Part shown: piece by piece, positions 1-64,000 of the stretch
Layout: each line of letters begins with the position of its first letter
How positions within the stretch are numbered: the stretch's first letter is position 1
NCBI GenBank assembly: GCA_022510805.1
Contig: JAFLSS010000002.1
Span: 21,675 to 85,674 of the forward strand
Reading direction: 5' to 3'
Length of the DNA: 64,000 nucleotides
DNA from: Akkermansiaceae bacterium
Lineage (GTDB): Bacteria; Verrucomicrobiota; Verrucomicrobiia; Verrucomicrobiales; Akkermansiaceae
The notes under the pieces: model-generated
What the model was told of the DNA's origin: nothing
The model's database searches: none
Seen by the model: only the letters and a program-made list of their open reading frames with translations
Program-made: the position numbers and the translations under genes

Positions 1-464
1 CACGCTTGCTGCAGGCCGGGGTGCCACGCCGCCGTGGGCAGGTGCAGGATGCCGTGACAAGCAGTTCCTGCGGGCGGAGGAGAGGGGAACTCGCCCACGT
101 CAAGGAAGAGGGAAATGCCCTCCAGCTCCAGAACTCGGTGATTTTCAAGCGGGAGCACCTCGCCCCCCTTCAGCAGAAACGGGCGGGGAAGAGAGGCGGC
201 AGCCCCGGGGGCAGCGGCATAGCTCGCGAGGATCAGCGGCTTGCTCAGCTCTGCTGCCAGCGCGCGGAGAGCGGCTTGAGATTGCAGCAAAAAGGCGCTG
301 CGGCGGGAGAGACCACCCGGCAGCGCGCCATCAATCGCCTGAGCAGAAGCAACCAGCAGATCCGCCTCTGCATCCGTGCAGGCGCGCGCCCCCTGTACCA
401 CCAGGCGCAAATTGGTCGAAAAATCGCCCGCCGTAGCTATGTTCTGGATCAGCCCAATCTTCAT
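1..464 (-). CDS. Partial nitrilase-fold / NAD+ synthase-like N-terminal domain protein (runs off window start)
   Basis: Reverse strand from ATG at 464 reads MKIGLIQNIATAGDFSTNLRLVVQGARACTDAEADLLVASAQAIDGALPGG..., open to base 1; N-terminus resembles carbon-nitrogen hydrolases. Not in the ORF track because it has no stop in the window. Confidence 0.55.
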   Translation of the reverse strand, partial: MKIGLIQNIATAGDFSTNLRLVVQGARACTDAEADLLVASAQAIDGALPGGLSRRSAFLLQSQAALRALAAELSKPLILASYAAAPGAAASLPRPFLLKGGEVLPLENHRVLELEGISLFLDVGEFPSPPPAGTACHGILHLPTAAWHPGLQQA

Positions 465-523
465 AAAAAAGGATTTTGGCCGGAACATAGCATAAATTAG
501 AACAAGATGCAAGACAAAGAGGC

Positions 524-552
524 TTGATTTCGGGCGCTCATGGGTGTAGAAT
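524..552 (+). promoter_or_regulatory. sigma70-like promoter of leuA
   Basis: TTGATT (524-529), 17 bp spacer, TAGAAT (547-552), 28 nt before ATG at 581; AGAAAGGA SD-like sequence upstream of ATG. Confidence 0.6.
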
Positions 553-580
553 ATCCGCCCCAAGAAAGGATATTCCTGAA

Positions 581-2149
<1,569 letters not shown>

Positions 2150-2152
2150 GCA

Positions 2153-2791
2153 ATGAGTTCTTCCATCCGCATCATCGTCGGGCTAGGCAACCCCGGCGCC
2201 ACCTATGCCGCCACGCGACACAATGTCGGCTTCATGGCGCTGGATGCGCTGGCCCGGCAGTGGTCGGCGGTGTGGAAGTCGGACCGGGGGCGCAAGTGTG
2301 AGCTGGCTTCCGGGCCGGGGGTGCTGCTGGTCAAGCCGCAGACATACATGAACGACTCCGGCTCTTGTGTGGGGCCGCTGATGCGCTATTTCAAGTTCAC
2401 CCCGGAGCAGGTGCTGGTGGTCTATGATGACACCGCCCTGCCCGTGGGCGGGCTGCGCCTGCGCGCCGGCGGTAGCGATGGCGGCCACAACGGCATGAAA
2501 TCCCTCATCGCCCACCTGGGAAGCGACCACTTCCCGCGCCTGCGCATCGGCATCGGCAGCCACGGCCAGAAATCGCTGGTGGGGCATGTGCTGGGGCATT
2601 TTGCGCCGGAGGAGAAGCCCCTCATCGAGGAGGGCGTGCAACATGCGGCCAAGGCGGTGCAGCTCCTGCTCCGGGAGGGCTTTGAGGCTGCGGCCAACCG
2701 CTACAACCTGCGCAAAAAGAAAGAGCCCAAACCCGCCCCGCCCGCGCCGGAGCAGCCGCCGGCTCCCGCAGCCGATTCTTCGGAAGAATAG
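2153..2791 (+). CDS. pth: Peptidyl-tRNA hydrolase
   Basis: IIVGLGNPGATYAATRHNVGFMALD, LVKPQTYMNDSG, GGHNGMKSL motifs. Confidence 0.95.
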   Translation: MSSSIRIIVGLGNPGATYAATRHNVGFMALDALARQWSAVWKSDRGRKCELASGPGVLLVKPQTYMNDSGSCVGPLMRYFKFTPEQVLVVYDDTALPVGGLRLRAGGSDGGHNGMKSLIAHLGSDHFPRLRIGIGSHGQKSLVGHVLGHFAPEEKPLIEEGVQHAAKAVQLLLREGFEAAANRYNLRKKKEPKPAPPAPEQPPAPAADSSEE

Positions 2792-2840
2792 GGCATAACC
2801 GAGCTTGCTATGGTGGCCGAGTTGTGATATGATGCTCGGC

Positions 2841-4940
2841 ATGAAAGCGATGTGGTTCAAGCTCGTGGCGCTGCTGCTGGTCGGCATGGCGCAAATGATG
2901 GCGCAAGAGACTCAGCTGGAGGTCAAAAGCGAGTCCAGCGTCAACTCCTACGAAGTGGGCAAGCCCTTTTATGTGGCGCTGCAAGGCAAGGCGCCGGAGT
3001 CGTGGCACGCCTATTACCGCAACCCGGCAACCGTGGGGCAGCCCATGAGCGCCACCCTGCTGGCGCCTGCCGGGTTCAGCGTGGAGGGGCCATTCTGGCA
3101 GGTGCCGGAGCTGCATAAGAGCGGCGTGACCGTGGCCTATGTCTATAATAAGCCGGTGGTGGTGTGGCGCGTCACCCCGCAGCCCGGTGCCCCGGCCAAG
3201 GCGCATTTTGTCCTCTCTGCCCGGGCGCAGCTTTGCAATGACCTCGGCTGCATGCCTGATAAAACTGTGAGCACTGAGCTGGATCTGGAGCAGGGGACGG
3301 CGGAGCCGAATCCTGAGTGGAGCCGCGCCGAGTCTCAGGTGGAGTCCCTGGGTGATACCGCGCTGCAGGAGGTGCATGCTCAGCGCATGCCGGGCGGGGT
3401 GACGCTGCGCTTCCAAGCCCCGGCCGAGGTGAAAACGGCTTATTTCTTCTCTGATGACAATAGTGTGGATCCTTCTGCTGAGCAGGTGCTCACGGTGAAA
3501 GACGGCGTCTGTGAGCTCACGCTTCTCTCCAATGACGGCAAGAACTCCCTCTTCCCCGCACCGGAGGCGCAGCCCGGCGCCAAAAAGCGCCTGGTGGGCA
3601 TGCTCTCCCTCGGCGAGGCCGGGCACGCGCGGGTGGATGTGCCGGTGGAAAGCGCCGGCGCCGGGATGCCTGCCGGGCTGTGGGAGGCCATGGTGGGGCT
3701 CTTTCTGGGGGGCTTGCTGCTCAACCTGATGCCCTGCGTCTTCCCGGTGCTGGGGCTCAAGATCATGAGTTTCGTATCGCTGGGGGGCGGGAGCCGCCGG
3801 CGCGTGGTGGGGCATTCGCTTGCCTTTGTCGTGGGGATTCTGGTGTCCTTCTGGATACTGGGAGTGCTGCTGGTGGCGGCCTCCAATGCCGACGTGCTGG
3901 CGCAGGCTCCTGTGGGGGACTGGCTGGGTATCCTCTGGGGAGATGACGGCGCGGCCAACCGCAGCTGGGCAGCGTGGATGGAGAACCAATGGGTTGTGTA
4001 CGGCATTCTGCTGCTGCTGATTGTGCTTGGGTTGTGGATGTTCGGCATCTTTGAGCTCGGCGCGCGCGCCACGGGGCTGGGCGCCGGGCTGCAGAGCAAG
4101 GGCGGCTACGCCGGCTCGTTCTTCCAGGGCTTGTTTGTCACCGTGGTGGCCACTCCCTGCAGCGCGCCCTACCTGGGTGCGGCCATGCCCACGGCCATGT
4201 CCTTCCCCGCGGTGTGGATGCTGGTGGCCCTCACGGCCATGGCCCTGGGCTTCTCCTTGCCCTACCTCGTGCTGGGCATCTTCCCGGGGCTGGTGCGCTT
4301 CCTGCCGAAGCCCGGCGCGTGGATGGAGTCTCTCAAGCAGGGGCTCTCTTTCTGCCTATTTGCCGCCGCTGCGTGGATGCTGGATGTCTACCTCTCCTTT
4401 GTCACCGCCTCCGGCCGGGCGGATGAAACGATGTGGGTGCTCATCGCGCTGGTGATCTTTATCTCCGCATTCTGGGTTTTCGGGCGCTGGTGCCCGCTCT
4501 ACCGCAGCCGGACGAGCCGCGTGGTGGGTGGCATTGTGGCGCTGGCGCTGCTGGTTGGCGGCGTGTGGTATTCCATGCCGCAGGCTGTGCGGGAGGATGC
4601 CCCGGAGTGGGAGGCCTGGACACCGGAGGCCATGGAGGAGGCGCTGGATGATGGGATTCCTGTGTATGTGGATTTCACCGCCAAATGGTGTGCCACATGT
4701 CAGTCCAACAAGAAGTTTGCCTACACGGATGAGGTGTATAAGATCTTCAAGGCGAATGATGTGAAGCTCTTCCGGGCAGACAAGACGCACCCCAATGAGA
4801 AGATTGATGCAGAGCTGCGCCGCCTCAAGCGCAGCGCCGTGCCGACCAATGCGCTCTACCTCCCGGATAAGGAGCCCATCGTCACGCGTGAGCTGCTTAC
4901 TCCGGCGTATCTGCTCGAGTTCCTCAAAGAGCATCTGTGA
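2841..4940 (+). CDS. DsbD-like thiol:disulfide interchange protein (N-terminal periplasmic domain, multi-TM domain, C-terminal thioredoxin domain)
   Basis: Signal peptide MKAMWFKLVALLLVGMAQ; LMPCVFPVLGLK, VATPCSAPYLGAA; C-terminal DFTAKWCATCQSNK. Confidence 0.88.
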   Translation: MKAMWFKLVALLLVGMAQMMAQETQLEVKSESSVNSYEVGKPFYVALQGKAPESWHAYYRNPATVGQPMSATLLAPAGFSVEGPFWQVPELHKSGVTVAYVYNKPVVVWRVTPQPGAPAKAHFVLSARAQLCNDLGCMPDKTVSTELDLEQGTAEPNPEWSRAESQVESLGDTALQEVHAQRMPGGVTLRFQAPAEVKTAYFFSDDNSVDPSAEQVLTVKDGVCELTLLSNDGKNSLFPAPEAQPGAKKRLVGMLSLGEAGHARVDVPVESAGAGMPAGLWEAMVGLFLGGLLLNLMPCVFPVLGLKIMSFVSLGGGSRRRVVGHSLAFVVGILVSFWILGVLLVAASNADVLAQAPVGDWLGILWGDDGAANRSWAAWMENQWVVYGILLLLIVLGLWMFGIFELGARATGLGAGLQSKGGYAGSFFQGLFVTVVATPCSAPYLGAAMPTAMSFPAVWMLVALTAMALGFSLPYLVLGIFPGLVRFLPKPGAWMESLKQGLSFCLFAAAAWMLDVYLSFVTASGRADETMWVLIALVIFISAFWVFGRWCPLYRSRTSRVVGGIVALALLVGGVWYSMPQAVREDAPEWEAWTPEAMEEALDDGIPVYVDFTAKWCATCQSNKKFAYTDEVYKIFKANDVKLFRADKTHPNEKIDAELRRLKRSAVPTNALYLPDKEPIVTRELLTPAYLLEFLKEHL

Positions 4941-5037
4941 TGCCGCGCCCCGTGCGCGTGGCCTTGTGCATTCTCACGCCGCCCCTTTTTCGCCTGTGCT
5001 GGCGGGGAAGGGGCGTTCTTTGTGCTGCGCGCGCGCG

Positions 5038-6648
5038 TTACTCTGAGCTCTGTGAGGAGGGGGCAGCGCTGCCGATGATTTGGAGGAAGCGCTCCCGGAG
5101 CTCGGGGCTTTGCGGGAGGAGGGTGAGTTCTCCCTCCCGGAGGTGCAGGCCGCCTTGCAGAAGCTCCTCAAGCACCTGCAGGTACTTGAACCCCTCCGCC
5201 TGCTGCTCCGGGTCCAGCTCCGCAGGATCCGCCTGAGCATAAGGGGCAAAGCCCGCCTTCCAGCTCTCGAGGACGGAGGGCGCGCCGGCTTCTTGCCGGT
5301 TCGGATCTGCTCCGGCTTGCAAGAGCCAGAGCGTTTTTTCCGGGGCATCGGGGGTGCTGCTGCGGACAAGTTGGGCCAGCAGGCGCGTGGCGGCTTCACT
5401 GCTGGGGAAGCTCAGCCTGCCGTGGGTGTGGAGGAGGCGCAGCGGCGGGAGGCTGCCCGGGGTGGTGATGACGCCTGCCGCGAGGTCGAGCAGCGGGGTA
5501 TCCGCTGTGCCGTGTCCCTGAAGGCGCAGCCACTGCTCCGCCGCGTTGGGAGTGAGCGGCTCCGGCAGAGACTCCTCCTGCACGGGGCGCGGCTGCTGAG
5601 GCGTGGTTTGGAGGGAGCGCACCCAGCGCTCTTTGTCCTCCGCGTCCTCATACTCGCAGTCGGTTGCCGCGCAGAGCAGGAAGGTGAGCAGCTCCTCATC
5701 GCCGGTGTCGAGGTAGCCCTGCTCGGCCAAACTCTGTGCGAGCGGCAGAGAGCCATCATATGCCAGCAGAGAGGCCACATCCCGCTTGGCGCGTGCGCTC
5801 TGCGGGCGGGCGCCATGCTGCAGCGCCCACTGCAAAGAGCGCCCGGGTATAATCACCCCGGATGCCGCGGCTCCCTCCTCCTCATCCGCGGTCTCAAGCG
5901 CCTCGGCGTCTAGCGCATCCGCCTCTGCCGCAAGCTGCAAGGCCAGATCCGGCTGAGTCGAGATGACAGCGCCATGGGAGACAAGAAAATCAAGCAGCGC
6001 GAGCCGCTCGGCCTGCGGCGGCGGGGCATCAGCCTCCCACGAGCTGCGCGCACCCAGCACACAGCCCCAGAGGGGCAGCGGCTGAGGCGTCAGCAGGCAG
6101 TAGGCATTGGGGTCGCACCCGCGGCGCACGAGCTCGCGGGTGAGCTCCAACTGCTGCGCCAGATACGCGAAATGAGCGGCATGAGCTCCGCCGGGCTCCA
6201 CAGCATCCACCTTACCTGTGCCGGCCACGCGGCGCATCATGAGGTGCAGCTTGCGTATCTCGGATCCCGCGGTGAGCTCGGCCTTGTAACCATATATCCC
6301 GGTGAAAACGATGGCGCGGCACGACAGAGCAAAAGTCTTGAAGGGGGAGTCGCTGAGGTAGGCTTCCGTAAACAGCGACACGCAGTAGTCCCCGAGGCTT
6401 TGTTCCTTGTTCGGCCCCGTCTGGTATGAGTAGAGGTAGTCCTCGGAAATGTAGTCATTCACCTGCCGGAGCTGCTCAAACTGCTGCGGCGTCCAGCTCG
6501 GGTGGTGAGTCTGGCCGAGGTCGCTCTTGCTGATGGGCACGAGATTGAGGACACTACACGCCACGCCCGCCAGCACAAGGATGACAAAGACAATCAGCAG
6601 GACTTTGGGCAAGAGACTCTTGGGCGGTGTGGAGGCAGGGGGATTCAT
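5038..6648 (-). CDS. Membrane-anchored ankyrin-like repeat protein, paralog of 49909..51090
   Basis: N-terminal TM segment; ELVRRGCDPNAY, LLQAGADPNRQ repeat units; strong similarity to the ORF at 49909. Confidence 0.7.
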   Translation of the reverse strand: MNPPASTPPKSLLPKVLLIVFVILVLAGVACSVLNLVPISKSDLGQTHHPSWTPQQFEQLRQVNDYISEDYLYSYQTGPNKEQSLGDYCVSLFTEAYLSDSPFKTFALSCRAIVFTGIYGYKAELTAGSEIRKLHLMMRRVAGTGKVDAVEPGGAHAAHFAYLAQQLELTRELVRRGCDPNAYCLLTPQPLPLWGCVLGARSSWEADAPPPQAERLALLDFLVSHGAVISTQPDLALQLAAEADALDAEALETADEEEGAAASGVIIPGRSLQWALQHGARPQSARAKRDVASLLAYDGSLPLAQSLAEQGYLDTGDEELLTFLLCAATDCEYEDAEDKERWVRSLQTTPQQPRPVQEESLPEPLTPNAAEQWLRLQGHGTADTPLLDLAAGVITTPGSLPPLRLLHTHGRLSFPSSEAATRLLAQLVRSSTPDAPEKTLWLLQAGADPNRQEAGAPSVLESWKAGFAPYAQADPAELDPEQQAEGFKYLQVLEELLQGGLHLREGELTLLPQSPELRERFLQIIGSAAPSSQSSE

Positions 6649-6691
6649 GGCGAGGGGGTTCCTTTATCGGGAGAGGCTGGAGTGTGGTTGC

Positions 6692-7684
6692 TTATGGGGC
6701 ATCAGCGGTGCACAGCGGGCAGGCTTCCACAAAGTGCGAGTTGCCGATGTGGACGAACGAGGGGCGCTCCAGGAGGGTGGAGCCGCTGCGGCCCAAGCGC
6801 TGGCAGAAGCGGCAGCCGGGTGCATATTCATGCGGCGCGGCCACCACGCCGGGGATGGTGGGCAGGTGGGTCTTGCGCGTGTATTCCGGGCGCGGCATGG
6901 CTGCGAGCAGGGCGCGTGTGTAGGCGTGGCTGGGGTGGGCAAAAAGCTCTTCCACGGGGGCGGCTTCCACCATGCGCCCGGCGTACATGACCCACACGAT
7001 GTCACAATTCTGCGCGATGACGCCCAGATCATGCGTGATGAGCAGGGAGGCCGCGCCGAGCTCGCTGCGTAGTTCCCGCAGGAGGGAAAGCACTTGGTGC
7101 TGCACGGTGACGTCGAGCGCGGTGGTGGGTTCATCGGCAATGATGAGCTCCGGTCGGCAAGCGAGAGCGATGGCGATGAGCGCGCGCTGCCGCATGCCGC
7201 CTGAGAGGGCGTGCGGGTAGTCGCTCACGCGCTCACGAGGGGCGGCAAAGTGCACAAACTCCAGCAGGCGAATCGCTTCCTCCCAGGCCTCTTCAGCGCT
7301 GATCTTGCAGTGCAGCATGAGCACCTCTGAGATCTGGTCACCAATGCGTTGCACAGGATTGAGCGCCTGCATGGGCTCTTGGAAAATGGTGCCGATGCAC
7401 CCGCCGCGGATCTCCCGCAGGCGCTCGGGCGCCATGGTGAGGAGGTCCTCCCCCTTGAAGTTCACACACCCGGAGAGAATGCGCCCGCGGGGCCGGGGCA
7501 GCAGGCGCACGAGGCTCATGGCCGTGGCGCTTTTGCCGCAGCCGCTCTCCCCGACAATGCCCACACACTTGCCGTGTGGGATGTCGAAGCTGACATCCTC
7601 CACCACGGGGAAGAGGCCGTGCTCGGTGTGAAACGCGGTGGTGAGGCCGCGTATTTCCATGAGGTTGGATGGGCTGATTTCCAT
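6692..7684 (-). CDS. Peptide ABC transporter ATP-binding protein (OppD/DppD/YejF-N type)
   Basis: Walker A GESGCGKSATAMS; LSGGMRQRALIAIALACRPELIIADEPTTALDVTVQ; C-terminal oligopeptide-ABC domain. Confidence 0.93.
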   Translation of the reverse strand: MEISPSNLMEIRGLTTAFHTEHGLFPVVEDVSFDIPHGKCVGIVGESGCGKSATAMSLVRLLPRPRGRILSGCVNFKGEDLLTMAPERLREIRGGCIGTIFQEPMQALNPVQRIGDQISEVLMLHCKISAEEAWEEAIRLLEFVHFAAPRERVSDYPHALSGGMRQRALIAIALACRPELIIADEPTTALDVTVQHQVLSLLRELRSELGAASLLITHDLGVIAQNCDIVWVMYAGRMVEAAPVEELFAHPSHAYTRALLAAMPRPEYTRKTHLPTIPGVVAAPHEYAPGCRFCQRLGRSGSTLLERPSFVHIGNSHFVEACPLCTADAP

Positions 7685-9919
7685 TTAAGACTGAGGGGGC
7701 AAGGGGATGTTGCGTTCGACTTCGGGGAAAGAGCGGCCGCTGCTGCGGGCGCGCAGCGTCTCGCGCTTCATCTGCTCGTCGATCCAGTACAAGTGGCTGT
7801 CCAGCGGGTCGTAATAGTGGGGCGGGCAGAAGCGGGTCTCCGGCGTGTCAGGCCAGCGCAGCCAGCGCCACTGGGCAAAGCGCCAGTAGCCGGAGGACCA
7901 GCCGGGCACCCAGGCCGCCGTGTCGGCAATGCGCTGCTGCACAAGGTGCTGCGCCGCGATGGCCTCTTGCTCGGTGGTGGCGGAGCGGGCGGCGAGGATG
8001 GCGCGGTCGAGCTCCGGCGAAGCGGTGGAGGTGATATTGCTCGTGCCGGCCATGGGCGAGCCGTCGGCCCGGAAGGCATACTGTGAGAGGAAGAACTGGG
8101 AGGCATCCGGCACGGGCGGGGTGAAGCCCCAGGAGAAGATGCAGACGCTGTGCTGCTTGTTCTTGACTTTGAGGTAGAAGACGGTGTCGTCCATCTGCTC
8201 GAAGCGCAGGTCCAGCCCGCAGCGGGCGGCGTCCTCGCGCAAGAGATTCATGGCCGCCGCGTAGGAGGAGTCAATGCGTGAGCTCACCACCACCTGCAGG
8301 CGTGTGCCATCCGGCCGGTGCAAGATGCCATCTGCCCCCTCCTCGGTGAAGCCCGCCGCGGCAAAATAGGCCCGCGCTTTGTCGGGATCATAGGGGAGCG
8401 CGCGGATGTGCGGATTGGTGAAGGCGCCGAAGCCGGAGAAATAGGAGGAGCCGCGCCTGTAGTCCCCGCGGAAGAGGGTGTTGATGACGGCTTGGATATG
8501 AAGCGCGTGGTGAAAGCCGAGCCGGGCGTCGAGCGAGTCGAATGGCGCGCGGGCGCAGTTGATATGGAAGCCGAAGCAGTTGCGCGGCCAGAGGTTGTTG
8601 AAGTGGATGCGCTGGATGTAGCCGCGGTGGACAGGCTCGATCTCCAGCCCCTCATACCAGAAATCCGCATCCCGCGCCGAGAGGGCATCGAGCTCGCCGA
8701 TGCGGAACAGCTCGCGGATCTTGGTGTCCTCTGCGATAAAGGTGTAGACAATGTGGTTCACATTGCAGGAATACTTTGTGTATTTGCGCTTGGCAGCCCA
8801 CCAGTTTTTGACGCGGGTGAGCATGATCTGCCGCCCCATGATCAGCCCCTCCGGGTCCACGGCGTAGCCGCCGGTGGTGGGCACGGGGCGCCAGAGGTAG
8901 CGCGTGGGGTAATCCGGCCCGAACTCGGCGTAGAAGCGGGTGCAGGCGGCCGGCAGGGCGGCGGCGTAGTAGGCCGGGTAGGGGCGCGGCCCCGCGAGGG
9001 TGATGGCCAGGGTGCTGTCGCCGTAGATGCAGATGCGGGCGAAGTTGCTGAGGTAGAAATCGCGGTAAAAGGGCTCGACGCTGTAGGGGGAGGTGCGGAT
9101 GAAGAGGGAGGCGACAAAATCGCGCGTGGTGAGGCGGTCGCCATTGGAGAAGCGGGCTTGGGGGTCAATGTGGAAATACACCGTGCGGCCATCGGGGGAG
9201 AGGGCCCAGCGGTCTGCCGTGCCGGGGATGAGCTCTCCCGTGCCGGGATGGAGGCGCACGAGCGGCAGGTCGATATCATCATACAGGTAGCGCCGCGTGT
9301 TGTTGTTGCTGTTGGGGCCGAACACGCGCAAGGTGTTGGGGAAAGAGCGCTGAAGCGCGAGCCGCAGGGTGCCTCCCTTGAGGGCGGCGGGGTCACCGAG
9401 CTCCGGGGCATCAGCCCCATGCTGCCAGTTGAGCCCTGCCGGTATCTCGGATTCCGGGCGGTACACCAGGTAATCGCCGAGGCTGATGCGCTCGAGGAGC
9501 TGCTTATGCTCTGCCCGGGCAAACTGGAGGCGGGCTTGCGCTCCCTCTGCATCGGCACTGCCGGCCTCTGCTTCCTGAATCTGCGCATGTGCCTCAGAGA
9601 TGCACTGCTCCTGCTCCTGCAGGGCTGTGTCCAAGTAGTCGCGCACGCGCTGATTCCAGCTTGCGGTGAAACCACTGAACCCCGGCGGCATGCGCCACGC
9701 GCGGGCGTAGCCCGGCACGTCTTCTTGGCTGCCGAAGGCGAGCGGCATACTCTCCTCCGCCGGTGGCTCCCAGTCCGGCCCGGAGGAGCCGGTGCCCCTG
9801 TCCCCACAGCCGGTGAGCCAGCAGAGCCCCAGGAGCAGCAGCCCGAGCCAGCGCACGCAGAGCCGCGGCGCGAGGGCGCGGCGGCGGGTCGGAGCAGGGG
9901 CAGGGGGGCAGGCTGGCAT
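7685..9919 (-). CDS. Extracellular solute-binding protein family 5, YejA-like, probable lipoprotein
   Basis: Lipobox-like LLGLCWLTGCG; SFPNTLRVFGPNSNNNTRRYLYDDIDLPLV..., FSNGDRLTTRDF; adjacent to the permeases. Confidence 0.88.
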   Translation of the reverse strand: MPACPPAPAPTRRRALAPRLCVRWLGLLLLGLCWLTGCGDRGTGSSGPDWEPPAEESMPLAFGSQEDVPGYARAWRMPPGFSGFTASWNQRVRDYLDTALQEQEQCISEAHAQIQEAEAGSADAEGAQARLQFARAEHKQLLERISLGDYLVYRPESEIPAGLNWQHGADAPELGDPAALKGGTLRLALQRSFPNTLRVFGPNSNNNTRRYLYDDIDLPLVRLHPGTGELIPGTADRWALSPDGRTVYFHIDPQARFSNGDRLTTRDFVASLFIRTSPYSVEPFYRDFYLSNFARICIYGDSTLAITLAGPRPYPAYYAAALPAACTRFYAEFGPDYPTRYLWRPVPTTGGYAVDPEGLIMGRQIMLTRVKNWWAAKRKYTKYSCNVNHIVYTFIAEDTKIRELFRIGELDALSARDADFWYEGLEIEPVHRGYIQRIHFNNLWPRNCFGFHINCARAPFDSLDARLGFHHALHIQAVINTLFRGDYRRGSSYFSGFGAFTNPHIRALPYDPDKARAYFAAAGFTEEGADGILHRPDGTRLQVVVSSRIDSSYAAAMNLLREDAARCGLDLRFEQMDDTVFYLKVKNKQHSVCIFSWGFTPPVPDASQFFLSQYAFRADGSPMAGTSNITSTASPELDRAILAARSATTEQEAIAAQHLVQQRIADTAAWVPGWSSGYWRFAQWRWLRWPDTPETRFCPPHYYDPLDSHLYWIDEQMKRETLRARSSGRSFPEVERNIPLPPQS

Positions 9920-9931
9920 GGTGGGGGGGGC

Positions 9932-11527
9932 TTAGGAATAGTGGTCAGCGCTGTGCGGGTCAATCGCCTCGCGCACGGCCTCGCCGATAAAGGTGATGAG
10001 CAGCAGCAGCCCCACCAAGGCGCCGAATGCGGCAGAGGCAATCCACGGTGAGGAGAGTTTGGAGAGGCCATCATTGAGCAGGCGGCCCCAGCTGGCGTAT
10101 TGCTCCGGCAGGCCGAAGCCCAGGTAGTCCAGCGAGGTGAGGGAGAGCACCACGACCGCTACGCTGAAGGGGATGAGGGTGACGATGATGCCGGTGAGAT
10201 TGGGCAGGATGTGGCGGAGCAGGATGTGCAGCGGCCCGGCGCCCATGACTCGTGCTGCTGCCACATAGTCGCGTGTTTTTTCTTTGAGCGTGGCCGTGCG
10301 GATGAGGTAGGTCATGGGCATCCACCCCAGGAGCGCCATGAGCAGCAGGGTCACAAACATGCCGCGCATCTCCAGCGGCACAAAATCTGCCAGGATCATG
10401 ACGATGAAGAGGAAGGGCAGCTGCGAGAGGATTTCGATGCCGCGCTGGGTCACCAGGTCGAACACGCCGCCCCAATAGCCCATGAGCATGCCGAGTGTCA
10501 GGCCGATGCCGTAGATCACGGGCAGGTAGAACAGCGCGGCTTTGATATTCACCTGCAAGCCGCCGAAAAGCAGGGCTGCGATGTCGTTCCCCCTGCTGTC
10601 GGTGCCCAGCAGGTGCCCCCCCGTGAGCGGCGGCGCCGGGTGGTAGTGGATCAGGTAATGATCCACATTGCTTTGATTCAGAAAGGCCTCCAGACTCCCC
10701 TCGCCCTCATAATGCTCACTCACGAGCTTGCCGTGGCTCCACGAGGCGCTGTAGACCTCACGGCGGTCGGGGCTCCAGCCTTGCACGAGCCCATCGGGCT
10801 CTCCCTTGCGGTAGCGGATGCGCAGGTGGATATCTCCATTGGGGTAGAGCCGGCAGGCCTGCCCGTCATACAGCGTGGCCGGCTCCCCCGCAGCATACAA
10901 TTTACCCTCTTTGGCCGGCAGCAATTCTGTGGGGAACGGGGCGGCATCTGTCGTGGGATCCCACGGAATGAGCGGCATGAGCACGATCTGAGGCCCCCCC
11001 GGGCTGCCCAGCTTTGCCTGCAACTGGCGGTAATCTGTCTCTGCCAGGGCGGCGTTGCCGCTCAGCCCGAAAACGGCGCCGGGCAGCATGTTGCGGCGAA
11101 ATGCGGGGAAGTGCCACTCCCCCGTGTCGGAGAGCACGGCGAGTGCGCGCTTGCCGACGAGGACTTGATCCATCGCCGCGAGTGAGAGGATGCCCATCAG
11201 GATCAGCAGGGAGCCATAGCCTCGCTTGAGGCTCTTGAAGTGGCGGACTCGCCGCGCGGCCTCCGGCGGCAGCTTGTGCCTGCCGCGGCGGCACAGCCCA
11301 TAGAGCCCCGCCAGCGCCAGCAGCAGCATCACCACCCAGCCGAACCACTGCACCCTGCCGTCTGCCGCCAGCGCGGGGCACCACTCTGCGCGGCATGAGA
11401 GAACCGGGAGTTCGCGGCTGGCGGTGAAGGGCCAGGAGATGGTGGGCAGGAGCCAGCCGCGCAGCTCTGCCACCCCGCCCAGCAGGGCGGTGAGAATGAG
11501 AAGCAGGGCTGGCCATTTGCGTTTCAT
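9932..11527 (-). CDS. Peptide ABC transporter permease, YejE-like (large periplasmic insertion)
   Basis: LLGTDSRGNDIAALLFGG...; TATLKEKTRDYVAAARVMGAGPLHILLRHILPNLTG EAA motif. Confidence 0.9.
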   Translation of the reverse strand: MKRKWPALLLILTALLGGVAELRGWLLPTISWPFTASRELPVLSCRAEWCPALAADGRVQWFGWVVMLLLALAGLYGLCRRGRHKLPPEAARRVRHFKSLKRGYGSLLILMGILSLAAMDQVLVGKRALAVLSDTGEWHFPAFRRNMLPGAVFGLSGNAALAETDYRQLQAKLGSPGGPQIVLMPLIPWDPTTDAAPFPTELLPAKEGKLYAAGEPATLYDGQACRLYPNGDIHLRIRYRKGEPDGLVQGWSPDRREVYSASWSHGKLVSEHYEGEGSLEAFLNQSNVDHYLIHYHPAPPLTGGHLLGTDSRGNDIAALLFGGLQVNIKAALFYLPVIYGIGLTLGMLMGYWGGVFDLVTQRGIEILSQLPFLFIVMILADFVPLEMRGMFVTLLLMALLGWMPMTYLIRTATLKEKTRDYVAAARVMGAGPLHILLRHILPNLTGIIVTLIPFSVAVVVLSLTSLDYLGFGLPEQYASWGRLLNDGLSKLSSPWIASAAFGALVGLLLLITFIGEAVREAIDPHSADHYS

Positions 11528-12846
11528 TCGAAGGTGATGCGCGGGTCGAGGTAGGCGACCCAGATATCAGAGAGGAGGTTGCCGAGGATGATCATGAACG
11601 AGCTGAGCAGCAGGGTGCCCATGATGAGCGAGTAGTCCTTGTCCATGAGGGCTTGGTAGCTGAGCATGCCGAAACCCTGAATATCGAACACGCGCTCGAT
11701 GAGGATGGAGCCGCCCACCACGGAGCAGATGACGCTGCCGAGATTGGAGGCTATGGGGATGAAGGAGTTGCGAAACGCGTGCTTCCACACGGCCCTGCGG
11801 TAGGGAACTCCCTTGGATACGGCGGTGCGCATGTAGTCCGCAGAGAGGTTCTCCAGCAGGTTGTTTTTCATCATCATGGTGGTCATGGCCAGCGCCCCCA
11901 CCACATAGCAGGTGAGCGGCAGCACGGTGTGCATGGCAAGATCCGCCAGCTGCTCGCCGAAGCGCATGGTGGAAAAGCCCGGGCTGGTGAGCCCGTAGAG
12001 CGGGAAATACTCCAGCCGCGCCCCCAAGTACACCAGCAGAATGGCCCCCAGGGCAAAGCCCGGTACTGCATAGCCGACAAAGATGAACAGGCTGCTCACG
12101 CTGTCGAAGAGGGTCTTGTGCTTCAGCGCTTTGTATACGCCGAGGGGGATGCTGAGCAGGTAGGCTATCAGCGCGCCGAGGATGCCGAAATAAAAGGAAA
12201 CAGGTAGGCGTGTCGCCATCATTTTGAGCACGGGCTCATTGTATTTGTAAGAGCGCCCCAAGCTGCCCTGCAACAAGCCGTTGAAGGCCTTGCGGCACAT
12301 CACCGCCCGCCAGCGGGTGTGTGCGGCTCGCTCGGCGATGAGCCCCGGGTCTGTGACATAATGCCGCCGCGCCCAGGCTTGCGCGCGCTCCTGGGGGGAC
12401 TCGATCCGCACGCGCCAGCGCTCGCTCTCAAACCACTCCGGCGCGTCAAATAGCGGCTCGCTGCCCTTGCGCCGCACTTCCAGCAACCGGGGCTCGCCGC
12501 CCTTGCCGCTCGTGGTGAGGTAGGCGCTGGCGCCGGGGGAGCTGAACTCTGCCTTCACCACCTCTACCTGGCTGCGCCGCAAGCCAAGCCATTGCAAATA
12601 AGCTTTCCATGTGGGTTCATGCAGGTTGAAGAGCTCCTCAAGCCGCTCCATATCCTCCTCCGCCATGCCGGCGCCTGAGGGGGCGCTGCCGGCTTTATCC
12701 CCCATCAACGCGCCGATGGCTTGCTCCTGCATGATGCGGTCTACCGGGCCGCCGGGGACGAGGCGCGTCAGGCAAAACACAATGAGCGTAACCCCTATCA
12801 AAGTGATAGGAGTCATCAACAACCGCCTGACAATATATGCCCTCAT
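11524..12846 (-). CDS. Peptide ABC transporter permease, YejB-like (insertion between TM1 and the permease core)
   Basis: MRAYIVRRLLMTPITLIGVTLIVFCLTRLVPGGPVD; TAVSKGVPYRRAVWKHAFRNSFIPI; overlaps the YejE-like start by 4 nt. Confidence 0.9.
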   Translation of the reverse strand: MRAYIVRRLLMTPITLIGVTLIVFCLTRLVPGGPVDRIMQEQAIGALMGDKAGSAPSGAGMAEEDMERLEELFNLHEPTWKAYLQWLGLRRSQVEVVKAEFSSPGASAYLTTSGKGGEPRLLEVRRKGSEPLFDAPEWFESERWRVRIESPQERAQAWARRHYVTDPGLIAERAAHTRWRAVMCRKAFNGLLQGSLGRSYKYNEPVLKMMATRLPVSFYFGILGALIAYLLSIPLGVYKALKHKTLFDSVSSLFIFVGYAVPGFALGAILLVYLGARLEYFPLYGLTSPGFSTMRFGEQLADLAMHTVLPLTCYVVGALAMTTMMMKNNLLENLSADYMRTAVSKGVPYRRAVWKHAFRNSFIPIASNLGSVICSVVGGSILIERVFDIQGFGMLSYQALMDKDYSLIMGTLLLSSFMIILGNLLSDIWVAYLDPRITFE

Positions 12847-12884
12847 GTCTCTCGCACTCTCCCTATCCGGGACATACCGCGCTC

Positions 12885-12913
12885 ATTCTACCATGATATC
12901 GCGGGCGATACAA
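12885..12913 (-). promoter_or_regulatory. sigma70-like promoter of the Yej-type operon
   Basis: Reverse strand TTGTAT (12913-12908), 17 bp, TAGAAT (12890-12885); leader ~35-40 nt. Confidence 0.5.
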
Positions 12914-12980
12914 GCATTATTCCGCGCCGCTCTTTTCCGGCGCGCGCGCAGCGAAAACCGGAGAGTTCGTCCGATGGGGC

Positions 12981-13009
12981 TTGACCCGCCCTGTCAAAAC
13001 AGATATAAT
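12981..13009 (+). promoter_or_regulatory. Strong sigma70-like promoter for 13037 ORF
   Basis: TTGACC (12981-12986), 17 bp, TATAAT (13004-13009). Confidence 0.65.
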
Positions 13010-13036
13010 GCCCCGGCTTTTTACTGATTCAACACT

Positions 13037-13381
13037 ATGTCGGACGATATCTACGTAGATTCCAGCGGAAATGAATACCGAAGAATAGGTGGCGGCGGCG
13101 GTGACAGCGGAGGCTGCGGGTTCCTGTTGGCCCTTATCTTTATATTTTTGGCAGTTGGTGTCGGGGCGTATTTTCTCAATGAAGAGGGAATCATCACCAA
13201 CGATCAGGCGGGCTCGCTGGTGTCCTGGACCGGTAAGGGCTGCATTTTCGTCGTGCTGGGAGTGATTGCCATCGGCATTATCTATGCCCTGCTTCAGACG
13301 CTGTGGGAACTCAAATGGGTGTTGATCGTCGCGATTGTCATCGCCAGCATTATCTTGATGGTCGCGGCCTTGTGCGCCTAA
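13037..13381 (+). CDS. Small hypothetical membrane protein, Gly-rich N-terminus
   Basis: MSDDIYVDSSGNEYRRIGGGGGDSGGCGFLLALIFIFLAVGVGAYF...; several hydrophobic segments; preceded by consensus promoter. Confidence 0.65.
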   Translation: MSDDIYVDSSGNEYRRIGGGGGDSGGCGFLLALIFIFLAVGVGAYFLNEEGIITNDQAGSLVSWTGKGCIFVVLGVIAIGIIYALLQTLWELKWVLIVAIVIASIILMVAALCA

Positions 13382-13522
13382 GCGCGGCTTCTCACCGAGA
13401 GGCGGATAACGAGGGGGAAAAACCCGGCCGGGAGGGCGGCACCGGGGCTGGCAGGGCATGGCGGTGTGCCCCATGCTGCGCGGGGGTGAAATTTTGTGCT
13501 GGAAATCGCGGGGCAAGTGGGG

Positions 13523-13528
13523 TATAAT
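13523..13528 (+). promoter_or_regulatory. -10 element of ilvD, implying a very short 5' leader
   Basis: Perfect TATAAT, 9 nt before the ATG at 13538. Confidence 0.5.
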
Positions 13529-13537
13529 ACGCGTGCT

Positions 13538-15205
13538 ATGCTGTCAGATAGAACCAAAAAGGGAGTGGAGCGCGCACCGCATCGTAGCCTGATGCGCGCT
13601 ACGGGCATGTCGGATGCGGATATTGAGAAGCCTTTCATTGCTATTTGTAATTCATTTAACGAGGTCATTCCCGGCCACGTGCATCTCAACAAAGTAGCAG
13701 AATTGATCAAGGAAGAGGTGCGGAAAGCGGGCGGCACACCCATAGAGTTCAACCTCATCGGCGTGTGCGATGGGATTGCCATGGCGCACCAGGGGATGAA
13801 GTTTTCGCTCGCCAGCCGTGAGCTGATCGCTGATAGTGTGGAGACGATGCTCTCGGCGCATGCGTTTGACGCCTGTATCTGCATCCCGAACTGCGACAAG
13901 ATTGTGCCGGGGATGGTGATGGGGGCGCTGCGCTGCAATATCCCCACGATTTTCTGCTCCGGCGGCCCCATGGCCGTAGGCAAGGGCCTGCATGGTGAGG
14001 ATTTGGATCTCAACTGCGTCTTTGAGGCCGTGGCGGCCTACACCGCCGGCAAGATGAGCGCCGAGGAACTGCACCACGTGGAGTGCCACGCCTGCCCGGG
14101 CGCCGGCAGCTGCTCCGGCATGTTCACCGCCAATTCCATGAACTGCCTCTGCGAGGTGCTGGGGCTGGCCCTGCCGGGCAATGGCACCCTGCTGGCCACC
14201 TCTGAGGAGCGCAAGGAGCTCTGGCGTGCGGCGGCTCGCCGCGCGGTGGAGATGGCGAAGCAGGGCGGCCCGCTCCCCCGCGACTTGATCACGCAAGAGG
14301 GGATTGACAATGTGTTCACCTGCGATATGGCCATGGGCGGCTCCTCGAACACGGTGCTGCACACCCTCGCCTTTGCCAATGAGGCCGGCTTGGATTATGA
14401 CCTGAAGCGCATTGATGAGATTTCCCGCCGCACGCCCAATATCTGCAAAGTGGCCCCCAGCTCCCGCTACCACATGCACGATGTGCTGCGGGCAGGGGGG
14501 ATCATGACGATCTTGGCAGAGATCAACAAGATCCCCGGCGCGCTGCATACGGAGGTGCCTACGGTGTCCGGCAAGACCCTGGCAGAGCAGATCGACGGCC
14601 TCTCCACGCAGGATCCCGCCGTCATCCGCACGCTCGACAACGCCTACTCCAAGGACGGCGGCCTGGCCGTGCTGTTCGGCAACGTGGCAGAGCAGGGCGC
14701 CATCGTGAAAAAAGCAGGTGTGCTGCCGGAGATGATGGTGCACCGCGGACCGGCCGTCATCTTTGAAAGCCAAGAGGACGCCTGTGCCGGCATCCTGGCA
14801 GACCGCGTGAAACCGGGGGATGTTGTGGTCATCCGCAACGAAGGACCCAAGGGCGGCCCCGGCATGCAGGAAATGCTGGCGCCCACGAGCTACATCATGG
14901 GCAAAGGTCTCGGCAACAGCGTAGCCCTCATCACCGATGGCCGCTTCTCCGGCGCCACCCATGGCGCGTGCATCGGCCATGTCTCCCCGGAAGCGGCAGA
15001 GGGCGGCCTCATCGGCCTGCTGAAAGATGGGGATATCATCTCCATCAACATCCCCGAGCGCACCATACACGCAGAGCTGAGCGAGGAGGAGATCTCCGCC
15101 CGCCGCGCCGTGTGGCAGCCCACCATGCAGGAAATCCCCAGCCGCTGGCTCAAGCGCTACCGCAAGCTTGCCACCAATGCCAGCAAGGGCGCCGTGCTTC
15201 AATAA
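13538..15205 (+). CDS. ilvD: Dihydroxy-acid dehydratase
   Basis: [60 protein letters not shown]. Confidence 0.95.
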
Positions 15206-15232
15206 TTCAATAACCCCCATGTGTAACGAGAT

Positions 15233-16732
15233 ATGAGTGACAACAGCTCCACCCAGTCCCCGCCGGCCAAATCCTCCAACCCCATCTTCAACTACTTCTC
15301 TGAGTTCGGGGTTCTCAAGGAGTGCGGCAAAAACTTCTGGCTTACCAACTTCATCCAGTTCTTTGATGGTTTGTCGTACTTCACGCTCATCATCGTCTTC
15401 ACGCTCTTCCTGAAGGAATACTGCGGATTCCGGGATGCGGATGCCCCCTATTGGGTAGGCATGTACACGCTCTTTGTCTCCCTGTTTGTGTTTGCCGTGG
15501 GGTCCATCTGCGATATCATCGGCCTGAAGCGCACCTACCTGGTGGGCTTCTCGCTGCTCATCACCGGGCGTCTTGTGATGGCGCTGGGGTCAGACTTCGG
15601 CAAATTCATAATGGAACTCTCGCAGGATCAATCACGCTACATCGTGATGGCCGGCATCGGCATCATGGCTTTCGGCACGGCCTTCATGAGCCCCTGCATC
15701 ACCACCTCCATCCGCCGATTCACCACCCTGAGGGCACGTCCCACAGGGTTTAATTTTTATTACCTCTTCATGAATATCGGCGCTCTGCTGGCCGGCTTTG
15801 CCATCGTGGATCCCATCCGCGAGCAATGCTCCGGCCCGGAGGGGCTTTATTGGGTGATCAACTTCGGCACCTGCTGCAATGTGATTGCCTTCATCTTCAC
15901 CCGCTTCATCAATGAGGATTTCTACGCGGTGGAGGAGGAGAAGATCTCCCGCGGTCAGGCAGAGCAGCGCCGCCCCCTCCAACTCATCGCCGAGGTGATC
16001 CGCGAGCGGCCGTTCCAGAAGCTGCTGGTCTTCCTTTTCCTCACGCTGGGTGTGCGCCTGGTGTTCACTCTTCAATTCATGATCATGCCGCAGTACTACA
16101 CTCGCACCATCGGTGACGACTTCCAGCTCGGCTTCATGAACTCGCTCAATCCCTTTGTCATCATCTCCGGCCTCATCCTCATCATCCCCATCATCAACAA
16201 ATTCTCCACCGTGAAGTTGATGATCTCCGGCATGTCCATTTCTGCGCTCTCGCTGGTGCTCATGGCCGTGCCGCCGGAGTGGTACTTCATCATCCCGGGC
16301 ATCGAAACCATCAGCCAGGCCTACTTTGTGGCCATCTTCACTCAGATCATCGTCTTTGCCTTCGGCGAGCTGTTGTTCTCCCCCCGCTTCTCGGAGTATG
16401 TGGCGCGCGTGGCGCCCAAGGACAAAGTTGCCTCCTACATGTCCCTGGCGGGTCTGCCCATGTTCATCGCCAAGCCTATCAACGGCGTGGTGGGCGGCCT
16501 GTTGGTGTCCAAACTCTGCTACGATGGCATCGCCGCCAAGATGGACACCGGCCATATCTCCTTCTTCGATTCGCCGGAGTTCATGTGGACCATCTACCTG
16601 ATCATGGCCATCATCTCTCCGCTGGCCATCATCCTCACAAAAGACATGTTCGTCTCCGACCACCCGGAAGAGGACTCCGGGGCTGTGGGTAGTGATGACA
16701 ATACGGACAGCGCCGCCCCGCAAGAAGCATAA
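15233..16732 (+). CDS. MFS transporter, possibly POT-like
   Basis: About 12 hydrophobic segments; GSICDIIGLKRTYLVGFSLLITGR loop typical of MFS. Confidence 0.8.
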   Translation: MSDNSSTQSPPAKSSNPIFNYFSEFGVLKECGKNFWLTNFIQFFDGLSYFTLIIVFTLFLKEYCGFRDADAPYWVGMYTLFVSLFVFAVGSICDIIGLKRTYLVGFSLLITGRLVMALGSDFGKFIMELSQDQSRYIVMAGIGIMAFGTAFMSPCITTSIRRFTTLRARPTGFNFYYLFMNIGALLAGFAIVDPIREQCSGPEGLYWVINFGTCCNVIAFIFTRFINEDFYAVEEEKISRGQAEQRRPLQLIAEVIRERPFQKLLVFLFLTLGVRLVFTLQFMIMPQYYTRTIGDDFQLGFMNSLNPFVIISGLILIIPIINKFSTVKLMISGMSISALSLVLMAVPPEWYFIIPGIETISQAYFVAIFTQIIVFAFGELLFSPRFSEYVARVAPKDKVASYMSLAGLPMFIAKPINGVVGGLLVSKLCYDGIAAKMDTGHISFFDSPEFMWTIYLIMAIISPLAIILTKDMFVSDHPEEDSGAVGSDDNTDSAAPQEA

Positions 16733-16758
16733 CCTCTCTCCTGATATTCAGTACGACT

Positions 16759-17712
16759 ATGAATGATTCATCTTCCCAAGAGATGCCGAAAACCAACTGG
16801 GGCCCCATTATTAAGGACCTGTTCATCCTCATGTGCGTGATGGGCACTATTGGCTTCCTCTGCAAGCTCGCGATGGAGCCTTTCGAAGAAAAAAGCCCCA
16901 CGGATAGCCTCGTTTCCCTCATCCGCAAGGGTGATGTGAAGCTCCAGGATCAACAAGCTTCCGACCAGCATTTCCTCAAGGAACTTAATATCTTGAATGC
17001 AAAAGTTGACCGGGATAAAATGGGGGTGAATATCTCAGACCGCACCGGGCGCACGCCGCTCATGTGGGCTGTATATGCCAACTTCAATAATCCCCAAGAC
17101 GCCCTCAAGGTGGACGCAAAGCGCCTGTACTACGTGTTCTCCCTGCTGAAGGCCCCCAACATTGATATCCACCAGCGGGATATAGACGGCTTCACGGCCA
17201 TGCATTGGGCGGCTTGGAGCGGCCTGCACTACAATCTCACACTCCTTGCTAACGCCGGGGTGGATGTGAATGCTCGTGAGAATGCGGGCTACACGCCTCT
17301 CATGCTCGCCGCGATGCGCGGCAATGCGGACGCTGTGGCCGCGCTGCTGGCGCTGGGGGCGGATGCATCGCAGGAGCGAATCGGCCGCACCGCCGCTGAT
17401 CTGGCTCAGGAGGCGTGTGCAAGCTACGACAAGAACAGCGCTTTCTTCTACTCCCTCATCTACTCCGATGAGCGTGCTGCCAACTATGACCGCACGCTCA
17501 AACTCCTGAAGGCGGGCAAGAGCGACACGCCTGCAATGACGAATGACGAGCTGTACCAAGTCATGCTCAATGCCGTGCAGGAAAGCGAGAAGACCGGCCA
17601 AAAGGCAACTGAGCAAGCCGAAGAGAAGAAGCAGGAGCTCGAGGTAGAGAAGGCCGCTGCCGCGCCGCCTGACACGGATGCCGACCAAGCTCCCTCCGCC
17701 CAGGTTGAGTGA
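16759..17712 (+). CDS. Membrane-anchored ankyrin repeat protein
   Basis: N-terminal TM; GRTPLMWAV, DGFTAMHWAAWSGLHYNLTLLANAGVDVNARENAGYTPLMLAAMRGNADAVAALLALGADAS. Confidence 0.85.
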   Translation: MNDSSSQEMPKTNWGPIIKDLFILMCVMGTIGFLCKLAMEPFEEKSPTDSLVSLIRKGDVKLQDQQASDQHFLKELNILNAKVDRDKMGVNISDRTGRTPLMWAVYANFNNPQDALKVDAKRLYYVFSLLKAPNIDIHQRDIDGFTAMHWAAWSGLHYNLTLLANAGVDVNARENAGYTPLMLAAMRGNADAVAALLALGADASQERIGRTAADLAQEACASYDKNSAFFYSLIYSDERAANYDRTLKLLKAGKSDTPAMTNDELYQVMLNAVQESEKTGQKATEQAEEKKQELEVEKAAAAPPDTDADQAPSAQVE

Positions 17713-17763
17713 GCCCGGCGCGTGCGCTGAGTCGCTATGTTGCTCATTCGCCGATTTCGCTGT

Positions 17764-17800
17764 CGCCCCATCATGCCGAGCATTTCGACCTGATGGGGCG
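17764..17800. terminator. Inverted repeat downstream of the ankyrin gene, possible terminator
   Basis: CGCCCCATCA (17764-17773) / TGATGGGGCG (17791-17800), perfect 10-bp arms, 17-nt loop; only a weak U tract (AATTGTTTA). Confidence 0.35.
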
Positions 17801-17806
17801 AATTGT

Positions 17807-17850
17807 TTAGCAAATATATGCTTGATTTACCCTGCAAAATTTGCTAATAT
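17807..17850 (+). promoter_or_regulatory. abiE promoter with overlapping inverted-repeat operator
   Basis: TTGATT 17822-17827, 17 bp, TAATAT 17845-17850; inverted repeat TTAGCAAAT 17807-17815 / ATTTGCTAA 17839-17847 brackets the -35 and overlaps the -10. Confidence 0.6.
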
Positions 17851-17859
17851 GCCTCTGTC

Positions 17860-18498
17860 ATGCCACAATCCTTGCACCAGATTTTTGGCAACAAACCGGT
17901 AAGTACCGCTTTGCTCAGAAGAGAATTGACAGATTTTCAATCACCTCGTGCACATTTGGCCCTGCTTGTTCGCAGGGGTGAGCTTACCCACCTGCGCCGT
18001 GGACTTTATCTTTGTCGAGAAACAGGACAAAGCATATCCGAAGCTCAGATAGCCAATGAACTTGTATCCCCGTCCTATATATCCTATGAGACGGCTCTCT
18101 CTTGGTTGGGCATCATCCCGGAACATGTTCACACTATTAAATCTGCCTGTCTGGGGCGTAGCCGCAGCTTTGAAAACTCAACAGGACGCTATACATACAC
18201 CCAGTTGCCCTTTGAATATTTTCAACTTGGACAATCTGTGGGATACACCTCAGATGGTGTAGCGTATCAAATTGCGTCAGCAGAAAAAGCACTTTGCGAT
18301 CTTGTGTTGGCCACCCCACATCTGCGCCTTCAGTCTCCCAAAGCAGCCCGCATCTATTTGGAAGACTTCCTTCGCGCGGATGAGGATGAACTCTCCTCTT
18401 TGAATCCGGACTTAATATACACTCTCGCCCTTGCTGCTCACAAGAAGAAAAACGACCTCTTTCACCTTGAAACCACCCTACACCGTGACTATCTTTGA
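17860..18498 (+). CDS. AbiEi-type antitoxin (transcriptional regulator of type IV AbiE TA system)
   Basis: PVSTALLRRELTDFQSPRAHLALLVRRGELTHLRRGLYLC (wHTH); ANELVSPSYISYETALSWLGIIPE; SAEKALCDLV; followed by AbiEii remnant. Confidence 0.8.
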   Translation: MPQSLHQIFGNKPVSTALLRRELTDFQSPRAHLALLVRRGELTHLRRGLYLCRETGQSISEAQIANELVSPSYISYETALSWLGIIPEHVHTIKSACLGRSRSFENSTGRYTYTQLPFEYFQLGQSVGYTSDGVAYQIASAEKALCDLVLATPHLRLQSPKAARIYLEDFLRADEDELSSLNPDLIYTLALAAHKKKNDLFHLETTLHRDYL

Positions 18499-18903
18499 GA
18501 CAATGCTCGCTCAGCGCAAAGTTAGCAGTCAACAAGAGAACTATTAGCTATTAGAGAAATAGTACAACAAATCACACTTGCAGGTCTCGCAAGAAGTGGC
18601 TTTTTTGAGCGCGCCGCTTTCTATGGAGGTACATGCCTCAAGATATTTCATGGACTTCCTCGTTTTTCTGAGGATATGGATTTCTCTCTCATGTCTCAGG
18701 ATAAAGAATTTCAGCTAGAAAACTATTTTGATGGCATTCATGATATATTCCGGTCTATGGGCTTGAATATAGAACTCTCCCGAAAACAGAAAAAGCACAA
18801 TAGTGCCATTCAGTCAGCTTTTCTGAAGAGCGACACAACTCAATATGACCTGAAGTTAGAACGCGGTCGGCTCATCAAGGTGAATTCGCGCTGTGTTTGG
18901 TGA
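18485..18903 (+). pseudogene. AbiEii/AbiGii nucleotidyltransferase toxin remnant, frameshifted near 18537 and truncated at the C-terminus
   Basis: GTG at 18485 reads MTIFETMLAQRKVSSQQE, then frame change to LLAIREIVQQITLAGLARSGFFERAAFYGGTCLKIFHGLPRFSEDMDFSLMSQDKEFQLENYFDGIHDIF... and stops after LKLERGRLIKVNSRCVW. GG-T and D-D active-site motifs retained; C-terminal half absent. Confidence 0.8.
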
Positions 18904-18959
18904 TTTTTGTGGGTACGCAACAGGAGCTGATTATTGGGGAAATCTTGTCCTTTCTAACA

Positions 18960-18998
18960 GACGCTGACCAGGCCCCCTCCGCCCACGTGGAGTGAGCC
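18960..18998 (+). repeat. Second copy of the ankyrin gene 3' tail (DADQAPSAHVE-stop), imperfect direct repeat of 17677..17715
   Basis: 39 bp with 33 identities; all 6 differences fall on codon position 3. Confidence 0.8.
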
Positions 18999-19032
18999 GC
19001 CTAGCCATCAAATCGTAATTCGTAAATCCCTC

Positions 19033-19761
19033 TCACCTGAGCCAGGCGAGGAATTCTTTGTTACCCTCCATGCCGGTGATGGGGGAGTCTGCCACGCCCA
19101 TCCACTCGCGGTGCAGATCTTGTGTCACGAACTCGTGAATTTTGGAGATGGCGCGGTGGTGCAGCTCCGGGTCGCGCACAATGCCGCCGGGGCCGATGTC
19201 CTCCGGCCGGAGTTCAAATTGCGGCTTGATGAGGACGAGCAGGTCACCGCCTTCTTCCAAACAGGAATAGGCGGCCGGCAGGATTTTGGTGAGTGAGATA
19301 AAGGAAACATCGCTCACGATGAGCTGCACTTTCTCGCCGAGGTCATCGGGAGTCATGTAGCGGGCGTTGAATTGCTCCTTGACAATCACGCGCGGGTCGT
19401 TGCGCAGTTTCCACACAAGCTGGTTGGTGCCCACATCCACCGCGTGCACACGCGCGGCGCCGTGCTGAAGCAAGCAGTCGGTGAATCCGCCTGTCGAGGA
19501 GCCGATATCGAGGCACACTTTGTCCTGCGGACTCACCGGAAATGCTTGCAGCGCGCCCTCCAGTTTGAGCCCGCCCCGGCTGACATAGCGGGGCGGGGTT
19601 TTGACGGCGATGGGCAGGTCGCTGTCCACCTTGGTGCCCGGTTTGGTGATGACTTGTCCCTTCACCGATACCTCGCCGGCCAAGATGAGGCGCTGCGCCT
19701 GCTCTCGTGATGCGCACAAACCTGCAGCATGCACCAGTACATCCAATCTCTGCTTGGGCAT
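19033..19761 (-). CDS. tlyA: TlyA family rRNA 2'-O-methyltransferase / hemolysin-like
   Basis: S4 domain RLDVLVHAAGLCASREQAQRLILAGEVSVKG; LDIGSSTGGFTDCLLQHGA; FELRPEDIGPGGIVRD. Confidence 0.9.
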   Translation of the reverse strand: MPKQRLDVLVHAAGLCASREQAQRLILAGEVSVKGQVITKPGTKVDSDLPIAVKTPPRYVSRGGLKLEGALQAFPVSPQDKVCLDIGSSTGGFTDCLLQHGAARVHAVDVGTNQLVWKLRNDPRVIVKEQFNARYMTPDDLGEKVQLIVSDVSFISLTKILPAAYSCLEEGGDLLVLIKPQFELRPEDIGPGGIVRDPELHHRAISKIHEFVTQDLHREWMGVADSPITGMEGNKEFLAWLR

Positions 19762-19790
19762 GGGCGGTCTGTGTGGGTGGGCTACTACTC

Positions 19791-20381
19791 TCAGCGGAGA
19801 ATCAGGGCAGAGGGCACCGGCGGCAGCTCTGTGCTGCCATCCGCCACCGCTACGGGAGCGATGGGCAGGCGGCGCCGCGGACGCGGTGCTGCGGGCTGAG
19901 GTGCAGGTGCCGGAGCCGGGGCTGCCTTGGGGGCAGGAGCCGCCTTGGGGGCCGGGGCAGGGGCAGGGATGACCTTGGGAGCGGGAGCCGGGGCCGGGAT
20001 GACCCTGGGCGCAGGAGCCGGTGCCGGAGCGGGTGCTGCGGGCAGGCGGCGCTGCGGGTGAGTCACGGGCGGCTTGGGCGCTACTGCGACAGGAGGTTGG
20101 GCGGCAGGATGATCCGGCGCCAGCGGGAGACGGCGACCACGCGCAGGGGGTGCGGGAGGCGGCGGAGGTGTCATTGCCGCAGGCTCAGCCACCGGTTTGG
20201 GCGTGGGCTTTGCCAGATGCTCCGGCGAGGTGGGGCGCTTGTAATGGGAGGACGGATTGGGATCCAGGTGGCGCGGGAGCAGGGGGGGATCCCCCAGGCG
20301 CTGCACGCGCACGCCGGAGGAGGCATCCGCATAGCTGGCCAGAGCGCTGACCGTCAAGAGAGGAAGAAGTAGATGACGCAT
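19791..20381 (-). CDS. Secreted Pro/Ala-rich protein
   Basis: Signal peptide MRHLLLPLLTVSALASYADAS; low-complexity PAPAPAP(R/K)VI tracts; three RRLPxAP motifs. Confidence 0.6.
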   Translation of the reverse strand: MRHLLLPLLTVSALASYADASSGVRVQRLGDPPLLPRHLDPNPSSHYKRPTSPEHLAKPTPKPVAEPAAMTPPPPPAPPARGRRLPLAPDHPAAQPPVAVAPKPPVTHPQRRLPAAPAPAPAPAPRVIPAPAPAPKVIPAPAPAPKAAPAPKAAPAPAPAPQPAAPRPRRRLPIAPVAVADGSTELPPVPSALILR

Positions 20382-20429
20382 GGTTGTATGGCGGGTGGGG
20401 TGCGTTTTCATGGATGGGTTGGATGTGTT

Positions 20430-20885
20430 TTATAAAGAGGTGAGGTCTGTATAATATTGGAAAAAGGTGGTAACCGTGTAGATCAGGATAAGGAAGCTGA
20501 GCAACAGGAAGACAGGATCCTGCAGCGGGCGGCGGGCAGGGGTGTCACCCCGGCCTGTGCTCACGCTGGCCATGCTCACGCCTGCAAAGGCAAGCCATGT
20601 GAGGGCATACAGATTTTGGCACGCCGGGCTTTGCGCAAAGAGGGCTGTGTCTGCCTGTTTGCTGATAAAGTAGATGCTGTGCGGCAAGATGCTCAACACG
20701 GCGAACTCCGGGCGCAGCATCTGCGCGCGGTACAAACGCGCCCACACTATGCCCCATGTGGGCAGGATGAGCGCCGCCGCCACGACCAAGGCCCACGTGG
20801 CGCCCAGCTGCGCTTCCAGCAAGCGCCCGCAGCTCAGAAAAACGAGCAGGGGGGTGGACAGGTAGATGTAGGTGCGGCGTTCCAT
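20430..20885 (-). CDS. Hypothetical multi-TM protein
   Basis: MERRTYIYLSTPLLVFLSCGRLLEAQLGATWALVVAAALILPTWGIVW...; about 4 hydrophobic segments. Confidence 0.55.
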   Translation of the reverse strand: MERRTYIYLSTPLLVFLSCGRLLEAQLGATWALVVAAALILPTWGIVWARLYRAQMLRPEFAVLSILPHSIYFISKQADTALFAQSPACQNLYALTWLAFAGVSMASVSTGRGDTPARRPLQDPVFLLLSFLILIYTVTTFFQYYTDLTSL

Positions 20886-20910
20886 GTGGTGCTTGTTTAG
20901 CGTGTGCGGA

Positions 20911-21318
20911 TTAGCCTTCCCAGTGCCAGGAGATGGGCACTTCTATACCCGGGTGGAGGCTGTGCATGGCCGGGCTGCCCAGCGCACACTGCTCAAGCGC
21001 CTCGCGGTGCGGTGTGTCTGCGGGCAGGGGGAGGTGGATCTCTATGCTGATGCGTGCAATGCGGCGCGGGGCGGCGCTCATCTCCTTGGCCACCTCCAGG
21101 CGCATGCCTGCGAGATTCAGGCCGTGCTGCTCGGCATAGATGCCCATGATGGTGCTCATGCACGCGGCCGTGGCGGCGCACATGAGATCTGTGGGCGAAA
21201 AGGATTCGCCTTTGCCGTGGTTATCTACCGGGGCGTCTGTGCTCACCACGCTGCCGGACGGCCCGTGTTCTAAGCGACAATGCAAGCCGCCTTCGTATAC
21301 AATGCTGCACTTGACCAT
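20911..21318 (-). CDS. OsmC family protein
   Basis: GGESFSPTDLM-like GKGESFSPTDLMCAATAACMSTIMGIYAEQHG; C-terminal HREALEQCAL. Confidence 0.88.
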   Translation of the reverse strand: MVKCSIVYEGGLHCRLEHGPSGSVVSTDAPVDNHGKGESFSPTDLMCAATAACMSTIMGIYAEQHGLNLAGMRLEVAKEMSAAPRRIARISIEIHLPLPADTPHREALEQCALGSPAMHSLHPGIEVPISWHWEG

Positions 21319-21326
21319 ATGAGCGG

Positions 21327-21355
21327 ATATTACGCTATACGCCGCCGAACGTCAA
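21327..21355 (-). promoter_or_regulatory. sigma70-like promoter of osmC-like gene
   Basis: Reverse strand TTGACG (21355-21350), 17 bp, TAATAT (21332-21327), 8 nt before ATG. Confidence 0.6.
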
Positions 21356-21616
21356 GTTTGAAGTTCGTTTTTTCGCGCTGAATGCTTTTTATTTTTCACG
21401 AGCGCGCGCATGCGTGCAGTCGCACCACGCGCGCCGCAGAGCCGCCAACTCGGCTGCAAATTGTCTTTTCTTGCCGGAAGAATAGAAATATTATGCGCCG
21501 CACATCATGCTTCTAAAACAATGAAACAGAACATAAAAGCGCAAATTTACAACTTCGCATAATACATGTAATGCAAAATTATAAATGCGGATGACGCGCT
21601 CCTGCGGAGTTTCATC

Positions 21617-21644
21617 TTGCTATAGCGCGCTGGTGTGGTAGAAT
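21617..21644 (+). promoter_or_regulatory. Promoter of the ABC-2 cluster
   Basis: TTGCTA (21617-21622), 16 bp, TAGAAT (21639-21644), 12 nt before ATG. Confidence 0.45.
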
Positions 21645-21656
21645 AAAATCACCGCT

Positions 21657-22598
21657 ATGAGCATGGTCACCTCAGAACATTTGTACAAAACGTTTGGCAG
21701 ATTTTGCGCTGTGCGCGACGTGAGTTTCAGTGTTGAGAAAAGCGAGATTGTCGGTTTTCTCGGGCCGAATGGCGCGGGCAAGACAACTACGATGAAAATG
21801 CTCACCGGTTATTTGCCGCCCACAGCGGGCACGGCCAGCATCGCCGGATTCGATATATGCGATCATCCGCTGGAGGCTCGGCGGCACATGGGCTACATGC
21901 CGGAGAATGTGCCGCTCTATGATGACATGCGCGTGTATGAGTATCTGGCCTACCGGGCGCGGCTGAAGGGCTTGTATGGCAAATATGTGCGCGAACAGGT
22001 GGGCTATGTGATTGACCGCTGTGGCTTAGAGCCTAAGCGCAAGAACATGATCCACACACTCTCCAAGGGCTACCGGCAGCGCGTCGGCCTGGCAGATGCT
22101 CTGCTGGGCGAGCCGGAATTGCTCATTCTGGATGAGCCGACAAATGGCTTGGATCCGAATCAAATCCGCCAGATCCGCGAGCTGGTGCGCTCCCTTGCAG
22201 AGGAGCACACCGTCATCTTGTCGACCCACATTCTCAGCGAGGTGGAAATGATCTGCAACAAGGTGATTATCATAGACAACGGCGAGATCAAGGCGGCAGA
22301 TTCACCCGCCAACCTCACGCGCAACCTGCGCGCGGCCGGGCGTGTCTCGCTGGAGTACAAGGGCGAGCTGGAGCCGGTCATGAAGGCGCTTGGCGAGATC
22401 CCCGCCGTGAAAAAGATCATGTATGAGGGCACATTGCCGGGCGGCTGGCAGCGCTTGGTAGTGCGGGCTGAGCCCGGCACGGACACGCGTGAGAAAGCCG
22501 CCGCCATCATCGCGCAGCATGGGTTCCCCCTCCGGCATATATACCGCCACCAGCCCAGCCTGGAGGACGCCTTTGTCGAAATGACTCGCCACGATTAA
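21657..22598 (+). CDS. ABC transporter ATP-binding protein, GldA-like
   Basis: GFLGPNGAGKTTTMKMLTGYLPPTAGTASI; GYMPENVPLYDDM; LSKGYRQRVGLADALLGEPELLILDEPTNGLDP. Confidence 0.93.
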   Translation: MSMVTSEHLYKTFGRFCAVRDVSFSVEKSEIVGFLGPNGAGKTTTMKMLTGYLPPTAGTASIAGFDICDHPLEARRHMGYMPENVPLYDDMRVYEYLAYRARLKGLYGKYVREQVGYVIDRCGLEPKRKNMIHTLSKGYRQRVGLADALLGEPELLILDEPTNGLDPNQIRQIRELVRSLAEEHTVILSTHILSEVEMICNKVIIIDNGEIKAADSPANLTRNLRAAGRVSLEYKGELEPVMKALGEIPAVKKIMYEGTLPGGWQRLVVRAEPGTDTREKAAAIIAQHGFPLRHIYRHQPSLEDAFVEMTRHD

Positions 22599-22627
22599 CC
22601 CCCCTCCTCTCTTTATCCTGTTTTCTC

Positions 22628-23449
22628 ATGAGTGAAGAAAAAAAGATCAAACGCCGCACGAGTTACTTCGCGACCCTGCGCACCCTGTATGCCAAGGAGC
22701 TCAAGAGCTACCTCTGCACGCCCTTCGGGTGGGTCATCATGGGGTGCACGATGTTTTTGCTGGGCTATTGTCTGCAGAGCGTCATTGAGATCATGACCAA
22801 GGCCGCCACGGGCGAGAGTGTCACCTATTATCTGCTCAGCAACATTCATTTCTGGTTCTATTTCATCTTCATCTTCCCGCTCATCACCATGCGCAGCTTT
22901 GCGGAGGAAGAGCGGCAAGGCACGCTGGAGGGGCTGCTCACAGCGCCGGTATCCACCATGCAGATCGTGCTGGGCAAGTATTTGGCCACCTACACATTCT
23001 ACCTCCTCCTCTGGGTGCCGCTCCTGCTCTACCCGTGGATGAGCCGCGTGGCCAACATGTACACCGAGCTGCGCTACGGCATTGTCCCCGAGGGTGAGAT
23101 CACCTACCTGCTGGCAGATTGGTATGGCCCGCTGTGCATCTTGGCGCTCAGCGGCGCGTTCTTCATCGCCCTCGGCTTGCTGTGCTCAGCCATGACGCGC
23201 AGCCAGATCATCGCCGGCATCCTCTCCACCAGCCTCATGATTTCCTATTACTTCATGGGGCGCATCACCGAGCTGTGGGGTGAGTTCCGCGCCGCCCCTG
23301 CGTTTCACTACATTTCCTGCACCGAGCAGGTGAGCTCATTCTCCCGCGGCCTGCTGGACACGCGGCCCCTCGTGCTGTACCTGAGCCTCACCATCCTCAC
23401 CCTCGCGCTGGTCAAGCGCGTGGTGGATTACCGCCGCTGGACTCGCTAA
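22628..23449 (+). CDS. ABC-2 permease, GldF-like
   Basis: AKELKSYLCTPFGWVIMGCTMFLLGY...; PLITMRSFAEEERQGTLEGLLTAPVSTMQIVLGKY. Confidence 0.9.
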   Translation: MSEEKKIKRRTSYFATLRTLYAKELKSYLCTPFGWVIMGCTMFLLGYCLQSVIEIMTKAATGESVTYYLLSNIHFWFYFIFIFPLITMRSFAEEERQGTLEGLLTAPVSTMQIVLGKYLATYTFYLLLWVPLLLYPWMSRVANMYTELRYGIVPEGEITYLLADWYGPLCILALSGAFFIALGLLCSAMTRSQIIAGILSTSLMISYYFMGRITELWGEFRAAPAFHYISCTEQVSSFSRGLLDTRPLVLYLSLTILTLALVKRVVDYRRWTR

Positions 23450-23474
23450 CCCCCCCTACCCTTTCCTCCCTCTA

Positions 23475-25001
23475 ATGAGCAACAAACATACGGAAATCAA
23501 CCCTCAGGCACGCCGCCCCAAAGGCTCCCCGCTCGCGTGGGTGAACCTGCTGCTGCTGTCCATCATTGTGGTGGCGTGCAACTACATCGGCTGCAAAGAG
23601 TACTGGCGCCGGGACCTGACCGAGGATGAGCGCTACACCATCTCTGACCGCACGATCAATGTACTCACCAGTGAGCGCATCCAATCGCGCGAGACCCCGG
23701 TGCACATTATCTTCGCCTTCAGAAAATCAACTCAAAACTACCCGCGCATGTACAGCCTGCTGGAGGAATATGTGCGCTACGGCAAGGGCAAGATCGTGCT
23801 CGAGTGCTTTGACCCCATGCGCCAGCCCAACCGCGCCCGCGAAATATCCCAGATCTACGGTGTGGATTTCAAGCAGGATCTCTGCCTCATCGACGCCCGG
23901 CGTGATCCCTCAGTCTCCCTGCGCACCTTTGAGGAGGACAAGAGCGACCGCAAGCACGTGCGCATCCGCCCCGGTACTTCGTTCATTAAGTATGAAACCA
24001 TGCCGGACGAAACGCGCCGCGCGGTAGCGCTGATGATGGATGAGGTGGTGTGCGGCGCGATTGCCGAGGCGGTGGAGGGGGACATGCGCCACATGTACGT
24101 GGTGGAGGGCAAGGGCGGAGTCTCCCGAGATGACCAGACCCTGCTCGAAAACATCGGCCGCATTGTCAACCTGCTCAACATCCAGCTCTCGTGGATCAAC
24201 CTCTCCGCCGTCGACCGCGTGCCGGAGGATGCAGAGGGGCTCATCATCATCTCCCCCCGCGTGGACTTCACCGAGGATGAAATGGTCATTGTCAATGAGT
24301 TCTGGGAGCGCGAGCAAGGCCGCCGCGCGCTCTTTGTGGCGCTGGATCCCGACAACACGCAGCTCCCCCGCTTCTACCGCTTCCTGAGGTCTCAAGGCGT
24401 GCGCCCCAACAATGACCGTGTGCTCCTGCGCGACCGCAACCGCGCCTACTACGACATCTCCGCCGTCATCCCCAAAGGCCTGGAATGCACCAAGAGCTTC
24501 TGGCACAATACAACCCACCTCGAGGGGCACTCCATGTCCCTCACCCTGGAACACGGGGATGAAAACGAAGCCACCCTGCGCCGCCTGACCACCTACCCCG
24601 TGCTCATGACCACGGCAGATTATTATGGTGAGACAAATGCCACGCGCGCGCCGAAGTATGACCCGCAGGAGGACAAGCCGGGGCCGCTGTGCCTGGCCGC
24701 AGCTGTGACCAAGGGCTCGCCCAAATCACCCAATGATCTCTCCACCATGCTCGTGCTGGCCAATACAGATATACTCCGCCGTGAAAAAACGCGCGCGGAG
24801 CAGCTGGACTACCTGCACACGCTGTGGGCCTGGATGAGCAACCGCCCGGAATACGGCGGCAAAAGCTCCAACCAAGACCTCACGATGAAACTCGATCTCA
24901 ACCGCCACTCGCGCCACGTGATCGAGTACCTCACCCTCATCATCATGCCGCTCTTTGCGTTCCTGATCGCTCTGATGCTCTGGCATACCCGCCGCCATTG
25001 A
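23475..25001 (+). CDS. GldG-like ABC transport-associated protein
   Basis: N-terminal TM, RRDLTEDERYTISDRTINVL, terminal TM; position after GldF-like gene. Confidence 0.8.
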   Translation: MSNKHTEINPQARRPKGSPLAWVNLLLLSIIVVACNYIGCKEYWRRDLTEDERYTISDRTINVLTSERIQSRETPVHIIFAFRKSTQNYPRMYSLLEEYVRYGKGKIVLECFDPMRQPNRAREISQIYGVDFKQDLCLIDARRDPSVSLRTFEEDKSDRKHVRIRPGTSFIKYETMPDETRRAVALMMDEVVCGAIAEAVEGDMRHMYVVEGKGGVSRDDQTLLENIGRIVNLLNIQLSWINLSAVDRVPEDAEGLIIISPRVDFTEDEMVIVNEFWEREQGRRALFVALDPDNTQLPRFYRFLRSQGVRPNNDRVLLRDRNRAYYDISAVIPKGLECTKSFWHNTTHLEGHSMSLTLEHGDENEATLRRLTTYPVLMTTADYYGETNATRAPKYDPQEDKPGPLCLAAAVTKGSPKSPNDLSTMLVLANTDILRREKTRAEQLDYLHTLWAWMSNRPEYGGKSSNQDLTMKLDLNRHSRHVIEYLTLIIMPLFAFLIALMLWHTRRH

Positions 25002-25022
25002 TTCGCGCCCCAGTTTCGCCAA

Positions 25023-27254
25023 ATGAGAAAATCTCTCTCTACCATCATCCTGTTTCTGCTGGCTGTGCTGAGTGCCACCGCCGCCATCTTCTTGGCGAGA
25101 GACGGCAGCTTGGCGCGGCTCACGGGCTGGTATCATTTTCGCCCGGGCATGACTCTCTTCCCGAGCGAAAACCTGAACCGCCTCAAATATGTGGACTGGA
25201 TGCGCATCCGCGACTTGCACGACACCATTGAGTGTGAGCGCGATGCAAAAGGCGCCTGGTGGATTGTCAGCCCATTCCGGGACCGCATGTCTGCGGAGGC
25301 GGCTCAGTATATCATAGCATTCACGGCGCAGGCGCGCGTGGTTGACACCCTGCCCCTCAATCGCACCACGCGTGCGAGCCTCCGCGAGTTCGGCGTGGAT
25401 ACCGTGCCGCACACCATCACGCTCAAGGTGCCCACAGGCAATGGCGAGCGCACAACCGTGGCGCGCTACACACTCGGCAGCGCCTCCCCCTGGCTGGCCG
25501 ACACCGAGAACGGCGAAGCCGTGCTGCCCACCTCCTACCTGCGCACCGATTATTACGGCCGTGACAAGCGCATCCACGTGGTGCGCGGCAATATCTTGGC
25601 CATCTTCAAAAACGGCCTCCAAGGCCTGCGCGACCCGCACCCCCTCAATATGGAGGAGGAGGCCATCCGCTCCATCACCATCTCCCGCCAGGGAGAAGCA
25701 GACATCTCCCTCACCCGGGCAAGCGCCCAGTCCCCCTGGGCCATCATCTCACCCATCTTCACCGAAGCCGAGCAGGATTACGTGAGCTCCCTCATTGCCA
25801 ACCTCCTGCGCCTCAAGGCCACACGCATCGACGCCGCAGCAGATATCGAGCTGCCCGCAGAGCCAACCATGCGCATGCAGTTTTCTCTGGAAGATGGCCA
25901 AGAGCGCACGCTCTGCATCTACGCCCCCTTTGCCGCCCCCTCGGCAGATGGGCAAAGAGTCTGCTACGCCACCGTGGATGACCGCCCCGTGGTGCTCACC
26001 CTGCCGTGGGAGCCGCGCTTGCACCGCAAGGGGGACTACGCCGAGCTGGTGAACGCCATCCTGGCGCTGCCCGTGCTGCCCTCAGCAGTGCAAGCACGCC
26101 TGCAAAGCGCCAATGAAACCACCTACCTCTCGGATCTCCGGCTGAGCCTGTCAGAGCTGCGCTCGCCGAGGCTCACCAATATCAACCCGCAGGACATCGA
26201 CCGCGTCTACATCAGCTCCCGCTTCTACCCCTACCCCGTGCGCCTGCTGCTCATCCCGGGGGAAGTCAAGTCCAAGGCGCCGGATATCTGGATGTGCTCC
26301 GCCGCCGGCCACCGCTTTGAAACAGCGGACATGGAGCTGGTCACCTCGTTCCTCAAGAACCTGAGCTCCATACCCGTGGCCGGCTTCGTGGCAGATTACC
26401 CCTTCGGCCACGACGCGCAGGAAGGTATCCGCAAATACGGGCTGAACAACCCGGACTACGTGCTCCTCCTCCGCCCCCGGGAGTGCTCTGCCCGCGCCAT
26501 CCTCTTCGGCGTGGATCTGCCGCTGGTCAAGGACCGCGCTTCCCGCACATTCTTTTTCAAGCGCTACCACGACACCGGAGAAACATACTGGGTGGCCATG
26601 GAGCAGGGCATAAACTCCATCTTCCGCCTCAGCCCCAAGATGACGAGCCGCTTCACCTTCTCCCAAGAGAGCTGGAAGAACCGCCAGCTGATGCAATTCT
26701 CCATCTCCTCGCTGCGCACGCTCACTCTGAATTATCAGCGCGCCCCCCTCGTGCTGCACTATGACTACATCGGCGAATCGTGGGAGGGCACGCTCGGCGA
26801 TGAGGACATCTCCCTGCGCATCAACCCCTACCGCACCAATTACTACTTGCGCCACCTGCAAAATATCCGCGTGAAGCAGTGGCTGGAACCGCAGGATGAA
26901 GAAGCCCTGACAGAGCTGGCCACCCCGGCCTTCAGCGTGAAGCTCGACCTGGAATCTGTCGTGTATTCCGAGCAGGAGGGCCTCATCATCAGCCAGCATG
27001 ATGACACCACAGCCCCGCGCAGCGCATCAGAGGTGAAGCCCCTGCTCGAGGGCTCCAGCGAGCTCGACCGCGCTTTCGAAAACCTAGTCTCCGATGATCG
27101 CAAGGTGGAGAAGCGCACCATCACGCTCGAAATCTCCCCCTCGCGTGTCAAATCCTCCAAGCCCTTCTTCTACGGGCGCATCCGCGAAACAGGTGAGCTG
27201 TTCATCCTCTCGTATGATGATGCCCAAAGCCTTGGCGCCAGCCTTCTCGATTAA
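25023..27254 (+). CDS. DUF4340-like envelope protein
   Basis: N-terminal TM then repeats of the form TDYYGRDKRIHVVRG...LRDPHPL; conserved position downstream of GldAFG-like genes. Confidence 0.6.
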   Translation: MRKSLSTIILFLLAVLSATAAIFLARDGSLARLTGWYHFRPGMTLFPSENLNRLKYVDWMRIRDLHDTIECERDAKGAWWIVSPFRDRMSAEAAQYIIAFTAQARVVDTLPLNRTTRASLREFGVDTVPHTITLKVPTGNGERTTVARYTLGSASPWLADTENGEAVLPTSYLRTDYYGRDKRIHVVRGNILAIFKNGLQGLRDPHPLNMEEEAIRSITISRQGEADISLTRASAQSPWAIISPIFTEAEQDYVSSLIANLLRLKATRIDAAADIELPAEPTMRMQFSLEDGQERTLCIYAPFAAPSADGQRVCYATVDDRPVVLTLPWEPRLHRKGDYAELVNAILALPVLPSAVQARLQSANETTYLSDLRLSLSELRSPRLTNINPQDIDRVYISSRFYPYPVRLLLIPGEVKSKAPDIWMCSAAGHRFETADMELVTSFLKNLSSIPVAGFVADYPFGHDAQEGIRKYGLNNPDYVLLLRPRECSARAILFGVDLPLVKDRASRTFFFKRYHDTGETYWVAMEQGINSIFRLSPKMTSRFTFSQESWKNRQLMQFSISSLRTLTLNYQRAPLVLHYDYIGESWEGTLGDEDISLRINPYRTNYYLRHLQNIRVKQWLEPQDEEALTELATPAFSVKLDLESVVYSEQEGLIISQHDDTTAPRSASEVKPLLEGSSELDRAFENLVSDDRKVEKRTITLEISPSRVKSSKPFFYGRIRETGELFILSYDDAQSLGASLLD

Positions 27255-27263
27255 ACTAATAAA

Positions 27264-29267
27264 ATGAAACTGAAATCCCTATACTACGCATTAGCGGCTT
27301 GTGCGGCATTTGCCTCTGCTGCCGATAAGACCCCGCCCCCGCCTGCGCCCTATGGTGCCGTGCCCACCAAACAGCAGGTCGACTGGCTGCGCATGGAGTG
27401 GTACGCCTTCGTCCATTTCGGCATCAATACATACACCAACAAAGAATGGGGATACGGAGATGAGAACCCCAAGCTCTTTAACCCCACGGACTTTGATGCT
27501 GAAGCCATTGTCTCCACTTTCAAAAAAGCGGGCATGAGCGGGATGATTTACACCGCCAAGCACCACGACGGCTTCTGCCTCTGGCCCACCAAAACGACCA
27601 AGCACAACATCACCCAATCCCCGTGGAAAAATGGCAAGGGCGATGTGGTGCGGGAGTTTGCCAATGCCTGCGCCAAATACAACTTCAAGTTCGGCACCTA
27701 CCTCTCCCCGTGGGATCGCAACCACGCAGAGTACGGCCGCCCGGGGTATCTGGATGCCTACTACGCCCAGATCACCGAGCTGCTCACCAACTACGGCCCC
27801 ATCTTTGAAATATGGTTTGACGGCGCCAACGGGGGCGATGGCTACTACGGCGGCGCTAAAGAAAAGCGCAGCATCGGCAAGAGTGAGCAGTATTACAATT
27901 TCCCCAAAGTCGTGCGCATGATCCGCAAGCTTCAGCCCAACTGCATCATCTGGGGCGCCGCGCTGAATGGAGATGTCACCTGGGGCGGCTCTGAGCAAGG
28001 CTTTATTGCCGACCGCTTCCTCCCGGTGCGCAATATCATCTCGCGCAGCGACAAGGGCGCACCCGAAGTGGGCCCCTGGTACCACCGCGACTCCGGCAAG
28101 CTTCTCTCCGATGATGCGGCGGCCAAATTCAAAAACAAAGAGCTCCTGGAAAAGTGGGTCTCCCTGGAGGCTGATACCACCATCAACGCCAGCGGCTGGT
28201 TCTGGCACCCCAACTCCGCCAAGCGTGTCAAGTCCCCGCAAGTGCTGATGGACCGCTACATGCGCAGCGTGGGTGTGGGCGCCAACCTCATCCTCAACGT
28301 GGCGCCGGGCCGCAATGGCCGCTTGGATGAGGCCGATGTGCACAGCCTGCTCGTCTTCGGCGAGATGCGCCGCCGCCTGCTGGCCAAGGACTTCGCGCGG
28401 AGCGCCAAGGTGAAAGCGAGTGAGGTGCGCGCCAACTCACCGGCCTATGCCGGGGATCGGGTGACGGATGGCGACATCGAATCCTACTGGTGCCCGAATG
28501 ATGGCACCCGCACGGGCGAACTCGAGCTCACCCTGAAGGCACCCGCCACGTTTGACGTGGTGCGCCTGCGTGAGCAAATCCGCCTCGGGCGCCGTGTCAA
28601 CGCTTTCCAAGTAGACATCTGGGACGGGGATAAGTGGACCACCGTGATATCGGACGGCGCGACCATCGGCAACCAGATCATGAAGAAACTGCCGCAGCCT
28701 GTCACCACGAAGAAGGTGCGGGTGCGCATCACCGATGCCCGCGCCTGCCCCTGCATCAGTGAGGTGTCCCTGCTCCGCATGCCGGATGCAAACGAGGTGC
28801 AGATCAGCGATGTCAAGCCGGACTCGGCAGAGGGTGATGACCTGCCCCTCCTGAGCCGCAAGGGCTGGACAAGCCTCAGCGCCAAGGGCGCCGCCGCGCT
28901 GGATGACAAGCCGGAGACTTTCTGGAGCGCCAAGCGCCCGGATGACAAAGGCCATGCTTCCCTTGTGGTTGATATGGGGAAAGAGGTCATGGTGAAAGGC
29001 TTCACCTACCTTCCCCGCCAAGATGGCAAGCTCGATAACATGACAGATCGCTACCGCTTTGAGGTGAGTTCGGACGGCAAAAAATGGAAAAAGATGTACG
29101 AGGGTGAGTTCTCCAACATCGAGGCCAACCCCATCGAGCTCTACATCTATGAGGAAGGCAAGCTGGAGAAGGCTCGCTTCTTCCGACTCATCGGCCTGCA
29201 CGCCCTGCGGGGCACAGGCGCCTCTGCGGCAGAGGTGAAAATCATCGGTCACCCGGCAGGCAAATAA
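27264..29267 (+). CDS. Secreted GH29 alpha-L-fucosidase with C-terminal F5/8 type C-like domains
   Basis: Signal peptide; WYAFVHFGINTYTNKEWGYG; KHHDGFCLWPTKTTKHNITQSPWKNGKGDVV; PIFEIWFDGANG; C-terminal SYWCPNDGTRTGELELTL and ETFWSAKRPDDKGHASLVVDMGKE. Confidence 0.93.
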   Translation: MKLKSLYYALAACAAFASAADKTPPPPAPYGAVPTKQQVDWLRMEWYAFVHFGINTYTNKEWGYGDENPKLFNPTDFDAEAIVSTFKKAGMSGMIYTAKHHDGFCLWPTKTTKHNITQSPWKNGKGDVVREFANACAKYNFKFGTYLSPWDRNHAEYGRPGYLDAYYAQITELLTNYGPIFEIWFDGANGGDGYYGGAKEKRSIGKSEQYYNFPKVVRMIRKLQPNCIIWGAALNGDVTWGGSEQGFIADRFLPVRNIISRSDKGAPEVGPWYHRDSGKLLSDDAAAKFKNKELLEKWVSLEADTTINASGWFWHPNSAKRVKSPQVLMDRYMRSVGVGANLILNVAPGRNGRLDEADVHSLLVFGEMRRRLLAKDFARSAKVKASEVRANSPAYAGDRVTDGDIESYWCPNDGTRTGELELTLKAPATFDVVRLREQIRLGRRVNAFQVDIWDGDKWTTVISDGATIGNQIMKKLPQPVTTKKVRVRITDARACPCISEVSLLRMPDANEVQISDVKPDSAEGDDLPLLSRKGWTSLSAKGAAALDDKPETFWSAKRPDDKGHASLVVDMGKEVMVKGFTYLPRQDGKLDNMTDRYRFEVSSDGKKWKKMYEGEFSNIEANPIELYIYEEGKLEKARFFRLIGLHALRGTGASAAEVKIIGHPAGK

Positions 29268-29273
29268 TCCATC

Positions 29274-30125
29274 ATGTGGGCTTGGAAGAAATATATCCAT
29301 GCTGAGCAAGAAGCTGAGTGGCAAGAGCGGCTGGCAGACTTCCCCTGGGCCGTCATCACTGCTCAGCCGCAGGCAAAGCGGCTCCTCATTGAAGTATACG
29401 ATGAGGAGCCGGCCAAGCTGCTGGCCCTATACTCCGGCTTTGGCGGTAGCTGCTCCCCGGTGGAGGAAAAAGACTGGGTAGCCGCCACTGCGCCGGAAAA
29501 CACGCCCCCTCTCCTCATCCGTGATCGCCTCGTCATCGCGGCTTCGCCTGAGCAGCTCGCCGAGCTGCAGCAGCGTTACCCGCGCCGCGTGGTGCTCTGC
29601 TTCCCGGCGGAGATGGCCTTCGGCACCGGCAATCACGCCACCACTTCGACCTGCCTGCGCATGCTGTGTGATGAGGCGGCGCAGCGCCCCCGCGGCGCGT
29701 GGCGGCTCATTGATGCCGGCTGCGGCACAGGCGTGCTGGGGCTGGCCGGTGTGAGGCTCGGCGCACAGTGCGGCATCTGTTATGATTATGACCCTGTGGC
29801 GGTGGAGATTGCGGCTCGCAATTTCGAGCGCAACGGCGGCGCGGAGCAGCTGCAGCTCTTTCAGGCAGATGTCTTTGAGTGGGCGCCTCGCGAGGAGGAA
29901 AAGGCGGATGTGCTGGTGGCCAATCTCTTCGCCACAATTCTGCAGCGCGCCTTCCCCCGCCTGAAAGCCTGCCTGGCCGGGCCGCAGAGTGTGCTCATTG
30001 TCTCAGGCATCTTGCGCGAGCAGGCGGAGGACACTCTCTCGGCGGCGCGTGAAGCCGGGTTTGAGCTTGTGAAAAAAGTGGCCTCCGGCAAGTGGGTCAC
30101 CATGAAACTCATCCCTTGCGCATGA
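29274..30125 (+). CDS. prmA: Ribosomal protein L11 methyltransferase
   Basis: AFGTGNHATTSTCLRML; LIDAGCGTGVLGLAGVRLGA; ADVLVANLFATILQ. Confidence 0.92.
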   Translation: MWAWKKYIHAEQEAEWQERLADFPWAVITAQPQAKRLLIEVYDEEPAKLLALYSGFGGSCSPVEEKDWVAATAPENTPPLLIRDRLVIAASPEQLAELQQRYPRRVVLCFPAEMAFGTGNHATTSTCLRMLCDEAAQRPRGAWRLIDAGCGTGVLGLAGVRLGAQCGICYDYDPVAVEIAARNFERNGGAEQLQLFQADVFEWAPREEEKADVLVANLFATILQRAFPRLKACLAGPQSVLIVSGILREQAEDTLSAAREAGFELVKKVASGKWVTMKLIPCA

Positions 30126-30739
30126 ATATCTTAGCCATCGAGTGCTCTTCCTCTCACGCTTCTCTCTGCCTCGCGGGGGATGCAGCCTATGCCGCAGAGT
30201 GGGATGCCGTGCGCAACCACGATGCCTTCCTCTTCCCCGCCTTGCGCGGGGCGCTCGCGCTCGCCTCTCCGCAGCTCATTCTCGTGGGCTCAGGGCCCGG
30301 CAGCTACGGCGGCGTCCGCGTGGCGCTGGCAGCAGCCGCCGGAGTGGGGCTGGTGCACCGCGCGCGCGTGGTCGCCCTCTGCTCGTGGGATGCGCTGGCT
30401 GAGGGGCGCGCCTCCATCCTCTCTGATGCCAAGCGCGGCGGCTGGGCGCTCCGCTCCCCCTCCGGCCGGCTGGAGGTGCTCGACACCCCGGAAGTGCAAG
30501 CGCGCGTGGCCGCCGGTGAGCTGATATGGTCTGTCGAGCCTGAGAGCACGCTTGCCCGGGCTGGCCTACACCTCCCCCGCACCGGCTTAGTGCCTACAGC
30601 ACAGGGGCTTGTGACAACATGGCAAAGCCTGAGCGCGGCCGAGCAAGAGGCGCGCGCCGCAGCGCCGGCAGAGCCCATCTATGTGCGCCCGCCGCACATC
30701 ACCACCCCTACCCGCAAGCCCTGGGAAATCCCGCACTAA
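30122..30739 (+). CDS. tsaB: tRNA threonylcarbamoyladenosine biosynthesis protein TsaB
   Basis: MNILAIECSSSHASLCLAG; GSGPGSYGGVRVALAAAAG; ATGA overlap with prmA. Confidence 0.88.
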   Translation: MNILAIECSSSHASLCLAGDAAYAAEWDAVRNHDAFLFPALRGALALASPQLILVGSGPGSYGGVRVALAAAAGVGLVHRARVVALCSWDALAEGRASILSDAKRGGWALRSPSGRLEVLDTPEVQARVAAGELIWSVEPESTLARAGLHLPRTGLVPTAQGLVTTWQSLSAAEQEARAAAPAEPIYVRPPHITTPTRKPWEIPH

Positions 30740-30754
30740 CTCCCCCTTTTCCCC

Positions 30755-31123
30755 ATGCCCACCCCTCCCGCCCCTGCACCCGCTCCGCCATTCCGGCACA
30801 GCTGCCGCCGCTGTGGCGCCTGCTGCCGGTGGGAGGGAGATGTCTGCCTCACGGAGGCAGATGTGCAGGCCATAGCCGCCTATCTCGGGCTGGAAGAGGT
30901 GGAGTTCATCAACACCTATTGCCGCCTGCAGCGCAACCGGCAGGGTCTCTCACTCATTGATGCTGAGGATGGCGCCTGCATCATGCTGCGCAGCAGCGGC
31001 TGCGCCATCCAGCAGGTCAAGCCCGCCCAGTGCAGGGACTTCCCCCTGCGCTGGAACTTCCCCGGCTGGGAAACACGCTGCCCCGGCTACGAGGCCGTAT
31101 CTGCAGAGGGAGGCACGCCATGA
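30755..31123 (+). CDS. YkgJ-family cysteine cluster protein
   Basis: FRHSCRRCGACCRWEGDVCLTEADVQ; CIMLRSSGCAIQQVKPAQCRDFPLRW. Confidence 0.85.
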   Translation: MPTPPAPAPAPPFRHSCRRCGACCRWEGDVCLTEADVQAIAAYLGLEEVEFINTYCRLQRNRQGLSLIDAEDGACIMLRSSGCAIQQVKPAQCRDFPLRWNFPGWETRCPGYEAVSAEGGTP

Positions 31124-34100
31124 TATACCGATTCCGCAAATGGGTGCACACCGGCCGCCGCGCGGTGATCTTGCTGCGCGGCTTCCTCGCCTCCCTTTTT
31201 GCGCGCATGCCCAGCCGCATCGCGCCCAAGGAGGAATCCCGCCGGGCTCACGCCGGTATGGTGGTCGACCTCTTTGCCTCGATCATGTGCCGCGTGGACG
31301 GCGTGGGCCTGGAGGACATGGACACGACCATGGACATCCTCCGCTATGATTTCCCCAATGTAGAGCACAGCTGGCTGGCAGAGCGCTTTCAAAACGCGTA
31401 CCGCTCTCGCTACCCGCTGGAGGCCACACTCGCCCTCGCTGCGGCCAAACGCACTGAGGCAGAGCGCTACTCGCTGGCGCTGGAAATCCTGACCATGCTG
31501 CACCGCGTGGGCGGTGACCTCTCCAACCCCACCCTCTTTCAGCAGGTGACGAGTGGACTCGGCCTGCCGGGGGCGGCAGAAGCCATTGAGCTCCTCTTCT
31601 CCTCGCCGGAGGCTCCCACCCCGCCCCATATTGAAAGCATTTGCTTCTCCAACCGCGTCGCCAAGGGGCATGTAACCCTCTCCCCCAAAAACGCCAACCT
31701 GCAATTTCGCGCCCTGCGCTGCGCGAATCTGCTCATCATCATCAACGACTCGCGCCTAGCCCCTCTCTCCGTGCGCGAGTACACCCTGCACAAGGGGGAT
31801 GTCATCCCCCTCTCCGCCGGGCAGAGCATCACCCTCGCCGACACCAGCCTCTCCTACGCCACCATCCGCAGCCTCCTGCAGGCCCACCACGCCGGAGTCA
31901 GCTTCGTGTACAACATCATCATGGATGGCGACTCCATCTCCGTGACGCGGCAGCGCGCGCTCAACCCCCTGGTGCGCGTCTCATTCGGCGTGCATGTGGA
32001 GCTGCAAGTCCTGCGCAAGGATCTCGACTTCATCCTGGATGGCCGCCACCTCCTGCCTAATGAGCTGGTGAACACCACCTATTTCACCCCATTCTACATC
32101 CGCGGCCTGGGGCCCTACACCTTTGCAGATCTGTATGATACGGGCGAATCCGGGCACAGCTTTCAGCTCTCCCCCGGCCAGCGCAAAATGGTGGTCACCA
32201 ACCTGCCCTACATGAACAGCCCGGGCGCGCTCATGCTTTCTCCCGGCCTGGCACCCGGCGTGGTATTTGAGGTGAGCTACTCCCGCCCCACCAACCGCGG
32301 CTCACTGCACGTGCTGGAGGGGGATACCCACTCCCTCCAAGTCAACGGCTTCCCCGTGCGCGGCGACTTCCCGCTCAAGGATGGCGACCTCATCGCCCTG
32401 AGCCCGGTGCAGTTCCTCCGCTGCCGCTTCTCGGCCGGCATGCTGGATGAGGAGTCCAGCGTCATCTCCTCCCTCTGCGTGCGCGGCCTCACACGCGACT
32501 TTGTGCGCGCCGGGCGCGTGGTCGACAACATCGACTTCACGCTGCGGCGCGGCGAGATGGCCTGCATCTTGGGCCCCAGCGGCTCCGGCAAATCCACCCT
32601 GCTCAGCCTGCTCGCCGGCCACCTCACCCCCACCATGGGCACCGTGTGCTACAATGAAGAGCGCCTCACGCCTGATCACATTGAGCTCCGCCAACACATC
32701 GCCTACATCCCCCGCGAAGATATTTTGGATGAAGCTCTTACCGTGGGCGAGCACGTGTACCAGGCTTCCATTGCACGCCGCCCCCGCCTCAACCGCGCCG
32801 ACCGCACGCGCCGCGTGTTGGCCGTGCTCAACTTTGTGGGGCTCGGCCCGCTGACGCGGCGCCACGTGGGGCGCGCGGGCGAGCGCACCATCTCCGACGG
32901 CGAGCGCACGCGGCTCAACCTCGGGCTAGATCTCACCGGCACTGCCGAGGTTTTCCTCATTGATGAACCCATCAGCGGCCTCTCCTCCGGCGATGCCGAG
33001 CGAGTCATCGAAACCCTGGAGGGCATGTCCGCCGGGCGCATCCTGCTCTGCACCCTGCACCGCCCCGCGCAAAGCATCCTCAACAGGTTCCACAAAGTCA
33101 TGGTGCTCAATGCGCGGGGGCAAATGGCCTTCTGGGGGACACCCGAGGAAATGGTGCGCTATTTCCAAGATGCCGCCCGGGAAATGGGCCTGCGCGTGAG
33201 CCGGGAGGCCGTGGCGGCGGGCGGCGCAGATTATGTGTTTGAAGTGCTCGAGGCCCCCTATGACCGCCTGGGGCACCGCCACTCCAGCCCCAGCATGTGG
33301 CAAGAGCGCTTTGAGAGCCACTCCTACCGTCGCCGAGAAGAAGCCCCCGCCGCCTCCTCCTCCTCGCAGGAGGAAGAAGAAGAGCAGCACCGCCTCGGCT
33401 TGGCCTCCCACCACCGCAGCCTTCTGGAACTCTGGCGCCTCTTCTTCCTGTGGTTGCAGCGCACCTTCCTAGGCCGCGTGCGCAGCCGCATGGGACTCTA
33501 CGCCGTGCTGCTGGAAGGACCTGTGCTCGCTCTGCTGATCGGCGGCACTCTCCGCGCGGCAAGCGATACGCCTTACACATTTTACAAGGCATTGCACATC
33601 AATGAATACTTGTTCCTTTCGCTTGTGCTGGCCATGTTCTTCGGGCTCACTGACTCAGCCTGCGAGATCCTGCGCGACCGCCTCCTGCTGCGCCGGGAAA
33701 GCAACTACAAGCCCTTCATACTAGGCTACTTGGTGGCAAAGTGTCTGGTGCTCACCGGCATCGCTGCGGTGCAGTGCGCCCTCTATCTCCTGGTGGGCAA
33801 TGCCATCCTCAGCATCCACGAAATGTTCTGGACTCACTTCGGCATCATGGTGCTCACAGCCTTTGTCGGCATCTCTCTCTCGCTCATGGTGTCTGCCTTT
33901 GTGCGCACAGAGCGCACCGCTCTCAACATAGTACCCCTGCTCCTCGTGCCGCAAATCCTCCTGGCCGGTGCCCTGGTGCGTTTTGAGGAGATGAACGAGT
34001 TTACCCCCAAACTGCCGGACTTCATCCCCGAAAAAATCGAATCAGCCCTCTCCGGCCTGCGCCACCGCGTAGCATATCAGGATGAGACGACTCACAACAT

Positions 34101-34695
34101 CAGCAGCAAGCCGGTGCCGCTCATCGCAGAGTTCTGCCCCTTGCGCTATGCGTTTGAGATGATGTTTGTCGCCCAAACCTCAGACAACCTCTGGGAGGAG
34201 GAGAACAGTATCATCGACGCCCGCCGCGATGAGCTCAAACTGCATGGCAGTGGGGATGAACTGCGCTTTATTCAGCGCGCCGCCTTGCTGCTCAACACGA
34301 CTGCGAAAAACAAAAAAGAGGCGCGCCGCATCTTGCGCCGCGTGCGCAAGATTGCCCTCAGCCATGATGAGGAAGGCCTGCGGCGCTTCTCTGATGAACT
34401 GGAAGCGCGCCACACGGATGACCGCTACCAGCCGCTCGAATTCTTCTTTTCCAATCGCCGCCTCGTCGCCTTGCGCGAAGGGGTGAAAACCGCCCGCAAA
34501 GACGCCCGCCGCCAAGAGCACCGCGGCTACTTCCTCTCACCGCGCCAGGCGCCGCCTCTGGGCGGCATCGACCAAGAGACCGATGCCGGCTCAGTGTCGA
34601 CACTCTGGCGCAATGGCTTGTTCCTCTTCATCATGGGCCTGCTGCCTATCCTCCTCGCCGGCTTCCGCCTGCGCCGCATTTGCCGCGGCAAGTAA
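31120..34695 (+). CDS. ABCG-type transporter with N-terminal TerB-like and FHA-like regions, ABC-2 membrane domain
   Basis: ATGA overlap with previous gene; MVVDLFASIMCRVDGVG... (TerB-like); FHA-like segments; GPSGSGKSTLLSLLAGHLTPTMGTV Walker A; VFLIDEPISGL Walker B; C-terminal TM segments. Confidence 0.82.
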   Translation: MIYRFRKWVHTGRRAVILLRGFLASLFARMPSRIAPKEESRRAHAGMVVDLFASIMCRVDGVGLEDMDTTMDILRYDFPNVEHSWLAERFQNAYRSRYPLEATLALAAAKRTEAERYSLALEILTMLHRVGGDLSNPTLFQQVTSGLGLPGAAEAIELLFSSPEAPTPPHIESICFSNRVAKGHVTLSPKNANLQFRALRCANLLIIINDSRLAPLSVREYTLHKGDVIPLSAGQSITLADTSLSYATIRSLLQAHHAGVSFVYNIIMDGDSISVTRQRALNPLVRVSFGVHVELQVLRKDLDFILDGRHLLPNELVNTTYFTPFYIRGLGPYTFADLYDTGESGHSFQLSPGQRKMVVTNLPYMNSPGALMLSPGLAPGVVFEVSYSRPTNRGSLHVLEGDTHSLQVNGFPVRGDFPLKDGDLIALSPVQFLRCRFSAGMLDEESSVISSLCVRGLTRDFVRAGRVVDNIDFTLRRGEMACILGPSGSGKSTLLSLLAGHLTPTMGTVCYNEERLTPDHIELRQHIAYIPREDILDEALTVGEHVYQASIARRPRLNRADRTRRVLAVLNFVGLGPLTRRHVGRAGERTISDGERTRLNLGLDLTGTAEVFLIDEPISGLSSGDAERVIETLEGMSAGRILLCTLHRPAQSILNRFHKVMVLNARGQMAFWGTPEEMVRYFQDAAREMGLRVSREAVAAGGADYVFEVLEAPYDRLGHRHSSPSMWQERFESHSYRRREEAPAASSSSQEEEEEQHRLGLASHHRSLLELWRLFFLWLQRTFLGRVRSRMGLYAVLLEGPVLALLIGGTLRAASDTPYTFYKALHINEYLFLSLVLAMFFGLTDSACEILRDRLLLRRESNYKPFILGYLVAKCLVLTGIAAVQCALYLLVGNAILSIHEMFWTHFGIMVLTAFVGISLSLMVSAFVRTERTALNIVPLLLVPQILLAGALVRFEEMNEFTPKLPDFIPEKIESALSGLRHRVAYQDETTHNISSKPVPLIAEFCPLRYAFEMMFVAQTSDNLWEEENSIIDARRDELKLHGSGDELRFIQRAALLLNTTAKNKKEARRILRRVRKIALSHDEEGLRRFSDELEARHTDDRYQPLEFFFSNRRLVALREGVKTARKDARRQEHRGYFLSPRQAPPLGGIDQETDAGSVSTLWRNGLFLFIMGLLPILLAGFRLRRICRGK

Positions 34696-34720
34696 GGCCT
34701 GCGCCCCGGCCGGCAGACAA

Positions 34721-34963
34721 TCAGCGGCCCTCTGACCGGAAAGTCGCGAAGACCCGTTGCTCGAGGTCAAAAATCTCGCCGATGAATCCTCTCCGGTTTC
34801 TCAGGATGATGACGTGTCGGATCTCTCCCTTCTCGCGAGGCAGAGCATAGTAGGATACACTCCCGAGACAGGGGCGGGAGAACTCGGCTTTTTCTTTTTC
34901 TGTTAGAAAATCATATGAGTTCGCTTGTTCGTTGTTTAATAAAAGAGAGAAAGCGAGCTCCAT
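34721..34963 (-). CDS. Small hypothetical protein
   Basis: MELAFSLLLNNEQANSYDFLTEKEKAEFSRPCLGSVSYYALPREKGEIRHVIILRNRRGFIGEIFDLEQRVFATFRSEGR; protein-like composition but short. Confidence 0.3.
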   Translation of the reverse strand: MELAFSLLLNNEQANSYDFLTEKEKAEFSRPCLGSVSYYALPREKGEIRHVIILRNRRGFIGEIFDLEQRVFATFRSEGR

Positions 34964-35214
34964 CCATAGAGAGGAACATGCCCTTGCCCCTACGCGAAGT
35001 CTACGATGAGTCTCCCGATTTCTACGATATAGAAGTCACTCTTGACAAAGGAGGGGAGCTCTCTGCTCTCTCACTCCAGCTATTTCTGAGCAATTTCTGA
35101 TTTTGCTCTTGATTTTATCATCTAAAACGTTATAATCATGCCGAAGTGTCGCACAATGGCTACATGTGCGATATCCACTTACTTATATAAAGCTATACAC
35201 CTTAACAAAATAAT

Positions 35215-35958
35215 ATGAAAATTACGAATATGATGGCACTCTGCCTGTCGCTTTCTCTGGCGGCGGCGCCTATGTCAATAGCGGATACAAAGGAAACGCC
35301 TCAGGAGACGGAACAACAGAAGACGCCGGTCCAGGCGCCTGAGGCTGATGAGGATGAGCAAGTTGATGAAAAGGAGAGCGAGGAAGACGTTCTCGACTCG
35401 ATCATAGCCGACGCTGAAAAAGCCAAATCGAAATTGAAATTGAAATATAAATATGAGATCGTGCTGTCAGATGACTATGAATTTCCCGAAAATATCGAGA
35501 GTGAAAATGGCATGAGGTTTATTTATCGGTTTGATGATTCTGGGCACCCCGGCATCATAAGAGAGATTGACGGTGCGCAGCCGGTGAACACTATGATGGT
35601 GGAATATGCCAAAGAGGTGTATAAAGAGCTTAAGAACAAGAAAAAAGTGCAGGCGCAGCTCGAAAAAGCAGCGCTTGTAGGCTTTAAGTCAAAAAGTGGG
35701 ACGTATGTAGGCCCTCTGCAGCTCTGCCTGATGGAGGCTGAAGACACCCTTCAGTATGATAACGAAGATTTAGATAGGAAAGTTCTTTATGGCTTTTATA
35801 ATTCATTTATGAAGGATAAAATGAAGGCAGACTCAGGAGAATATGAGGGCAAATTTAAGTACCGCACTTCTATTGAGTGGAAAAAAGGGCTCCCCTACAA
35901 GGTGAAATGTACTGTAGACTTCACCCCATGCAAAAGCAAGCTTTCCGCAAAGGAGTGA
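35215..35958 (+). CDS. Secreted acidic hypothetical protein
   Basis: Signal peptide MKITNMMALCLSLSLAAAPMSIAD; acidic linker EADEDEQVDEKESEEDVLD; followed by a good terminator. Confidence 0.65.
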   Translation: MKITNMMALCLSLSLAAAPMSIADTKETPQETEQQKTPVQAPEADEDEQVDEKESEEDVLDSIIADAEKAKSKLKLKYKYEIVLSDDYEFPENIESENGMRFIYRFDDSGHPGIIREIDGAQPVNTMMVEYAKEVYKELKNKKKVQAQLEKAALVGFKSKSGTYVGPLQLCLMEAEDTLQYDNEDLDRKVLYGFYNSFMKDKMKADSGEYEGKFKYRTSIEWKKGLPYKVKCTVDFTPCKSKLSAKE

Positions 35959-35986
35959 GATAATCAGTCTGCCTGACTTTCGCAAC

Positions 35987-36016
35987 AAGAGGCAGGGGTA
36001 AATCCCCTGCCTCTTT
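35987..36016 (+). terminator. Rho-independent terminator
   Basis: AAGAGGCAGGGG-TAAAT-CCCCTGCCTCTT, 12-bp perfect stem, U-rich 3' side. Confidence 0.8.
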
Positions 36017-36083
36017 GTATTGCGGAGTATTTAAATACAGCGACAAATGGGAAAGAGTCTGCGGCACTCGTTGCCTCGCAAGG

Positions 36084-38009
36084 TCAGCAGATATCGCCGC
36101 TCCAGAGTTCGCCGCATGTGTCGCTCGGCATGCGCCAGTCTCCGCGGGGTGAGAGGGCTATGGTGCCGACTTTGGGGCCATCCGGGATGCAGCTGCGCTT
36201 GAATTGCTGTGTAAAGAAGCGGCGTACAAATGTCCGAAGAGTCCGGCGCAGCTCCTCCTCGCTGTACTCCTCCCCCCAGGCGTGGGTGGCTAGGGCGAGC
36301 AGTTTGTGCGGCTCTGCTCCGTACTTGATAAAGTGGTAGAGGAAGAAGTCATGCAGATCATAAGGCCCGAGCAAATCCTCTGTTTTCTGCTCCATTTGGC
36401 CATCCGGCGAGGGGGGGAGCAGCTCGGGGCTCACCGGGGTGTCGATGATATCTTGGAGCACCGCAGCCAGCTCGGCGCCGCTCTGCGCTGCCACATGCGA
36501 GATGAGGCAGCGGATGAGCGTCTTGGGGATGGAGCAGTTGACCGCGTACATGCTCATGTGGTCGCCGTTGTACGTGGACCAGCCGAGAGCGATTTCGGAC
36601 AAATCACCCGTGCCCACAACAATGCCACCCGTCTTGTTGGCCAGGTTCATGAGCAGCGTGGTGCGCTGGCGCGCCTGCACGTTCTCATATGTATTGGTGC
36701 GCAGGGCGGGGTCGAACTCCAAATCCTTGAATTGCAGCAGACAGGCCTCCTTGATGTCCACCTCCCGCAGTGTGGCGCCCAAGAGGCGGATCATCTGCAC
36801 CGCATTGGTGTAGGTGCGATTGGTGGTGCCGAAGCCGGGCATGGTGACCGCGCAGATAATGCCGGGAGTCAGCCCGAGAAGCCGGCAGGCACGGGCGCAT
36901 ACCAGCAGGGCGAGCGAGCTGTCCAGCCCGCCGGACACGCCGATGACCAGAGACTTGGCGCCGGAGTGCTCCATTCTCTTGGCCAGCCCGGCGGCCTGTA
37001 TTTGCAAGATGTCCTCACAGCGCTCGGCCGCTTGATCCGGCGCCGGCAGGAAGGGGCGCTTGTCGAGCCGGGCGTAGCGCAGGTCACAGGCCACGGGCAG
37101 CTGCTGCAGCGGGAGGGTGCGCACGGCTGCCCACTCTGCGGGCAGGCGGTTCTCGTTGAACGAGCTTTCGCTCATGCGGGCAGCGGCGAGGCGCTGGAGG
37201 TCCACATCGGCATAGATGATGCTGCCCTCCCGCTGAAAACGCTGATTTTCAGCTGCTATGCGACCATTCTCCGCGATGAGGGAGTGCCCGCTGTACACGA
37301 CATCTTGCGAGCTTTCCCCCACGCCGGCAGAGGCCAGCACATAGGCGCACAGGCAGGTGCCGCTCTGCTGCGCCACCAGTTGGCGGCGGTAGGCGGCTTT
37401 GCCTGCCAGCTCTGTGCTGGCACAGGGGTTGAAAATGACGCGCGCGCCCTGCAGCGCAAGCCGTGAGCTCGGCGGCAGCACGGTCCACAAATCCTCACAC
37501 ACCTCCACCCCAAAGGTGAAATCCGCCCCATCGGAGAAAAGGAGATCCGTGCCGATGGGCACACTCCCAAAGCCGGGCAGCTCTACGGAGCGGGCGCGCA
37601 GGTCTGCCGCCGGGCGAAATTGCCGCCGCTCATAAAACTCCCGGTAATTGGGCAGCACACTCTTGGGCACAAGCCCCAGCACGCGCCCGCCCTGCACCAC
37701 CGCAGCGGCATTGTACAGGCCCTCCTGTACAACGAGTGGCAGGGTGGTGATGAGGACAAGCGGGAGCTGCGCGGTGGCCTGCGCCAGCTCTTGCAGCCCG
37801 CGCAGGGCGGCCTGCTGCAGCATGGGCTGGAAGAAGAGATCCCCGCAGGAATAGCCTGTGAGGCTCAGTTCCGGAAACACCACGGCATGAGCCCCCTGCT
37901 CTGCTGCGGCCTGAGCCGCAGCGATGAGCGCTTGGGTATTGGTCGCCACATCCGCCACGCGGACGGGTGGCACAGCGGCGGCGAGCCGGTAGTATCCGAG
38001 AGTTGCCAT
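36084..38009 (-). CDS. nadE: Glutamine-dependent NAD+ synthetase
   Basis: AAEQGAHAVVFPELSLTGYSCGDLF; VCEDLWTVLPPSS; VIGVSGGLDSSLALLVC; GTGDLSEIALGWSTYNGDHMSMYAVNCSIPKTLIR. Confidence 0.93.
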   Translation of the reverse strand: MATLGYYRLAAAVPPVRVADVATNTQALIAAAQAAAEQGAHAVVFPELSLTGYSCGDLFFQPMLQQAALRGLQELAQATAQLPLVLITTLPLVVQEGLYNAAAVVQGGRVLGLVPKSVLPNYREFYERRQFRPAADLRARSVELPGFGSVPIGTDLLFSDGADFTFGVEVCEDLWTVLPPSSRLALQGARVIFNPCASTELAGKAAYRRQLVAQQSGTCLCAYVLASAGVGESSQDVVYSGHSLIAENGRIAAENQRFQREGSIIYADVDLQRLAAARMSESSFNENRLPAEWAAVRTLPLQQLPVACDLRYARLDKRPFLPAPDQAAERCEDILQIQAAGLAKRMEHSGAKSLVIGVSGGLDSSLALLVCARACRLLGLTPGIICAVTMPGFGTTNRTYTNAVQMIRLLGATLREVDIKEACLLQFKDLEFDPALRTNTYENVQARQRTTLLMNLANKTGGIVVGTGDLSEIALGWSTYNGDHMSMYAVNCSIPKTLIRCLISHVAAQSGAELAAVLQDIIDTPVSPELLPPSPDGQMEQKTEDLLGPYDLHDFFLYHFIKYGAEPHKLLALATHAWGEEYSEEELRRTLRTFVRRFFTQQFKRSCIPDGPKVGTIALSPRGDWRMPSDTCGELWSGDIC

Positions 38010-38032
38010 GGCTGCAAGAGGGGCGGGGTAAA

Positions 38033-39553
38033 TCAATAACTGCGGGCCCAGAGCACGCGTCGAGTCGTCGGACGCCCGGTGAGGATGCAGGGCGCTTCCG
38101 GCCCGGTGCCCATCTCCCCATGCGGGATGCAGCGGATGGAGATGCGCAGGCTCTTGGCGAGCTCTTCCTCCTCCTCAGGGCTGCCATCCCACGGGCAGAG
38201 CAGCCAGTCGGCTTCACCCTGATCCGCAAAGTTGGCCTTGAGCTCCTCAAGGCTGTTGCAGGGGCGGATGTGGCTGTCGCGGAACTCCTTCTGACGGCGC
38301 AGCAGATTGTCCTGAATCTCCTGCAGCAGCTCCACCGCACCGGCCACAAACTCTGCCTCCGGCACAAAGCTCTTCTCCTGAGAAGCCTGATCACGGCGGG
38401 AAATGCACAGCGAGCCTTTCTCCAGATCACGCGGGCCGATCTCGATGCGCACGGGCACGCCCTTCTTGATCCACTCCCACTTCTTGGTGCCGCCGTTCAG
38501 ATCACGCTCATCCACCTCCACACGCAGGGGCATGCCGTGGAAAGTCTGCGCGCTGAGCTTGGCTGCCAGCTCCCGGCAGTGCGCCAAGATGGCCTCCTTG
38601 GTGTCGGGCTTGGGGGTGACGGGCACGATAACGATCTGGCGGGGAGCCACGCGCGGCGGGCACACCAGGCCGTCGTCATCCGAATGCGCCATGATGAGCA
38701 TGCCGATCATGCGGGTGGAAACACCCCAGGACGTCGTCCACGCGAACTGGCGCTCATTGGTGCGCCCGGCAAAGGAAATATTCTGCGCTTTGGCAAAATT
38801 CTGGCCGAGGAAGTGCGAGGTACCGGCTTGGATGGCCTTGCGATCCTGCACCATGGCCTCCACGGTGAACGTGCGCACCGCGCCGGGGAAGCGCTCATGC
38901 TCAGTCTTTTCGCCGGGGATGGAGGGCACTGCCAGCACATCGCGCTGAAAATCTTCATACACCTTGTGCATGGTCGCTGTCTCCAGCTCCGCCTCCTCGC
39001 GAGTCTCATGGGCGGTGTGGCCCTCTTGCCAGAGGAATTCCGCCGTGCGCAGGAAGATGCGGGGGCGCATTTCCCAGCGCATCACATTGCACCATTGATT
39101 CACCTTGAAGGGCAGATCCCGGTAGGACTCCAGCCAGCGCGAGAAAGCCGCGCCGATCACCGTCTCCGAGGTGGGGCGGATGACATATTTATCCGTCAAC
39201 TCGCCGGCGGGGATCATGCGCGTCTTGCCCGTCTCGGGGTCCTTGACCGCTTCGAGTCGGTGGTGCGTCACCACCGCGCACTCCGTGGCAAAGCCCTCCG
39301 CATGCTCAGCCTCTTTTTCGAGGTAGGAGACAGGAATGAGCATGGGGAAATACGCATTCGTGTGCCCGGTGCGTTTGAACTCTGCATCCAGTTGCTGCTG
39401 AATCAACTCCCAGATCGCATAGCCCCACGGCTTAATGACCATGCAGCCGCGAACTTCCGAATTCTCCGCCATATCGGCAGCCTTAATAACTTGCTGGTAC
39501 CACTCGGGGAAATCCTCCGCCCGTGTCGGTGAAATTGCATTCTGTTGTGCCAT
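38033..39553 (-). CDS. proS: Prolyl-tRNA synthetase, archaeal/eukaryotic type
   Basis: FPEWYQQVIKAADMAENSEVRGCMVIKPWGYAIWE; RPTSETVIGAAFSRW; MRWEMRPRIFLRTAEFLWQEGHTAH. Confidence 0.95.
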   Translation of the reverse strand: MAQQNAISPTRAEDFPEWYQQVIKAADMAENSEVRGCMVIKPWGYAIWELIQQQLDAEFKRTGHTNAYFPMLIPVSYLEKEAEHAEGFATECAVVTHHRLEAVKDPETGKTRMIPAGELTDKYVIRPTSETVIGAAFSRWLESYRDLPFKVNQWCNVMRWEMRPRIFLRTAEFLWQEGHTAHETREEAELETATMHKVYEDFQRDVLAVPSIPGEKTEHERFPGAVRTFTVEAMVQDRKAIQAGTSHFLGQNFAKAQNISFAGRTNERQFAWTTSWGVSTRMIGMLIMAHSDDDGLVCPPRVAPRQIVIVPVTPKPDTKEAILAHCRELAAKLSAQTFHGMPLRVEVDERDLNGGTKKWEWIKKGVPVRIEIGPRDLEKGSLCISRRDQASQEKSFVPEAEFVAGAVELLQEIQDNLLRRQKEFRDSHIRPCNSLEELKANFADQGEADWLLCPWDGSPEEEEELAKSLRISIRCIPHGEMGTGPEAPCILTGRPTTRRVLWARSY

Positions 39554-39559
39554 AACGCG

Positions 39560-39587
39560 ATATTAGTTGTAATAAAAGAAAAGTCAA
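39560..39587 (-). promoter_or_regulatory. proS promoter
   Basis: Reverse strand TTGACT (39587-39582), 16 bp, TAATAT (39565-39560), 6 nt before ATG. Confidence 0.55.
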
Positions 39588-39594
39588 CTCATTT

Positions 39595-40293
39595 TTATTC
39601 GAGATGCATCAGGAGACACCTATAATTATAATAGGCAAATGCCAGCATGAGCAGCGCCAGCGCCCAGATCCCGAGGGCAAAGAACCCCAGAGACAGCAAA
39701 CAGGTGATCACCATGCTGATGATGTGCGCCCCACACCCCTCACCCATGCGCGCATGCAGCAGCAAGCCGCCATCCATCGGAAAGATGGGAAGCAGATTCA
39801 GCGCGCTCCACCAGACAGAAATCTGAAGGATGTAGATGCCCAGCAGCATCAGCATCGGCGGGCAGTGCGCGGCATACTCCATCGGCAGTTGACCGCGCAG
39901 CATGCTCACCCACAGCCGGCTCCCCTGCTCGATATCCGGCATCACGATGATAAGCCCTATATACATGAGCAGAGGCAGCAGCAGCCCCGCCAAAGGCCCG
40001 GCCAGCAGCACTGCTGCCCCGTGCTTCTCCACCGCGCAGTCCGACTCCTCCTCGTAGCAGCTGCTCCCCAGCCAGGAAAGGCAGATCTCAATCCGGCGGC
40101 CGTACCACCGGCGCCCCACCAGCGCATGCCCCATCTCATGTGTCAGCAGGCTGACCAGCAACGCCACCACAAAAAACAGAGAACCAATGAAGTGCGGATA
40201 TCCTGAGGTGAGCGCCAGCCACCACACAAGCGCCGCCACCCAAAAAAGCAGGTGGATATGAACCGGCACTCGAAAAAGGGAAAAGCGAATCAT
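39595..40293 (-). CDS. M50-like site-2 protease family protein
   Basis: LVSLLTHEMGHALVGRRWYGRRIEICLSWLG; NLLPIFPMDGGLLLH; start moved to 40293 by promoter position. Confidence 0.82.
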   Translation of the reverse strand: MIRFSLFRVPVHIHLLFWVAALVWWLALTSGYPHFIGSLFFVVALLVSLLTHEMGHALVGRRWYGRRIEICLSWLGSSCYEEESDCAVEKHGAAVLLAGPLAGLLLPLLMYIGLIIVMPDIEQGSRLWVSMLRGQLPMEYAAHCPPMLMLLGIYILQISVWWSALNLLPIFPMDGGLLLHARMGEGCGAHIISMVITCLLSLGFFALGIWALALLMLAFAYYNYRCLLMHLE

Positions 40294-40535
40294 CGTCCCC
40301 ACCATTGTACGCATTCTTCTCCCCACCGCAAGCCTACAGTGAGGCATATCCGCTATCATGTCAGAGAAAAATTGACAAAATTTCACATTTCCTAATAAAA
40401 TGAGCCCGTTTTGCCCACATTTGAATAAAAAAATAGCAGCGATTCCCCCTCTTTTTCATAGTTTTGCTTGACGTAGCCGAAAAATCCGCTAAAATATCGC
40501 ACCGCGAACTTCTTTTTTAACTGTATCGTAATCTT

Positions 40536-40814
40536 ATGTCCAGAATCTGCAATATCACACTCGCCATGCCCCACAAGGGCCGCCGCATTCACCGCTCCGG
40601 TCTTGCTAAGAAAAAGGGTGGTATCGGCCGCCACGTGACCAAGACAGTGAACCGCACCGTGTATCCCAACCTGCAGGAGAAGCGCATTTGGGTGCCCGAG
40701 CTCAACGGCGGTCGCGGCGGTTACATCCGCATGAAGCTTTCCTGCAAAGCGCTGCGCACCATCTCCAAGAATGGCGCCCTCAACACGCTGAAAAAGGCGG
40801 GTATCTTGTACTGA
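40536..40814 (+). CDS. rpmB: 50S ribosomal protein L28
   Basis: MSRICNITLAMPHKGRRIHRSGLAKKKGGIGRHVTKTVNRTVYPNLQEKRIWVPELNG. Confidence 0.88.
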   Translation: MSRICNITLAMPHKGRRIHRSGLAKKKGGIGRHVTKTVNRTVYPNLQEKRIWVPELNGGRGGYIRMKLSCKALRTISKNGALNTLKKAGILY

Positions 40815-40823
40815 TATCCGCCA

Positions 40824-40850
40824 CCTCCCCTACTTGGGAGGGCTTTTTTT
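40824..40850 (+). terminator. Terminator after rpmB
   Basis: CCTCCC-CCTACTT-GGGAGG-like hairpin followed by GCTTTTTTT. Confidence 0.65.
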
Positions 40851-40955
40851 GAACGCGTTGTTGTTTTCGGGTGTCTATACCCGCAGCTCATCAACCGGAA
40901 AGCCGGGGGAGTCTCTCGCTTTCGGCCGGTTTTCCTCAACAGTTCCTTTATTTTC

Positions 40956-41186
40956 ATGAAGTCGTCTCAGCCTACCAAAATTGCTCTTCGGATCAATGAT
41001 GATAACCAGAACCACCACCTCTGGAACAATAGGGGCGTGTGGTGGTGTCACGTCACGGTGCACAAACCGGACGCCACGGCTGAGCGCCTGCGCTTCTCCC
41101 TGCGCACGCGTGATATACGCAAGGCCCGCACCCTGCGTGACCGCATTTTTGCAGATATTCAGCGCCACTACAGTGTAGCGGCCTGA
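40956..41186 (+). CDS. Stand-alone 76-aa protein resembling the arm-binding N-terminal domain of tyrosine recombinases
   Basis: HHLWNNRGVWWCHVTVHKPDATAERLRFSLRTRDIRKARTLRDRIFADIQRHYSVAA. Confidence 0.45.
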   Translation: MKSSQPTKIALRINDDNQNHHLWNNRGVWWCHVTVHKPDATAERLRFSLRTRDIRKARTLRDRIFADIQRHYSVAA

Positions 41187-41267
41187 GTGAGGAAGTGGGC
41201 GTGCCCTGCGGCACGCGGCTTCACCTTGCCTCTTTCTTTTTTTCAGGTGAGGTTTTTCTACCCATGA

Positions 41268-42170
41268 TCAGGATGCCGCCCCTGCCGCTCCGGTGGCGGG
41301 GGCGTATCCGAGGGGGAATCTTGCCACCCCGCTCATATCACGGAGCAGCGCTGTCCTTTCAAAACCATGCTCCTGCATGAGGCAGCGCACCGCTTCACCC
41401 TGGTCGTGCCCCACTTCCAGCATCACCAGCGCCCCGGGCGCCAGGTGAGCCGGAGCCTCCGCGATAAAGCGGCGGATGATATCCAAGCCATCAGGCCCAC
41501 CGTACAGCGCAGTCGCGGGATCATGCTGCACTTCCGGCGCCACCTTTTCCCCCGCCGGCACATAGGGCAAGTTGGCCAGCATGGCATCATAGGGAGAGGG
41601 GGGGATGATTCGCGTGTCATCCTCCTGCTCCGCCGGGCGCCAGGCAGAGAAGAGATCACTGCAATACGTTTTGACGCGGGCGCCCAGCGTAGTCGCATTT
41701 TCGAGCGCGAGATCCAGCGCCGCGGAAGATACATCTGCCAGCACCACCTCAGGGCGAAGCCGCTGCAGCTCAAGCGCAAGGGAGATACCAATCACCCCCG
41801 AGCCGCAGCCCATATCCAGCACGCGCAGCCCCTCCTTCTGCGGCAGCAGGCGCTGCGCCTGCTCCACCAGCTCCTCCGTCTCAGGGCGCGGGATAAGCGC
41901 CCGGCTGTCACTGCGGAAACTGCGGCGGAAAAACTCCACATTGCCGAGCAAGTGCTGCAGGGGAGTCCCCTGCCCCCGCCGGCGCAGGAGCTCGCGCAGC
42001 GGCGCCAGCACCTCCTCGCTCAGCGGATCCTCCGCATGCAGGTAGAGCCATGTGCGGTTGGTGCCCAGCACATGAGCCAGCAAGCTTTGCATCGAGGCGC
42101 GCGCGCCTTCGATCTGGCGCGCTTCCAAATAGGCCGTGCCGGAGCAGAGCACTTCGTGAACAGTCTTCAT
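41268..42170 (-). CDS. prmC: Peptide chain release factor N5-glutamine methyltransferase
   Basis: LIPRPETEELVEQA; VLDMGCGSGVIGISLALE; DAMLANLPYVP. Confidence 0.93.
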   Translation of the reverse strand: MKTVHEVLCSGTAYLEARQIEGARASMQSLLAHVLGTNRTWLYLHAEDPLSEEVLAPLRELLRRRGQGTPLQHLLGNVEFFRRSFRSDSRALIPRPETEELVEQAQRLLPQKEGLRVLDMGCGSGVIGISLALELQRLRPEVVLADVSSAALDLALENATTLGARVKTYCSDLFSAWRPAEQEDDTRIIPPSPYDAMLANLPYVPAGEKVAPEVQHDPATALYGGPDGLDIIRRFIAEAPAHLAPGALVMLEVGHDQGEAVRCLMQEHGFERTALLRDMSGVARFPLGYAPATGAAGAAS

Positions 42171-43243
42171 TTGCTTAACTCATTCATGCGTTCTTGCATT
42201 TCCTCGCGCTGCATCAGGCCAATCAGCTCACCCAGCGCGCCGGAGGCCATCAGGATATCTAAATTGTAGGCCGTGTAGGAAATGCGGTGGTCGGTGATGC
42301 GGTTTTGCGGGAAATTATACGTGCGGATTTTTTCTTCGCGGCCGCCGGAGCCGATCAGCGAGCGGCGGTGCTCCGAATAGGAGCGGCGCGCCTCTTCCTG
42401 CTTCATCTCAAAGAGCCTGGCGCGAAGAATCCGCATGCCGGTCTCGCGGTTTTTGAGCTGCGAGCGCTCCTGCTCACAGCGCACCATGATACCTGTCGGC
42501 AAATGGAAGATCTGCACGGCTGACTCGGTGCGGTTCACATGCTGCCCCCCTGCTCCGCCGCTGCGGCAAGTCTCGATGCGCAAGTCCTCCGGGCGGATCT
42601 GCACATCCACCTCCTCCGCTTCGGGGAGCACCGCCACGGTGGCCGTGGAGGTGTGGATGCGCCCCTGCGTCTCCGTCTGCGGCACGCGCTGCACGCGGTG
42701 TACTCCGCTTTCGTATTTGAGGAAGCGGAACACCTCCTCCCCCGACACGCGGGCTGTCACTTCCTTAAAGCCGCCGATATCATTGGGACTGGCATCCAGC
42801 ACCTCAAACTGCCAGCCGCGGGATTCTGCGTAGCGTTGGTACATGCTCAGCAGATCCCCGGCAAAAAGCGCGGCTTCATCACCCCCGGTGCCGGCGCGTA
42901 TCTCCAGCAGCGCATCGCGGTCTTCCACCGCATCTCGCGGCAGCAGAGCATACTGCACTTTCTCCTCCAGCTCCCTCTCCCGCTTTTCAAGCTCAGGCAA
43001 TTCCGCGCGAGCCATTTCTGCCAATTCCGCATCATCTTCAGCCAGGAGGGAGGCATTCTCCTCCAACTGGCGGCGCACCTCACCCAGCTCAGCCCAATCA
43101 GCCATGAGCTCCTGAGTGCGGCGGTGCTCGCGCATGAGTTCACCGGCGCGCTGTCTGTCCTCAAACAACGCCGGATCCCCTATCAACTTCTCCAGTTCCG
43201 CCAGGCGCTCGCGGCGTCTCTCTATCAATGATGCGTAGTCCAC
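42167..43243 (-). CDS. prfA: Peptide chain release factor 1 (GTG start)
   Basis: EIRAGTGGDEAALFAGDLLSMYQRYAE; SGGAGGQHVNRTESAVQIFHLPTGI. Confidence 0.94.
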   Translation of the reverse strand: MDYASLIERRRERLAELEKLIGDPALFEDRQRAGELMREHRRTQELMADWAELGEVRRQLEENASLLAEDDAELAEMARAELPELEKRERELEEKVQYALLPRDAVEDRDALLEIRAGTGGDEAALFAGDLLSMYQRYAESRGWQFEVLDASPNDIGGFKEVTARVSGEEVFRFLKYESGVHRVQRVPQTETQGRIHTSTATVAVLPEAEEVDVQIRPEDLRIETCRSGGAGGQHVNRTESAVQIFHLPTGIMVRCEQERSQLKNRETGMRILRARLFEMKQEEARRSYSEHRRSLIGSGGREEKIRTYNFPQNRITDHRISYTAYNLDILMASGALGELIGLMQREEMQERMNELSK

Positions 43244-43249
43244 GCCCCT

Positions 43250-43278
43250 ATTCTACCCTCTCTCGCCCCCATATTCAA
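43250..43278 (-). promoter_or_regulatory. prfA promoter
   Basis: Reverse strand TTGAAT (43278-43273), 17 bp, TAGAAT (43255-43250), 6 nt before the GTG start. Confidence 0.55.
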
Positions 43279-44465
43279 GCCCCATTTCGTTTTTGGCACC
43301 GCTCTTTTTCAGGCGGGCCGCCGGCGCCTTTTTCACGCGGCAACAGAGTCCGCGCTATCGTATAATGAGGGTGGTCAAATGTGTAGCAGGCATCGAAAGC
43401 GGGCTTGATGATCCAGTTCCCCTCGCGGTCAATGTATCCGGCCTTGTCGTGCGGATCACACGCGGCGATGAGTCCATGCCGATATGACTCTGAGCTCATG
43501 ATCATGAACTGCGGCGGCGTCAGCACGCGTCCATCCTCATGCATGATGCCATACAGGCCTTTCTTTTTGTACCACCACAGCGCATCCCCGATGGGGTGGA
43601 GATCTGTATAGGAGGGAGGCAGCACGACCTCGCCCACCTTGTTGAGCAGGCCGGCCTTCATCCCCGAGAAGAACGCGATGCACCCGTGATAACAGGATGA
43701 CAATATGTAAAAGGGAGATTTCTTTTGCAGCCGGGCACAGGAGAACACGAGATGCCAATCGGCATCCACAAAATACGTGTTGTGCTGCATGTCCGTGATG
43801 AGGCGGAGCCCCTCCCGCAGTTCGCCGATCTCGCGGTAGGGGCCGCGGAGGGTGTCCTCCCGGATATCATAATGATACAGCGGCAGATTGTATACATCAT
43901 ACTCAGCGCATTTATACACAATCAACTCTGCGAGATTCCCCTCCTCGTTGTAGCGGCGGTGGTGCAGCCGCCAATCTTTCGGAAAACTCCGCAGCGTGAT
44001 CCCCCGCCGATCCAGCAAATAGAGGCTGTGGCGGTGGTTGCGCGCCGGTGTCCACTCCCCTTTGTAGGGATAGATGAAGAGTGGTAGGGGCTCAAAGAGA
44101 AAATCCATGTGCGTATCCAGCGCCACACTCGCTGTGGCGCGCATCCCGGCGGGGGTGTCTTCCGGGCTGAGGAAATTCGCTTGCCGCCCCTGTGTTTTCT
44201 TTTCGAGGACATGCCCGATGAGGGTGTGCTCGATGGGATAGGTCCAATCGAAGGAGTAGACGAGAGGACGGCCGCCGACATGTGTTGGCAAGGCGCGCGC
44301 GCGGTGGTCGCTGACACTGTAGAGTGAGCAGTGGTCCTCCTCGGGGATGAGGGCATACCCGGAGGCGCCTATGGTCGACAGGACACGGGGTGAGCTGAGA
44401 AGGATATTTCCTTTTTTATCAATGATATGATAAAGGAGATGACTCATGTTCCGGCGGCGCGGCAT
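43275..44465 (-). CDS. WG-repeat-like hypothetical protein
   Basis: LLYHIIDKKGNILLSSPRVLS; LYGIMHEDGRVLTPPQF; AGYIDREGNWIIKPAFDACYTF; starts on the nrdG stop codon (TGATG). Confidence 0.6.
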   Translation of the reverse strand: MPRRRNMSHLLYHIIDKKGNILLSSPRVLSTIGASGYALIPEEDHCSLYSVSDHRARALPTHVGGRPLVYSFDWTYPIEHTLIGHVLEKKTQGRQANFLSPEDTPAGMRATASVALDTHMDFLFEPLPLFIYPYKGEWTPARNHRHSLYLLDRRGITLRSFPKDWRLHHRRYNEEGNLAELIVYKCAEYDVYNLPLYHYDIREDTLRGPYREIGELREGLRLITDMQHNTYFVDADWHLVFSCARLQKKSPFYILSSCYHGCIAFFSGMKAGLLNKVGEVVLPPSYTDLHPIGDALWWYKKKGLYGIMHEDGRVLTPPQFMIMSSESYRHGLIAACDPHDKAGYIDREGNWIIKPAFDACYTFDHPHYTIARTLLPREKGAGGPPEKERCQKRNGA

Positions 44466-45172
44466 CAGGCCTTTCCCCGGTCTTCCGGGAAATTGCGGTA
44501 GCCGATGGTGAGGGGGGACTGCTGGTCGAGCAGCGAGCGGTCATAGCGCCGGGTGGGCGATGACATATTGCCGAGCGTGTGGTCGGTTTGGAAGAAGAAT
44601 TGCAGGTAATACGTGCCGGAGTAGCCTCGTGCAGCCGCCTCGCGAATCATTTGCAGGATATCGGCCTCATCCAGCAAATCGGGATGCACCGTGGTGCGCA
44701 CCTCATGCGCGATGCCTGCTTGCTGCAGCAGGTGCAAGCTTTCCGTAAAGCGCTCAAACAGAGTGCCCCCGCCCGGCAAGCTCCAGCTGCGCCGCTCCGG
44801 CATCTTGTGATCAAGCGCCACATAATCCAGCAGGCCTTCCTGCAGCAACTCACGGAGGATATGCGGGTTGCTGCCGTTGGTGTCGATTTTGATGAGGTAA
44901 TGAAGCTCCTTGATGCGGCGGCAGAGCTCTGCCAGATCTGGCACCAAGGTGGCCTCTCCGCCGGAGAGCACCACCGCATCCAAAAAGCCAACTCGCTCAC
45001 GCAGAAAGGCCAGCTCATCCACCTCACCCCGGCTTTTGGCCAGCGCCAAATCCGGGTTGTAGCAGTATGGGCAGCGCAGGTTGCAGCCTCGGTACCAAAA
45101 GATACACGCCGCTTTCTTGGGGTAATCCAAGAAAGTCAGCGGGGTGATATCGGCTGGGTGCACCGTGATCAT
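44465..45172 (-). CDS. nrdG: Anaerobic ribonucleotide reductase activating protein (radical SAM)
   Basis: CNLRCPYCYNPDLAL; FLDAVVLSGGEATLVPDL; KIDTNGSNPHIL. Confidence 0.88.
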   Translation of the reverse strand: MITVHPADITPLTFLDYPKKAACIFWYRGCNLRCPYCYNPDLALAKSRGEVDELAFLRERVGFLDAVVLSGGEATLVPDLAELCRRIKELHYLIKIDTNGSNPHILRELLQEGLLDYVALDHKMPERRSWSLPGGGTLFERFTESLHLLQQAGIAHEVRTTVHPDLLDEADILQMIREAAARGYSGTYYLQFFFQTDHTLGNMSSPTRRYDRSLLDQQSPLTIGYRNFPEDRGKA

Positions 45173-45211
45173 CGGTATCAGGATAATGAGAGTAAAACGG
45201 GGGGGAAAGAA

Positions 45212-45244
45212 GCGGCCCCCTGTGCGGAATACACAGGCGGCCGC
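45212..45244 (-). terminator. Hairpin between nrdD C-terminal gene and nrdG
   Basis: GCGGCC-C-CCTGTG / CACAGG-C-GGCCGC arms; on the minus strand followed by TTCTTTCCCCCCCGTTTT. Confidence 0.45.
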
Positions 45245-45331
45245 TGTGGCGCAGCTGCGCAAACTCACTCACAAGCCAAGCCTGCAAGCTTGGCCCGGCG
45301 CGTCGGCGCATGCGCAGAGAGAAAGTCGAGA

Positions 45332-45544
45332 TTACTTGAGAATCTGGTCGCAAGAGCAGCCGCAGGGCTCAATGAAGTGCTGGCGCTCCTCGAACTCACC
45401 CTGCTTGCCGTTGTTAAAGGTCTCCACCGGGCGGTGGTAACCCATCACGCGGGTGTACACAGTGCACCTCGAACGCTTGTCTTCATTCTCAGCGAGAATC
45501 TGCGAGTCCGTCTTGCGAACCGGTTGAATAATAGTCGGATTCAT
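45332..45544 (-). CDS. Stand-alone NrdD C-terminal glycyl-radical domain (70 aa)
   Basis: KRSRCTVYTRVMGYHRPVETFNNGKQGEFEERQHF matches the glycyl-radical end of class III RNRs. Confidence 0.8.
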   Translation of the reverse strand: MNPTIIQPVRKTDSQILAENEDKRSRCTVYTRVMGYHRPVETFNNGKQGEFEERQHFIEPCGCSCDQILK

Positions 45545-45597
45545 AGTATTTTAATAATGTGGGATAAAGTTTTTGAGAGAAACAGTTGAGCGGGAAA

Positions 45598-47718
45598 TCA
45601 GAAGAGCGGCAGCTCCGGTTGCTCTTCGGCGCGAACTCTGGCGATGAGTTCCTCATCGCAGATCGGGCAGTAGTCGTGGCGGCCCTTCAGGTAGCCGTGC
45701 TTGTCACACACGGAGAAGAGCGGAGTCACGGTGATGTAAGGCATCTTGAAGTTGGTCAACACCTTGCGCACAATGTCGCGGCAAGCCTCGGGTGAGGAGA
45801 TCGCCTCATTCATGTACATGTGGAACACCGTGCCGCCGGTGTAGCAGCACTGCAGCTTGTCCTGCATGTGCAGCGCCTTGAACAAGTCCTGCGTGTAGTT
45901 AGCCGGCAGCTGCGAACTGTTGGTGTAATAGCGGCGCCCGGGCGTGCCGGCTTGGATGATATCCGGGTAGCGCTTCTGGTCCTCACGGGCGAAGCGGTGG
46001 GTCGTACCCTCGGCCGGCGTGGCCTCCAGGTTGTACAGGTTACCGGTTTCCTCTTGGTAGCCGCGGATGCGCTCACGCATGAAGTGCAGCACCTCCTCCG
46101 CAAAGGCAATACCCTCAGGCTCAGCCGTGTTGAGAGTATCATTGGAGAAGTTGCGAAGCATCTCGTTGATACCATTCAAGCCGATCGTGGAGAAGTGGTT
46201 GCGCAGGTGGGGCAGGTAGCGCTTCGTGTAGGGGTAAAGGCCGCGCTCGTAGAGCGTGTTGATGAAGACGCGCTTCTTTTCCAGCGTGCTCTTGGCCAGG
46301 TCCATCAGCTCTGCCAGCTTGGCATAGAGCAAGTTCTTGTTGCCCTTGTACAGGTAGCCCAGGCGGGCCATGTTGATGGTCACCACGCCGATGGAACCGG
46401 TCATCTCAGCCGAGCCGAACAAGCCGCCGCCGCGTTTGAGAAGCTCTCGCAGGTCGAGCTGCAAGCGGCAGCACATGGAGCGCACCGCATCAGGCTTGTA
46501 GGCCTCCTCGTCGATCACTCGGTTGCCGTTCTCATCCAGCTTGTACTGAGAGCCGATGAAGTTCTGGAAATAGGAGGAGCCGATCTTGGCGGCATTCTCA
46601 AAGAGCAGAGGCACATTCTCACCCTCCCAGTCAAAGTCCTCGGTGATGTTGACCGTGGGGATCGGGAATGTGAAGGGCTGGCCCGTGCTGTCACCCTCTG
46701 TCAACACCTCATAGAACGCGCGCTGAATGACATTCATCTCAGGCTGGAAGTGCTTGTATGTCATACCCGTGAGCGAGGAAGCGCCGCGCTCCTGAGCCAG
46801 CTGCTCAAGCTTGTCATTGTGCACGCCCTCAAAGATGTGAGCCCCGCCGGAGAAAGGCGGCTGCTCGCGCAGGTCACGCGGCACAGTCCAGTCGATGGTC
46901 ACATTGGTGAAAGGACTCTGCCCCCAGCGGGAGGGCACATTGAGATTGTAAACAAAGCTACGCAGGGCTTTTTTGACCTCCTCGTAGGGGAGCTGATCAC
47001 GGAAGAGATAGGGCGAGAGGTAGGTGTCAAAGGAGCTGAAAGCCTGCGCGCCGGCCCACTCACTCTGCAGGATGCCCAGGAAATTGGCCATCTGGCCGAG
47101 CGCCTCGCGGAAGTGGCGCGGTGGGCGGCTGTTCACACGGCTGCGCACCCCGTTGAACCCCTCGTTGAGCAGGTTGCGCAGGCTCCAGCCGGCGCAGTAG
47201 CCCGTGAGGCAGTCCAGATCGTGGATATGGTAGTCGCCATTGCGGTGCGCCGCGCCCTCATCCGGGGAGTACACCTGATCCAGCCAGAAGTTGGCAATGA
47301 CCTTACCGGCCGTGTTATTCACCAAGCCGGCATTGGAGTAAGTGGTGTTGGAGTTGGCCTTGATGCGCCAGTCGATATTGCCGATGTACTCCTCGATGGC
47401 CTGCTTGCAGTCCACCCAGGTGTTGCCCTGGTACATGCCGGCGATCTGCTCGCGCTGCAGCTTGTGCAGGAAGCGGTATTTGATGAAGTTGCGAGCCGTC
47501 TCGAAAGCGCCGGCTTTCATGAGCTCGCGCTCAATGAGATCCTGCACCTTTTCTACCGGCAGGAACTCCTCGTTTTTCAACGCATCGAGCACATTGGCGT
47601 ACACGAGCGGGTTGTACTCCTCTTGCGAGGCATGAAATGCTTTTTCAATGGCCTGCTGCACTTTGTAGGCCTCAAAGCGTTCGCGCTTTCCGTTGCGCTT
47701 GATAATCTGTTGCGGCAT
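45598..47718 (-). CDS. nrdD: Anaerobic (class III) ribonucleoside-triphosphate reductase large chain, without the glycyl-radical tail
   Basis: ATP-cone MPQQIIKRNGKRERFEAYKVQQAIEKAFHAS; DLDCLTGYCAGWSLRNLL; SRWGQSPFTNVTIDW; ends at VCDKHGYLKGRHDYCPICDEELIARVRAEEQPELPLF. Confidence 0.92.
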   Translation of the reverse strand: MPQQIIKRNGKRERFEAYKVQQAIEKAFHASQEEYNPLVYANVLDALKNEEFLPVEKVQDLIERELMKAGAFETARNFIKYRFLHKLQREQIAGMYQGNTWVDCKQAIEEYIGNIDWRIKANSNTTYSNAGLVNNTAGKVIANFWLDQVYSPDEGAAHRNGDYHIHDLDCLTGYCAGWSLRNLLNEGFNGVRSRVNSRPPRHFREALGQMANFLGILQSEWAGAQAFSSFDTYLSPYLFRDQLPYEEVKKALRSFVYNLNVPSRWGQSPFTNVTIDWTVPRDLREQPPFSGGAHIFEGVHNDKLEQLAQERGASSLTGMTYKHFQPEMNVIQRAFYEVLTEGDSTGQPFTFPIPTVNITEDFDWEGENVPLLFENAAKIGSSYFQNFIGSQYKLDENGNRVIDEEAYKPDAVRSMCCRLQLDLRELLKRGGGLFGSAEMTGSIGVVTINMARLGYLYKGNKNLLYAKLAELMDLAKSTLEKKRVFINTLYERGLYPYTKRYLPHLRNHFSTIGLNGINEMLRNFSNDTLNTAEPEGIAFAEEVLHFMRERIRGYQEETGNLYNLEATPAEGTTHRFAREDQKRYPDIIQAGTPGRRYYTNSSQLPANYTQDLFKALHMQDKLQCCYTGGTVFHMYMNEAISSPEACRDIVRKVLTNFKMPYITVTPLFSVCDKHGYLKGRHDYCPICDEELIARVRAEEQPELPLF

Positions 47719-47919
47719 AGTCGGTTGTTCTTGTGAAAAGGGTGGGTAAATCTTGTGGGAAGGGAGAGGATGGGAGGGGGATGGCCGGATACGCCTCAGA
47801 CGCGGAGGCTGGCGCACCCGGTGTGTCCGGCAAGCGCTGGTCACCCGTGCATGCGGCTTCTCAGCCGCCCCGAGTGCGCCCGGCTGCGGGATTCTCCACC
47901 CCTGCCCGGTGCTGCGGAC
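47719..47919 (-). promoter_or_regulatory. Candidate structured 5' leader (riboswitch-like) of nrdD
   Basis: Long-range helix 47870-47880 with 47811-47821 (11 bp, one G.U), GNRA hairpin 47853-47868, hairpin 47793-47809; candidate promoter TTGCGT/TAAATT at 47954-47926. Confidence 0.4.
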
Positions 47920-48243
47920 GCTCGAAATTTAGCACATCCCCCCGACCCACGCAAGACAAAATTTGAACTGCGATTAATCTTTCCATCGCAATATGTGGCG
48001 GCGATTTTTTACACCATCCACAAGATCATGTATGATGCAATGATACCTTCTCTGAAACATTTCACCCTCTCTGATGGGCGAAAGTTCCTCAATTATGAGC
48101 CGCTTTCTCATCCTTCTCCCCCACCCGTTTGGTAGCTGTTTCCACTCCTAGATATAGGGGTGTAATCTACCCCTTCGGACGATAAAAAAAATGTAGAGTT
48201 TCGGAAAAAATGAGAAAGCGAGTGGAAAAGGGTGGCTTCGCCA

Positions 48244-48272
48244 TTGACCTCATGTGCAGAAAACTGTATAAT
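48244..48272 (+). promoter_or_regulatory. Strong sigma70-like promoter for 48287 operon
   Basis: TTGACC (48244-48249), 17 bp, TATAAT (48267-48272), 14 nt before ATG. Confidence 0.65.
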
Positions 48273-48286
48273 CGGCCAAGCTAAGC

Positions 48287-49891
48287 ATGCCGGATTCCCC
48301 GCCAATTCCTCGTTCTCTAACTCCTGCCGAAGCCAAGGCGGAAGCATGGTGGGGCGCCTTGAGTGATGAGGACAGGGAGGAGAGTATCCTGCTGTTCCGC
48401 GAATGGTATGCCCGGCGCCTGGCCTGCTGTGCCGGGTGGCGAGATCAGGCGGCAGCGCTCTCGCCATACCGCGCCTCCCTCATCGCGCGCCTTGAAGCCG
48501 CCTTTCGCGGCGTGGTGGCGGAGCCGCATGAGCTCCTTTATCTGAGCGGCCTGGCGTGGGATGACAACCTGCCGCCCTCTGTGCAGGCCTCCCTGTGTGC
48601 CGATGAGCAGAGGGATGATTGGACCTGCATCCCGGCTGATGTGCTGTGGGCCTGTGAGCCCTGCTTGCCGCACCTTGGCCCGGCCGGGCTGCGCTTCCTG
48701 CTGCCCGCTTATCTGCGAGCCGCGCTCTGCTACCCCTCTCTTTCCTTTCTGGGGGTGCAGGAACTCTTGCTCTCGGCGGAGGAGGCGCCGCTGTCGCTGT
48801 GCAGCGCCGAGCAGCTCGCCTGCGCCAAATCGGCGCTCCGGGAATTGCTGATGGATGCTGACACCCCTGTGCCTCCCTGCGCTGAGGAGGAGTTGGAGGC
48901 GTATGACTCCGCATGGCTGTCGGGCAGTTTCCGCCGCTCGGTGCAGCGGCGCGAGCTCCTGTACCGCGACCTCCTGCAGCGCGCCTGCCCCTCCCCCCCT
49001 GCCTGTTCGCTGGAGTTGCAGCTCCGCGAGGCCTTTGCCGGAGTCACCTGCCCCCCGGAGCCGCTGCTCTACCTGAGCAGCCCGGCTGCGGATGATGGCT
49101 TGCCGGAGGAAATCCTGCGCGAGCTCTGCCGTGAGGAGATACGCGACCGCTGGTCAGATATCCCGGTGTGCTCCCTGCTGGCCGGGGCGGTGTTCCTGCC
49201 GCAGCTCAGCCCGGCCGCCCGGCTCTACCTGCTGCCGGCCTACATGGTGGCGTCTCTGCGGTATGCCTGGCCGGGGCGCGCCGCCTTGCAGGCGGCTCTG
49301 TGCCGCACCGCCCGGCAGCTGCAGCCCCTGCTTTCCCCAGCCCAGCGCGCTTGCGCCGCCGCGTATGAGTCCCTCCTCCTCCCCCCGGCTGAGGCGCCTG
49401 CCTTTGCTGCCGCGCCGCAGGAGCGCTTTTCTCTCTTCTTGCAGGACACGCAGGCCGAGCGCGACTACTACGCCGCCGTGGCAGCCCCGCGGCGGCTCCC
49501 GCTCACGCCTGAGCGTCTGGAGCTGGAGAGGCGCATCTGCCGCGCTTTTGGCACCACTCAGGCGGCAGCAAGCACCCCGCTCTGCCACGGCGTGCTCCTG
49601 CGTGGGCTGTGGCAGCTCCCGCAGTATGCGGCAGCTCTCGATGCGCAGGAAGAGAGGAGCGACTGGCAGAGCATCACGCCGGATGCACTCTACGCCGGGC
49701 GCTATGCCCTTCCCGCCCTCAGCGCGGAGGCGCGGCGCTTCCTGCTGCCGGCGCACATGCTGCACGACCTCACAGCGCCGGCGGCCGCCCGCATCCTCAG
49801 CGCAGAGCTGCTCCGCCCGGAGCTGCTGCCGGAGCTCAGCCCGGAGCAGCGCGCCTGCGTGGCTGATTTCAGACAACTTCTGCACCTCTAG
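48287..49891 (+). CDS. Hypothetical protein with three 124-aa internal repeats
   Basis: Repeat cores EQRDDWTCIPADVLWACEPCLPHLGPAGLRFLLPAYLRAAL / EIRDRWSDIPVCSLLAGAVFLPQLSPAARLYLLPAYMVASL / EERSDWQSITPDALYAGRYALPALSAEARRFLLPAHMLHDL. Confidence 0.78.
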   Translation: MPDSPPIPRSLTPAEAKAEAWWGALSDEDREESILLFREWYARRLACCAGWRDQAAALSPYRASLIARLEAAFRGVVAEPHELLYLSGLAWDDNLPPSVQASLCADEQRDDWTCIPADVLWACEPCLPHLGPAGLRFLLPAYLRAALCYPSLSFLGVQELLLSAEEAPLSLCSAEQLACAKSALRELLMDADTPVPPCAEEELEAYDSAWLSGSFRRSVQRRELLYRDLLQRACPSPPACSLELQLREAFAGVTCPPEPLLYLSSPAADDGLPEEILRELCREEIRDRWSDIPVCSLLAGAVFLPQLSPAARLYLLPAYMVASLRYAWPGRAALQAALCRTARQLQPLLSPAQRACAAAYESLLLPPAEAPAFAAAPQERFSLFLQDTQAERDYYAAVAAPRRLPLTPERLELERRICRAFGTTQAAASTPLCHGVLLRGLWQLPQYAAALDAQEERSDWQSITPDALYAGRYALPALSAEARRFLLPAHMLHDLTAPAAARILSAELLRPELLPELSPEQRACVADFRQLLHL

Positions 49892-49908
49892 CCACCCCCC
49901 TGCTGCCC

Positions 49909-51090
49909 ATGTCGAAAGCTCGCGCCGCCCATACCACACGCAAGCGCATCCTCAGCCTCAGCCTCGCCGTCGGTGCCGTCAGCCTCGTCCTCCTGGGCCA
50001 TACCGTGTGGAGGCTCTATGGCTGGAGCTTGCCCGAGCTGCATTTTCACGAAAGCTGGCTCCCCGACCGCCGGGAGGAGCTCCAAGAACTCGGGGACCTG
50101 CTGCGCCACCGCTTGTTAGCTGACTACCGCCTCCGGGACGCCGCGCCTGGAGCCGCCAAGGCGGCGCCCTTAGGACTCGACCGGGCGGCGCATTGGATCG
50201 CCGACCTCCGGGCTGATCTGCGTGCCCGGATGGCGATGAGCCCCGCTCTCAGGCCCATCTACGGCAAGCTGCGCCGCGCTGCTGCAGACGGGCAGAGCGA
50301 TGACTTGAGCCCCATCGCCCACCTCGCGGCGCGCATGAGCAAACCGGCGCTCGTGCGTGAATTGGTGCTCCGCGGCGCGAACCCCAATGCCGTGTTCATG
50401 AGCGCTGATCGGAAATGGGAGACAATCTTCCAAGCCTCCATCATCTGCTCCCCTCCCGTGCCGGAGATGGTCGAAGAGCGCGCCCCCCAAGCGGAGCGGC
50501 TGCGCCTGCTGGTGTGGCTGCTGGAACACGGGGCGGAGGTGAATGCCAACCACGATATGACGCTGCCTCTCGCCGTCCTCGCTGACAGTCTTGATTCTCA
50601 GAGTGATGACGACACCTATATCCCCGGCGCCATCATCGAGTGCCTGCTCGACCACGGGCTGAAACTCGAGAGCGAGACAGACCGCAAGCTTGTCTGCCTC
50701 ATCCTGAGCCTCGAGGGCGCGCTGCCCACCATGCAGCGCATCCTCCGCAAGGGCTATCTGGATATAGCAGATCCGGCCGTACTCTCCGAGCTCGTGACAA
50801 ATGCGGCCACCTGCAGCGCGCCGGATGCCGCAGCCAAGACGCGCTGGGCGCTGAATCTCGGCGCTGACCCGCAGCAGGCTCTTGCAGCCTGCTGGTCTCA
50901 GCTGCAGATCAATACCAACACCGAGCAGGCCGAGGAGATGGCAAACTTTTCCGCCGCGCTCAGCGTGCTGGAGGCGCTTCTCGAGCGCGGCATCGCCCCC
51001 TCCGCAGAGGATGCGGCACACCTGCTCAGCCTACTTGACGAGCCGCAAAAAACACTTCTGCGCGAGCTGCTGCAGCGCCACGCCTCCTAA
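49909..51090 (+). CDS. Membrane-anchored ankyrin-like protein, paralog of 5038..6648
   Basis: N-terminal TM; LVRELVLRGANPNAVF, LVWLLEHGAEVNANHD, RWALNLGADPQQ; 17 nt downstream of previous gene. Confidence 0.72.
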   Translation: MSKARAAHTTRKRILSLSLAVGAVSLVLLGHTVWRLYGWSLPELHFHESWLPDRREELQELGDLLRHRLLADYRLRDAAPGAAKAAPLGLDRAAHWIADLRADLRARMAMSPALRPIYGKLRRAAADGQSDDLSPIAHLAARMSKPALVRELVLRGANPNAVFMSADRKWETIFQASIICSPPVPEMVEERAPQAERLRLLVWLLEHGAEVNANHDMTLPLAVLADSLDSQSDDDTYIPGAIIECLLDHGLKLESETDRKLVCLILSLEGALPTMQRILRKGYLDIADPAVLSELVTNAATCSAPDAAAKTRWALNLGADPQQALAACWSQLQINTNTEQAEEMANFSAALSVLEALLERGIAPSAEDAAHLLSLLDEPQKTLLRELLQRHAS

Positions 51091-51133
51091 AAGCCGGCCA
51101 CCGCGCCCCCCCCTCGGGCAGCGCGGCGCGGGG

Positions 51134-51928
51134 TCATTCCGCCGGGGACTCTTCCTCCTGGCGGATCTTGACGCTGAACGGCAAATCCTGCGCGTACACC
51201 GCCCCGGAGAAGAGGCGCAGCTGAAGCGTTGCCCCCTCGGCCGCATCCTGCGGGCGCGCCGCAAAGCGGTACTCATACAGCCCATCCGTAATCACATGCC
51301 CGCTTTCCTGATAAGCCGCGGGGGATGTGGTGCGCAGCTGCGTCATCTCCAAAAACTCCTTCCCCTGCAAGAGGCGAATAGCGGCGATGGGCACAGGCGT
51401 GGAGAGCTGCAGCTCAAACCACGCATCCTCGCGCCTCTTGACCTGCTTGAACTTCAGCGTGACGCGAAATCCCTCCACACACAGCTCATGCGTTCTCAGC
51501 AGCGGCGGCGTCAGGACAATCTCCTTCTCCTTGCCCTCCTTCTTGAGGAAAAGACGCAGCTTGCCCTTTATCTCGGTAATGCTGCCAAGCGGGGCATCCT
51601 TGTCAAAAAAGTAATAAAACTGCTCCATCCCGCCGATAGGCGTAGAGGGGAAAAAGAGAGACTCTCGCTTTTCCACCTCCGGCGCACCCTCAAAAACAGT
51701 CGCTTCCAACTCCTGCGCATCAATCACTTTGTAGCCCTGCGGGGAGCGGACACTGAGCGTCACGCCCAGCGGGGAAAGCTCTGCCTCCGGCGCGATGGAG
51801 GCCCGAGGCTTGCCCTTGGCGCTCTGCACCTTGTAAGAAATACGCGGCCCGTCCTTGCAGGTAAAATATGACGAGCATGAAGCCAGCACCGGCAGCAAGC
51901 AGAAAGCCATCCATTTCCCGTATCTCAT
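51134..51928 (-). CDS. Hypothetical lipoprotein, paralog of 52701..53534
   Basis: Lipobox LPVLASC; GPRISYKVQSAKGKPRASIAPEA; KGKLRLFLKKEG; HELCVEGFRVTLKFKQ. Confidence 0.72.
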   Translation of the reverse strand: MRYGKWMAFCLLPVLASCSSYFTCKDGPRISYKVQSAKGKPRASIAPEAELSPLGVTLSVRSPQGYKVIDAQELEATVFEGAPEVEKRESLFFPSTPIGGMEQFYYFFDKDAPLGSITEIKGKLRLFLKKEGKEKEIVLTPPLLRTHELCVEGFRVTLKFKQVKRREDAWFELQLSTPVPIAAIRLLQGKEFLEMTQLRTTSPAAYQESGHVITDGLYEYRFAARPQDAAEGATLQLRLFSGAVYAQDLPFSVKIRQEEESPAE

Positions 51929-52028
51929 ACGCCGCTCAATATAGCTTCTTCCTCTATCTCTAGCAAGCTTAAAATAAGGCAGAGCTCAAAATATCATCAT
52001 TCCCGGCAGAGGCGCCTGAGCCCACAGC

Positions 52029-52691
52029 TCATGGCGCCGAGGTCTCAACCTCATCATAGAAAACCTCCTGCGGCTGATGCGTCATCTCAGAGAAGAGCAC
52101 AAGCGGCCCCCAGATGGGGGAGGTAGCCAGAATGATCGCGCCCCCGACCGTGTAGTTCACGACGGTGCACAGCCCATCCATACTATAGTCCACCGCCAGC
52201 TGCGGATACTTGCTCACCGGCACCTTCTTCAGGCGCGAGCTCTCTTCCTTCCAATACACCGTGCGATTCGTCGCCATGAGGTAGGGAGCTTTCACCGCCC
52301 GGGCGCCACTCGGCAAAGCCTTGATCCAAGCACCGCCGGCGCGCTCTATTTCCTTGTGCAGATCCTTGGCGGAGATGGAGGTCATGCCCTGAGGCCGCAG
52401 CATGAGCCCGGCCAACTTGGGCGTGATGCGGTGGTACGCGAGGCTCGCCTGCTTTGAGCCGGCCTCCGCCGAGGGGCAGTCAAGCGCCGCTATATACCAC
52501 TCGCTGCCGGCTTGGTAGAGCACCGGCGCCAGCAACCGCTTGCCGCTGATCCCCTGCTCGCGGTAGTCGAGCGTGTAGCTCTGCGTTTCGCGATAGGGGC
52601 GCAGCGTCCACTGTGCGCGGTCGGTGGTGCATGAGCACGGCAGCCAGACCGCCGCGCCCACCAGAAGACGGATCAATACTCGTTTTGTCAT
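52029..52691 (-). CDS. Hypothetical lipoprotein/secreted protein
   Basis: MTKRVLIRLLVGAAVWLPCSC N-terminus; between two paralogous lipoprotein genes. Confidence 0.6.
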   Translation of the reverse strand: MTKRVLIRLLVGAAVWLPCSCTTDRAQWTLRPYRETQSYTLDYREQGISGKRLLAPVLYQAGSEWYIAALDCPSAEAGSKQASLAYHRITPKLAGLMLRPQGMTSISAKDLHKEIERAGGAWIKALPSGARAVKAPYLMATNRTVYWKEESSRLKKVPVSKYPQLAVDYSMDGLCTVVNYTVGGAIILATSPIWGPLVLFSEMTHQPQEVFYDEVETSAP

Positions 52692-52700
52692 GGTATGGCG

Positions 52701-53534
52701 TTATTTCTTTTCTTTTTGAATCCGGACGCGGACAGCCTGAGTCTTGGCATACACGGGGCCGGAGCATGCCTGCAGGCGCAGCTGGGGCTCCCCGCCATCC
52801 TCCCGTGTCATCACAAAGAAATGGTAGTAGTAGTCATTGTAGATGCAGCCCTTAACATCAGAGAAATTGAGAACGGGCTCGGACTGGTGTACCCAATTGA
52901 TTTCCATGGGCTTCCCATCCTGCAGCACCTGAATGTCGGTCAGAGGCACCGGCGAGGAGATAACCCATGATGCCGCGGTTCTATATTGCTTGAGACGCAG
53001 CCGGACTCGGTAGCCATCTACACACAAATGATGCGTGCCGGAGCGCGGCGCGCCCAGCGGGTACAGATGCACCGGCCCCTGCTTTCTGAGGAAAAAGCGC
53101 AGCTTGCCCTGCATGGTGTGCACCGTGTTCTTGTCGTTCAGGGTTGGCAGGCTGACAATGCGCCATGATTGGGGAACTTCGCGCAAAGGCCCGCCCGGAA
53201 GAAAGGAGACATCGGTGGAGCGCTTGGTGCCATTCCACTCCAGCTCAATGGCGGAGGCCGGACTGATGTCCAAGATGTTATACCCGTTAGGCGCTTTCAC
53301 CTTCATCTCACAACCGAAGTCGCCATCTTGGATGGCCACGGGGGCAACACTCACCGCCGGGAGACCCTGGCCCCGCTGGACGTTGTGGGAAATCTTCGGC
53401 CCTGAGCCACAGGTGATAGAGGGAGAGCACGCTGCCAGCAGCCCCACCGCGCAGCCCATCCAAAGGGGAGTGAGCTTCCTGAGTGATGTTCTGCTGAAAC
53501 GACGATTGGGCAGAGGGGGGGATTGACGCTCCAT
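52701..53534 (-). CDS. Hypothetical lipoprotein, paralog of 51134..51928
   Basis: Lipobox VGLLAAC; GPKISHNVQRGQGLPAVSVAPVA; QGKLRFFLRKQG; HHLCVDGYRVRLRLKQ. Confidence 0.7.
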   Translation of the reverse strand: MERQSPPLPNRRFSRTSLRKLTPLWMGCAVGLLAACSPSITCGSGPKISHNVQRGQGLPAVSVAPVAIQDGDFGCEMKVKAPNGYNILDISPASAIELEWNGTKRSTDVSFLPGGPLREVPQSWRIVSLPTLNDKNTVHTMQGKLRFFLRKQGPVHLYPLGAPRSGTHHLCVDGYRVRLRLKQYRTAASWVISSPVPLTDIQVLQDGKPMEINWVHQSEPVLNFSDVKGCIYNDYYYHFFVMTREDGGEPQLRLQACSGPVYAKTQAVRVRIQKEKK

Positions 53535-53636
53535 TGTGGTGTGGTGGGGATATAGGGTCATGTTTTCGATAAGTTAGATACAATTTCGTAATTTTTGTTC
53601 AAATTTTTTAGTGCACTTTTCTTTTTTTGTATGGAC

Positions 53637-53665
53637 TTGACTCAGCAGGGCGCGCTGTGTATCAT
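53637..53665 (+). promoter_or_regulatory. sigma70-like promoter that sets the next gene start at 53676
   Basis: TTGACT (53637-53642), 17 bp, TATCAT (53660-53665), 10 nt before ATG at 53676. Confidence 0.55.
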
Positions 53666-53675
53666 CCCCTCCGAT

Positions 53676-54515
53676 ATGATCTCCCGGCACCTTCCGCTCT
53701 TGCTCTTCTGGCTTCTGCCGGCGCTGCTCCTACTGGCGCAATGGACGCTCTCCTTCGGCAAAATCGCCGTCCCGTGGTTGCTCCTCAGCATCCTCTCACT
53801 CATCATCCCCCTGCTGGCATGGGCGCTCTACAAAGGCAAGACCTCGAGGCGGCAAAGCGGGCTTGTGCTGATCCTCTTTCACCTCAGCCTGCAGCTGAAT
53901 ATCATGCTCGCCAACACAGCGGAGAACCCCACACCGGCCATCCTAGTCGGCAGCCTCGCAAGCCTCATCATACTGGGGCTATGGAGCCTCCTCTCCGTCG
54001 TACGCTCGCTTTGCTATGCCCTGTCCGCCCGCACCCGGCAGCTCCTCCGGTCGGGCAGCACACTCTGCGTGGCGGCGCTGCTTCTGTGGGCAAGCCTCAG
54101 CATCTTCACCTTCAACACCTCAGAATCCTGCGATTACCACACCATGGAGGCGCTGCAAATCATCCTGCCCTATCTTCTGGCGCCCTCCATGCTCTGCCTG
54201 CTCATCGCCACCTGCCGGTGCAGGCAGGCCGAGCTGTTCCAAATGCTGGGCAGCGCCTTACTGTGGCCCGTGTTTGTGGGGCTTGCCTCAGGGATCTGCG
54301 GGCATGAAACATATGGTGAGCACACCAGCCTATACCTGCTGTTCCTGATCGCCTGCACCTGCCTGCCCGTGGCCATCCCCTCACCCACCGCAACACGTGA
54401 GCAGGGGGTGCCGCGCAGCATCTTGCTGTATATAGCCCTCACCCCGCTCTGGCTGATGCTGCTCTCCCTGCTGATGCAGAATCTCCTGCCGTATGTGAGC
54501 CCTGCCAGAGCCTAA
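53676..54515 (+). CDS. Hypothetical multi-TM protein
   Basis: MISRHLPLLLFWLLPALLLLAQWTLSFGKIAVPWLLLSILSLIIPLL...; start chosen from promoter overlap with the upstream part of the ORF. Confidence 0.6.
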   Translation: MISRHLPLLLFWLLPALLLLAQWTLSFGKIAVPWLLLSILSLIIPLLAWALYKGKTSRRQSGLVLILFHLSLQLNIMLANTAENPTPAILVGSLASLIILGLWSLLSVVRSLCYALSARTRQLLRSGSTLCVAALLLWASLSIFTFNTSESCDYHTMEALQIILPYLLAPSMLCLLIATCRCRQAELFQMLGSALLWPVFVGLASGICGHETYGEHTSLYLLFLIACTCLPVAIPSPTATREQGVPRSILLYIALTPLWLMLLSLLMQNLLPYVSPARA

Positions 54516-54594
54516 TCAAAACGGGAGTTTTCTCCGGGCGCTTCCACACACCGGAAAAAACTCCCGCCGTACCGGGCAGGCTTGAGCACGCGGC

Positions 54595-55050
54595 TTATTG
54601 AGCCACAGGCTCCAAGCTCACCGCCGGGCGCACGGGGAATTGCCCCTGCCCCTGCTGCACGTAGTAGTGCGTGATGGTGAGGCGCACCATATCCCCCGGC
54701 TTCAGGGACTCAATCTTTTGAGCGATCTCCGGCGCCTGACCGAGGATATCTTTTTTCACATCCACACTAGCAATGGCGCCGGGCTCCAGCTTCTCATCGC
54801 CGTATTTGCCGGGATGCTCGTAATTCTCATTCTTCACCACCTCAAACTGAGCAAGTCGCGTCGCGTGGTCGCACTTGTCCGGGCAAAGTGTCGTCATAAA
54901 GCGGCAAGGCATATCCACCGTCTGCACATATTTTGCCACCACTGTATTGGTAGCAAGCATATCTGCCTTTTCCGGGAGGGGAGCCGCGCCGGCAAATGCC
55001 GCGGCGGAAAAAGCAGCCGCCATCATTGTAAATAAGTTTTTCATCATCAT
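54595..55050 (-). CDS. Secreted hypothetical protein
   Basis: Signal peptide MMMKNLFTMMAAAFSAAAFAGA; conserved-looking CRFMTTLCPDKCDHATRLAQFEV. Confidence 0.65.
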   Translation of the reverse strand: MMMKNLFTMMAAAFSAAAFAGAAPLPEKADMLATNTVVAKYVQTVDMPCRFMTTLCPDKCDHATRLAQFEVVKNENYEHPGKYGDEKLEPGAIASVDVKKDILGQAPEIAQKIESLKPGDMVRLTITHYYVQQGQGQFPVRPAVSLEPVAQ

Positions 55051-55140
55051 GATTGATTCACTGTTGTGCGTGTCCGTTCATTCTTTTACAAAAAATTGGG
55101 GCCCACGTCTAGTTTTTTCGCACGCGAAGGCGCAAAAAAA

Positions 55141-56070
55141 CTAATCACGGCGGCGCAGCAGGCAGCAAAACCCGCCTGCCCCGCAGCCCTGCCAGGGGTA
55201 GAGCCTATAGGCCGGAAAATCTGCCAGAGCCGAGCCATACGGCCGCAGCGGCGGCACCTCCACAGCTTCCCAGCCGGGGATGCGCCGGAGGATGTACGCG
55301 ATGGCTTTTTCATTTTCCTCCGGGTCATAGGTGCAGGTGGAGTAAAGGAGGTGCCCCCCGGGCGCCACGCACTGCACAGCAGCCAGCAGGATGCCCCGCT
55401 GGCGCTTCGCATTGCCCTGCACCATGTTGGGCCCCAGGCAGCCGGGGTTCTTGATCCCCTTGCACAGCAGGGACTGCCCGCTGCACGGCGCATCCACCAG
55501 CAGCAGGTCAAAGGGCGGGCACTCCCCCGCCGCCACCGCCGCCGCCCATTGATCCGGGCGCAGGCCGGTCACCTCCGTATGCGGCAGCCCGCACTGCGCC
55601 ACATTCTGCCGGAGGATGCCGCGGCGGGCGGCATTCACCTCATTGGCGGTGTGGTGGGTGAGCTCATAGTGAGCCGCGAGAAGCATGGTCTTGCCGCCCG
55701 GTGCGGCGCAGAGGTCGAGACTGCGCTGCGGCGGCTCCGGCAACTGCCCCAGCGCCACGCTTTCCCAGCAGCTTGAGACATCCAGCGCGTAGTAGAGCCC
55801 CGCGGCGTAGTCCGGGTGCTTGGTGGGCGCCTCCTGCGCGGCCGGCACATGCACCCGCTGCGGCAGCCACGGGCGCAGGGCGCGCGGCTCACAGGCAACA
55901 GGTGGTGCATAGTCCGCCCCTGCCCGCGGGCTGAGCACCACGGCTTGCTTGGCGGCGTTGCCGGCACGCATGGCCGCCAGCAGGCGGGCGGAGTCTTCCG
56001 GGCTGAGGCGGAGGCGTGAGCAAAGGCGCGCCTCGGCCTTGCTGGGATCTGCGGGAGCTGCGGCTGTCAT
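55141..56070 (-). CDS. NOL1/NOP2/Sun family rRNA m5C methyltransferase (RsmB/RsmF-like)
   Basis: LDLCAAPGGKTMLLAA; NEVNAARRGILRQNVAQCG; DLLLVDAPCSGQSLLCKG; LLYSTCTYDPEENE. Confidence 0.88.
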   Translation of the reverse strand: MTAAAPADPSKAEARLCSRLRLSPEDSARLLAAMRAGNAAKQAVVLSPRAGADYAPPVACEPRALRPWLPQRVHVPAAQEAPTKHPDYAAGLYYALDVSSCWESVALGQLPEPPQRSLDLCAAPGGKTMLLAAHYELTHHTANEVNAARRGILRQNVAQCGLPHTEVTGLRPDQWAAAVAAGECPPFDLLLVDAPCSGQSLLCKGIKNPGCLGPNMVQGNAKRQRGILLAAVQCVAPGGHLLYSTCTYDPEENEKAIAYILRRIPGWEAVEVPPLRPYGSALADFPAYRLYPWQGCGAGGFCCLLRRRD

Positions 56071-56114
56071 GCGAAAAAAAGCGGGAGTCGGGACCAGGTG
56101 GGGGGAGTGTGCGC

Positions 56115-57059
56115 TCAGCGCGCGGCGGCGTCCTCGAGCGCCAAGCGGGCGGCGCCGATGAGGCCTGCCTCATTGCCGAATTGCGCCGGCAGGATCTGCA
56201 ATGACTTGAAGTGAGGCGCGTAGATCTGGGCTTTCAAATAGCGGCGCACCGGGGCAAAAAGCAACTCACCGGCCCGCGCCACACCACCGCCGATGATGAA
56301 TGCCTGCGGGTTCAGAATATAATGACAGCTCAGCATGCAGGCCGCCAGCTTGCGCGCGATGTCATCCCACAGCGCCGCCGCCACAGGGCAGCCGGCCAGC
56401 GCCGCACGCTCCAGGTGCAGCGGTGTGAGCTCATCCGGCGTCTTCACCTGCCCCTCCGCAGCATAGGCAATCTGGGCCTCCACGGCGATCTCCCGGTTGC
56501 CGATGTAGTCCTCAAGCGCGCCCCGGTTGCCATAATGCCCGATGCGCCCCCGGTAGTCGATGCCCACCTGCCCCAGCTCGCCCGCAGCGCCGAGGTGGCC
56601 GCGCAGCAGCGCTCCATTGGCCACCACACCGGAGCCCACCCCTGTGCCGAGAGTCAGGCACACAAGGTGCTGCATGCCCCTGCCCGCGCCGAGCTTCCAC
56701 TCGGCATACGCCATGCAGTTGGCATCATTATCCACAGCGGCCGGCAAGCCGGTTTCCTCTTCCAAAATGCGGCGGATGGGCACGTCATACCACCCCGGCA
56801 CATTGGTGAGGGAATCCACCGTGCCGGCGGCATGATCCACAAACCCCGGCAGCCCCATGCCCACTGCGCGGCACGCCGGATAACGCTCCATCAGCGCCCG
56901 CAGGCGCTTGCCCACCTCACTCACCACTGCCTCCGGGCTGGGGTAATCCGCCGTAGGCATCGGCTCACAGCGAGCTACCAGCTCGGTGCCCTGCACCACG
57001 GCAAACTTGATGGACGTGCCGCCCATGTCCACACCGATTGACATTTCATCCGCGCTCAT
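56115..57059 (-). CDS. ROK family kinase (glucokinase-like)
   Basis: IGVDMGGTSIKFAVVQG; GMGLPGFVDHAAGTVDSLTNVPGW; VDNDANCMAYAEWKLGAGRGMQHLVCLTLGTGVGSGVV. Confidence 0.9.
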   Translation of the reverse strand: MSADEMSIGVDMGGTSIKFAVVQGTELVARCEPMPTADYPSPEAVVSEVGKRLRALMERYPACRAVGMGLPGFVDHAAGTVDSLTNVPGWYDVPIRRILEEETGLPAAVDNDANCMAYAEWKLGAGRGMQHLVCLTLGTGVGSGVVANGALLRGHLGAAGELGQVGIDYRGRIGHYGNRGALEDYIGNREIAVEAQIAYAAEGQVKTPDELTPLHLERAALAGCPVAAALWDDIARKLAACMLSCHYILNPQAFIIGGGVARAGELLFAPVRRYLKAQIYAPHFKSLQILPAQFGNEAGLIGAARLALEDAAAR

Positions 57060-57130
57060 GCCCCCCATTCTAGCAGATTTTTGCCGAGGGCGAAAGAACA
57101 AAGTCGCCGTGCGTCCTATGAGCCTGCTCC

Positions 57131-59245
57131 TCAGTGGCTGAGCTCCTCCTGCCTCTTGCCTCCGTGGGCGCGCAGAAGCTCGACCACCTCCGGCGCGGTG
57201 GCCTGGTCGAGCGCGGTCCGCGAGCCATAGGTCGCGTTGACCTCCACTCCGGCTTCAAGCAAGAGGCGGATGAGATCCACCTCCTCCGCATTGTGCACGG
57301 CGAGATACAAAAGCGGCTCGCTGCCGGGCTTGACTCGCGCGCGGGGATCCGCCCCGGCCGCCACCATGGCCTGCAGCATGGCAAGCTTGTCTTTTTTCTC
57401 GATATTGGAGGCAGAGAGAATCAGCTGCAGCATGGTGCACCCGTCCTGCGCCGGCAGGTTGGGATCCGCCCCCTTGGCCAGCAGCGCCTGCACGGTGAGC
57501 TTCGACCCGCTGCGGATGGCGAGCTGCAGCATGGGCTCCCCCTCGGGGCTGGTGCTGTTGGGATCCGCCCCCTTCTCGAGCAGTTGCTTCACAACAGAGG
57601 TGTTCTTATCCTTGACGGCCATCTCCAGCAGAGTCTCGCCGAGGTGGTTGCGGAGGCTGATATCCACCCCGTGCTCCAGCAGCTCCTGCACTTCCTTCTG
57701 GCATTGGAAGCGCAGGGCATCAAAGATGACAGGATCGCCGCTCTTGTCGAGCTCATTGGGAGAGGCGCCATACTTAAGCGCCAGGTGGATGAGCTCATGG
57801 CGCGTGTTGGGCTCGGTGATATTCAGCAGATTGGCCACGATGTGATCCCCCATCATCTCATGCGTGTGCTCCTTTCGGGAAACCAACGCCTTGAGCGCCT
57901 TTTCCTTGGTAGCCAAGTCAAAGTGCAGGCTGGTCAGAATCTTCTCCGCCTCAGAGCGGTGCATCAATTCCGTGGAGTGCATGGGATCCAGCGGCACTGC
58001 GCCCGCCTGCGCCAGCATTTCGATGATGCGGATGGCGGGCTCGGGGTTCTCCCGCATGCCCTTGTTGCTGAGCAGCAGCTTCACCGCTTCGCTCAAGGGC
58101 ATGGAGGGCGAGTGCCCGCGCACTCGGGTCAGTTTGTTGACATCTGCCCCCGCGTGGATGAGTTTCTCAATCATCTCCACATGCCCCCCGCGCACCGCAT
58201 AGCGCAGGGCCAAGCCATCGCCGGATACACTGGCCCCCCGCTTGAGCAGCATGTCCACCAGGGCCTCATGCCCCCCGTGCGCAGCCTCTGAAACAGCGCT
58301 CTCGCCGTTCCCCGGCGCGGTGTAGTTGGCATCTGCCCCGGCATCCAGCAGCAGCTTCACCGCCTCGGCATTGCCTGACCGGGCTGCATACAGCAGGGCT
58401 GTCTTGCCGGTGAGGGATACGGCATTCACCCGTGAATGCGACTCAAGCAGGATTTTGATGGTGCCTGTTTCGCCGCTGATGGCCGCTGTCATCAGCGGCG
58501 AGATGCCTGCCTTCTGATTGCATTTGGCGCCGGCTTGCAGAAGCTGTTTGACGATGAATTCCCGCCCCTCACAGGCCGCGACGGCGATGGGGGTCCAGCC
58601 GTCCCGCGCTTCATGATTCACATCTGCCCCGGCGCGGATGAGGCGAGCCACCAGCGCGCGCCGCACAGCAGGTGTGGCAGTATGCACTTTCCTGTGTTTC
58701 AAATGGCTATAGGCAAACACATTGGAGACACTTGCGTGCCGGTTGCTCACGCGGTCAGACTTCATGCAAGCCGCCATGAGCGCCGTCCATCCGCCATCAT
58801 CCTCAGCATCCACCTCCGCCCCCATATCCAGCAGCCTCTCCACAAGCTCCAGATTTCCCATCAGCGCGCTGAGCATCAACGCGCTCTCCCCCTCCTTGGT
58901 GGTAATGCTGATATCCGCCCCATGCTCCAGCAGCAGCTTGGCCATGCTCACGCGATTCCCTGCCAGTGCATACAGCAGCGGGGTGCAGCCATTGGGCAAG
59001 ATGGCATTCACATCCGCCCCGGCGAGGAGGAGCCGGCGCACCATATCCGCATTTTCACGCTGAATCGCCTGCCGCATCGCGCGCTTGCCCTCCTCACCCG
59101 CAGGATCCAGCACCGAGTTGAGCGCCCCGGACTGAAGCAATTCCTTCTGGGCAGATTCTTTGGAATCTCCACAGGCCGAGAGCACCGCAGCAAGCGCTCC
59201 GGCAACAGCGGCGAGTGAGGCATAGGGATTGGCGATTTTCACCAT
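57131..59245 (-). CDS. Ankyrin repeat lipoprotein (many repeats)
   Basis: Lipobox LAAVLSAC; >10 ankyrin units such as GCTPLLYALAGNRVSMAKLLLEHGADISITTKEGESALMLSALMGNLELVERLLDMGAEVD. Confidence 0.92.
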   Translation of the reverse strand: MVKIANPYASLAAVAGALAAVLSACGDSKESAQKELLQSGALNSVLDPAGEEGKRAMRQAIQRENADMVRRLLLAGADVNAILPNGCTPLLYALAGNRVSMAKLLLEHGADISITTKEGESALMLSALMGNLELVERLLDMGAEVDAEDDGGWTALMAACMKSDRVSNRHASVSNVFAYSHLKHRKVHTATPAVRRALVARLIRAGADVNHEARDGWTPIAVAACEGREFIVKQLLQAGAKCNQKAGISPLMTAAISGETGTIKILLESHSRVNAVSLTGKTALLYAARSGNAEAVKLLLDAGADANYTAPGNGESAVSEAAHGGHEALVDMLLKRGASVSGDGLALRYAVRGGHVEMIEKLIHAGADVNKLTRVRGHSPSMPLSEAVKLLLSNKGMRENPEPAIRIIEMLAQAGAVPLDPMHSTELMHRSEAEKILTSLHFDLATKEKALKALVSRKEHTHEMMGDHIVANLLNITEPNTRHELIHLALKYGASPNELDKSGDPVIFDALRFQCQKEVQELLEHGVDISLRNHLGETLLEMAVKDKNTSVVKQLLEKGADPNSTSPEGEPMLQLAIRSGSKLTVQALLAKGADPNLPAQDGCTMLQLILSASNIEKKDKLAMLQAMVAAGADPRARVKPGSEPLLYLAVHNAEEVDLIRLLLEAGVEVNATYGSRTALDQATAPEVVELLRAHGGKRQEELSH

Positions 59246-59265
59246 AGTTGCTGACGTTCACCATT

Positions 59266-59294
59266 GTTATAGCACCGCCGCGCGCACGCGTCAA
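59266..59294 (-). promoter_or_regulatory. Promoter of the ankyrin lipoprotein
   Basis: Reverse strand TTGACG (59294-59289), 17 bp, TATAAC (59271-59266). Confidence 0.55.
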
Positions 59295-59339
59295 GCGCTT
59301 TTACCCCATTCTTGCCATGAATGCAGCACTCTGTGTATC

Positions 59340-59368
59340 TTGACAAAACCGCGTCCTCATGCTAGGCT
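59340..59368 (+). promoter_or_regulatory. Promoter of the AAA gene
   Basis: TTGACA (59340-59345), 17 bp, TAGGCT (59363-59368). Confidence 0.5.
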
Positions 59369-59397
59369 GCCAAACAACCCAGCAGTTATACGGAGCC

Positions 59398-61323
59398 ATG
59401 TCGTACCTCCACAAATGCAACAACTACGAAGCTTCCCTCAACAGCATCAAAGAGGAAATGCACGCCCTCTGCGATGCCGCCTATGCTGTGTTCCGGCTTG
59501 CGGGCACGCGAGTGAAGGGCAATTACCGCGACCTGCTCATGCAGGATATCATGGACTACGCGCTCTATATTGCCTATGAAAACAAGGAATTAGGCAAGAG
59601 CGAGCTGAACTCCTTTCAGAGTCTTTTCAATGATCAGTCGCTCAAGGAGGACTGGCTGCGTGCCATTTACCTGAAAGGCATCAACAAGGAAGAGTTCGCC
59701 GCCAGAGTGCCGCACTCTTTTGTCTACCTGGTGGAGGCGGAAAACAAGACGCAGCAGCAGCACTCACTGAGCTTGTTCTACACGCTTTTTTGCGACCACC
59801 TGGGCGCGCTGCTCGAAAGGGGGCCGGCGGGCTTGTCTTCACCAAAGAAAATCAAACACCGCAATGCCTATATCCGCACGCTGTGGGATTATGCTGAGCG
59901 GCATCTCGAAAGCGACCACAAGTGGGATGAAGCCCGCCTGCCGGAGCGCTTTGCCTCCCTCCGGCCGGATGTCTCCACCTTCCTCTTCCCGGAGGAAAGC
60001 AGCCTCAAATCCAAAATCCACTCCTTTTTCTGCCGCCTTGAGCAGCTGGAGAGTGAGGAGGGATTCCCCCTCAACAACGTGCGCGAGCTCGCCCGGCGCG
60101 AGACCAAAGAGCGCCTGCTGCGCCTCGCGTTTGCTGATCTGGAGGCCTCGCCTGTGGAGGCGGCGCTCATCAAGCACTATCTGAGCCTGGAGGACACCGC
60201 GGCAGACCTCATCCGCCAGGCGATTGACCTGCGCGATTCTGCCGCGCCGGATGGCTCGGCCTTCCTCAGCCAGCTCGCCGCCCGGGACGCCGAGAAAAAG
60301 GCATGGCTCGCCACCCAGTATGTCCACCTGTATGAAGAGCTGGCGCATGAGCTCATCGCCTGCGATGGCACCGATGACACCCGGGAGATTAGCCTGCTGC
60401 AGGCTCAGCTGGATCAGCTGGAAAGCATCCGCCACCGCGCCGTCAACCTCAGCCTCGGCGTGAAGGAGAGCGACTCGCTCGCCCCCGGTGAATCTCCCTT
60501 TGCCGCAGAGCTGGCAGAGCACCTCCGCGAGCTCCAAGCCCTCACCGGCATGAGCGGCGTCAAGCGTGAGGTCCTCTCCCTGATCCACATGCAGAAAATC
60601 CAAAGCTTGCGCAAGAAGCGCGGGCTCACCACAGTGCCGCTGTCCAACCACCTCGTATTCACCGGCAATCCGGGCACCGGCAAGACCACCGTGGCCAGGC
60701 TCTTGTCCAAGATTTACCACAAGATGGGACTGCTCCGCAGCGGGCATTTGGTGGAGGTGGATCGCTCCGGACTCGTGTGCGGCTATGTGGGGCAAACGGC
60801 GCTCAAAGTGCAGGAGGTGGTGCAGAAGGCGCTGGGCGGCGTGCTCTTCATTGATGAGGCCTATAGCCTTGTCAAAGAACAGGGAGTCGACTTCGGGCAA
60901 GAGGCCATCGACACGCTTCTCAAAGCCATGGAGGATCACCGGGATGACTTGATCGTCATCGTTGCCGGCTACCCCAAGCTCATGGAAAACTTTGTCAACT
61001 CCAATCCCGGGCTCGCCTCCCGCTTCAGCAAGCACATCTACTTTGAGGACTACACGCCGCCGGAGCTCGCGGAGATCTTTCGGAGCATGTGCCGCAAATC
61101 CGGCTACAGCCCCTCTGATGAAGCGGCGGAGCTCATGGCGCGCCTGCTTGAGTCCCGATACGCCGCGCGAGATGCCAACTTTGCCAACGCCCGCGAGGTG
61201 CGCAACCTCTTCGAAGCGGCGGTCACCCACCAAGCCGGGCGGCTCTACGCCAAGGTCAACCCCTCTGATGCCGAGCTCTGCAGCCTGCTGCCGGAGGATA
61301 TCCGGCCGCTGATGCCAAGCTGA
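59398..61323 (+). CDS. CbbX/SpoVK-type AAA ATPase with an uncharacterised N-terminal half
   Basis: [96 protein letters not shown]. Confidence 0.85.
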
Positions 61324-61499
61324 GAACAGACTGCCTGTCAAGAGCTTTTGCCATTTCTGCCGCCTCGCAGCCGCCGGGCGTGCGCCCCCTGCTCGGCCGG
61401 CGCACGCGCATTTTCCTACACTTTCTCACGCTTCCGGGCACATTTGGCTTGCTTTTTGGGTGGAGTTGTGGCATATATCTGCAAGTTTACACACGCGCC

Positions 61500-64000
<2,501 letters not shown>

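Follow-up and report, generated by a model that had tools for sequence, protein, structure and literature searches.

Gene content of the ilvD–tlyA interval

The locus lies in a 64,000-nucleotide stretch of Akkermansia DNA (the window; its genome is designated G000) and reads, in order, ilvD, an MFS transporter gene, an ankyrin-repeat gene (ANK), abiEi, a remnant of abiEii, a second copy of the ankyrin gene end, and a convergent tlyA. By synteny and trees, the window's ankyrin gene is the ortholog of the genus's single ANK gene, which follows the MFS gene. The features are as follows, with the grounds for each in brackets:

16759..17712, plus strand: ankyrin-repeat gene (ANK), complete, 317 amino acids, with an N-terminal hydrophobic segment (open reading frame; Pfam Ank_2, 1.1e-20; synteny; trees)
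17674..17715, plus strand: tail copy 1, the last 12 ankyrin codons, the stop codon and GCC (repeat search, codon table, degenerate search)
17763..17801, plus strand: strong hairpin with a short T-rich run after it, the likely ANK terminator (inverted repeat; predicted fold of -24 kcal/mol on 17755-17810)
17808..17846, plus strand: 39-bp AbiE operator remnant, TAGCAAAT...CTGCAAAATTTGCTA (comparison with the 57-bp element upstream of relatives' abiEi)
17860..18498, plus strand: abiEi antitoxin gene, an unbroken frame of 212 amino acids (open reading frame; PADLOC AbiEi, 1.7e-53)
18485..18882, plus strand: abiEii toxin remnant with a GTG start overlapping abiEi (tblastn; PADLOC AbiEii, 1.3e-46; PF08843, 6.3e-15)
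18883..18956, no strand assigned: 74-bp stretch separating tail copy 2 from the abiEii remnant (origin search in 76 genus genomes)
18957..18998, plus strand: tail copy 2, 12 stranded codons from the end of an ankyrin gene with the stop codon and GCC (repeat search, codon table, position in sister genomes)
19033..19761, minus strand: convergent tlyA-type gene, S4 plus FtsJ methyltransferase (Pfam; directly after ANK in five sister genomes)

At 19001-19028, between copy 2 and tlyA, lies CTAGCCATCAAATCGTAATTCGTAAATC, which matches a dispersed repeat of the TTCGTAA/ATCGTAA type. Candidate sites for this repeat number 100-190 in several genomes of rabbit Akkermansia (G090, G026, G092 and G025), but the window's own genome has almost none.

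The end of the ankyrin gene occurs twice

A repeat search of the window identified a direct repeat of 42 nt, 83% identical, between 17674-17715 and 18957-18998. Both copies encode TDADQAPSA(Q/H)VE followed by the stop codon and GCC, and the sequence outside the 42-nt block is unrelated between them; the homology of copy 2 to the ankyrin end starts abruptly at 18957, and what lies before that point does not resemble the ankyrin gene. An earlier note on this DNA, made from the letters of the sequence, had described the repeat as 39 nt with 33 identities. The repeat is real and slightly longer than described: immediately 5' of the 39-nt block lies one further difference, a synonymous third-position change in a threonine codon (ACG/ACA), bringing the differences from six to seven. 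The note's remark that the copies differ only at third positions holds for the full extent, with all seven differences at codon position 3; one of these exchanges Gln for His and the other six are synonymous.

The pairing is specific. The best match to the 42-mer elsewhere in the window reaches 24 of 42 positions, as against 35 of 42 for copy 2, and a degenerate DNA search for DADQAPSAxVE plus stop across 76 Akkermansia genomes, the window's own included, returned exactly two sites, copies 1 and 2; we accordingly rejected the idea that the tail is a protein motif reused elsewhere. The tail was also absent from the viral contigs that were scanned. Misassembly is unlikely, because the identical runs shared by the two tails, at most 11 bp, are too short for ordinary assembly joining.

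The AbiE segment retains an antitoxin frame and part of a toxin gene

Between the two tails lies an AbiE segment in unequal states of preservation. Its operator keeps both outer arms and lacks 18 bp inside, relative to the 57-bp element of relatives. AbiEi gives a near full-length match to the PADLOC AbiEi profile (residues 12-207), in keeping with an antitoxin that has a winged-helix domain and a C-terminal domain, while its matches to Pfam AbiEi_4 and NCBIfam NF047376 fall below both cut-offs. The abiEii reading frame is broken by a 1-nt frameshift near 18538, and by tblastn its homology ends at 18882, which corresponds to about residue 134 of the 279 residues of a relative's protein; it covers positions 3-85 of the 238 in PF08843. 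What is left is thus roughly residues 1-134 of 279 rather than a full-length AbiEii with motifs I-IV, and on its sequence the piece is a remnant of the family and not a working member. In Streptococcus, mutations in nucleotidyltransferase motifs I-IV abolished GTP binding (PMC3985639). With roughly its C-terminal half missing, and a frameshift besides, the AbiEii toxin of the window is almost certainly dead. The earlier note's phrase "decayed AbiE" is right, with the qualification that the frameshifted and cut gene is that of the toxin and that the 212-residue antitoxin frame is unbroken.

The 74 bp at 18883-18956 had no convincing match in the 76 genus genomes. An origin at another locus of the genus was looked for and not found, the weak matches in G012, G032, G035, G068 and G078 being at chance level and in unrelated contexts. 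These 74 bp are open in the frame of copy 2 (FALCLVIFVGTQQELIIGEILSFL), probably by chance.

Copy 2 sits where the native ankyrin gene should end

For comparison we used Akkermansia metagenome-assembled genomes from the guts of rabbit, sheep, goat, cattle and buffalo. In five sister genomes (G008, G014, G025, G026 and G090) the order ilvD-MFS-ANK is followed by a convergent tlyA, the ANK gene of G014 being split over two contigs. The gap from the ANK stop to the tlyA stop is 10-32 nt in G008, G014, G025 and G026 and 241 nt in G090; in the window, the distance from the copy 2 stop to the tlyA stop is 37 nt. Because four of the five sister genes end 10-32 nt from tlyA and copy 2 ends 37 nt from it, copy 2 sits at the position where this lineage's native single ankyrin gene should end. 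In trees built for MFS, ANK and TlyA (four long branches were omitted for ANK), G000 was placed beside the sister clade, which is mostly rabbit-derived, with SH-aLRT support of 97 (starred) for MFS and 84 for ANK; in the TlyA tree it fell within the starred set of 14 rows, at 97.

Copy 1, for its part, has a context of its own. A hairpin of the same kind as that at 17763..17801 comes after ANK in many of the relatives in which tlyA is not the neighbor, the sequences having been judged by eye. With copy 1 followed by a terminator like that of these relatives and copy 2 lying near tlyA, two natural 3' contexts of one gene, ANK-terminator and ANK-tlyA, are juxtaposed in the window.

The AbiE segment is patchy in the genus: abiEi occurs in 19 of 76 genomes, the window's own among them, and is located elsewhere in all the others. 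Gene-end duplication flanking AbiE was found at none of the 18 other AbiE loci.

Two side observations concern this neighborhood in relatives. The downstream neighbor of ANK varies within the sister clade of rabbit Akkermansia, being tlyA or other genes, and G020 and G094 are placed differently in the MFS tree and the TlyA tree.

The tails resemble gene ends from two species

The two tails differ at 7 of 13 third positions and at 1 of 12 residues. For orthologous ANK genes from four sister species pairs, third-position differences range from 0.25 to 0.44 and amino-acid identity from 88 to 94%. Over the last 14 codons, the ANK tails of G009 and G023 have identical peptides, with 0, 0 and 6 changes at codon positions 1, 2 and 3, and those of G033 and G075 show 1, 2 and 6 changes; in other species pairs the codon pattern of the ANK tail is less clean. 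From this comparison of sequences, the window's tails appear to behave as the ends of orthologous genes from two species, and a recent duplication within one genome would be expected to look different. That orthologous tails from different species show the same codon pattern bears out the proposal, made from the window alone, that copy 2 is the end of a once-translated ankyrin gene.

Origin of the duplicated gene end

We consider it somewhat more likely than not, and the best of the explanations weighed, that the locus is a recombination scar joining two diverged versions of one gene end. The ancestor would have carried a single ankyrin gene whose last codons, now copy 2, lay about 40 nt from the convergent tlyA, as in the sister species. 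The donor DNA would have come from a related but distinct Akkermansia lineage and brought the end of an orthologous ankyrin gene (copy 1), followed by the terminator of that gene and, further downstream, an abiE module. Entry may have been by homologous recombination inside the resident ankyrin gene and the far side closed by an illegitimate join just upstream of the resident tail; the ankyrin gene would have retained an intact and almost unchanged C-terminus, with the resident tail pushed downstream and stranded there. The abrupt start of homology at 18957 would be expected of such a join. The geometry, the codon pattern and the sister arrangement are observations; we infer the direction of transfer, the donor, and a step of homology-facilitated illegitimate recombination, a process described for bacteria with natural competence and, at low frequency, for conjugation in E. 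coli (PMC3240628). Comparison of the loci further suggests that ANK-tlyA may be a recombination-prone junction.

Several observations weigh against import. No donor with the arrangement ANK-terminator-abiE is known, and none of the other species sampled has the tail peptide; import does not account for the 74 bp preceding copy 2; and the ankyrin body has no foreign placement in the tree, where G000 still groups next to the clade of mostly rabbit origin. A mosaic ankyrin gene was looked for and rejected, as the MFS and ANK trees detect no foreign body of the gene. Since the body is not placed as foreign, the donor, if its DNA extended into the body, must be a close relative of this lineage.

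The earlier note had proposed that two ankyrin genes once stood in tandem before tlyA and that the second of them, apart from its last codons, gave way to the abiE segment. Such a pair would account equally well for the third-position pattern and for the position of copy 2 beside tlyA, and a terminator followed by a second gene would likewise place the hairpin after copy 1; it would, however, have to consist of two long-lived, separately selected copies for third positions to diverge so far. The sequence just before copy 2 has no ankyrin similarity, the window's genome holds no second full-length ankyrin copy, and at the loci read in 49 genomes, where some contigs end soon after ANK, we found one ANK after the MFS gene and never two; the genomes sampled for this comparison included no close relative of the window's species. 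As copy 2 stands at the native gene-end place and no tandem was seen, a native gene end suffices and a paralog is not needed, and we regard this account as unlikely, though far from negligible. It would merge with import if the second copy was itself imported, since a single-crossover integration would make a transient tandem. The note had itself named, as evidence that would refute its proposal, relatives with the same tail after AbiE in a clade lacking any tandem paralog; no tandem was seen at the loci read, but the tail was found in no other sampled species, so this comparison bears on the proposal only in part.

Two further explanations treat the repeat as the trace of an inserting element. 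Some integrating elements enter the 3' ends of genes and restore them with synonymous changes, and the geometry here fits that habit: copy 1 would be the gene-end mimic carried by the element, copy 2 the right attachment site, and the integrase would later have been lost, with the repeat ending just beyond the stop codon as such a site might. We nevertheless think this improbable, given that no integrase gene occurs among the neighbors read, from ilvD to an ABC transporter gene, that the longest identical core is 11 bp, that the tail is absent from the viral contigs and from the rest of the genus, and that the 18 other AbiE loci lack any such duplication. A simple insertion with a target-site duplication of about 42 bp, its copies diverging later, would explain why a direct repeat flanks an AT-richer insert. 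Transposon target duplications are usually far shorter than 42 bp, and neither a transposase nor terminal inverted repeats were found. A stranded copy should, moreover, vary at all codon positions; the probability of seven out of seven differences falling at position 3 is about 0.008 with one tail copy constrained and the other free, and 1.1e-4 for free placement over 13 codons with both copies free. These codon-position statistics favor the earlier note's exclusion of a mobile-element target duplication; such a duplication we consider very improbable.

Read as a recombination scar, the locus is a small, clean example of defence genes landing in a conserved chromosomal junction without costing the host gene a working C-terminus. 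It also illustrates that the pattern of codon differences in a stranded gene end can tell whether the scar was left by recombination between species or by a transposon. It is a further example of an already known kind of scar, an ordinary mark of gene transfer.

Comparison with known systems

The arrangement resembles that of Vibrio cholerae type VI secretion (T6SS) effector-immunity modules, in which incoming DNA, anchored by homology in the conserved part of the gene upstream, replaces a gene end and the old 3' end is stranded downstream (PMC5361080). There, homology-facilitated illegitimate recombination was offered as the reason why effector 3' ends are displaced and immunity genes kept (PMC5361080). 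Unlike those modules, the window has a conserved ankyrin gene whose tail peptide is kept rather than swapped, and the DNA carried along is an AbiE module that is almost certainly dead. In Rhs C-terminal displacement, as cited in PMC5361080, 3' regions are orphaned and stranded gene ends likewise lie downstream of a recombined locus, whereas the window locus has no toxin tip or immunity gene and strands 12 codons only. As for the passenger, the type IV toxin-antitoxin AbiE of Streptococcus agalactiae (PMC3985639) shares the overlapping abiEi-abiEii bicistron and has upstream an inverted-repeat operator, of which the window keeps a putative remnant with both outer arms; the window differs in that this operator is 18 bp shorter than that of its relatives and its abiEii is frameshifted and truncated.

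AbiE operators bound modules in relatives

Three of the 18 other AbiE loci, in the relatives G022, G069 and G070, have the 57-bp operator at either end of the abiE module; its second copy directly adjoins the end of abiEii. The elements concerned, in the coordinates of each relative, are:

G069 4270-5855, G070 2654-4978 and G022 4478-6076: operator-bounded AbiE modules
G030 4196-4252: solo operator
G002 2950-3006 and G012 2537-2593: orphan 57-bp AbiE operators

G030 has flanks 95-96% identical to those of G070 but lacks abiE and carries a single operator at the corresponding site, and this solo operator is a hybrid of the left-copy and right-copy variants of G070. By its sequence it appears to be the expected scar of a deletion by recombination between the repeats. 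The operator repeats suggest a simple route of AbiE loss in the genus, which does not explain the insertion in the window; the operator-bounded modules may offer a testable form of that route for this toxin-antitoxin system. We can also conceive, as a conjecture that is more likely wrong than right by some distance, that small Akkermansia defence modules use short imperfect repeats, and no dedicated integrase, to move into and out of conserved loci: diverged gene ends in the window, duplicated 57-bp operators in the relatives, and a solo scar on loss.

G002 and G012 carry orphan operators with no abiEi detected. That of G002 lies at the rpsB-adjacent locus of G030 and G070, and that of G012 lies where its relative G035 carries AbiE.
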